The notes below the pieces were generated by a model, which did not search any database, was not told the origin of the DNA, and saw only the letters and a list, made by a program, of their open reading frames with translations. Source: Ruminococcus sp. (GTDB lineage Bacteria; Bacillota; Clostridia; Oscillospirales; Ruminococcaceae). From it: DNA of 34,160 nucleotides. Positions 1 to 34,160 of the stretch are shown here, in pieces. The position numbers and the translations under genes are program-made. The stretch spans positions 1-34,160 of the forward strand of contig JAFXXD010000037.1 in NCBI GenBank assembly GCA_017542475.1, written 5' to 3'. Position 1 is the stretch's first letter, and every line of letters begins with the position of its first letter.

Positions 1-132
1 AGAATATATAGAAAGTGATACAAAGATAATATATATAACAGATAAAGATAATTATTTAAAGTACCCAATCGATTTATTTAAAAAATATGATGTAGATTAT
101 CTTTATATAAATAGTAATAATCTATCTACTAT
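1..132. other. AT-rich foreign-looking fragment at contig end
   Basis: This stretch is extremely AT-rich and unlike the rest of the window. One + frame starting at base 2 is open through it and on to a stop near base 177. It is rich in Ile, Tyr, Asn, Lys and Asp (for example [17 protein letters not shown]), which is typical of coding DNA from a very low-GC genome. Where rpsS should begin (Met-Gly, then Arg-Ser-Ile) the sequence is wrong until base 133. I infer a junction between two unrelated sequences at a short shared stretch around 133-150, most likely an assembly chimera. The protein fragment itself is not recognised. Confidence 0.7.
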
Positions 133-411
133 AGAAGTATCAAAAAGGGACCTTATGTCCAGGAAGTTCTCCTGAAGAGGGTCGTTGCAATGAATGAGGC
201 AGGCGAGAAGAAGGTTCTCAAGACATGGAGCCGTTCTTCCACAATATTCCCTGACTTCGTTGGTCACACATTCGCTGTTCACGACGGCCGCAAGCACGTG
301 CCGGTATATGTGACAGAGGATATGGTAGGTCACAAGCTCGGCGAGTTCGCACCTACAAGAACATACAAGGGCCACGCAGGCTCCAAGACATCTAACAACG
401 GTAAGAAGTAA
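133..411 (+). CDS. rpsS: 30S ribosomal protein S19, start missing
   Basis: S19 binds 16S rRNA in the head of the small subunit next to S13. The frame reads [17 protein letters not shown] and continues to a lysine-rich end (KTSNNGKK), which matches S19 from its third residue onward. The expected Met-Gly codons and a ribosome binding site are absent, and an in-frame stop lies at 118-120, so the true start has been replaced by the AT-rich fragment. An internal ATG at 190 exists but would remove the conserved RNA-binding N-terminus, so I do not take it as the start. It sits first in the run and is followed 20 nt later by rplV, the usual order. Confidence 0.9.
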
Positions 412-431
412 GCGAAAGGAGGAGCTTTAAG

Positions 432-770
432 ATGGCAGAAGCAAGAGCTTATTTAAGAAATGCTCGTATATCACCCAGAAAGGTGCAGATCGTTCTCGAT
501 CTCATCAGAAACAAGCCGGTCGACATCGCGCTGGCTACTTTAGATCTTACTCCTAAGGCTGCAAGTCCTATCGTTTCAAAGCTTGTAAAGTCCGCTCAGG
601 CAAACGGTGTAAACAACTTCAGCATGGACGGCGACAACCTCTATGTTGCAGAGTGCTTCGTAACACCCGGTCCTATAATGAAGAGGATCATGCCCAGAGC
701 ACAGGGTAGAGCATACAGAATATTAAAGAGAACATCGCATATAACAGTTGTTCTTAAAGAAAAAGAATAA
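432..770 (+). CDS. rplV: 50S ribosomal protein L22
   Basis: L22 lines part of the nascent peptide exit tunnel of the large subunit. The 112-residue product has the usual length and the family pattern: an N-terminal [16 protein letters not shown] segment, and a C-terminal beta-hairpin region around residues 80-105 containing [17 protein letters not shown] that reaches into the tunnel. A GGAGG site lies upstream of the ATG. It is placed between rpsS and rpsC as in almost all bacteria. Confidence 0.98.
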
Positions 771-789
771 TCCCAAGGAGGTCTGATTA

Positions 790-1578
790 ATGGGACAGAA
801 AGTTAATCCGCACGGACTCCGTGTCGGCGTTATTAAGGATTGGGATTCACGCTGGTATGCTGATAAGGCACACTTCGGCGACACTCTCGTTGAGGACTAC
901 AACGTTCGTAATTTCATTAAGAAGAGCTTATATGCTGCTGGTGTTCCCAGAATTGAGATCGAGCGCTTCAACGATAAGGTAAGAATCCACGTTCACTGCG
1001 CTAAGCCCGGTATCGTAATCGGCAGACAGGGCGCAGAGATCGAAAAGCTCAGAGTACAGCTCGAAAAGATGATGGGCAAGCAGGTATTCGTAAACATCAT
1101 CGAAGTAAAGCAGCCCGATATGGACGCTCAGCTCGTTGCTGAGAAGATCGCTCTCGACCTCGAGAACCGCGTATCCTTCAGAAGAGCAATGAAGCAGTCC
1201 ATCGGCAGAACAATGCGTCTCGGCGCAAAGGGTATCAAGGTCAAGGTTTCAGGCAGACTTGCCGGTGCCGAGATCGCAAGAAGCGAGAGCTACCACGAGG
1301 GTACTATCCCGCTCCAGACTATCCGTGCTGATATCGACTACGGCTTCGCAGAGGCTGATACAACATACGGTAAGCTCGGCGTAAAGGTTTGGATATACAA
1401 GGGCGAGGTTCTCAAGGGCGACGCTGCTAAGGCTGCTGCTCAGAGAGAAAAGGTTGAGAGAAAGAACGACCGCGGAAACGACAGACGTCGCCGTGACGAC
1501 AGACGTGACGGCAACAGACGCGGCGGAAACGGCAGAAGCTTCAACCGCGACGCCAAGAGAGAAGGAGGTAATCAGTAA
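790..1578 (+). CDS. rpsC: 30S ribosomal protein S3 with a basic low-complexity tail
   Basis: S3 sits at the mRNA entry channel of the small subunit and helps unwind mRNA. The start [13 protein letters not shown], the KH domain with the [11 protein letters not shown] motif (about residues 77-90), and the C-terminal domain with [18 protein letters not shown] are all clear. At 262 residues it is longer than the usual 210-230. From about residue 220 the extra tail is made almost only of Arg, Asp, Asn, Gly and Lys, probably disordered. The stop overlaps the rplP start by one base (TAATG), so the two are probably translationally coupled. Confidence 0.97.
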
Positions 1579-2003
1579 TGCTGCTTCCAAAGAGAGTAAA
1601 ATACCGCAGAGTCCACAGAGGACGTCTGAAGGGTAAGGCATACAGAGGTAACAAGGTAACATACGGTGATTTCGGTCTTCAGGCTCTCGAGCCCGCTTGG
1701 ATCACTTCCAACCAGATCGAGTCTGCCCGTATCGCTATGACACGTTACATCAAGCGTGGCGGTCAGGTATGGATCAAGATCTTCCCTGACAAGCCTATCA
1801 CAGAGAAGCCCGCAGAAACACGAATGGGTTCAGGTAAGGGTTCACCCGAGTACTGGGTAGCCGTTGTTAAGCCCGGCAGAGTTCTCTTCGAGATCAAGGG
1901 CGTTCCGGAGGAGACAGCAAGAGAGGCTATGCGTCTCGCTATGCACAAGCTCCCCATCAAGTGTAAATTCGTAACTAAAGCAGAGCAGGAGGTTGAGCAG
2001 TAA
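1578..2003 (+). CDS. rplP: 50S ribosomal protein L16
   Basis: L16 binds 23S rRNA near the A site and central protuberance. The 141-residue product starts [19 protein letters not shown] and contains the conserved [20 protein letters not shown] and [18 protein letters not shown] segments, the latter next to the peptidyl transferase centre. Length is normal. The ATG shares one base with the rpsC stop, and the stop in turn shares one base with the rpmC ATG, so S3, L16 and L29 form a tightly coupled trio. A GGAGG site lies inside the end of rpsC. Confidence 0.98.
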
Positions 2004-2200
2004 TGAAGGCATCAGAGATCAGAGAAATGTCAGTAGATGAGCTCAACGAGAAGCTCGTCAGCCTGAAAGAAGAGCTTTTTGCACTCCGCTTTCAGCACGC
2101 TGTAAATCAGCTCGACAATACAGCACGTCTTAACGCTGTAAAGAAGGATATTGCTCGCATCAAGACGTCTCTGCGTGCTGCAGAGCTCGCGCAGCAGTAA
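2003..2200 (+). CDS. rpmC: 50S ribosomal protein L29
   Basis: L29 is a small helical protein near the exit of the peptide tunnel, next to L23, where it helps form the landing site for exit factors. The 65-residue product has the expected two-helix pattern, with [23 protein letters not shown] first and then [17 protein letters not shown]. Its ATG overlaps the rplP stop by one base, and a GGAGG site is located in the last codons of rplP. rpsQ follows 19 nt later. Confidence 0.97.
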
Positions 2201-2219
2201 GAAAGGGAGGATTTAGCTA

Positions 2220-2480
2220 ATGTCTACTGAGAGAAACCTTAGAAAAACAAGAGTAGGTAAGGTTGTAAGCGATAAGATGGATAAGACCGTCGTAGTTGCT
2301 ATCGTTGATAACGTTAAACACCCGCTTTATAAGAAGATCATCAAGCGTACCGTAAAGCTCAAGGCTCACGATGAGAACAATGAGTGCAGGATCGGCGACC
2401 GCGTTGAGGTCATGGAGACACGCCCGCTTTCCAAGGATAAGAGATGGCGCGTAACCAATATCATCGAAAAGGCTAAGTAA
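2220..2480 (+). CDS. rpsQ: 30S ribosomal protein S17
   Basis: S17 is an early-assembly OB-fold protein that binds the 5' domain of 16S rRNA. The 86-residue product carries the family segments [38 protein letters not shown] and [18 protein letters not shown]. Length is normal and an AGGAGG-like site precedes the ATG. A 42-nt gap, the longest in this part of the operon, separates it from rplN; it holds a short AT-rich inverted repeat (AAAGCTT centred at 2498) before the rplN ribosome binding site. Confidence 0.98.
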
Positions 2481-2522
2481 TTTTTGATATAAAGCTTTAA
2501 GCTTTGAAAGGAGGAACTCGCT

Positions 2523-2891
2523 GTGATACAGATGCAGACTTATTTAAAGGTCGCTGATAACACAGGCGCTAAGGAGCTTATGTGTATCAGAGTTCTGGGT
2601 GGTACACGCCGCAGATATGCAAATATCGGTGACGTAGTGGTTGCTTCCGTTAAGAAAGCAACACCCGGAGGCGTTGTAAAGAAGGGCGACGTTGTAAAGG
2701 CAGTTATCGTTCGTTCAGCAAAGGGTCTCAGAAGAGAGGACGGAACATATATCCGCTTCGATGAGAACGCTGCTGTTATAATCAAGGAAGACAAGAACCC
2801 CAAGGGTACCCGTATTTTCGGACCTGTTGCTAAGGAGCTCCGTGAAAAGGAATACACGAAGATCCTCAGCCTCGCTCCCGAGGTTCTTTAA
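2523..2891 (+). CDS. rplN: 50S ribosomal protein L14
   Basis: L14 is a beta-barrel protein on the subunit interface of the large subunit, where it contacts 16S rRNA. The GTG start at 2523 is chosen because it gives the classical [19 protein letters not shown] beginning and follows AAAGGAGG by a normal distance; the ATG at 2532 would cut off the first three residues. The 122-residue length and the [20 protein letters not shown] and [14 protein letters not shown] segments are typical. It lies between rpsQ and rplX as usual. Confidence 0.98.
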
Positions 2892-2909
2892 TGGAGGTGT
2901 CATTCGATT

Positions 2910-3251
2910 ATGAGTAAAGTTCACGTAAAAACCGGTGACACTGTTATCCTTCTCACAGGTAAGTATGAGGATAAGTTCGAGAAGAACGGCGACAGAAAGA
3001 CCGGTAAAGTCGCACAGGTAAGCCCCAAGGAGGGCAAGGTCATCGTTGAGGGAATCAACGTGATCACAAAGCACGTAAAGCCCACAAGAGTCGGTCAGCA
3101 GGGCGGCATCGTCAAGACTGAGGCTCCCGTATACGCAAGCAAGGTTCAGCTCGTTTGCCCCAAGTGCGGCAAGCCCACAAGAGTCGGCCACGTGATCGAG
3201 GGCGACAAGAAGCTCCGCGTTTGCAAGAAGTGCGGCAAGTCTTTTGAATAA
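2910..3251 (+). CDS. rplX: 50S ribosomal protein L24 with zinc-ribbon end
   Basis: L24 initiates assembly of the 50S subunit by binding the 5' end of 23S rRNA. The first 75 residues are the KOW domain (VKTGDTVILLTGKYEDK, then GKVIVEGINVITKHVKP). The C-terminus carries CPKCGKP (about residue 91) and CKKCGKSFE, two CxxC pairs that look like a zinc ribbon. This is the metal-binding form of L24 found in a subset of bacteria, and it accompanies Cys-containing S14 and L36 in the same operon. Length 113 is normal for that form. Confidence 0.97.
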   Translation: MSKVHVKTGDTVILLTGKYEDKFEKNGDRKTGKVAQVSPKEGKVIVEGINVITKHVKPTRVGQQGGIVKTEAPVYASKVQLVCPKCGKPTRVGHVIEGDKKLRVCKKCGKSFE

Positions 3252-3266
3252 TAAAGGAGAAACGAC

Positions 3267-3806
3267 ATGGCAAGATTAAAGGATTATTATGTTAGCGACG
3301 TTGCTCCTGCACTTATGAAGAAGTTCGGCTATAAGAGCGTAATGCAGATCCCGAAGCTCGACAAGGTTGTTATCAACGTCGGCGCAGGTGAGGCAAAGGA
3401 CAACGCAAAGGTCATCGACGCTATCATGACCGACCTCGCAGCGATCACAGGTCAGAAGCCTATCGTGTGCAGAGCAAAGAAGTCAGTTGCAAACTTCAAG
3501 CTTCGTGAGGGTATGCCCATCGGTGTTAAGGTAACACTCCGCTCAGAGAAGATGTATGAATTCGTTGATAAGCTCTTCAACGTTGCGTTCCCCCGCGTTC
3601 GTGACTTCAGAGGCATCAGCGCAAATTCGTTCGACGGCAAGGGCAACTATTCAACAGGTATCAAGGAACAGCTTATCTTCCCCGAGATCGAGTATGACAA
3701 GATCGACAAGGTAAGAGGTATGGATATCAACTTCATCACAACAGCTAACACGGATGAAGAGGCAAGAGAGCTCCTCTCTCTCCTCGGCGCACCGTTCATC
3801 AAGTGA
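3267..3806 (+). CDS. rplE: 50S ribosomal protein L5
   Basis: L5 binds 5S rRNA and contacts the P-site tRNA in the central protuberance. The 179-residue product has the family hallmarks [15 protein letters not shown] near residue 30, [32 protein letters not shown], and a C-terminus ending in [16 protein letters not shown] site lies upstream. The stop at 3804-3806 overlaps the region that also provides the ribosome binding site for the small S14 gene 16 nt downstream. Confidence 0.98.
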
Positions 3807-3822
3807 TCAGGGAGGAAGAAAA

Positions 3823-4008
3823 ATGGCTAAAAAGGCAATGATCAACAAGCAGCAGAGCACTCCCAAGTATTCCACAAGAGCATATAACAGATGCAAGATC
3901 TGCGGCAGACCGCACGCATATCTCAGAAAGTTCGGCATCTGCCGTATATGCTTCAGAGAGCTTGCACACGACGGACAGATCCCCGGCGTTAAGAAGGCAA
4001 GCTGGTAA
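3823..4008 (+). CDS. rpsZ: 30S ribosomal protein S14, zinc (type Z) form
   Basis: S14 binds the head of the small subunit. The ATG at 3823 ([12 protein letters not shown]) is preferred over an in-frame ATG at 3754, because the latter lies inside rplE and would add a non-homologous tail, while 3823 follows GGAGGAAG closely. The 61-residue length, with CKIC at residues 24-27 and CRIC near residue 40, is the short zinc-binding type Z form rather than the long cysteine-free form made under zinc starvation. Confidence 0.97.
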
Positions 4009-4032
4009 AAATACGAAAAGGAGGTCATCTGA

Positions 4033-4431
4033 ATGCAAATCACAGATACAATCGCTGATCTTTTAACAAGAATCCGTAATGCGAATACTGCTAAGCACGC
4101 CACAGTTGACGTTCCCGCTTCCAATGTAAAGAAGGCTATCACACAGATCCTCGTTGACGAGGGCTACGTAAAGGGCTTCCAGGTCATAGAAGACGGAAAG
4201 CAGGGTGTTATAAGGATCACGCTCAAATACGGCGACAACAAGTCACCTGTTATAACGGGTCTCAGAAGAGTTTCTAAGCCCGGTCTGCGTATCTACTCAA
4301 GCTGCGCAGATATGCCCAAGGTAAGAAAAGGTCTGGGCATCGCAATCGTTTCCACTTCAAAGGGTATCGTAACCGATAAGAAGGCAAGAGAGCTCAATGT
4401 CGGCGGCGAGGTACTCGCATACATCTGGTAA
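4033..4431 (+). CDS. rpsH: 30S ribosomal protein S8
   Basis: S8 binds the central domain of 16S rRNA and, in enteric bacteria, represses its own spc operon mRNA. The 132-residue product has the typical [20 protein letters not shown] start and the C-terminal [26 protein letters not shown]. An AAGGAGG site precedes the ATG by a normal distance. rplF starts 12 nt after the stop. I see no obvious S8-binding mimic near the rplE-rpsH junction, but did not fold it. Confidence 0.98.
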
Positions 4432-4443
4432 GGAGGAGCTATT

Positions 4444-4989
4444 ATGTCAAGAATAGGAAGAATGCCTATCGCAGTTCCCGCAGGTGTAGAGGTAAAGAAC
4501 GATAACAACTGCCTCACAGTCAAGGGACCTAAGGGCGAGCTCAAGAGACAGTTCAGCAAGGAGCTCGGTATCGAGATCGACGCTGCAACTATCACAGTAA
4601 CAAGACCCAGCGATGACAAGCGTCACCGTTCACTTCACGGTCTTACAAGAACACTTATCGCTAACATGGTAGAGGGCGTAACAAACGGCTACTCCAAGAC
4701 TCTCGAGATCGAGGGCGTTGGTTACAGAGCAGCAAAGAGCGGCAATAAGGTAACACTTAACCTCGGCTACTCTCACCCCGTTGTCATTGAGGAAACAGAC
4801 GCTATCAAGCTCGACGTTCCCCAGCCCAACAAGATTGTTGTTAACGGTATCGACAAGCAGGCTGTAGGTCAGTTTGCAGCTGAGATACGCGAAAAGCGTC
4901 CGCCTGAGCCGTACAAGGGCAAGGGCATCAGATATGCCGGCGAGCACATCATCCGCAAGGAAGGTAAGGCCGGTAAGGGCAAGAAGTAA
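4444..4989 (+). CDS. rplF: 50S ribosomal protein L6
   Basis: L6 sits near the factor-binding site of the large subunit and consists of two similar alpha/beta domains. The 181-residue product begins [17 protein letters not shown], and the second domain carries the family signature [22 protein letters not shown] close to the C-terminus. Length is normal. GGAGG lies six bases before the ATG. It stands between rpsH and rplR, the standard spc order. Confidence 0.98.
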
Positions 4990-5008
4990 TTAGGAGGAGC
5001 AGATTGCT

Positions 5009-5368
5009 ATGGTAAAAAAGTTTGACAGCAATAAGGCAAGATTAAAGAGACACCGCAGAGTACGTGCAAAGATCTCCGGAACTGCTGAGCGTCCCCGCCT
5101 TAACGTATTCCGTTCAACAAAGCACATCTATGCACAGCTCATCGACGATGTAAACGGCGTTACTCTTGCTTCTGCATCAAGCATGGATAAGGGCTTTGAG
5201 GGCAACGGCGGCAATGTTGACGGTGCACGCAAGGTCGGCGAGCTCATCGCTAAGAACGCAGCTGATAAGGGTATCAGCGAGGTCGTTTTCGACAGAGGCG
5301 GCTACCTCTACCACGGTAGAGTACAGGCTCTCGCAGAGGGTGCCCGCGAAAACGGATTAAAGTTCTAA
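5009..5368 (+). CDS. rplR: 50S ribosomal protein L18
   Basis: L18 binds 5S rRNA together with L5 and links it to the 23S rRNA. The 119-residue product has a basic N-terminus ([20 protein letters not shown]), the [17 protein letters not shown] strand, and the C-terminal [24 protein letters not shown] signature. Length is normal. AGGAGG precedes the start and rpsE follows after 15 nt. Confidence 0.98.
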
Positions 5369-5383
5369 GAGGGAGGTAAAACA

Positions 5384-5884
5384 ATGGCTAATATAGAAAC
5401 ACAGGCTCCCGAGTTTCAGGAAAAGGTCGTAGCTATCAACAGAGTTTCAAAGACTGTTAAGGGCGGCCGTATCATGAAGTTCTCGGCACTCGTTGTTGTC
5501 GGCGACGGCAACGGCACAGTAGGCTTTGGCCTCGGTAAGTCGGGAGAAGTTCCGGACGCTATCCGCAAGGGTATCGAGGACGCAAAGAAGAACCTCTGCA
5601 AGGTAGCCCTCAAGGGTACAACTATCCCCCACGAAGTTATCGGCGCATTCGGCGCAGGCAGAGTTCTTATGAAGCCCGCTGCACCCGGTACCGGCGTTAT
5701 CGCAGGCGGTCCTGTCCGTGCAGTCATCGAGGTAGCAGGCATCAAGGATATCAGAACAAAGTCTCTTCGTTCCAATAATCCCTGCAACGTTGTAAGAGCT
5801 ACAATCGACGGTCTCAAGGCTTGCACTTCCGCTAAGGACGTTGCTGAAAAGAGAGGCAAGTCCGTAAAGGAAATTTTAGGTTAA
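5384..5884 (+). CDS. rpsE: 30S ribosomal protein S5
   Basis: S5 acts at the mRNA entry channel with S3 and S4 and influences decoding accuracy. The 166-residue product has the double-stranded RNA-binding region with [20 protein letters not shown] near the N-terminus, then the [19 protein letters not shown] loop, and the C-terminal domain with [17 protein letters not shown]. Length is typical for Firmicutes. GGGAGG lies upstream of the ATG. The next gene is the small rpmD, 13 nt away. Confidence 0.98.
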
Positions 5885-5897
5885 GGAGGACTGACAA

Positions 5898-6074
5898 ATG
5901 GCAAAGAATATCAAGCTCGTAAAGAGCCTCATCGGCAGAAAAAAGGATCAGATCGCTACTGCTCAGTCACTCGGCCTTCGTAAAGTCGGCGACGTAACAA
6001 CTCAGCCCGACAACGCTCAGACACAGGGCAAGATCAACAAGATCTCACACCTCATCGAGGTTACAGAAGCGTAA
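5898..6074 (+). CDS. rpmD: 50S ribosomal protein L30
   Basis: This short gene codes for 58 residues beginning [20 protein letters not shown], followed by [15 protein letters not shown] and [13 protein letters not shown], the compact ferredoxin-like L30 fold. The start ATG at 5898 follows AAGGAGGA with normal spacing, and the TAA is at 6072-6074. Position between rpsE and rplO is exactly where L30 is expected. L30 is not universal but common in Firmicutes. Confidence 0.96.
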
Positions 6075-6092
6075 GCAAGGAGGTGCACAAGA

Positions 6093-6533
6093 ATGAAAAT
6101 TCACGAATTAACTCCCGCAGCTGATTCCAACAAGGCTGTTAAGCGTGTCGGCAGAGGTCACGGCTCGGGCAACGGCAAGACAGCAGGCAAGGGTCACAAG
6201 GGACAGAACGCAAGAAGCGGCGGCGGCGTAAGGATCGGCTTTGAAGGCGGTCAGATGCCCCTCGCAAGACGTATCCCCAAGAGAGGCTTCAACAACATCT
6301 TCGCTACAAAGTATGCGATCGTAAATGTATCCGACCTCAACAAGTTCAAGGACGGTACAGTAGTTGACGCTGAGCTCCTCAAGGCAGCAGGTCTTATCAA
6401 GAAGGAGTACGACGGCGTTAAAGTCCTCGGAAATGGAGAGCTCACCGCTCAGCTGACAGTTAAAGCTGCAAAATTCTCACAGAGCGCTGTTGAGAAAATT
6501 GAAAAGGCAGGCGGAAAGACTGAGGTGATGTAA
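6093..6533 (+). CDS. rplO: 50S ribosomal protein L15
   Basis: L15 is a late-assembly protein that threads a long basic extension into the 23S rRNA core. The N-terminal half is rich in Gly, Lys and Arg ([20 protein letters not shown]) as expected, followed by [20 protein letters not shown] and a globular C-terminal domain ending [10 protein letters not shown]. The length of 146 is normal. AAGGAGG precedes the ATG. The stop is followed after one base by the secY start, so the two are probably coupled. Confidence 0.98.
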
Positions 6534-6534
6534 T

Positions 6535-7875
6535 GTGTTTCAGACACTGAAACGTGCTTGGAGCGTTCCCGAGATCAGGAAAAAGCTTTTATACACATTA
6601 CTCATGGTAGTCATCTTCAGACTGGGAAGTGCCATCGCAGTTCCCTACCTTAATACAGAAGTAGTCAATGCTTGGATGGACAGCAATGCCGTTAACGGTA
6701 ACTTCCTCGAGTACCTCAACACCATCACTGGTGGTGCGCTCTCGCAGGCAACTATCTTCTCACTCTCGATCACGCCTTACATCAATGCGTCGATCATTAT
6801 GCAGCTGCTGACCTACGCGCTCCCGCCGCTCGAAAGGCTGAGGGACGAAGGCGAGGAAGGCAGAAAGAAGCTCAACAAGATAACAGGCTATGTCGCACTT
6901 GCACTCTCTGTTGTACTCGGTGTCGGATATTATATGATACTCCGCCGTATGACAGGCGTTACCGATAACGACGGCAATCTCCTCGGAGATGCGCTCAAGT
7001 ATGCGGACGGCGGTTACGGTATTTATGCCGCGATCGTTATCATCGTCACATTCGTTGCAGGCGCTTCATTCGTAGTCTGGATGGGCAACCGTATCAGCGA
7101 CAAGGGTATCGGAAACGGCGTTTCCATGCTCCTCTTCGCAGGTATCGCAGCCCGCTTCCCTGTTGACGCAGGCAAGCTCATCGGTTACACTATCGACGAG
7201 CCCGCCAAGTACCTCTGGGTAACACTCGGCTACCTCGTATTCATCATCTTCGAGTTTGCGTTCATCGTATTTATGAACGAGGCTGAGAGAAGAATACCGA
7301 TACAGTACGCCAAGCGCGTCGTAGGCAGAAAGCAGTACGGCGGTCAGAAGACACACATCCCGATGAAGGTTATGATGAGCGGCGTTATGCCTATCATCTT
7401 CGCAATGTCGTTCATGGCTCTCCCTCAGACGATCCAGCTCTTCAAGGAGAATCCCCACGACGGCAGCTTCTACGCTAAGTTCTGCGACTTCTTCTCAACA
7501 AGAAGCCTCGGATACGCAGCGATCTACTTTGTACTCATTATCGCGTTCAACTACTTCTACGTATCGATCCAGTACAACCCTGTTGAGATTGCCAACAACC
7601 TCCGTCAGTCAAACGGCGGTATCCCCGGTATCAGACCCGGTAAGCCCACAGCTGACTACATCCAGAGAGTTCTCTCGAAGATCTCTCTCGTTGGTGCGAT
7701 ATTCCTCGGAATCATCGCGGTCATCCCGATCTTCTTCTCAATGGCTGACGAAAAGCTCAACCATATGTCAATGGGCGGTACTACGATCCTTATCGCAGTA
7801 AGCGTTGCGCTTGAGACCACACGTACACTCGAATCACAGCTTATGATGAGACACCACAAGGGATTCCTCTCATAA
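6535..7875 (+). CDS. secY: Protein translocase subunit SecY
   Basis: SecY is the channel-forming subunit of the Sec translocon in the cytoplasmic membrane. The GTG start at 6535, one base after the rplO stop, gives MFQTLKRAWSVPEIRKKLL, the usual cytoplasmic N-terminus. About ten hydrophobic segments can be seen, together with the plug-region and cytoplasmic-loop signatures TPYINASIIMQLL and RIPIQYAKRVVGRKQYGG. The length of 446 is normal. A GAGGTGAT site lies in the last rplO codons. The order rplO-secY-adk-map is the common Firmicute arrangement. Confidence 0.98.
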   Translation: MFQTLKRAWSVPEIRKKLLYTLLMVVIFRLGSAIAVPYLNTEVVNAWMDSNAVNGNFLEYLNTITGGALSQATIFSLSITPYINASIIMQLLTYALPPLERLRDEGEEGRKKLNKITGYVALALSVVLGVGYYMILRRMTGVTDNDGNLLGDALKYADGGYGIYAAIVIIVTFVAGASFVVWMGNRISDKGIGNGVSMLLFAGIAARFPVDAGKLIGYTIDEPAKYLWVTLGYLVFIIFEFAFIVFMNEAERRIPIQYAKRVVGRKQYGGQKTHIPMKVMMSGVMPIIFAMSFMALPQTIQLFKENPHDGSFYAKFCDFFSTRSLGYAAIYFVLIIAFNYFYVSIQYNPVEIANNLRQSNGGIPGIRPGKPTADYIQRVLSKISLVGAIFLGIIAVIPIFFSMADEKLNHMSMGGTTILIAVSVALETTRTLESQLMMRHHKGFLS

Positions 7876-7902
7876 GCCCCTGACCAATGGAGGAAAAATA
7901 AT

Positions 7903-8538
7903 ATGAACCTTATTTTCTTAGGCGCTCCCGGCGCAGGCAAGGGTACACAGGCTGAGGTCGTTTCCGACACTCTCGGTATCCCCCAGATCTCCACAGGTAA
8001 CATTCTTCGCGAGGCTGCCAAGAACGGCACTGAGTACGGTCTCAAGGCAAAGGCAGCTATGGACGCGGGCGCACTCGTTTCCGACGATATCGTTATCGGT
8101 ATCCTCAAGGAGCGTATCGCTGAGGACGACTGCAAGGAGGGCTTCATTCTTGACGGCTTCCCGAGAACAGTTCCGCAGGCTGAGGCGCTCGACGCAATGG
8201 GTATAAAGATCGACAAGGTAATAGAGATCGACGTAGCAGACGAGACTATCAAGCAGAGAGTTTCGGGCAGACGTGTCTGCCAGGGCTGCGGCGCTTCCTA
8301 CCACGTTGAGTATAAGCCCACTAAGGTAGAGGGCGTATGCGATAAGTGCGGCGACAAGACTATCATCCGCAAGGACGATCAGCCCGAGGTAGTTCTCGAC
8401 CGTCTCGCTACTTATCACGAAAAGACAGCTCCCCTCAAGGACTATTACGAGAAGCAGGGCAAGCTTGTTACCGTAAAGGGTCAGGAGGAAGTTGCTGAAA
8501 CATCTAAGCTCACACTTGCCGCTGTAGGTGTCAAGTAA
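7903..8538 (+). CDS. adk: Adenylate kinase, zinc-containing LID
   Basis: Adk interconverts ATP, ADP and AMP (ATP + AMP to 2 ADP) in the cytoplasm. The P-loop GAPGAGKGT lies at residues 7-15, the AMP-binding DGFPRT near residue 85, and the LID domain holds CQGC and CDKC (roughly residues 126-149), the four-cysteine zinc form typical of Gram-positive bacteria. The 211-residue length is normal for the long form. GGAGG precedes the ATG, and map begins one base after the stop. Confidence 0.98.
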
Positions 8539-8539
8539 T

Positions 8540-9292
8540 ATGAGCATAACCATAAAATCCAAGTCCGAACTTGCCATAATGCGTGAGGCAGGTAAAATTA
8601 CCTGCGGCGCAATATGGTATGCGGGCGAAAGGTTGAGAGCAGGAATGTCCACGCTCGACGTGGATAAGCTGGTCGGCGAGTTCTACTCAAAGCACCACGT
8701 AAAGTCCTGCTTCAAGGGTCTGTACGGATTCCCCGCTAACGCTTGTATCTCGGTAAACGAGGAAGTGATACACGGGATCCCGAAGGCAAGCCGAAGGTTA
8801 AAGGAAGGCGATATAGTAAGCATCGACACAGGAGCCGCCTATAACGGCTTCAACGCCGACAGCTGCTGGACCTTCCCGGTAGGCAAGATTTCTGATGAGG
8901 CAAAGGCATTGCTTGAGGTCACCGAGAAAAGCCTGTTTGAAGGCATCTCGAAGGCTCAGGCGGGCGCAAGAGTCGGAGATATCTCACATGCTGTGGAAGA
9001 ATACTGCGCTTCACGAGGCTACGGGATCGTAAGAAATTACTGCGGCCACGGTATCGGCAGAGAGGTACACGAATCACCCGAGGTGCCGAATTGGGGACGT
9101 GAGGGTCACGGACCCAGACTGGTATCGGGTATGACGATATGCATAGAGCCCATGATAAACGTCAAGGGCGACGATGTTAAAACTCTCAAGGACGGTTGGA
9201 CCGTGGTTACCAAGAATGGTTCGCTGTCAGCTCACTTTGAGCACATGATCGCAATAACTCCTGATGGTCCCGTCATTCTGACTCAACCCTGA
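8540..9292 (+). CDS. map: Methionine aminopeptidase, type I
   Basis: Map removes the initiator methionine from nascent proteins using a two-metal site. The ATG at 8540 (MSITIKSKSELAIMREAG) is preferred to an in-frame GTG at 8528 that lies inside adk and adds nothing conserved; neither has a strong ribosome binding site, so coupling to adk is likely. Metal ligands are seen in GAAYNGFNADSCWTF (two Asp), GHGIGREVHE (His), ICIEPMIN (Glu) and SAHFEHMIAI (Glu). Length 250 and no N-terminal zinc finger fit type Ia. Confidence 0.97.
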   Translation: MSITIKSKSELAIMREAGKITCGAIWYAGERLRAGMSTLDVDKLVGEFYSKHHVKSCFKGLYGFPANACISVNEEVIHGIPKASRRLKEGDIVSIDTGAAYNGFNADSCWTFPVGKISDEAKALLEVTEKSLFEGISKAQAGARVGDISHAVEEYCASRGYGIVRNYCGHGIGREVHESPEVPNWGREGHGPRLVSGMTICIEPMINVKGDDVKTLKDGWTVVTKNGSLSAHFEHMIAITPDGPVILTQP

Positions 9293-9306
9293 CGGAGGGA
9301 ATTATT

Positions 9307-9546
9307 GTGAAGATAAACGTAGGTTCGGTCGTAAAAGCTAATGCGGGACGCGACGGCGGAGGCTTGTTCCTCGTGGTCGCAACCGAAGGAAGCTACTGCT
9401 TCATAGCCAACGGCAAGAGCAGAAAGCTCGCTAAGCCGAAACGCAAGAATATGAAGCACCTTTCACCGACCGACAGCATGATCGATATTAACGATATAAC
9501 TGATAAACAGCTCAGGATAAGGCTCAGACAGCTGAGCGCTGAGTAA
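9307..9546 (+). CDS. KOW domain-containing RNA-binding protein
   Basis: This 79-residue basic protein starts at a GTG preceded by GGAGGGA. The N-terminal half ([23 protein letters not shown], seen in two parts) resembles the KOW/SH3-like fold found in L14e- and L24-like RNA-binding proteins, followed by a basic patch [16 protein letters not shown]. Small proteins of this kind commonly sit between map and infA in Firmicutes and probably bind rRNA or the ribosome. The exact role is not established; the context is the basis for the translation-related inference. Confidence 0.85.
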
Positions 9547-9559
9547 GGAGGTTGTTCAA

Positions 9560-9778
9560 GTGTCCAAAGAAGATGTGATCGAGGTAGAGGGCGTTGTAAC
9601 AGACGCGCTCCCCAATGCAATGTTTAAGGTACAGCTCGAAAACGGTCATGAGGTCCTCTCGCACGTTTCGGGCAAGCTCAGAATGAATTATATCAGAATA
9701 GTGCCGGGTGACAAGGTCAAGCTTGAAATGTCACCGTACGACCTCTCAAAGGGCCGTATCACATGGCGCGTAAAGTAA
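9560..9778 (+). CDS. infA: Translation initiation factor IF-1
   Basis: IF-1 is a single OB-fold that occupies the A site of the 30S subunit during initiation. The GTG start follows AAGGAGG and gives [20 protein letters not shown]; the strands [20 protein letters not shown] and [19 protein letters not shown] and the end GRITWRVK are all typical. The length is 72 residues, as expected. It is followed by rpmJ after a 42-nt gap, the classical infA-rpmJ-rpsM order. Confidence 0.98.
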
Positions 9779-9820
9779 AAACGGACTAAGGTCCCCTATC
9801 CGCTAAAGGAGGTATTTTCA

Positions 9821-9934
9821 ATGAAAGTCAGACCTTCAGTAAAACCTATTTGCGAAAAGTGCAAGGTTATCAAACGTAAAGGCAGAATCATGGTTATCTG
9901 CGAAAATCCTAAGCATAAGCAGCGTCAGGGCTAA
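9821..9934 (+). CDS. rpmJ: 50S ribosomal protein L36, zinc form
   Basis: This 37-residue protein reads [19 protein letters not shown], then a basic stretch and [11 protein letters not shown]. The CxxC, the later Cys and the His form the single zinc site of L36 (C+ form). AAAGGAGG precedes the ATG by a normal distance. Its place between infA and rpsM is conserved across bacteria. It is too short for a default gene finder but unambiguous here. Confidence 0.98.
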
Positions 9935-9964
9935 GCCTGCCGCGATAATGGAGGTAATAACAAT

Positions 9965-10333
9965 ATGGCAAGAATAGCTGGTGTTGACCTTCCCAAGAAT
10001 AAGAGGATCGAGATCGGTCTCACTTATATCTACGGAATCGGTCGTCAGACTGCAACAAATATCCTCGCTGCCACAGGCGTTGATCCTGACGTAAGAGTTA
10101 AGGACCTCGCAGAGGAGGACGTAGCTAAGCTTCGTGACTATATCGACGCAAACTACACCGTTGAGGGCGATCTCCGCCGTGAGACAGCACTCAATATCAA
10201 GAGACTTGTTGAAATAGGCTGCTACAGAGGCGTTCGTCACAGAAAGGGTCTGCCCGTAAGAGGTCAGAGAACAAAGACAAACGCAAGAACCCGCAAGGGC
10301 CCTGTAAAGACTATCGCTAACAAGAAGAAGTAA
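9965..10333 (+). CDS. rpsM: 30S ribosomal protein S13
   Basis: S13 lies at the top of the small-subunit head and contacts L5 and the P-site tRNA through its tail. The 122-residue product starts [20 protein letters not shown] and ends with the basic tail containing [20 protein letters not shown] and [11 protein letters not shown]. Length is normal. GGAGG lies upstream and rpsK follows after 14 nt. It opens the alpha-operon part of the cluster. Confidence 0.98.
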
Positions 10334-10347
10334 GGAGGTCATGAGCT

Positions 10348-10752
10348 TTGGCACAGCAGAAAGGTAAAAAGGTCTCTACCATCAGAAGACGTAGAGAGCG
10401 TAAGAATATCGAAAGCGGCGCGGTTCATATCCAGTCAACTTTCAACAACACGATCGTAACTATCACTGATACTCAGGGTAATGCGATCTCATGGGCAAGC
10501 GCAGGCGAGCTCGGATTCAGAGGCTCAAAGAAGTCCACTCCTTTCGCAGCTCAGACAGCTGCCGAGACAGCTGCTAAGGCTGCTATGGAGCACGGTCTCA
10601 AGAACGTAGAGGTTTACGTTAAGGGACCCGGCGCAGGTCGTGAGGCTGCTATCAGAGCACTCCAGACCGTTGGCCTCGAGGTAAGAATGATTAAGGATGT
10701 AACTCCTATCCCGCACAATGGATGCCGTCCGCCTAAGAGACGTCGTGTCTGA
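10348..10752 (+). CDS. rpsK: 30S ribosomal protein S11
   Basis: S11 lies on the platform of the small subunit near the mRNA exit. The best start is TTG at 10348, nine bases after AAGGAGG; the nearby ATG at 10341 is out of frame. This gives [20 protein letters not shown], then [19 protein letters not shown] and the platform end [17 protein letters not shown]. Length 134 is normal. TTG starts recur in this window (the kinase and the WG-type gene), so this choice fits the organism. Confidence 0.97.
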
Positions 10753-10773
10753 TGAAAGAGGAGGTAAATTGAA

Positions 10774-11373
10774 ATGGCAGTACAGAAAGAACCTATTCTT
10801 AAGAAGTGCAGATACCTGGGCATCAGCCCCGCTGTAATGGGCGTTTCCAAGAAGGAATCCATCCGCTTCAAGAATGCAAATAACAGAAAGAAGATATCCG
10901 AATACGGACTCCAGCTCAAGGAAAAGCAGAAGCTGAAGTTCATCTACGGCGTGCTCGAGAAGCAGTTCAGACACTACTTCGCTATCGCTGAGAAGATGGA
11001 GGGCAAGGCCGGTGATAACCTTATCACAGTTCTCGAATCCAGACTCGACAGCGTCGTTTACAGAATGGGTCTCGCTCTCACAAGACGTGAGGCAAGACAG
11101 CTCGTTGTTCACAGCCACTATACTGTAAACGGACAGAAAGTAAACATTCCTTCTTACAGAGTTAAGGTCGGCGACGTTATCGCTCTCAAGGAGAAGGACA
11201 GAACTTCCGAGAAGTTCAAGGCTACAGTTGAAGAGACTAAGGACAGGATCGTTCCTACATGGCTCGATGCCAAGAAGGACGACTTCTCTGCTACAGTTAC
11301 TCGTATGCCCTCAGCTGAGGATATTGATTATGAGGTAGCAACACACCTCATCGTCGAGCTGTACTCCAAGTAA
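10774..11373 (+). CDS. rpsD: 30S ribosomal protein S4
   Basis: S4 is a primary 16S rRNA-binding protein and, in many bacteria, a translational repressor of the alpha operon. The 199-residue product has the S4 RNA-binding domain (LESRLDSVVYRMGLALTRRE, then ARQLVVHSHYTVNGQKVNIP) in its second half. Only one Cys is seen near the N-terminus, so this is the non-zinc form, unlike L24, S14 and L36 of the same operon. A 64-nt gap with no clear promoter separates it from rpoA. Confidence 0.98.
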   Translation: MAVQKEPILKKCRYLGISPAVMGVSKKESIRFKNANNRKKISEYGLQLKEKQKLKFIYGVLEKQFRHYFAIAEKMEGKAGDNLITVLESRLDSVVYRMGLALTRREARQLVVHSHYTVNGQKVNIPSYRVKVGDVIALKEKDRTSEKFKATVEETKDRIVPTWLDAKKDDFSATVTRMPSAEDIDYEVATHLIVELYSK

Positions 11374-11437
11374 TCGTAGGATAGCTTGAATAATCAGAAC
11401 TCGAAAATAATTATTATTGCGAAACAGGAGGGTCATT

Positions 11438-12403
11438 ATGCTGGAAAAGATCAATAAGCCTGATATCGACATCGTCGAGCTTAAAAGTGACGGCAAATAC
11501 GGCAAATTCGTTTTAGCACCGCTTGAGCGCGGATACGGTATTACACTGGGCAACAGCCTCAGACGTGTGCTGCTCTCCTCACTTCCGGGTGTGGCTGTGA
11601 CTTCCGTAAAGCTCTCGGGTAAGGACGGCACTATCCATCATGAGCTGTCTACGATCCCGGGCGTAAAAGAGGACGTCACAGAGATCATCCTCAGCATCAA
11701 GGGTCTTACAGCAAAGCTCTACGGCGACGGTCCGAAGACAGTCTATGTAGAGGCTGAAGGCGAGTGCGAGATCACTGCGGGCGACATAAAGACCGATTCC
11801 GAGGTCAATATTCTCGATCCGGGTATGCACATCGCAACGCTGGGCAAGGACGCAAAGCTGTATATGGAGATCACTATCGACAGAGGCAGAGGCTATGTTT
11901 CCGCAGAGCGAAACAAGAAGCAGATCAACCTCCCCGTTGATGTCATCGCTGTTGACAGCATCTATACACCTGTTCTGAAGGTAAACTATACCGTAGAGGA
12001 CACACGTCTCGGTCAGGTTACCGACTACGATAAGCTCACAATGGAGGTATGGACCGACGGTACCATCTCCGCAAAGGAAGCATTATCACAGGCAGCAAAT
12101 CTCTTGGGCGAGCATCTCAAGCTGTTCATCGAGCTCTCTGAGGAGTCGGGAATAGCCGAAGTCCTCGTAGAGAAGGACGAAAAGGGCAAGGAGAAGATAC
12201 TCGAGATGACTATCGAGGATCTCGACCTCTCAGTGCGCTCGTTCAACTGCCTCAAGCGTGCAGGTATAAATACTGTAGATGACCTCATCAATAAGTCTGA
12301 GGAAGAAATGATGAAGGTTAGAAACCTTGGAAAGAAATCCTTCGACGAGGTCAAGGAAAAGCTCCAGTCACTGGGCTTTGACCTCTCATCCGAAGAAGAA
12401 TAA
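11438..12403 (+). CDS. rpoA: RNA polymerase subunit alpha
   Basis: The alpha subunit dimerises to start assembly of RNA polymerase and contacts promoters and activators through its C-terminal domain. The ATG at 11438 ([15 protein letters not shown]) directly follows AGGAGGG; an upstream TTG in frame at 11417 lacks a site. The N-terminal dimerisation domain has [20 protein letters not shown], and the C-terminal helix-hairpin-helix domain has [20 protein letters not shown] and [16 protein letters not shown]. The length of 321 is usual. Confidence 0.98.
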
Positions 12404-12442
12404 CAAAACCATCACTTAAATAATAGTAAAGGAGTGAAATAC

Positions 12443-12787
12443 ATGCCGGGTACAAGAAAGCTGGGCAGAACATCTGACCACAGAAAGGCAATGCTCAGAG
12501 GCATGGTAACTTTCCTTCTTGAGAACGGTCAGATCGAAACGACTGTTACAAGAGCAAAGGAAGTTCGTGCGGTTGCAGAGAAGATGATCACAATCGGTAA
12601 GAATACTGATCTGCACTCCAAGCGTCAGGTAATGTCATACGTAACTAAGGAGTCCGTCGCTAAGAAGCTCTTCGACGAGATCTCTCCCAAGTATGCAGAC
12701 AGAAACGGTGGTTACACACAGATCGTTAAGATCGGTCCCCGCCGCGGCGATGCTGCAGAAATGGCAATTATCAAGCTTGTGGACTAA
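12443..12787 (+). CDS. rplQ: 50S ribosomal protein L17
   Basis: L17 binds near the peptide exit tunnel of the large subunit. The ATG at 12443 gives [20 protein letters not shown], the expected beginning, and follows AAAGGAG; the GTG at 12434 overlaps that site and is unlikely. The 114-residue product ends [17 protein letters not shown], as in other L17. It is the last gene of the ribosomal run and is followed after 11 bases by an intrinsic terminator. Confidence 0.98.
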
Positions 12788-12798
12788 TCACATACATC

Positions 12799-12832
12799 AT
12801 ACGGCTGTCAGGTATCTGGCAGCCGTATTTTT
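12799..12832 (+). terminator. Intrinsic terminator after rplQ
   Basis: A nine-base-pair stem (ATACGGCTG paired with CAGCCGTAT) with a 12-nt loop is followed by TTTTTG. It lies just after the rplQ stop and closes the ribosomal operon on the + strand. Confidence 0.9.
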
Positions 12833-12871
12833 GTAGGGGCGCACATTGTGCGCGCGCAAATTCCATTTTGC
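12833..12871. repeat. 39-nt palindromic intergenic repeat, copy 1
   Basis: The unit begins GTAGGGGCG, contains the palindrome GCGCAC-att-GTGCGC, and ends CGCAAATTCCATTTTGC. The same frame (same first bases, different palindrome arms, same tail) recurs at 12938-12976. Arms change while pairing is kept, which suggests a structured mobile or REP-like element. Confidence 0.75.
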
Positions 12872-12889
12872 TGCCGTTTACGTAATTGC

Positions 12890-12915
12890 GGGACGCCGAG
12901 GGCGGCGTCCCCTAC
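12890..12915. repeat. 26-nt palindromic repeat, GGGACGCC type
   Basis: GGGACGCC pairs with GGCGTCCC across a short loop and is followed by CCTAC. A copy differing by one base lies at 25225-25250, more than 12 kb away in front of the expansin gene. It belongs to the same broad family of TAGGG/CCCTA-bordered palindromes seen elsewhere in the window. Confidence 0.75.
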
Positions 12916-12937
12916 GGAAAACGTTTCGGTCAGAACT

Positions 12938-12976
12938 GTAGGGGCGCCCTTTGGGCGTCCGCAAATTCCATATTGC
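12938..12976. repeat. 39-nt palindromic intergenic repeat, copy 2
   Basis: Begins GTAGGGGCG, holds GGCGCCC-ttt-GGGCGTC, and ends CGCAAATTCCATATTGC, matching copy 1 at 12833-12871 in outline and at both ends but with different stem arms. It lies between the rplQ terminator and the yajC promoter. Confidence 0.75.
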
Positions 12977-13003
12977 CCGCGGGGGGCTCCCCGCAAAAAA
13001 AGC

Positions 13004-13032
13004 TTGCAATCTTCCGCGGGATATGTTATAAT
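13004..13032 (+). promoter_or_regulatory. Promoter for yajC
   Basis: TTGCAA at 13004-13009 and TATAAT at 13027-13032 are spaced by exactly 17 bases. Transcription would begin near 13040, giving a leader of about 35 nt before the yajC ATG with its AAGGAG site. Confidence 0.85.
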
Positions 13033-13075
13033 ATAGCTTGTATTGAAATTCTACGGACAGAAGGAGTTTATAACT

Positions 13076-13576
13076 ATGAAAAGGAAATTAGCCGCTGTTA
13101 TGACAACAGCCCTCGCGACAGCTTCGGGCGCGATGTACTTCGCAATGAGCGCATTCGCAGAAGAGGCTGCTGACGCCGCGACCGAAACACAGAAGACCGC
13201 AAATCCGCTTCTCACCTTTGTTATCCCGCTCGGATTCTTCTTTGTGGTGCTCTACTTTATGATGATAAGACCCCAGAAGAAGAGAGAACAGGAGCAGAAG
13301 GAGCTCCAGAGCAGCGTGCAGATAGGCGACGAGGTCGTCACTACGGGCGGTATCGTCGGTATCGTGGTACGTGTTGCGGACGACACAGTCGTTATCGAGA
13401 CGGGCGGCGAGCGCACCAAGATAAGAATGAAGAACTGGGCGATAGCCGAGAACATCAGCGCTCAGGAGCGTGCAAAGGCAGCTGCTCCGAAGAAGAAGGC
13501 AGGACTTGCCTCCGCAGCAGTGCTTGACGAGACAGACAAGAAGTCCAAGAAGAAAAAGGACAAGGACGAAGAATAA
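13076..13576 (+). CDS. yajC: Preprotein translocase subunit YajC, extended form
   Basis: YajC is a small inner-membrane partner of the Sec machinery. The ATG at 13076 follows AAGGAG; an in-frame ATG at 13043 has no site and overlaps the start of transcription. Residues 1-24 look like a signal peptide ending in AFA, a second hydrophobic segment (LLTFVIPLGFFFVVLYFMMI) is followed by the family motif RPQKKREQEQKE and the domain IGDEVVTTGGIVGIVVRV. At 166 residues it is longer than the common 85-110: the extra parts are the apparent signal peptide and a Lys-rich tail ending KKSKKKKDKDEE. An N-terminal signal-like segment before the usual anchor is unusual and could place the domain differently in the membrane. 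Confidence 0.93.
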   Translation: MKRKLAAVMTTALATASGAMYFAMSAFAEEAADAATETQKTANPLLTFVIPLGFFFVVLYFMMIRPQKKREQEQKELQSSVQIGDEVVTTGGIVGIVVRVADDTVVIETGGERTKIRMKNWAIAENISAQERAKAAAPKKKAGLASAAVLDETDKKSKKKKDKDEE

Positions 13577-13582
13577 AAGCTT

Positions 13583-13630
13583 ATGCCTCCGCATAGAATC
13601 GTATGAACGATACTATAAGGAGGCATTTTT
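13583..13630 (+). terminator. Terminator after yajC that contains the next gene's ribosome binding site
   Basis: ATGCCTCC (13583-13590) pairs with GGAGGCAT (13619-13626), with a second inner stem (ATCGT paired with ACGAT), and is followed by TTTTT up to 13630. The 3' arm holds the AAGGAGG site of the membrane protein gene whose ATG is the very next base, so the same hairpin would both end transcription and block translation. Confidence 0.8.
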
Positions 13631-14026
13631 ATGCGCCGACACCGACAGAGCCCGTGGTCAAATACGCTTTTCAGTCTCGGAGTGTCCGTCCTGTGCGGGA
13701 GCGCGGCAATGCTCGCCTCTGCGGCGGTACTGTCGGCGCTGTCGTATTTCGTCCTCGCGAGCACGCAGTTCATCGGATTTTTTGCAGCCCTTTCCGCGGC
13801 AGTCGGAGGCTTTACCGCGGGCTATATCTGCGGCAGATACCGCCGCCGCTTCGGACTTCTCGGCGGTATCGCGTGCGGAGCGCTGCTGTACGGCTTGCTG
13901 TCAGCCATAGGGACAGCGTCGCTCGGAGCTCCCGCGGACATAAAAAAGCTCCTCCTGCTGACCGTTGCGGGAGCAGCAGGAGGAGTCGCGGGCGTAAACT
14001 CGAAACGCCCGAGATCGCTTACTTGA
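13631..14026 (+). CDS. TIGR04086-type small membrane protein
   Basis: This 131-residue protein has four hydrophobic segments, with Gly/Ala-rich helices (for example FIGFFAALSAAVGGFTAGYICG near the middle) and basic ends. The pattern and the position just after yajC match the TIGR04086 family of Firmicute membrane proteins, whose function is unknown. The start at 13631 follows GGAGG, which is locked in the terminator hairpin described at 13583-13630. Its stop is only two bases from the stop of the convergent MATE gene, so no terminator separates the two. Confidence 0.8.
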   Translation: MRRHRQSPWSNTLFSLGVSVLCGSAAMLASAAVLSALSYFVLASTQFIGFFAALSAAVGGFTAGYICGRYRRRFGLLGGIACGALLYGLLSAIGTASLGAPADIKKLLLLTVAGAAGGVAGVNSKRPRSLT

Positions 14027-14028
14027 TA

Positions 14029-15396
14029 TCATACCCGATACATCGGATATCTTGCGGCACGCAGAGCTCTTTCGGTATCTGCCGCAGAGAACTTTCGCTG
14101 TCTGACGATGTATATGCATACGGCAGTCACAGTCGTGAGCATTTCCGATATCGGCACAGCGAGCCATACCAGTGCGATGCTGTGCAGAAGGCAGGCGATA
14201 AACACCGCGGGGATAACGAGGAACGTACCTCTCAGCAGCGATATCATCTGTGCGATGTGCGGCTTCTCGTCGGAGGAGAAGTACACCGACATTATAGCGT
14301 TCACGCCCATAAACGGCATAAACAGGAAGTACAGCCGCAGTCCTTTTTCGGCTATGGAGCGCATTGCGGGGTCGCCGCTGCTGTTGAAGACGCTCACCAC
14401 CGGTGTGGTCTGCGAAAAGAGCAGAGCATATGCAACTGCCGCAGTAATGACGGCAGTGACCGCTGACAGGCGGAGCAGATATTTCACCGCAGCATTATCA
14501 CCGCGTCCGTGACAGCGGCACATCAGCGGCTGAACACCGCTCGACAGACCGATGAAAACAGCCGTGAGCACGATAGCGATGTTGGCGATGACGCCGTATG
14601 CCGCGATACCCGTATTGCCCATAAGACGGTATATCACGAAATTGAAAACGAAGATAACGAGTCCGCCCGAGACCTCGGTAAAGAAGGCGTGAAGTCCCAG
14701 CGAGACGATGTCTCTGATGATGTGAAGCGACGGGCGGACAAGTCTCAGAGTGAAGGCATTCCAGCCCGTGATGAAGTGTATGCTCATAACGGCAAGGCTG
14801 ACGAACGGCGAGATGCACGTAGCGAGTGCAGCGCCCTTCATACCCATACCGAGCATAAAGATGAAAACGTAATCAAGCACAACATTGGCAAGGCTGCCGC
14901 AGAGTATCCCCGCCATAGCGAGCTTCGGAGCGCAGTCATTGCGCATAAAGCAGACCATGAGGTTGTTCAGCAGCAGGGCAGGCGAGAACAGGAGTATCAT
15001 TTTCAGATAGTCATGCGACAGGCTGAAAACGCTCGCGTCCGCACCAAGCAGATGGGTTATCTGCTCCGAGAAGAACAAGCCTGCCCCCTCAAAGAGAGCA
15101 GCCACGAAGAGCAGGGACAGGAAGGCGTTGGTGAAGACCCTGTCCGTTTCTATGCGTTCGGTCCTGCAATAGAGCATGGAGAAGATGCTTCCGCCGCCCA
15201 TACCGAGCATCAGTCCGAAGCCATTGATGAAGCTGAAAACAGGCAGAGCGAGATTCAGCGCGGCAAGACCGTCCGCACCCATTCCCCGTGAAATGAAAAA
15301 TGTATCGATCAGGATATAGACCGATACACCGATCGAGCTGATAACATTTGCCAATATGTACCTGAAGAAATCGTTACGTATTGGTTTTGTGTCCAT
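14029..15396 (-). CDS. MATE family efflux transporter
   Basis: MATE transporters export drugs or metabolites in exchange for Na+ or H+. The protein has about twelve hydrophobic segments in two halves and the typical early pattern IGVSVYILIDTFFISRGMGADG and LPVFSFINGFGLMLGMGGGS. I choose the ATG at 15396 (MDTKPIRNDFF), about 50 nt after a likely TATAAT at 15453-15458; longer in-frame starts at 15426 and 15447 are possible but would leave little or no leader. Length is then 455, normal for the family. It is a single gene downstream of the protease terminator; substrate cannot be read from sequence. Confidence 0.9.
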   Translation of the reverse strand: MDTKPIRNDFFRYILANVISSIGVSVYILIDTFFISRGMGADGLAALNLALPVFSFINGFGLMLGMGGGSIFSMLYCRTERIETDRVFTNAFLSLLFVAALFEGAGLFFSEQITHLLGADASVFSLSHDYLKMILLFSPALLLNNLMVCFMRNDCAPKLAMAGILCGSLANVVLDYVFIFMLGMGMKGAALATCISPFVSLAVMSIHFITGWNAFTLRLVRPSLHIIRDIVSLGLHAFFTEVSGGLVIFVFNFVIYRLMGNTGIAAYGVIANIAIVLTAVFIGLSSGVQPLMCRCHGRGDNAAVKYLLRLSAVTAVITAAVAYALLFSQTTPVVSVFNSSGDPAMRSIAEKGLRLYFLFMPFMGVNAIMSVYFSSDEKPHIAQMISLLRGTFLVIPAVFIACLLHSIALVWLAVPISEMLTTVTAVCIYIVRQRKFSAADTERALRAARYPMYRV

Positions 15397-15452
15397 TATG
15401 TCAAGTTTCCCCCAATGAATAATCATGGCAGCGCAAACACGCACCAACTCAC

Positions 15453-15482
15453 ATTATACCACAACCGAGCCGATAATAACAC
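15453..15482 (-). promoter_or_regulatory. Likely promoter for the MATE gene
   Basis: TATAAT (minus strand, 15453-15458) has a weak -35 candidate GTGTTA 18 bases upstream (15477-15482). The good -10 with a poor -35 suggests that an activator may be needed. Confidence 0.55.
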
Positions 15483-15490
15483 CCTTTCGC

Positions 15491-15552
15491 GGCAACTTTG
15501 TATAAATGATGAATTAGTTGCCGATGTATACGTTGATAATCTTATATTATCA
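15491..15552. promoter_or_regulatory. Two inverted repeats upstream of the MATE promoter
   Basis: GGCAACT (15491-15497) and AGTTGCC (15516-15522) form one inverted repeat; TGATAAT (15534-15540) and ATTATCA (15546-15552) form a second. Both lie just upstream of the MATE promoter and downstream of the protease terminator, a good position for binding of a regulator. No regulator gene is adjacent. Confidence 0.45.
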
Positions 15553-15571
15553 CCAACATAACCGCGAAAAT

Positions 15572-15598
15572 AAGCCCTCGGGGATATCCCGAGGGCTT
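15572..15598 (-). terminator. Intrinsic terminator after the HtrA-like protease
   Basis: An 11-base-pair stem (AAGCCCTCGGG with CCCGAGGGCTT) and a five-base loop, followed on the minus strand by TATTTT. It lies 10 bases past the protease stop. Confidence 0.85.
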
Positions 15599-15608
15599 TA
15601 GCTTCGTA

Positions 15609-17030
15609 TCAGAAATTACCCGACGTATCGGGCATAAGCTCGAACTCGATATTATAGTAGTCGATATTGCCGTCCTTGTCGATGTGGGCACAGGTTGCGG
15701 GCACCTTATCACCCGCGCCGTAGGAGGCGCTTATCGTATCGTAGAGCTCGTCGTAGGTCTTGACGGACTTACCATTGATAGCGGTGATGAAGTCGCCTTT
15801 TTTGAGTGCTGTATTGGCGATATCGCACGACTCGTCGATAGCGTCGATATAGATACCCGTGAAGTCTGCGGGGAGCTTGAAGCCGAGCTCCTCCTCGATA
15901 GTCTCTATTTTGCTGCTTCTGGACATATCAATGAGCGAGATACCTATGCGGAAGCGTCCGCCGACGAAGCCGTTGCTGATGAGCTCCTCAATGATAGGTT
16001 TGGCGTCGTTAATGCTGATAGCGAAGCCGAGACCCTCATACTCGCTGCTGACGTACTTCGAGGATGTGATACCGATCACCTGCCCGTACATATTGACGAG
16101 CGCACCGCCCGAGTTTCCGGGGCTGATGTCGGCGTTGGTCTGTATGCAGTTCATCTCGAAGCCCGTAGAATCGCTTCTTATCTTACGTCCCGTAGCGGAG
16201 ACGATACCGTCGGTGACGGTATTCGACAGACCCGCGGGATTGCCGACGGCGATGACCTGCTCGCCGACCATTACCTCGTCGGAGTTGCCGAGCACAGCGG
16301 GCTTGAGGTCGGCGTTGCTGACCTTTATGACAGCGATATCGGTCTTGGCGTCTCTGCCCACGACCTTTGCATTGTAGACCTTATCGTCTGCGGTGTGGAT
16401 ATCGTGGTAGCCGTCCGCGAGGAGCACGTGCGCATTGGTCACGATATAGCCGTCATCGGAGAGCACGACTCCCGAGCCCGTACCCTTCAGCGAGGTTCGG
16501 AAAGGGTCGGTGTAGGTGTATATCTCGACGATGGACTCCTTTACCGCGGCAGCAGCACCCTCGGTGGTATATCTGCCGTTCTCGTCGATGAAGTTTTCGA
16601 GGGCGTTCGCGCCCTCGGGCTTGGAGCTCTGATACAGCACGACATTCGGGCTGCCGATAGCCTTCATATGCTGCTTGCTGCGTATCATATCCACGGTAAT
16701 GCCGACAATGCACACTACGAGCGCGAGCAGCACCATCAGGAAAAACAGCGCAAGGATAGTCCTCTCGCGGGCTGTGCGGAGCTTCTTCTCCTTACGCTCC
16801 TCGTCAGCCTTTATCTCGGCGGCGCTCATTCTGTCGTACTCGTCGAAGCCTATCGGCTCGTACATAAACGCGTCGTAGACGGGCTTGCGCGGGCGGCTCG
16901 GCGGCGGAGCGGAGTTCACCTGCGGCTCGGGAGCCTTCTCGTGCTTGGGGATATAGGGCTGACTGTCGGCTTTATTGTCGGAGGCAGGCGGAACAATGCC
17001 GCCGCCCGTATAGATGTTGTTATCTTCCAT
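15609..17030 (-). CDS. Membrane-anchored HtrA/DegP-like serine protease
   Basis: This is an S1C-type protease with one PDZ domain, facing the outside of the cell, involved in quality control of envelope proteins. Residues 1-90 are cytoplasmic, with a Pro-rich part; residues 91-113 form one membrane helix; the trypsin-like domain has His201 (IVTNAHVLL), Asp231 (AKTDIAVIKV) and Ser307 (SPGNSGGALVN). A PDZ-like part follows from about residue 345. The 473-residue length is typical of Firmicute HtrA proteins. The ATG is preceded by CAGGAG and lies 26 nt after the kinase stop, so it probably shares the transcript of the two-component genes, a frequent and functionally sensible pairing with envelope stress sensing. 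Confidence 0.95.
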   Translation of the reverse strand: MEDNNIYTGGGIVPPASDNKADSQPYIPKHEKAPEPQVNSAPPPSRPRKPVYDAFMYEPIGFDEYDRMSAAEIKADEERKEKKLRTARERTILALFFLMVLLALVVCIVGITVDMIRSKQHMKAIGSPNVVLYQSSKPEGANALENFIDENGRYTTEGAAAAVKESIVEIYTYTDPFRTSLKGTGSGVVLSDDGYIVTNAHVLLADGYHDIHTADDKVYNAKVVGRDAKTDIAVIKVSNADLKPAVLGNSDEVMVGEQVIAVGNPAGLSNTVTDGIVSATGRKIRSDSTGFEMNCIQTNADISPGNSGGALVNMYGQVIGITSSKYVSSEYEGLGFAISINDAKPIIEELISNGFVGGRFRIGISLIDMSRSSKIETIEEELGFKLPADFTGIYIDAIDESCDIANTALKKGDFITAINGKSVKTYDELYDTISASYGAGDKVPATCAHIDKDGNIDYYNIEFELMPDTSGNF

Positions 17031-17056
17031 ATGCTGTACTCCTGAAGCAGAGCGCG

Positions 17057-18535
17057 TTACGAGCTCTGCTTGTCTTTCTTTTCTGTGTCCTTTTTATTCT
17101 CTTTTTCTCTCGGGTCAACGGGTATCTGTATCTGGAACTCGGTATACTCGCCCTCGACGCTCTTGACCACGATATGACCGCGATGGAGGTGAACTATCTT
17201 ACGCGAGATAGACAGTCCGAGCCCGAGACCCGTGGTGTCCTTGCCGCGCGAGGAATCGGTCTTATAGAAGCGGTCGAACACCTGACGTATCTCTGTATCC
17301 TTCAGACCCTCGCCCGTATTCCTGATACCGATGATACATATATCGTCCTTCTTATCGAAGCGGAACGAGAGCGTGCCGCCTTCGTTTACGAACTTCACTG
17401 CATTTTCGACGAGGTTGTAGATGACCTGCTGCATAAGGTCGGCATCGACTACTGCGGTGAGGCGGTGGCTGTCGAGCTCCTCGACCTGCAAATGCTTGTC
17501 CTCTATCTTCTTCTCGAACATCAGCACGACCTGGATAACGAGGTCGGTGAGGTTTGTTTCTTGGAAATTCGGGCGCATAGTACCCGACTCAAAGCGCGTC
17601 ATATTGAGCATAGAGCTTATGAGTATGCGCAGTCTCTTTATCTCCTTCGACACGAGAATGAGGTATTCGGTCTGCCTGCCCTTGGGGATAGTGCCGTCGA
17701 GTATGCCGTCCACAAAGCCGCCGATAGTGGTGATAGGCGTGCGGAGCTCGTGTGAGACGTTCGCGATGAAGGTCTTGCTGGTCTCGTCGCTCTTTTCAAC
17801 GTTAGCCGCAAGAGCGTTGACGCATTCGGAAATATCCCTGAGATTGCCCTGTATATCAGTGGGTATCTTCTCCGAGAAGTCGCCCTTCGAGTATTTCTCG
17901 CTGATATGCAGGAAGCGCTCCTCGTAAGCGATGTGCTTCTTGATGCTGTTTTTGAGCAGGAGATAGCACATCGTCACGCCTATGATACCGAACAGCACAT
18001 ACAGTGCGATTATTTTCAGCGTGAAGAGGTTGAGCTCGTCGGTGCTTCCGTATACGAGGACGTACACGGGAACATACTTCATCGTTGACTGCTTGAGGTA
18101 GACCTTCGAGCCGTATACGAGGTAGGGCTTGCTCTGGGAAATAGCCTTGTCGCTGACGTCGAGGAAATCGTCGTCATCGAGCTTTTCCTGCATAGCTACG
18201 GGCAGGGGAGCGGTCTCGCCGACCGCGGCGCTGTCTCCCGAGAGAATACAGCTTCCGTTCTCGTTGTAGATGTATATCCTCATATCGTACTGACCCATAA
18301 ACATTTCCTGCAAATGCTGAGCCTGCCACATATAGCCCTCGCCGCTTCGCTGGTACTCCTCGGTGATACAGCTTATGTAGAGCTCGCCGACAGACTGCAC
18401 CTCGCGGAGCTTCGACTTTTTGAAGATAGCCGAGCAGAGGCTCAGCATCACGGTTCCGATGAGCAGGAGCACGAGGATAACGATAATGAGAGCGAGCCTG
18501 AAGAGCTTATAGTATGAGCTTTTGTTCTTGTTCAA
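17057..18535 (-). CDS. Sensor histidine kinase, HisKA class with HAMP
   Basis: The kinase senses a signal outside the cell and phosphorylates the adjacent response regulator. The TTG at 18535 (MNKNKSSYYKLF) is selected because it follows GAGGTGAT; an upstream in-frame start would read through the terminator hairpin. Numbering from there, membrane helices are about 11-35 and 172-195, with an extracellular domain between them, then HAMP, then the HisKA motif VSHELRTPITTIGG with phospho-His near 262, the N box (QQVIYNLVENAVKFV) and the G boxes (IRNTGEG, GLGLGLSISRKIV). The 492-residue length is normal. The ligand is not known. Confidence 0.93.
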   Translation of the reverse strand: MNKNKSSYYKLFRLALIIVILVLLLIGTVMLSLCSAIFKKSKLREVQSVGELYISCITEEYQRSGEGYMWQAQHLQEMFMGQYDMRIYIYNENGSCILSGDSAAVGETAPLPVAMQEKLDDDDFLDVSDKAISQSKPYLVYGSKVYLKQSTMKYVPVYVLVYGSTDELNLFTLKIIALYVLFGIIGVTMCYLLLKNSIKKHIAYEERFLHISEKYSKGDFSEKIPTDIQGNLRDISECVNALAANVEKSDETSKTFIANVSHELRTPITTIGGFVDGILDGTIPKGRQTEYLILVSKEIKRLRILISSMLNMTRFESGTMRPNFQETNLTDLVIQVVLMFEKKIEDKHLQVEELDSHRLTAVVDADLMQQVIYNLVENAVKFVNEGGTLSFRFDKKDDICIIGIRNTGEGLKDTEIRQVFDRFYKTDSSRGKDTTGLGLGLSISRKIVHLHRGHIVVKSVEGEYTEFQIQIPVDPREKENKKDTEKKDKQSS

Positions 18536-18549
18536 GGATATCACCTCGC

Positions 18550-18578
18550 AAAAAAGCAGGGGACAGCCTGTCCCCTGC
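18550..18578 (-). terminator. Strong hairpin terminator between response regulator and kinase
   Basis: A near-perfect palindrome, GCAGGGGACAG and CTGTCCCCTGC around a single base, is followed on the minus strand by TTTTTT and then by the kinase ribosome binding site. It should end most transcripts after the response regulator gene and keep kinase levels lower. Confidence 0.8.
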
Positions 18579-18604
18579 GATGATGACAAGCTTCGGACTG
18601 AGCG

Positions 18605-19312
18605 TTATTCCTCTTCCTCTGCTTCAAATTTATAGCCGACGCCCCAGACGGTCTTGAGAGCCCACTTATCGGAGACTCCCTCGAGCTTTTCGCGGAGGCG
18701 CTTGATGTGTACGTCGATGGTACGTGAATCGCCGTAGTATTCAAATCCCCAGACCTCGTCGAGGAGCTGGTCGCGGGTGTAGACCCTGTTCGGATTGGAA
18801 GCGAGATAGTAGAGAAGCTCGAGCTCCTTGGGGGGAGTGTCGATATTCTTGCCGTTGACCTTGAGCTCATAGCGTGTCATATTTACGGAGAGCTTGTCGT
18901 AGCGGACCTCCCTTATCTCGGGTTCAACATTTATATTGCCTACTCTGCGGGTAACGGCGTTGATACGTGCGATAACCTCCTTGGCGTCGAAGGGCTTGAC
19001 GATGTAGTCGTCGGCGCCGAGCTCGAGACCTATGACCTTGTCGATAGTCTCGCCCTTGGCGGTTATCATAATTATCGGAACATTGGACTTCTTGCGTATC
19101 TCGCGGCATACCTGCCAGCCGTCCATACCGGGGAGCATTATATCAAGGAGCACCATATCGGGCTTGAGAGCGTTGAACTTTACAACAGCCTCCTCACCGT
19201 CGTGCGAGAGGATGACGCTGTAGCCGTCCTTTTCGAGGTAGAGCCTGAGGAGGTCGCAGATATTCTTGTCGTCATCGACGATAAGCACCTTCAGACTTTT
19301 TTCGTTTGCCAT
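18605..19312 (-). CDS. OmpR-family response regulator
   Basis: A DNA-binding regulator controlled by phosphorylation. The receiver domain (residues 1-120) has the acidic DDD at 13-15, the phospho-acceptor Asp57 in MVLLDIMLPGMDGW, and Lys106 in VKPFDAKE. The winged-helix domain (about 135-232) includes LTPPKEL-like IDTPPKELELLYYLA and RTIDVHIKRLREKLEG. The length of 235 is normal. The ATG follows AGAGGG. It is read from a consensus promoter 47 nt upstream, and its partner kinase and an HtrA-like protease follow. Targets are unknown, but the neighbours suggest the cell envelope. Confidence 0.95.
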   Translation of the reverse strand: MANEKSLKVLIVDDDKNICDLLRLYLEKDGYSVILSHDGEEAVVKFNALKPDMVLLDIMLPGMDGWQVCREIRKKSNVPIIMITAKGETIDKVIGLELGADDYIVKPFDAKEVIARINAVTRRVGNINVEPEIREVRYDKLSVNMTRYELKVNGKNIDTPPKELELLYYLASNPNRVYTRDQLLDEVWGFEYYGDSRTIDVHIKRLREKLEGVSDKWALKTVWGVGYKFEAEEEE

Positions 19313-19358
19313 AATATGACCCTCTTTCCGTGAAAATTTGAATAAATTATCACTTTAT

Positions 19359-19387
19359 ATTATACTGCACTTTTGATACAATGTCAA
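19359..19387 (-). promoter_or_regulatory. Consensus promoter for the two-component genes
   Basis: On the minus strand TTGACA (19382-19387) and TATAAT (19359-19364) are both perfect consensus with a 17-base spacer. The expected transcript starts near 19352, leaving about 40 nt before the regulator ATG. Confidence 0.92.
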
Positions 19388-19453
19388 TAAATTTCGGTAA
19401 AATATCGTTACATAATTATTCACAAATTTTCATTGTTGGCAGATGCATTACCC

Positions 19454-19601
19454 CGCAATTGTTACTCACCGAAAGCAGACTATGCCTTTTGTACAGATTG
19501 AGCGAGCTTGCGAGCGGCAACGTAGTTAGGGGTTCGGGGAGTGCGCTCCCCGACAGGGTCTGGGACAGCGTCCCAGCGGAGTGCAGAGGCAGAGCCTCTG
19601 C
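19454..19601. repeat. Modular hairpin repeat, copy A (downstream of AICAR transformylase gene)
   Basis: The element starts with CGCAATTG, shares CCGAAAGCAGACTATGCC and GCGAGCGGCAACG with copy B at 25300-25446, and then carries three successive hairpins with tiny loops: CGGGGAG-tgcg-CTCCCCG (19535-19552), CTGGGAC-agc-GTCCCAG (19560-19576) and GCAGAGGC-aga-GCCTCTGC (19583-19601). The head is conserved between copies; the hairpin arms are not, though pairing is. Confidence 0.75.
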
Positions 19602-19630
19602 AAAGAAAAGCTCCCCAAAGAGGGGAGCTT
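19601..19630 (-). terminator. Terminator of the purine cluster
   Basis: AAGCTCCCC and GGGGAGCTT form a nine-base-pair stem with a five-base loop (19608-19630), followed on the minus strand by TTTTCTTTG. It begins five bases past the stop of the last purine gene. Confidence 0.85.
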
Positions 19631-19635
19631 CTGAA

Positions 19636-20817
19636 TCAGTGATGGAACAGGCGGATACCTGTGAATGCCATAGCGATGTTATACTTGTTGCAGGTCTCGA
19701 TGACGTTGTCGTCGCGGATAGAGCCGCCGGGCTCGGCGATGAACTCAACGCCCGACTTCTTTGCACGCTCGATGTTGTCGCCGAAGGGGAAGAACGCATC
19801 AGAGCCGAGGCAAACGCCCGTATTCTTAGCGAGCCAAGCCTTCTTCTCCTCGACTGTGAACACAGCGGGCTTCACCTTGAAGATACGCTGCCACTCGCCC
19901 TCGCGGAGCACGTCCTCGTACTCGTCGCCGATGTATACGTCGATAGCGTTGTCGCGGTCTGCGCGGCGGATATCGTCAACGAACTGCAATCCCATTACCT
20001 GCGGGGACTGTCTCAGCCACCAGTTGTCAGCCTTCTGACCTGCGAGGCGTGTGCAGTGGATACGCGACTGCTGACCCGCACCGATACCGATAGCCTGACC
20101 GTCCTTGACGTAGCATACGGAGTTGGACTGCGTGTATTTCAGCGTGATGAGCGAGATGAGGAGGTCGTCCTTCTTGTCGTCGGGGATATCCTTGTTCTCG
20201 GTAACTACGTTTGAGAGGAGCTCGCGGTTGATATCGAGCTCATTGCGTCCCTGCTCGAAGGACACGCCGTAGACCTGCTTTGTCTCGATAGGAGCGGGCT
20301 TGTAGCTCGGGTCTATCTTGAGTATGCAGTATGTGCCCTTGCGCTTGGATTTGAGTATCTCGAGAGCCTCGGGGTCATAGTCGGGAGCGATAACGCCGTC
20401 GGACACCTCACGCTGTATCATCTTAGCGGTGCATACGTCCACCTTGTCGGAGAGGGCGATGAAGTCGCCGTAGGAGGACATTCTGTCAGCGCCGCGAGCT
20501 CTTGCATAAGCGCTTGCGAGAGGAGTGAGCTCACCGAGGTCGTCCACCCAGTATATCTTCTTGAGGTCGTCGGAGAGCGGTCTGCCGATAGCCGCACCCG
20601 CGGGAGAAACGTGCTTGAATGAGGTAGCCGCGCAAACGCCCGTAGCCGCCTTCAGCTCCTTGACGAGCTGCCAGCCGTTGAGAGCGTCGAGCAGATTGAT
20701 GTAGCCGGGACGTCCGCAGAGCACCTCTATCGGGAGCTCGCTGCCGTCAGCCATATAGACTCTTGACGGCTTCTGATTCGGGTTACAGCCGTATTTTAAC
20801 TGCATTTCGTTTGACAT
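19636..20817 (-). CDS. Stand-alone AICAR transformylase (PurH C-terminal activity)
   Basis: This enzyme transfers a formyl group from 10-formyltetrahydrofolate to AICAR, giving FAICAR, the second last step of IMP synthesis. The ATG at 20817 (MSNEMQLKYGCNPNQKPSRV) follows AAGGAGG at ideal distance. LKYGCNPNQKPS corresponds to the start of the transformylase half of bifunctional PurH, and FKHVSPAGAAIG holds the Lys-His catalytic pair. At 393 residues only this half is present; the N-terminal IMP cyclohydrolase half of PurH is missing. That activity is instead supplied by the PurO-type gene two places upstream (21755-22468). Good confidence in the family; the pairing is an inference. Confidence 0.9.
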   Translation of the reverse strand: MSNEMQLKYGCNPNQKPSRVYMADGSELPIEVLCGRPGYINLLDALNGWQLVKELKAATGVCAATSFKHVSPAGAAIGRPLSDDLKKIYWVDDLGELTPLASAYARARGADRMSSYGDFIALSDKVDVCTAKMIQREVSDGVIAPDYDPEALEILKSKRKGTYCILKIDPSYKPAPIETKQVYGVSFEQGRNELDINRELLSNVVTENKDIPDDKKDDLLISLITLKYTQSNSVCYVKDGQAIGIGAGQQSRIHCTRLAGQKADNWWLRQSPQVMGLQFVDDIRRADRDNAIDVYIGDEYEDVLREGEWQRIFKVKPAVFTVEEKKAWLAKNTGVCLGSDAFFPFGDNIERAKKSGVEFIAEPGGSIRDDNVIETCNKYNIAMAFTGIRLFHH

Positions 20818-20846
20818 AATAATGTCCTCCTTATAATAAATCATAA

Positions 20847-21755
20847 TTAGCTATTTATGTCCTCGTATTCGTATCGGTAGCTGTACGCAGCATGCTTGTC
20901 TGCTTTCAATTCAACGATATCCTTGGATATCAGGCGCCCCTTGTCGTCGTACTCATACTCTGTTGAACTTGAATCGCCATTTGAGACCTTTTGTGTCTCT
21001 TTTATGAGATCACCTTTGCTGTCGTATGAACACTCTGTTGTGTACACAGTGCTATCGTCTGAATTATCCGAGGACTCCGTCCTCACCTTCGTGAGAACAT
21101 TTCCCGCTTCATCGTAGGTAAACTCGGTCACCTGTGACAAGCCGTCACCTTGCCACGTTTCCTTTATAAGCTCACCGCCGCTGCCGTACTCACATTTTGT
21201 TTCAGAGCGGGATAAGACCTTCCCGTCGGCGTCATAGTTCAGATAAAGAATCTCACTTCCGCGGCTGTCATATTCCCTGCAATAATTCTTCCGCCACAGT
21301 CCCGAATCATTGTCCTCCATGTAATTCACATGATAATTCATCGTTCCATCGGGATAATAATAGAACCTGTCATAGAAGAAAGCCTTCCTGTCGGTGGACG
21401 GCGGGTTTATATAGCTTTTGGTCTTTTCCGTGACGTTGCCGTTTTCGTCATAGGTATAGCAGTAGACCTCGGTCATCTGCATATTTTCGGGGTCACCGAC
21501 GGTCTCTGACCTGATAATGTTATCGTGCTCGTCAAAGTCGGCATAGCGTTTGCAGGTCACCTCGCCGTCCTCATACTGATATGATGTGCATCTGTACACA
21601 GCCTGATTTTCGGGCAAGTCCACTATCTCGTCCGAAACGGTATCAGGCAGGTCGGCAATATTTAAAGTCTCCGCCGCTTTCTTTGAGCCGCACCCTGCAA
21701 ATGACAGAAGTGCCGCCGTGAGGAGCACAGCAAGCCGTTTTTTTATCCCCTGCAT
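20847..21755 (-). CDS. Predicted lipoprotein with YD/RHS-like repeats
   Basis: An exported protein of 302 residues. The N-terminus is a signal peptide (KKRLAVLLTAALLSFAGC) with a lipobox-like FAGC, so it is likely anchored to the outer face of the membrane through Cys22. The mature part has repeated strands of the kind YTYDENGNVTEKTK, FTYDEAGNVLTKVR, CSYDSKGDLIKE and YEYDDKGRLISKD, resembling the YD repeats of RHS proteins. The ATG shares one base with the stop of the cyclohydrolase gene and has no ribosome binding site of its own, so it depends on coupling. Its function is unknown; its place between two purine genes is unusual. Confidence 0.8.
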   Translation of the reverse strand: MQGIKKRLAVLLTAALLSFAGCGSKKAAETLNIADLPDTVSDEIVDLPENQAVYRCTSYQYEDGEVTCKRYADFDEHDNIIRSETVGDPENMQMTEVYCYTYDENGNVTEKTKSYINPPSTDRKAFFYDRFYYYPDGTMNYHVNYMEDNDSGLWRKNYCREYDSRGSEILYLNYDADGKVLSRSETKCEYGSGGELIKETWQGDGLSQVTEFTYDEAGNVLTKVRTESSDNSDDSTVYTTECSYDSKGDLIKETQKVSNGDSSSTEYEYDDKGRLISKDIVELKADKHAAYSYRYEYEDINS

Positions 21756-22468
21756 TACTTGTTCTTGTTTACGATACGTGTCTCCTCGGTATTGTTTTCG
21801 AGGTCAACGTAGCGCACAAACAGCGACACCTTGTTGTCGGCATTGAGGTTATTCCAGAGCATATCGGTGAACTGGTCGATGCTTCCGCTTATGCCGACGA
21901 GCTTGGGCTCGCCCTCAAAGCTCGGGAGCGGGCTGCCGTCACCCATATAGGTGTGGATGAAGTGACCCTCACCCGCAATGGGGTTAGTGTAGCTGAAGGT
22001 ATAGCGCTGGCAGGAATCGGGGTTGCCGTTAGCGCTCTTGAGAATGGACATAGCGTAGTTGAAGTCGCCTGAATCGAAGCGGAGTATGCCCGAGATACGG
22101 GGCGTATAGTTGGGAGCATCGTCCTCGAACTCGCGCGAGCGGAGCGACTGCTCGAAGGTGTACTGCTTGTCCATGAGCTCATAGATAGTGTCGGTCTGGT
22201 CGCCGTTGGTGACGATGAGCTTGTTGCCGAGAACTCTCACGGGCGCATAGATGATGAGGTGCGGGTCGGTGAGCTTCGACGGGTCGAACGCCTCAGTGCG
22301 GATGCCCTTGCCCTCCTCGATGAATACGCTGTTGCGGCTGTTCTCGCTCCTGCCCATGATGAAGTAAGCGGTAACAGCGTACTTGCCGTCCTCCGACTTA
22401 CCGATGATGATACCTCTTCCGGGGTATGCATTCGAGCTGAGCTCCTGTGCCAGATCAAGCTTTTTCAT
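21755..22468 (-). CDS. PurO-type IMP cyclohydrolase
   Basis: IMP cyclohydrolase closes FAICAR to IMP, the last step of purine synthesis. The ATG at 22468 (MKKLDLAQELSSNAYPGRG) follows AAAGGAG. The protein resembles the family described from archaea as PurO (PF07826 type), with PGRGIIIGKSEDGKYAVTAY, a MGRSENSRNSVF segment, and a Gly-rich later part GEGHFIHTYMGDGSPLPSFEG. It is unrelated to the MGS-like cyclohydrolase half of PurH. Length is 237 residues. The assignment rests on remembered family patterns plus the neighbouring stand-alone transformylase, which lacks this activity. It is followed with a one-base overlap by the lipoprotein gene. Confidence 0.82.
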   Translation of the reverse strand: MKKLDLAQELSSNAYPGRGIIIGKSEDGKYAVTAYFIMGRSENSRNSVFIEEGKGIRTEAFDPSKLTDPHLIIYAPVRVLGNKLIVTNGDQTDTIYELMDKQYTFEQSLRSREFEDDAPNYTPRISGILRFDSGDFNYAMSILKSANGNPDSCQRYTFSYTNPIAGEGHFIHTYMGDGSPLPSFEGEPKLVGISGSIDQFTDMLWNNLNADNKVSLFVRYVDLENNTEETRIVNKNK

Positions 22469-22517
22469 AGTGATTGACTCCTTTCGGATTGATTTGATTG
22501 TTCGTATATTTGCGGGC

Positions 22518-22572
22518 GGACGCGCAATGCGCGTCCCTACATATACCCTGTAGGGACGACCATCGGTCGTCC
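22518..22572. repeat. Pair of palindromic repeats in head-to-head arrangement
   Basis: GGACGCGCA-a-TGCGCGTCC (22518-22536) and GGACGACC-atc-GGTCGTCC (22554-22572) flank CCCTACATATACCCTGTAGGG. They belong to the TAGGG-bordered palindrome family also seen at 12833-12976, 25225-25288 and 26513-26580. They lie in the leader of the IMP cyclohydrolase gene. Confidence 0.7.
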
Positions 22573-22579
22573 GCACGAT

Positions 22580-23215
22580 TTAATTCCGAATTCCGAATCC
22601 CGAATTCCGAATTACAGAAACAGCATTTTCCACCTGTGCAAGCTTTGGCGTGTAGCCAGTCGCCTTTGTGACAATGAAGTCCGCGACCACTATCACGAGT
22701 ACGGCGGCGGCGATGATATTGATAGCCTTTCTGCTCGGCTTGCTGAGAAGCCGGTCGAACAGCGGCTGAACGACGTACATAAAGAGCAGACCGCCCAGTC
22801 CGAAGCGAATGGACGTGCTCAGCGCGATACGCGCCTGGAAATTGTATTTGTAGCGGGAGTAGGTCTGCCACGGCCACGAGCCCTTGGTGAATTCGAGCAC
22901 ATAGGAAGCGGCGAGCTCCACCGCCGTAGCAACGAGCATACACCCGAGGAAGATTAGCAGAGGCTTCACCAGTATCTCCACGGTGAGGCTGTACTTTTTC
23001 TTCTTGAACCACCCGAAGCAGAGCAGGAAGAGCAGGGCTCCCGTGCCGTATATCGGGCAGTAGGGACCGAACAGCTCGCCTCTGTTATGGAAGCCCCAGC
23101 GGTACACGACGACCTCGAGGAAGACCTCGTAGCACCAGCCGAGCACGGCATACATCCAGAAGCAGATGAACAGCTTCTGCACGAGCTGCTTTTCCTTTAT
23201 CTCGGCGAAGCTCAT
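22580..23215 (-). CDS. CmpB-type (PF06541-like) membrane protein with repeat-derived C-terminus
   Basis: The protein has five to six hydrophobic segments and the pattern WMYAVLGWCYEVFLEVVVYR and NRGELFGPYCPIYGTGALL that marks the family called putative ABC-transporter type IV (CmpB-like), whose role is unknown. The ATG at 23215 overlaps the purN stop by four bases (ATGA), implying coupled translation; a longer reading frame starts in purN and is not used. Length is 211 residues. The last ten residues (IRNSGFGIRN) and the stop are encoded by a small tandem repeat (22582-22614), so the original C-terminus has been replaced. Confidence 0.82.
   Translation of the reverse strand: MSFAEIKEKQLVQKLFICFWMYAVLGWCYEVFLEVVVYRWGFHNRGELFGPYCPIYGTGALLFLLCFGWFKKKKYSLTVEILVKPLLIFLGCMLVATAVELAASYVLEFTKGSWPWQTYSRYKYNFQARIALSTSIRFGLGGLLFMYVVQPLFDRLLSKPSRKAINIIAAAVLVIVVADFIVTKATGYTPKLAQVENAVSVIRNSGFGIRN
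22582..22614. repeat. GAATTCCGAATT-type short repeat inside the end of a gene
   Basis: The string AATTCCGAATTCCGAATC followed by CCGAATTCCGAATTA is a run of slightly varied 7- to 8-nt units. It covers the last codons of the CmpB-type gene. A related run of AATTACGAATTACGCATT units lies after purF (26591-26624). Confidence 0.75.
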
Positions 23216-23835
23216 ATCACATAAGCCTTTCCGTCGCGTATCTCTATCCTGTCCTGACAGAAGAGCGAAACCGCCTCGGGGAGTATCTTCCACTCAGCCT
23301 GTTCCATAATGCGCTTCTGGAGAGTTTCGGGCGTGTCGCCGTTCTCTACGGGGACAGCCTTCTGCACGATTATCGGACCTCCGTCGCAGACCTCGGTCAC
23401 GAAATGCACGGTCGCGCCCGAGAGCTTCACTCCCGCCGCAAGCGCTGCCTCGTGGACGTGCAGCCCGTAGAAGCCCTTGCCGCAGAAGCTCGGTATCAGC
23501 GCAGGGTGGACGTTCATCATCTTATAGGGGAAAGCCTTTACTATCTGCTCGTCGAGTATGGTCATAAAGCCCGCGTACACGACGAGGTCAGCCTTCTCCG
23601 CGAGGAGAGCGTCTGTGACAGCCTTAGTGTAGGAGGCTATGTCGGCGTAGTCCTTTCGCGGGATAACGAGGCTCTTTATGCCGTTCTGAGCGGCACGTTC
23701 AAGCGCATAGACGCCCTCCTTCGAGGATATCACGCAGCTTATCCTGCCGTTTTTGATGATACCCGACTTCTCGGCGTCGATGAGTGCCTGAAGGTTCGTG
23801 CCTCCTCCCGAGACGAGGACAGCTATATTTTTCAT
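23212..23835 (-). CDS. purN: Phosphoribosylglycinamide formyltransferase
   Basis: PurN converts GAR to FGAR with 10-formyltetrahydrofolate, the third step of purine synthesis. The ATG at 23835 (MKNIAVLVSGGGTNLQALID) is eight bases from AGGAGG; the ATG at 23841 is too close to that site. The family signatures are SGGGTNLQ, the catalytic region MNVHPALIPSFCGKGFYGLH (Asn and His), and GATVHFVTEVCDGGPIIVQ with the catalytic Asp. Length 207 is normal. It lies 15 nt after a DUF3592 gene and overlaps the next gene by four bases. Confidence 0.96.
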   Translation of the reverse strand: MKNIAVLVSGGGTNLQALIDAEKSGIIKNGRISCVISSKEGVYALERAAQNGIKSLVIPRKDYADIASYTKAVTDALLAEKADLVVYAGFMTILDEQIVKAFPYKMMNVHPALIPSFCGKGFYGLHVHEAALAAGVKLSGATVHFVTEVCDGGPIIVQKAVPVENGDTPETLQKRIMEQAEWKILPEAVSLFCQDRIEIRDGKAYVI

Positions 23836-23850
23836 TGTCATTTCCTCCTG

Positions 23851-24318
23851 TCAGCGGAAAATAATTATCAGAAGCACGAGCAGAGCGGGAACGCTTCCGA
23901 AGATGATAAATCTGTAGTAATCCTTCACGAGGTCGTTTTCCCTGTTCGCGAAGTAGAAGAAAATGGGGTCATCGGGGTCGTAGCACACCATTTCCTGCGA
24001 GCCTATCTCATATTTCTGCACGGTATCGGCTACGGAATAGACCGAGCTGACAGCTCTGCCGTCCTCGGTCTCGTATTTGACGATGGGGTAGTAGTGCCTG
24101 ACGACCTCGGTAGCCTCGTGGTAGTCCGAGACAGTGCCGAACACCGCCACGGAGCGTTTCTGCCGCTTCCTCACTGTTGATATGTGCCACAGGAAGAGCG
24201 CCACCATCATAACGTATATGCCGAGCAGTCCGTACAGCAGACAGCCGTAGTGGAAGGTGATACCTACCGTCAGGAACGAAGCCACCGCCCAAACGCAGTC
24301 GGCAAAGCCTATCTTCAC
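23851..24318 (-). CDS. DUF3592-like membrane protein
   Basis: The protein of 155 residues has two hydrophobic segments at the N-terminus (about 10-45), a soluble middle part, and one hydrophobic segment at the C-terminus (IIFGSVPALLVLLIIIF). The middle contains YPIVKYETEDGR and CYDPDDPIFFYFA, typical for DUF3592, whose function is unknown. GTG at 24318 (MKIGFADCVW) is chosen since it sits eight bases after AAGAGG; an in-frame GTG at 24327 overlaps that site. It lies 15 nt after the expansin gene, probably on the same transcript. Confidence 0.75.
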   Translation of the reverse strand: MKIGFADCVWAVASFLTVGITFHYGCLLYGLLGIYVMMVALFLWHISTVRKRQKRSVAVFGTVSDYHEATEVVRHYYPIVKYETEDGRAVSSVYSVADTVQKYEIGSQEMVCYDPDDPIFFYFANRENDLVKDYYRFIIFGSVPALLVLLIIIFR

Positions 24319-24333
24319 AGCACACACCTCTCT

Positions 24334-25206
24334 TTATTTCGGGAACTGCACGTGTCCCTGTATTATCTCTGTGTCGTCGGTGGAGAGCGGAATGCCCTTA
24401 TCGACGATGACCTGTCCGTAGATATCGGTAATGCGGAAATCGAACGGACCCGCGCCCATTTCTCGCGACTCGAAGTAGTTGTAGGCACGGCGCTCTATCT
24501 CGACCCATTCGCCGTCCTTCATATATTCGAGCCTTGTTATCGGATAGCGGTGGTTGCGCACCTGCACGCCGCACCAGAACTCCGTCGTGCCCTCCTTGTA
24601 CTTGTAGCACACGGGAGCATCCTCCGCCGAATCGAGCGGCACTATCTTCCAGCTGACGGGAACTCTTCCCTTCTCCACGGGAGCTATCAGCGGGAAGGCG
24701 TCGGTGTAGAGGTCGAGGTCGCCCTTTTTGCCCTCGGGGAGCTCGTCGGTGACGAGCATATTTATCGTGCCGAGCTCGCCCGTGACCTCAAGGTAAGCAC
24801 CCGCGAGCTGAGCGCAGTTGTAGTCGGAGTGGTTCATCGCGACTATCCAGTAATCGTGGGAGACGGGGTCGAGCATAGCGTGACCGCCCTCGTATCCGCC
24901 GCCGTAGAACGTGCCCTCGCCCGTGTGGACGGTGCCCTTGGGCTCGAGGATACAGCTCTCGTCTATGGTGTAGTCGCTGTCGTAGCCGCCGCTTGAAGAA
25001 GAGACAGGCTTACCGAGCACGAAGTCGGAGACGGCTTGGAGCTCCGCCTTGTCAGCGCCCGACTGCCGCGCCGCGACGATATCGAAGGTATCGACGCGCC
25101 CGTCGGAGTTGTAGTCCATAGGGATATTTCCCGCCGAGAAAGCGGGGACTGCCGTCACGGTCATTATCACTGCTGCCGCAGCAGCTGAAATGATGAGCTT
25201 TTTCAT
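24334..25206 (-). CDS. Secreted bacterial expansin with N-terminal half dockerin
   Basis: Expansins loosen cellulose networks without hydrolysis. The signal peptide covers about residues 1-25. A single dockerin-type calcium loop follows (MDYNSDGRVDTFDIVAARQ), then a helix ending SDFVLGKP that looks like a second dockerin repeat without its calcium loop. From about residue 85 the sequence parallels Bacillus EXLX1: GTFYGGGYEGGHAMLDP, YLEVTGELGTINMLVTDELP, GDLDLYTDAF, then the cellulose-binding second domain with CGVQVRNHRYP and a final GHVQFPK. The two catalytic-cleft Asp residues (VTD and LDL) are kept, but the cleft Tyr is Leu, and the first aromatic of the WW pair is Phe (FW). Length is 290. 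The ATG at 25206 follows AAGGTGATG. It sits between purM and DUF3592/purN, an odd place. Confidence 0.88.
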   Translation of the reverse strand: MKKLIISAAAAAVIMTVTAVPAFSAGNIPMDYNSDGRVDTFDIVAARQSGADKAELQAVSDFVLGKPVSSSSGGYDSDYTIDESCILEPKGTVHTGEGTFYGGGYEGGHAMLDPVSHDYWIVAMNHSDYNCAQLAGAYLEVTGELGTINMLVTDELPEGKKGDLDLYTDAFPLIAPVEKGRVPVSWKIVPLDSAEDAPVCYKYKEGTTEFWCGVQVRNHRYPITRLEYMKDGEWVEIERRAYNYFESREMGAGPFDFRITDIYGQVIVDKGIPLSTDDTEIIQGHVQFPK

Positions 25207-25224
25207 AACATCACCTTGTCGCAC

Positions 25225-25250
25225 GGGACGCCGAGGGCGGCGTTCCCTAC
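25225..25250. repeat. 26-nt palindromic repeat, second copy
   Basis: GGGACGCCGAGGGCGGCGTT plus CCCTAC differs by one base from 12890-12915. It lies 19 bases upstream of the expansin ATG. Confidence 0.75.
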
Positions 25251-25269
25251 AAATTATCCATAAATCGAC

Positions 25270-25288
25270 GGGCGGCGAAACGCCGCCC
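25270..25288. repeat. Palindromic repeat GGGCGGCG type
   Basis: GGGCGGCG-aaa-CGCCGCCC, followed by CTGCATA, is a perfect eight-base-pair hairpin of the same intergenic family. It lies between the purM end and the expansin start. Confidence 0.65.
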
Positions 25289-25299
25289 CTGCATAATTT

Positions 25300-25446
25300 C
25301 GCAATTGCTTCCCGCCGAAAGCAGACTATGCCGTCTGAACAGGGTGAGCGAGCAAAGCGAGCGGCAACGAAGTTCGGGGTCAGGGGAACTGTGTTCCCCT
25401 GCGGGGTTCGGGGCAGAGCCCCGACGGGTCAAGGGCAGAGCCCTTG
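25300..25446. repeat. Modular hairpin repeat, copy B (downstream of purM)
   Basis: It shares the head (CGCAATTG, CCGAAAGCAGACTATGCC, GCGAGCGGCAACG) with copy A at 19454-19601 and carries three tiny-loop hairpins: CAGGGGAAC-tgt-GTTCCCCTG (25381-25401), TCGGGGC-aga-GCCCCGA (25408-25424) and CAAGGGC-aga-GCCCTTG (25430-25446). The last touches the purM stop codon, so it might also protect or end the purM transcript, though no T run follows. Confidence 0.75.
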
Positions 25447-26484
25447 TCAGCAAATGATAACGCCTTCTTCGGACTCAACGAGCTCGCCGAGGATATAAGC
25501 GTCCTCGCCCGCAGTCTTGATAGCTGCGACAGCCTTGTCTGCGTCGTTCTTATCCACGCAAACGACCATACCTACGCCCATATTGAAGGTGTTGAACATA
25601 TCGCGCTCGGGGATGTCGCCGCAGCGCTTGATGAGGTCGAATATCGGGAGCACCTGAACAGCATTGCGCTCTATCTTAGCCGCGAGACTGCTCGGGAGCG
25701 AGCGCGGGATATTCTCGTAGAAGCCGCCGCCCGTGATGTGGGAGATGGACTTCACATTAACAGCCTTGAGGAGGCTCATCACAGCCTTCACGTAAATTCT
25801 TGTAGGTGTGAGGAGAGCCTCGCCGAGAGTAGCACCGAGGTCATCGAAGTGCATATTCAGCTTCTCCTCGTTTACGTCGAACACGCTTCTTACGAGCGAG
25901 AAGCCGTTCGAGTGCACGCCGCTCGACTTTATGGCAATGAGGACATCTCCCGCCTTCTGAGTTTCGGGCTTGAGTATCTTGTCCTTATCGACAACGCCGA
26001 CCGAGAAGCCTGCGAGGTCGTACTCGTCCTCGGGCATAAGACCGGGGTGCTCGGCAGTCTCGCCGCCGATGAGAGCGCACTCAGCCTGCACGCAGCCCTC
26101 AGCTACGCCCGAAACGATGTCCGCGATCTTCTCGGGGACATTCTTTCCGCAGGCGATATAGTCGAGGAAGAACTGCGGCTTTGCACCGCAGCAGATGATG
26201 TCGTTCACGCACATAGCGACGCAGTCGATGCCGACGGTGTCGTGCTTGTCGAGAATGAACGCTATCTTTATCTTTGTACCGACGCCGTCCGTACCCGAAA
26301 CGAGAACGGGCTTGCTGATACCTGTGAGGTCAAGCTCGAACAGACCGCCGAAGCCGCCGATGCCCGAAAGAACGCCGGGTATCATGGTACGCGCGATGTG
26401 CTGCTTCATCAGCTCGACTGACTTATAGCCGGCAGTAACGTCAACGCCTGCCTTCTTGTAGCTCTCGGAAAAACTGTTGTTCAT
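25447..26484 (-). CDS. purM: Phosphoribosylformylglycinamidine cyclo-ligase (AIR synthetase)
   Basis: PurM closes the imidazole ring of FGAM using ATP to give AIR. The 345-residue product has the typical [20 protein letters not shown] start, the ATP-site region [27 protein letters not shown], and [12 protein letters not shown]. The ATG follows TGGAGGAA. Between purF and purM lie 142 nt with palindromic repeats; I see no clear promoter there. The expansin gene follows on the same strand after 240 nt of repeats. Confidence 0.97.
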
Positions 26485-26512
26485 GTCTGATATTCCTCCA
26501 TTTAAAAGAAAT

Positions 26513-26583
26513 GTAGGGGACGGCGTCCCCGACGTCCCTCGGCAGATTTATTCACGGGCTGTCGAGGACGCCAGCCCCTACAT
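26513..26583. repeat. Two TAGGG/CCCTA-bordered palindromes before purM
   Basis: TGTAGGGGACG-g-CGTCCCC (to 26530) and GGGCTG (26556-26561) paired with CAGCCC (26572-26577), ending in CCTACATA. The region starts with TGTAGGGG and ends with CCCCTACA, thus its ends are inverted copies. This could be one small mobile element. Confidence 0.65.
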
Positions 26584-26590
26584 AATGCTG

Positions 26591-26624
26591 TAATTACGAA
26601 TTACGCATTACGAATTACGCATTT
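26591..26624. repeat. AATTACGAATTACGCATT short tandem repeat
   Basis: Units of TAATTACGAATTACGCATTA and CGAATTACGCATT follow each other just after the purF stop. Related in style to the GAATTCCG run at 22582-22614. Confidence 0.7.
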
Positions 26625-26626
26625 GA

Positions 26627-28051
26627 TTATTCTTTTCCGCTCCAGCAGTAGGTGCAGAGGCTGCACTCGGGAAGTCCGACCGCCTTTACCTTACCCTCCA
26701 GCGACTGGAACTCCAGCGAGGTGAGCTTGAGGCGCTTGCATATCTCGTCGCGCATACGCTTGCCGCGCTCGGTGTTGGTATCGCTGTATTCGGCGAGGTA
26801 CTTCACGCCCTCCTCGCCCTCGAATTCGTCGATGATCTGACGGGCGATGAGCTCCAGCTCGGAGTGGCTGCGTGAGAAGTTGAGGTACTTGCAGCCGTAC
26901 ATTATAGGCGGACAGGCAGAGCGCATATGTACTTCCTTGGCGCCGTTCTCGTAGAGGAACTCGACAGTTTCTCTCATCTGCGTGCCGCGTACTATACTGT
27001 CGTCCACGAAGAGAAGGCGCTTGCCCTCGATGAGCTCGTGAACGGGAATGAGCTTCATTTTAGCGACCACGTTTCTCATGCTCTGATTGGTAGGCATAAA
27101 GCTTCGCGGCCACGTGGGGGTGTACTTGATGAACGGGCGGGCAAAGGGAATGCCGCTCCTGTTGGCGTAGCCGATAGCGTGAGGCGTGCCCGAATCGGGA
27201 ACTCCGCACACGTAGTCAACATCGGGGAGCTTGCCTGCCGCGATGTCATTTTCAGCCATTATCTCGCCGTTGCGGGTACGCATCACCTCGACATTCACGC
27301 CCTCATAGCAGGCAGTCGGGTAGCCGTAATACGTCCACAGGAAGGTGCATATCTTCATCTTTGAAGGGTCGCCCTCGGCGAGGACGTCCACGCCGTCTGC
27401 GGTTATCTTCACTATCTCGCCTGCCTGAAGCTCCTTGCAGGTCTCATAGCCGAGCTTCTGGAAGGCGAAGCTCTCGGTGGAGAGGCAGTAGCCGTCCCAG
27501 CGCTTGCCAACGACGACAGGCAGTCTGCCGTACTTGTCGCGGGCGGCGATGATACTGTCCTTGGTGAGTATGATAAGGGACATCGTGCCCTCTATCTTTT
27601 CCTGAGCGTAGCGTATGCCCTCGACGAAGCTACCGCGCTGAGCGATGAGAGCGCCGATGAGGTCGCCCGAGTTGATATTTCCGCTCGACATAGCCTCGAA
27701 GTTGGCACAGCCGTTCTCGAGGAGCTCGTCCACGAGTGCGTCGGCGTTGCGGATGATGCCGACCGAGCAGACGGCGTAAAGGCCCATTTTCGAGCGCACG
27801 AGGATAGGCTGGGGGTCTGTATCGCTGATACAGCCGATACAGAGCTTGCCTCTCATATTAACAACGTCGTCCTCGAATTTAGTTCTGAAGGGTGAATTTT
27901 CTATACTGTGAATGTTTCTCTGAAAGCCCTTGTCCTCGGAGTACGAGGTCATACCGCCGCGGCGCGTGCCGAGGTGGGAGTGGTAGTCCGTACCGAAAAA
28001 AACATCAGTAATGCAGTCGTTCTTGGAAGCCGCACCGAAAAATCCGCCCAT
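26627..28051 (-). CDS. PurF-like amidophosphoribosyltransferase, glutaminase site apparently lost
   Basis: PurF makes phosphoribosylamine from PRPP and glutamine, the first purine step. The PRTase half is intact: the PRPP motif FVDDSIVRGT is at 348-357, and Cys235, Cys387, Cys463 and Cys466 match the Fe-S ligands of Bacillus PurF. The N-terminal Ntn domain is not normal: it begins MGGFFGAASK where PurF has (M)CGIVGI, so the catalytic N-terminal Cys is Gly. The start is fixed by the in-frame stop of purC three bases upstream. Other glutamine-site positions also differ (GCISDT for GHVRYST, CSVGIIRNA for AHNGNLTNA). It may use free ammonia, a partner, or be a paralogue. Length is 474. Homologues of this type are, as I recall, usually just annotated as amidophosphoribosyltransferase. 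Confidence 0.85.
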   Translation of the reverse strand: MGGFFGAASKNDCITDVFFGTDYHSHLGTRRGGMTSYSEDKGFQRNIHSIENSPFRTKFEDDVVNMRGKLCIGCISDTDPQPILVRSKMGLYAVCSVGIIRNADALVDELLENGCANFEAMSSGNINSGDLIGALIAQRGSFVEGIRYAQEKIEGTMSLIILTKDSIIAARDKYGRLPVVVGKRWDGYCLSTESFAFQKLGYETCKELQAGEIVKITADGVDVLAEGDPSKMKICTFLWTYYGYPTACYEGVNVEVMRTRNGEIMAENDIAAGKLPDVDYVCGVPDSGTPHAIGYANRSGIPFARPFIKYTPTWPRSFMPTNQSMRNVVAKMKLIPVHELIEGKRLLFVDDSIVRGTQMRETVEFLYENGAKEVHMRSACPPIMYGCKYLNFSRSHSELELIARQIIDEFEGEEGVKYLAEYSDTNTERGKRMRDEICKRLKLTSLEFQSLEGKVKAVGLPECSLCTYCWSGKE

Positions 28052-28054
28052 AGC

Positions 28055-28774
28055 TTATTCTCCCATAAGTCTCTTCATGATTTCCTGATATGCCTCTTCA
28101 ACGCCGCCCATATCTCTGCGGAAGCGGTCCTTGTCGAGCTTCTCGTGGGTCGTGGAATCCCAGAAGCGGCAGGTATCGGGGGATATCTCGTCAGCGAGGA
28201 TGATAGTGCCGTCGGAAGTCTTACCGAACTCTATCTTGAAGTCGATGAGGTCGATGTTGAGACCCTTGAAGAACTTCACCATGAACTCGTTTACCTTGAA
28301 CGCATACTTTGCGATGGTATCTATCTCCTCCTTGGTAGCGATACCGAGAGCGAGAGCGTAGTAGTCGTTGATGAAGGGGTCGCCGAGGTCGTCGTTCTTA
28401 TAGCTGAATTCGAGTATCGGGCAGAGGAGCTGCTTGCCTTCTTCAACGCCCATTCTCTTGGAGAAGCTTCCTGCGGCTACGTTTCTGATGATTACCTCAA
28501 GGGGAACGATGGATACCTTTTTAACGATAGTCTCGCGGTCGCTTATCTCCTCTACGAGATGTGTGGGAACGCCTTCCTTCTCGAGCATCTTGAACATAAA
28601 GTTGGTCATCTTGTTGTTGATGACGCCCTTGCCTGCGATAGTGCCCTTCTTCTCGCCGTTGAACGCAGTAGCGTCGTCCTTGTAGTCAACGATAACGAGG
28701 TCGGGGTCGTTTGTGGCATAGACCTTCTTAGCCTTGCCCTCATAGAGCTGTTCCTTTTTAACGATGTTTTCCAT
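28055..28774 (-). CDS. purC: SAICAR synthetase
   Basis: PurC couples CAIR with aspartate using ATP. The 239-residue product shows [54 protein letters not shown] and the later SPDTCRFWD, all of them family signatures. Length is normal. AAGGAGG precedes the ATG. The stop is three bases from the purF start and lies in the same frame. A GC-rich inverted repeat (28817-28832) lies in the gap before it. Confidence 0.97.
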
Positions 28775-28816
28775 TTCAAAAATCCTCCTTGAGATTTATA
28801 TAAATGTATATGCAAC

Positions 28817-28832
28817 CCCGCTTCAATGCGGG
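28817..28832. other. Small inverted repeat in the purC leader
   Basis: CCCGC-ttcaat-GCGGG forms a five-base-pair hairpin between the DUF6440 gene and purC. No T run follows on the minus strand, so it is not a clear terminator. It might separate or stabilise transcripts. Confidence 0.4.
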
Positions 28833-28845
28833 AATTGTGAGCTTG

Positions 28846-29070
28846 TTAATCCTCTGTGCTGTACTCCGACAGCGGTGATACCACGACATTTCCGTTCGGG
28901 TCGAGCAGGGGAGTGAGACCGCTGTAGCCCTCGCCGACGGTGTTTATGTAGTTGACGCCCGTCTCGGTGTCAACGAGTATCTGCAAAGCTCCCATAGAGA
29001 GCGTTTTTTCGAGCCTCTGCTCGTGAGTGACGATGAAGCGCGGACGCTTCTTTTCCTTTTTCTCAAACAT
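28846..29070 (-). CDS. DUF6440-like small protein
   Basis: A 74-residue soluble protein beginning MFEKKEKKRPRFIVTHEQRL with LSMGALQILVDTETGVNYIN and GYSGLTPLLDPNGNVV. It resembles a small uncharacterised family (DUF6440) common in Clostridia, by my recollection. ATG 29070 lies five bases after the HAD gene stop; a much longer frame reading through that gene is not real. Function unknown. Confidence 0.7.
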   Translation of the reverse strand: MFEKKEKKRPRFIVTHEQRLEKTLSMGALQILVDTETGVNYINTVGEGYSGLTPLLDPNGNVVVSPLSEYSTED

Positions 29071-29075
29071 AGCCT

Positions 29076-29729
29076 TCAATCCTTTCGTATGAGCATATCC
29101 GCGGCTGCCTGCGGAGTTTCCGCGGTGTAGTCGGCACCTGCTCCTTTGAACTCCTCCGCCGAGCCGTAGCCCCACAGCGCCCCGAGGCATTCAATGCCCG
29201 TCTGATGTGCGCCGAGAACGTCGTTCTGCCTGTCGCCGACCATCAGCACCTGCGAGCGGTCGGTGACGCCCGCCCTTGCGAGCACGTCCTCAATGACCTG
29301 AGCCTTTGTGATGCGCCCGACCTCAGCATCTGCACCGCCGACAACGTCGAAATACTTCGCAAGGTCGAATTTATCCATTATCCTGACGGAGTAGCATTCG
29401 AGCTTGCAGGTCGCGACTGCGAGGCACATTCCCGCGCTCCTGAGGCGTTCCAGCATTTCGCGGATACCGTCGTATACGTGATTCTCGAACAGCCCGACCG
29501 TGCTGTATCTCTCGCGGAACACCCGCACAGCCTCATCTGCCCGCTCATCGCTCATACCGCAGAACATCCTGAACGAATCTCCGAGCGGCGGACCGAGGAA
29601 GCGGTCGGGGTCGTCGGGTATCTCGAAGCCGAGCTTTTCCGCGGAGTAGTACAGGCTTTTCATTATGCCCTCGCGCGAATCGGTGAGCGTGCCGTCGAGG
29701 TCGAAAAGTATGTATCTGAATCTGTTCAT
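29076..29729 (-). CDS. HAD-family hydrolase (Gph/phosphatase type)
   Basis: A small-molecule phosphatase of 217 residues. The nucleophile motif FDLDGTLTDS (Asp10, Asp12) is at the start, a helical cap domain covers about 17-80, motif II is in LAVATCK, motif III Lys in ITKAQ, and motif IV is VGDRQNDVLGA. This resembles phosphoglycolate phosphatase or pyrophosphatase-like subfamily IA enzymes; substrate is not readable. Its ATG overlaps the purE stop by one base (TGATG), so it may act on a nucleotide or sugar phosphate in the purine pathway; this is only inferred from position. Confidence 0.88.
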   Translation of the reverse strand: MNRFRYILFDLDGTLTDSREGIMKSLYYSAEKLGFEIPDDPDRFLGPPLGDSFRMFCGMSDERADEAVRVFRERYSTVGLFENHVYDGIREMLERLRSAGMCLAVATCKLECYSVRIMDKFDLAKYFDVVGGADAEVGRITKAQVIEDVLARAGVTDRSQVLMVGDRQNDVLGAHQTGIECLGALWGYGSAEEFKGAGADYTAETPQAAADMLIRKD

Positions 29730-30229
29730 CAGAGCGCGGGTATCTGCTCCTGCAAAGCCTTGTCCTTAGCGATAACGCCGTCAGCCATAGCCTTCTTCTC
29801 TGCGGCGAGCTTCTCTGCGAGAGCCTCGTCCTCAATGGCGAGCATCTGAACCGCGAGCACAGCCGCGTTCTTTGCACCGTCTATGCCGACGGTAGCCACG
29901 GGCACTCCGGGAGGCATCATAACTGTCGCGAGGAGAGCGTCCACACCCTCGAGAGCTTTCGACTTCATCGGTATGCCGATGACGGGGAGGGTGGTGTGTC
30001 CCGCGACAACGCCCGCGAGGTGAGCCGCCATACCTGCCGCGCAGATGACAGCTCCGAAGCCGTTCGCTCTTGCGTTAGAGGCGAATTCGCACGCCTCCGC
30101 GGGAGTCCTGTGTGCGCTCATAACTCTGCACTCGAACTCAACGCCGTACTTTTTCAGCTCTGTGAGAGCCGACTTTACAACAGGGAAATCGCTGTCGCTT
30201 CCCATGATGACTGCAACCTTTTTAGACAT
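29729..30229 (-). CDS. purE: N5-carboxyaminoimidazole ribonucleotide mutase
   Basis: PurE (class I) rearranges N5-CAIR to CAIR. The 166-residue product has the family signatures [52 protein letters not shown] and [19 protein letters not shown]. The ATG overlaps the end of the upstream WG-type gene by eight bases, with GGAG in that gene, and the stop overlaps the HAD gene. No purK is visible in this window. Confidence 0.97.
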
Positions 30230-31334
30230 TTTCTATTCTCCGTTCCGCCTTATCGGCTTTGTTTTTCTCCGCCTCATCGTCGGCGGGCTTTTCATCCTTT
30301 TTCTCGGGCTTGGGATAGTCGGGCGCGTCCTTCTCGAACGAGCCGTAGATAGCCTTGAGGTCGCTCTCGGAGCTGCCGCTGAATCCCACAGCCGCCTTGT
30401 ATTTATCGCGAAGAGCCTTGCGCTCTCCGTTTTCATCGGTATAGGTTATCTCCGTCTCGGCATTGAACGTCACCTCATAGCAGGGAATGTCGTTCTCGCT
30501 TCTCACGGAGTATATATGCACGTCGGAAATGCCGAACAGCCATTTCGAGAGCAGCCTGTGGTCGTCGGGGAAGAGCGGCGAGAAGCCCGCGCGGCTTCCC
30601 TTGGTTATCCCCGAGAGCACCTCATCGTCATCGCTGTAGGCGTACACGACGTATTTTTCGGTCATATCCGTCATATCCTCTATCATAGGGACAGTCAGCT
30701 TCGAGAGCAAAACTCTGCTGTTCAGCTCGACGCTGTAGGAAGCACCCATAGCCATTCCGCTGTAGGCGGCGCGCTTGAAGAGCAGACCGTCGCTGCTGTG
30801 CGTGAAGGTATAGGTGCCGCCGCCGTCGGTGAGGACGAGGTCGGCGCCCTGAGTGCTGCACGACTTCCACGTTCTGCGGAAGCAGGGCTCGAACTGTCTG
30901 TCGTAGAGGACATACCGCCCGTCGGAGGCACTCTCCGCCGAGTAGTAGGTGCTGCCGCCGAGCGACAGCTTAGAGATGTTGCTGTATATCAGCGGTATGA
31001 CGATATTTCCGTCGCGGTCAACGCAGCCGAAGAGCCTGCTGCTGCCGATACCGCTTGTGACTATGCACTTGCCGCCCGTAGCGAATCTGAGGTCTGTCCA
31101 CTCCGAGTTGATGAGTATCCTGTTGTCGGAGTCCGCCAGCCCGTAGCGCCCGTTGGCGTCGGTGAAGATATAGTTGCCGTCAGTGTCGGAAGCGCCCTTG
31201 CGGACTATCTCCGTCTGCGTGCTGTCCTTTGTTGTATCCGCGGGGACGCTGAGGTAGAAGTGCGTTATTGCCGCCGCGAGTATTATCACGACGATGAACA
31301 GGAACGACACGACCAGCCTTGTCTGCTTGTTCAA
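30222..31334 (-). CDS. Membrane-anchored WG-repeat-like protein
   Basis: The 370-residue protein has one N-terminal membrane helix (LVVSFLFIVVIILAAAITHFYL) and a large extracellular part. Residues 55-130 have WG-like repeats (NYIFTDANGRYGLADSDNRI, then FGCVDRDGNIVIPLIYSNIS). The C-terminal 30 residues are made of Lys, Glu and Asp. A TTG at 31334 follows GGAGGTGAGG with good spacing and is chosen as start. It is 24 nt after the glycosyltransferase gene and overlaps purE by eight bases. Function unknown; probably acts on the cell surface. Confidence 0.75.
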   Translation of the reverse strand: MNKQTRLVVSFLFIVVIILAAAITHFYLSVPADTTKDSTQTEIVRKGASDTDGNYIFTDANGRYGLADSDNRILINSEWTDLRFATGGKCIVTSGIGSSRLFGCVDRDGNIVIPLIYSNISKLSLGGSTYYSAESASDGRYVLYDRQFEPCFRRTWKSCSTQGADLVLTDGGGTYTFTHSSDGLLFKRAAYSGMAMGASYSVELNSRVLLSKLTVPMIEDMTDMTEKYVVYAYSDDDEVLSGITKGSRAGFSPLFPDDHRLLSKWLFGISDVHIYSVRSENDIPCYEVTFNAETEITYTDENGERKALRDKYKAAVGFSGSSESDLKAIYGSFEKDAPDYPKPEKKDEKPADDEAEKNKADKAERRIENV

Positions 31335-31358
31335 GGCGACCTCACCTCCCGCAGAGGG

Positions 31359-32330
31359 TTACTTCTTGTCATTCTTTCTGCGCTCGCGGTACATCTCGTC
31401 GGTCTCGCCCGTGAGGTATATCGGACGGTTCTTGACCTCCATATAGGTCTTGCCGAGGTACATACCGAGAATGCCCGTGCAGCCGAGCTGTACAGCACCC
31501 ATGAGGAGCATGGCTCCGATGACGAGCAGAGCCGCACCCACAGCGGGCGCGAAGAATACGGTGACGATACCCGCGACAGCGAAGAGCGCCGAGAGTATCG
31601 CGCCGAAAATGGCAAAGAAAATCGAGAATGAGAGCGGTGCGGTCGAGAACGCCATAATGCCCTCAAGGGAGTATCTGAAGAGCCCCCAGAACGACCACGA
31701 GGTAGTGCCCGCGGGACGCTCGACGTTCTCATAGGGCATATACTGCACGCGGAAGCCGACCCAGCTGAAGATGCCCTTGGAGAAGCGGTTGTACTCGGAC
31801 ATCGAGAGCACCGCATCGACCATCTGCCTTGACATAAAGCGGAAGTCCTGAGCGCCGTCAACTATTTCGGTCTGGGATATCTTGTTCATTATCTTGTAGA
31901 ACAGCCTTGCGAAGAACGAGCGTATCTTCGATTCGCCCGTGCGGCTGACGCGGCGGGTGGTCGCGCAGTCGAACTCGCCGTCCTTGACGTAGTTGTACAT
32001 CTGCGGCAGGAAGGCAGGCGGGTGCTGGAGGTCGGCGTCCATAACGACGACGAAGTCTCCCTTTGCGTTCTTGAGACCCGCGTACATACCTGCCTCCTTA
32101 CCGAAGTTTCTCGAGAAGGAGATATATCTGACACGCTCGTCCTTATCGGCGAGTTCGCGGAAAATTTCGAGAGTGCGGTCCTTGGAACCGTCGTTGATGA
32201 AAAGGAATTCAAAATCTATATCCGGGTGCTCCTGCTTCATACTGTTCGTGACCCTGATTATCTCGTCGTAGAACATCGGCAGGACTTCCTGCTCGTTGTA
32301 GCATGGCACAACGACTGAAATGAGCTTCAT
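31359..32330 (-). CDS. Family 2 glycosyltransferase (polyprenyl-sugar synthase type)
   Basis: The N-terminal GT-A domain has SVVVPCYNEQEVLPMF, FLFINDGSKDRTLEIF and VVVMDADLQHPP (metal-binding DAD). The C-terminal part has two membrane helices at about 225-290 (FSIFFAIFGAILSALFAV, and ALLVIGAMLLMGAVQLG). This is like DPM1/GtrB/YkcC enzymes that transfer a sugar onto polyprenyl phosphate at the inner face of the membrane. Length 323 is usual. The ATG follows AAGGAGG. It is the first gene after the promoter at 32397-32425, thus the lead gene of the purine cluster transcript. Sugar donor unknown. Confidence 0.92.
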   Translation of the reverse strand: MKLISVVVPCYNEQEVLPMFYDEIIRVTNSMKQEHPDIDFEFLFINDGSKDRTLEIFRELADKDERVRYISFSRNFGKEAGMYAGLKNAKGDFVVVMDADLQHPPAFLPQMYNYVKDGEFDCATTRRVSRTGESKIRSFFARLFYKIMNKISQTEIVDGAQDFRFMSRQMVDAVLSMSEYNRFSKGIFSWVGFRVQYMPYENVERPAGTTSWSFWGLFRYSLEGIMAFSTAPLSFSIFFAIFGAILSALFAVAGIVTVFFAPAVGAALLVIGAMLLMGAVQLGCTGILGMYLGKTYMEVKNRPIYLTGETDEMYRERRKNDKK

Positions 32331-32396
32331 TTTTGACCTCCTTGGGCATATCGTGCGGCGGAGCCTGATGTCTCCCGCGCGAAAAAATACATTATT

Positions 32397-32425
32397 ATTA
32401 TACTACAAACAAAGAGATACTGCAA
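32397..32425 (-). promoter_or_regulatory. Promoter of the glycosyltransferase-purine cluster
   Basis: On the minus strand TTGCAG (32420-32425) and TATAAT (32397-32402) are spaced by 17 bases. Transcription would start near 32390, leaving a 60-nt leader before the glycosyltransferase ATG. No purine riboswitch-like core is seen in that leader. Confidence 0.85.
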
Positions 32426-32516
32426 TAGCCCCGCGGGTATTTTCGTAACTTTTCACATATAATTTTCCAAACGACCCATAAATATGAACTTCTTTAAAAT
32501 ATTTAGCAGTAAATGA

Positions 32517-32544
32517 TTGAAATGATGTAGTCAAAATGTATAAT
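32517..32544 (+). promoter_or_regulatory. Possible upstream promoter of the right-edge gene
   Basis: TTGAAA (32517-32522) and TATAAT (32539-32544) with a 16-base spacer. The region is very AT-rich, so chance matches are likely; the promoter at 32664-32692 is the better candidate. Confidence 0.4.
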
Positions 32545-32591
32545 TTTCTCATTTTTTCATAACCTATACGGAAGTTTTTGACATAAAAATC

Positions 32592-32644
32592 AATAACAAT
32601 TTGTTATTTCCGCCGAAAAATTAATTTTTGGTATAATTTTTCGG
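32592..32644. promoter_or_regulatory. Two adjacent palindromes, possible operator
   Basis: AATAACAA-t-TTGTTATT (32592-32608) is a perfect operator-like palindrome. Four bases later CCGAAAAATT (32613-32622) pairs perfectly with AATTTTTCGG (32635-32644). They lie 20 to 70 bases upstream of the -35 of the promoter at 32664. Palindromes like these often bind dimeric regulators, but AT-rich DNA yields some by chance. Confidence 0.5.
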
Positions 32645-32663
32645 TTTTCTTATGAAAAAACTG

Positions 32664-32692
32664 TTGATTTTTTTTGTCGTATCGGGTATAAT
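32664..32692 (+). promoter_or_regulatory. Promoter of the right-edge gene
   Basis: TTGATT (32664-32669) and TATAAT (32687-32692) are spaced by exactly 17 bases. Transcription would start near 32699, giving a leader of about 165 nt. Confidence 0.85.
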
Positions 32693-32698
32693 ATACGT

Positions 32699-32863
32699 GT
32701 AATGGTATCGCTCTGCGCCCTGTGACAGTCTGACGCTCTTTCTTCCATAGCCGGCTGCCACCTTTTTATGCAAAGCGTTTGGGGGACCGACTGTTCGGTC
32801 AATGAAATCGGCTGCTCGCTGCCGTAAAGCGTAGCTGCGGTCAACGCAGGATTGGAGAATGTT
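32699..32863 (+). other. GC-rich structured leader (165 nt), class unknown
   Basis: The base composition changes sharply from AT-rich to GC-rich at the promoter. Several hairpins can be drawn: GACCGA-ctgt-TCGGTC (32785-32800), CGGC-n8-GCCG (32809-32824) and CTGCG-gtcaa-CGCAG (32835-32849), the last ending just before the TGGAG ribosome binding site. CTGCG near the 5' end (32713-32717) could alternatively pair with the same CGCAG, which would allow two competing folds. I do not recognise a known riboswitch class. Confidence 0.5.
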
Positions 32864-34160
32864 ATGGATATTAGGCTCGTAACGACTTCCTTCAATGATG
32901 AGGTACACGGCACCTTCAACGAGAAGAAGACAGGGTGCGGTATCAATCTTCTGAAGTCGGAAAATGTGACTCGCTATCACAGAGGCGGTATTATGAGAGA
33001 CCTCGGCGAGATCACCTGTGAAAAGTGCAAGACAAAAATTGCCAAGGAAATGATAAAGTCCGACCAGAAGGAAATGAAGCTTCTCCTCAAGGAGGAAAAG
33101 CTCAGGGCGAAGAAGGGCATAGTTGACGACGGCATCGTTCCTCTCGCAGGCGAGGCGAAGATCACGAAGGATCAGACACAGAAGCCTGCTCCTGCTCCGA
33201 AGCCCGTTTACCAGAAGCCCGAGCCCGCAGCTCCCGCACAGCCCGCGAATATCGGTGCAACTATCCCCGGTACAGGCGTTGCGATAGACAACAGCCTTGC
33301 TCAGTTTGCGATAAACAAGCCTCAGGCAGAGCCTGCTCCCGAGGCGGCACCGCAGGACAACTTCCTCGACCAGTTCGCTATCAACAAGCCGCAGGCAGAG
33401 CCCGAGCCCGCTCCTGCTCCCGTGCAGCAGGACGACTTCCTTGCTCAGTTCGCTATCAATGCTCCCGCTCAGACAGAGCCCGAGCCCGTACAGGAGGCAC
33501 CCGCTCCCTCGGTACCTCCCGTTATCGACGATATATCCGCTGCTATCGCAGCTATGAACAGCAGCCCTGCTGCCGCTCCTCAGCCCGCTGCCGAGCCCGT
33601 ACAGCAGGCGCCCACACCCGCACCTGCTCCCGCGGCACAGGCGGACGACATACTCAGTATGTTCTCGATCGAGGCTCCCGAGAAGCCCGTTGCAGGTACA
33701 TATGACAACGATTCGAGCGTTATCGACGTCGCAGAGGAGAGCCTCTCGTCAGTCGAGCCCGAGCCCGTACAGCAGGCGACGGCTCCCGTTATCGACGACA
33801 TCTCCGCTGCTGTTGAGGCAGCTCAGAACAATATCCCCAAGTACGAAGCTCCCGTGCAGCCCGCTGCTGCTCCCGAGCCCGTACAGCAGGCATCCTCTCC
33901 CGCACAGGAGAAGTCAAATGTCAGCGAGTGGGATCTCATCGCGAACCAGCTCTTCGGTGCGAACGGAGAGTCTCCTCAGAACGCGCCTAAGGCAGAGCCC
34001 GTACAGCAGGCGACAGCTCCCGTTATCGACGATATATCCGCAGCAGTTGACGCTGTAGCACAGAACGTACCCAAGGCAGAGCCCGTACAGCAGGCGACAG
34101 CTCCCGTTATCGACGATATATCCGCAGCAGTTGACGCAGTTGCTCAGAACGTACCCAAGG
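32864..34160 (+). CDS. Repeat-rich Pro/Ala/Glu protein with small Cys-containing N-terminal domain (3' end cut)
   Basis: The open frame begins at ATG 32864 after TTGGAG and is still open at the window edge after 432 codons. Residues 1-100 form a compact charged domain with Cys25 (TGCGI) and a CxxC at 52-55 (CEKC), plus His15 and His39, a possible zinc site, followed by a Lys/Glu helix. The rest is low-complexity and probably disordered, rich in Pro, Ala, Glu and Gln, punctuated by short hydrophobic motifs: QFAIN at about residues 147, 170 and 195, a related DDILSMFSIEAPE, WDLIANQLFG, and VIDDISAA in at least four copies. No signal peptide or membrane segment. The architecture resembles a scaffold with several docking motifs, but function is unknown. 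Its codon use matches the neighbours. Confidence 0.85.
   Translation, partial: MDIRLVTTSFNDEVHGTFNEKKTGCGINLLKSENVTRYHRGGIMRDLGEITCEKCKTKIAKEMIKSDQKEMKLLLKEEKLRAKKGIVDDGIVPLAGEAKITKDQTQKPAPAPKPVYQKPEPAAPAQPANIGATIPGTGVAIDNSLAQFAINKPQAEPAPEAAPQDNFLDQFAINKPQAEPEPAPAPVQQDDFLAQFAINAPAQTEPEPVQEAPAPSVPPVIDDISAAIAAMNSSPAAAPQPAAEPVQQAPTPAPAPAAQADDILSMFSIEAPEKPVAGTYDNDSSVIDVAEESLSSVEPEPVQQATAPVIDDISAAVEAAQNNIPKYEAPVQPAAAPEPVQQASSPAQEKSNVSEWDLIANQLFGANGESPQNAPKAEPVQQATAPVIDDISAAVDAVAQNVPKAEPVQQATAPVIDDISAAVDAVAQNVPK
33758..33841 (+). repeat. Diverged 84-nt coding repeat copy
   Basis: Codes for PEPVQQATAPVIDDISAAVE and then AAQNNIPK, 28 residues with the same length and order as the tandem units at 33992-34159. 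It is separated from them by 150 nt of unrelated low-complexity sequence. Confidence 0.8.
33992..34159 (+). repeat. Tandem 84-nt coding repeat (two full units)
   Basis: Units 33992-34075 and 34076-34159 encode the same 28 residues (AEPVQQATAPVIDDISAAVD then AVAQNVPK). The DNA differs at just three positions, all synonymous and in three consecutive codons. A third unit seems to begin at the last base of the window. Confidence 0.95.

Follow-up and report, generated by a model that had tools for sequence, protein, structure and literature searches.

We describe here PurF2, a bacterial family of PurF homologues that has lost the glutaminase site and retained the PRPP site, is kept under selection, and occurs in canonical PurF's stead in genomes retaining purD and purM. 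We put at about 0.7 the probability that PurF2 works as a PRPP aminotransferase independent of glutamine, fed by ammonia, that opens purine synthesis, a reading that rests on comparison of protein sequences and gene content. The window, by which we mean the whole 34,160-nucleotide stretch of DNA that was analysed, comes from Ruminococcus sp. (assembly GCA_017542475.1, JAFXXD010000037.1) and is one whole contig of a draft genome of 2.66 Mb that is 94% complete. Close relatives of this genome are Ruminococcus, many of them labelled R. flavefaciens.

The PurF2 gene occupies 26627..28051 on the minus strand and encodes 474 aa from an ATG start in an intact open reading frame. The TIGR01134 profile gives the protein 185 bits, below the curated equivalog cut-off of 350, and PurF from the PDB (1gph) matches residues 78-423 (E=1.9e-45). 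The initial annotation held the start codon to be certain on account of an in-frame stop just upstream, and the sequence agrees: PurF2 begins 3 bases after the purC stop codon TAA, which is followed by the single codon GCT and then ATG GGC GGA, with GGGAG upstream. Because this TAA lies one codon before the ATG, no in-frame upstream Cys is possible, and a missed upstream start that would supply one is ruled out.

PurF2 sits in a pur operon. On the same minus strand run, in order, purE (29729..30229; TIGR01162, 184.8 bits), a HAD-family phosphatase (29076..29729; PF13419, 98.8 bits), purC (28055..28774; TIGR00081, 257.3 bits), PurF2, purM (25447..26484; TIGR00878, 433.1 bits), an expansin-like protein, purN (23212..23841; TIGR00639, 204 bits), an IMP cyclohydrolase of the archaeal (PurO) type (21755..22576; PF07826, 239.2 bits) and an AICAR formyltransferase (19636..20844; NF005492, 714.3 bits), with a few unassigned frames between them. 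The PurH functions are split in the window between this stand-alone formyltransferase and the separate archaeal-type cyclohydrolase. The gene placed between purM and purN within the purine operon encodes an expansin EXLX1-family cellulose-binding protein (24334-25224, minus strand; NF041144, 239.5 bits). No riboswitch reached the gathering score in the window. A scan of 31 loci, with flanks of about 1.5 kb for most, showed that the pur operon of two other genomes, G377 and G247, is headed by a ZMP/ZTP riboswitch (L126 4225-4305; L188 4219-4318); other matches were SAM in L146 and c-di-GMP-I in L148 and L149.

How much of the glutaminase site is gone? We aligned PurF2 with E. coli PurF, using mature numbering for the latter, and compared 159 distinct PurF2 proteins from 217 loci (80 via the Ruminococcus search and 79 from elsewhere) with 39 canonical PurFs, mostly top TIGR01134 matches. 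Only proteins scoring over 400 bits against the window protein were taken into the 159, which leaves remote members unrepresented. The initial annotation had read MGGFFGA in place of MCGIVGI, and the catalytic Cys1 is indeed replaced by Gly2 in the window protein (28046..28048, minus strand). This position is Gly in 150 and Ser in 9 of the 159 family members and Cys in 39/39 canonical proteins; the N-terminal catalytic Cys1 is present in 0/159. Arg26 of E. coli corresponds to Leu27, and Leu is found here throughout the family (159/159). An 8-residue deletion removes the glutamine loop with R73, Y74 and T76 and leaves I75-S76-D77 (27821..27829, minus strand); the loop stretch measures 17 residues in every PurF2 protein versus 25 in every canonical PurF, and the Arg that occurs somewhere near the deleted loop in 12/159 aligns to R73 in none. 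Val97 (27761..27763, minus strand) replaces the oxyanion Asn101, a column that reads Val 132, Ile 23, Thr 3 and Ala 1 and holds Asn in 0/159 PurF2 proteins versus 39/39 canonical ones, while the small G102 is retained in 151/159. Finally, Ser123 (27683..27685, minus strand) replaces the glutamine-binding Asp127; Asp is found in 1/159 PurF2 proteins and 39/39 canonical ones, in a column that sits in a loosely aligned stretch. Changes at the glutamine-binding Arg, the oxyanion Asn and the binding Asp, which had been suspected from the window alone, are thus seen as deletion of R73, Val for N101 and Ser for D127. According to part of PMC7953260, the glutamine loop of E. coli PurF spans R73-E84, and Y74 and I335 form a wall of the ammonia channel. 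Both sides of this wall are altered in PurF2: Y74 is deleted, and I335 has become Met in 139 proteins and Thr in 16, remaining Ile in 4.

The PRPP site is retained, as are the Fe-S cysteines. The PRPP loop, V349-DDSIVRGT357 (26981..27007, minus strand), is intact, with D, D, S, R, G and T each found in 159/159. In total, 13 PRPP-site positions from the PRPP, PPi and flexible loops are the same in all 159 proteins (Y258, P302, K326, R332, F334, R342, K349, D366, D367, S368, R371, G372 and T373). Cysteines C235 (27347..27349) and C387 (26891..26893) are kept in 159/159, and C466 and C469 (26645..26656) each in 158/159, all encoded on the minus strand. They align with the canonical PurF cysteines of the B. 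subtilis type, and an Fe-S cluster is predicted on that basis. The persistence of the PRPP loop and the four cysteines, proposed from the window sequence, therefore extends to the family alignment. Other positions have changed. K344, a contact in the simulations reported in part of PMC7953260, is not kept in PurF2, but nor is it kept in canonical PurFs. T333 is Ser, T374 is Gln and D408 is Phe in 159/159 PurF2 proteins, and PurF2 differs from PurF family-wide elsewhere in the flexible loop too. Because these positions differ throughout PurF2, a changed PRT chemistry is possible.

The former glutamine site has acquired conserved residues of its own. A family-specific block, D22-Y-H-S-H-L-G-T-R30 (27962..27988, minus strand), replaces the canonical ...LQHRGQ; D22, Y23, S25, H26 and L27 are invariant (159/159), H24 is found in 155/159 and T29 in 157/159. 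Together with D22-Y23-H24-S25-H26-L27-G28-T29, the newly conserved residues at this site are N52, F55-R56, K58-F59 and S76-D77, each present in at least 155/159. A structure prediction of PurF2 made from a shallow alignment had a mean pLDDT of 51.8 and was set aside, and a search for viral relatives that might deepen the alignment returned none.

Could PurF2 simply be a decaying gene? Over 79 Ruminococcus pairs compared with the window gene, dN/dS has a median of 0.069 for the dead domain and 0.051 for the PRT domain, with dS near saturation and finite in 61 and 64 pairs, respectively. No internal stops occur in any PurF2 match listed in our phylum, class and genus samples. Unbroken frames and the median dN/dS of 0.069 rule out a pseudogene. 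PurF2 is under purifying selection, and its glutaminase losses are beyond chance, since they are common to 159 distinct proteins and dN/dS is low.

PurF2 forms one clade apart from canonical PurF, on a long stem with an SH-aLRT of 100, in a quickly built tree with 77 PurF2 rows and 6 canonical ones, in which the program flags long branches (E. coli and other rows). At an identity of at least 52%, it was found in 28/398 genomes of the phylum sample, the host genome included; one further match at 38% identity (G395) was left unclassified and lies outside the 28. In the class sample it is present in 109/392 genomes, again including the host, with one partial match (G608, residues 1-314), and in the genus sample in 60/60, two as fragments. 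A second PurF-like match is present in 47/60 genus genomes; as 6 of the 13 that lack one have a completeness of 90% or more, the genus may be able to do without canonical PurF. Carriers belong to the Clostridia and Bacteroidota, and the gene also occurs in records labelled as plasmids, at 50-51% identity in Bacteroides finegoldii, Parabacteroides distasonis and Phocaeicola massiliensis and at 54% in Peptoclostridium acidaminophilum. A 12.9-kb record named 'Bacteriophage sp.' (MT836108.1, 6276-7697) carries PurF2 at 82.5% identity and is probably a bacterial contig.

The distribution of canonical PurF bears most directly on what PurF2 does. One profile test covered 80 of the 100 class PurF2 genomes that then still had to be examined (20 congeneric ones omitted), and a later search covered all 392. 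Canonical PurF absence was judged by one profile (TIGR01134, 350 bits), mostly in draft genomes: 311/392 genomes exceed the cut-off, and the 81 that do not comprise 26 with PurF2 and 55 without. Canonical PurF is therefore co-present in 83/109 class PurF2 genomes and absent from 26/109. The product of purD uses phosphoribosylamine (PRA) as its substrate. We found purD over the cut-off in 25/26 PurF2-only class genomes (20/21 and 5/5) versus 3/55 with neither protein (Fisher test, p=1.5e-16, counting genomes and ignoring relatedness). Two of the three exceptions among the 55, G543 and G684, have sub-cut-off canonical PurF matches (1.7e-80 and 5.5e-100), and the third, G692, is a 340-contig draft. 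Many of the 55 are small, about 0.8-1.8 Mb, and look like purine auxotrophs. Among 22 PurF2-only genomes (21 of the class plus G339 of the phylum sample), 20 have purD, 20 have purM and 19 have both; G566 and G339 lack purD, and G669 and G339 lack purM. Strongly supported branches force at least 8 changes to the PurF2-only state, and parsimony gives 15. Since 26/109 genomes are without canonical PurF and 25 of these keep purD, PurF2 alone can apparently supply PRA. In one further genome, canonical PurF profile matches fall in two segments of a single 544-aa frame, an insertion-like arrangement (G510:C84:5985-7493).

Gene order supports the absence of canonical PurF. In G572, where no canonical PurF was found, one contig carries purE-purC-PurF2-purM-purN-purO-AICARFT-purD-purL, an order resembled in G715, G409, G455, G434 and G536, some of which are without purC or purO in the stretch. 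In 11 PurF2-only genomes (G504, G619, G410, G467, G393, G433, G600, G479, G713, G772 and G404), purE abuts purM with no purF between; in another, G542, purC lies between purE and purM. PurF2 is located elsewhere in all of these junction genomes. Because such junctions are without purF, the absence of canonical PurF is not merely a matter of assembly gaps. Tandem PurF2/PurF genes also occur, with PurF2 first in G685, G726, G756 and G532, PurF first in G247 and G535, and further cases, by coordinates, in some genus members.

The initial annotation had proposed searching the host genome for a canonical purF, and one is present. It encodes 473 aa with a short leader before the Cys and lies away from the pur genes (L176 7631-18757; G000:C26), in a cluster that, with names read from sequence, we take to be gltB-gltD-glnA-ANTAR regulator-purF-asnB. 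This position was not seen to recur in 7 other canonical-purF loci with flanks of about 1.5 kb: their five best matches included no glnA, gltB or gltD, and their weak asnB matches fall inside purF itself. A candidate third PurF, a 631-aa frame with a TIGR01134 match, reads as glucosamine synthase, and judged by sequence we take it to be GlmS.

In many genomes PurF2 lies away from the pur operon, next to carB, pyr genes or pepT-gcvT. We fetched 71 stretches around PurF2, drawn from 36 taxon groups, and tallied neighbors using crude gene calling that called PurF2 itself in 63/71. carB occurs in 14 of the 71 stretches and 8 taxon groups, and other pyr genes, with names read from sequence, are recurrent. 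At six loci PurF2 follows 15-92 bp behind carB (L168, L169, L173 and L186 of f23; L259 and L286 of f145), and no carA was found at E<=1e-3 in the fetched stretch at any of them, although it may lie elsewhere in the genome. The sole carA match in all 71 stretches is partial, at the edge of L274. carB and PurF2 are possibly an ammonia-fed pair, two amination enzymes adjoining without a glutaminase. Behind PurF2 lie pepT and gcvT in Bacteroidota and pepT in Peptoclostridium (L243 12001-14800; L244 10001-13904; L245 10001-13783), a possible link to ammonia-releasing peptide and glycine breakdown.

How would PurF2 work? We propose that its C-terminal domain binds PRPP and makes PRA for PurD, and that the nitrogen is most likely free ammonia, which may reach the active site now that the deletion has removed a glutamine loop that helped to wall off the ammonia channel. 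The dead N-terminal domain would persist under constraint in a structural or regulatory role, probably in holding the oligomer together, regulating the enzyme or admitting ammonium. Precedent comes from E. coli PurF, in which changing Cys1 to Ala or Ser abolishes glutamine use although ammonia can still be used (Mei and Zalkin, as cited in section 6 of PMC3261824), and from Salmonella, in which, according to part of PMC3485032, purine need is unmet by any PurF-independent route. Because a Cys1-less E. coli PurF uses ammonia and no PurF-independent route suffices in Salmonella, we infer that PurF2 combines PRPP with ammonia to form PRA. The Ruminococcus genome would then have both routes, with PurF2 in the pur operon and canonical PurF in the nitrogen cluster, which suggests a division of labor in which the glutamine route is tied to nitrogen assimilation and the ammonia route to the pur operon.

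Other readings of PurF2 have to be weighed against this one. The initial annotation offered three outcomes, namely direct ammonia use, pairing with another glutaminase or a regulatory role. The PurF2-only genomes with purD fit ammonia use and argue against a mere regulator, though they are compatible with a partner glutaminase too. We consider it unlikely that PurF2 makes PRA with ammonia from a separate glutaminase, either canonical PurF in a mixed oligomer or another protein. The co-presence of canonical PurF in 83/109 class genomes means that the two proteins may cooperate, and the tandem genes would suit such a partnership. PurL, which carries its own glutaminase domain, also shares a stretch with PurF2 in 11 taxon families. 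However, 26 class genomes carry PurF2 without canonical PurF, carA appears in the 71 stretches only as the one partial match, and no stand-alone glutaminase was recognised, judging by eye, among the listed neighbor clusters. Free ammonia is favored over a partner because no stand-alone glutaminase was recognised as a recurring neighbor, because carB-PurF2 pairs occur without carA and because the habitats are ammonia-rich. Rumen cellulolytic ruminococci depend on ammonia. The same co-presence, extending to the host genome, and the same tandems could be explained if PurF2 were a pseudoenzyme that regulates canonical PurF or partners it structurally and has no catalytic activity. Yet this is quite improbable given the 13 PRPP-site positions kept in 159/159, the PurF2-only genomes with purD, and a genus in which PurF2 is more constant than the second PurF-like match (60/60 vs 47/60).

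The chance is slimmer still that PurF2 acts as a PRPP transferase on a different amine or in a different pathway. Its variable context outside the pur operon, its family-specific residues W239, Y244 and those of the flexible loop, and the T374 to Gln and D408 to Phe changes would all suit a different reaction, but PurF2 stands where purF would be expected in complete pur operons, and 25/26 genomes without canonical PurF keep purD, whose product requires PRA. It is barely credible that the N-terminal domain still hydrolyses an amide via another nucleophile. Cys13, which the initial annotation had raised as a possible nucleophile, is present in 143/159 proteins, and position 2 is Ser in nine; however, 16 proteins have Ala or Val instead of Cys13, and the remainder of the site has been lost: the glutamine loop and the oxyanion Asn are absent from 159/159 proteins, and the binding Asp from 158/159. 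Returning to the ammonia-fed enzyme, we offer one extension tentatively and with some doubt: the former glutamine pocket may have been rebuilt around D22-Y-H-S-H as an ammonium-capture vestibule feeding the old channel. With carB lacking an adjacent carA in some lineages, PurF2 might form part of a glutamine-sparing entry to nucleotides suited to ammonia-rich gut, rumen and amino-acid-fermenting anaerobes, including Bacteroidota, in which canonical PurF was repeatedly displaced.

How does PurF2 compare with known systems? It shares with canonical PurF (TIGR01134; B. subtilis Fe-S type) the two-domain layout, the PRPP and PPi loops, most of the flexible-loop residues checked, the four Fe-S cysteines and a place in the pur operon. 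Unlike canonical PurF, it lacks Cys1, the glutamine loop, the oxyanion Asn and the binding Asp, scores 185 bits against the cut-off of 350 and forms a long, separate branch. A nearer parallel, compared here by description only, is the crenarchaeal PurF', a Cys-less PurF homologue encoded near purF and other pur genes, which its authors in 2011 hypothesized to be an ammonia-dependent PRPP aminotransferase (part of PMC3261824). PurF2 and PurF' share the missing N-terminal Cys and the linkage to pur genes, although the linkage is not seen in all PurF2 carriers. As that part of the paper describes it, PurF' is accompanied by PurF in each Crenarchaeon studied, whereas PurF2 occurs without canonical PurF in 26/109 class genomes and, unlike PurF', takes canonical PurF's place in the operon. 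AsnA and AsnB are ammonia-using and glutamine-using versions of one step. NAD synthetases provide another ammonia-using counterpart of an amidotransferase step (part of PMC3376133). These proteins follow the same logic as PurF2 but are unrelated to it, and PurF2 retains a dead glutaminase domain. In the open-access papers searched we found no description of the bacterial PurF2 family, only the archaeal PurF' paper; PMC11535334 contains no purF. Our comparisons suggest novelty on two counts: the entire glutaminase site is dismantled in a bacterial family, and there is evidence that this family stands in for PurF.

Public records name PurF2 members 'amidophosphoribosyltransferase' or 'hypothetical protein', and pathway models may consequently assign the wrong nitrogen donor. 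The PurF2-only genomes also open the 2011 proposal for archaeal PurF' to direct testing, as they hold no PurF that would have to be disentangled, and we predict that the first purine step would resist glutamine analogues when it proceeds via PurF2. Standard teaching has the first committed step of purine synthesis depend on glutamine. Our findings suggest that many bacteria of the gut and rumen possess, and that some rely only on, a glutamine-incapable version of it.
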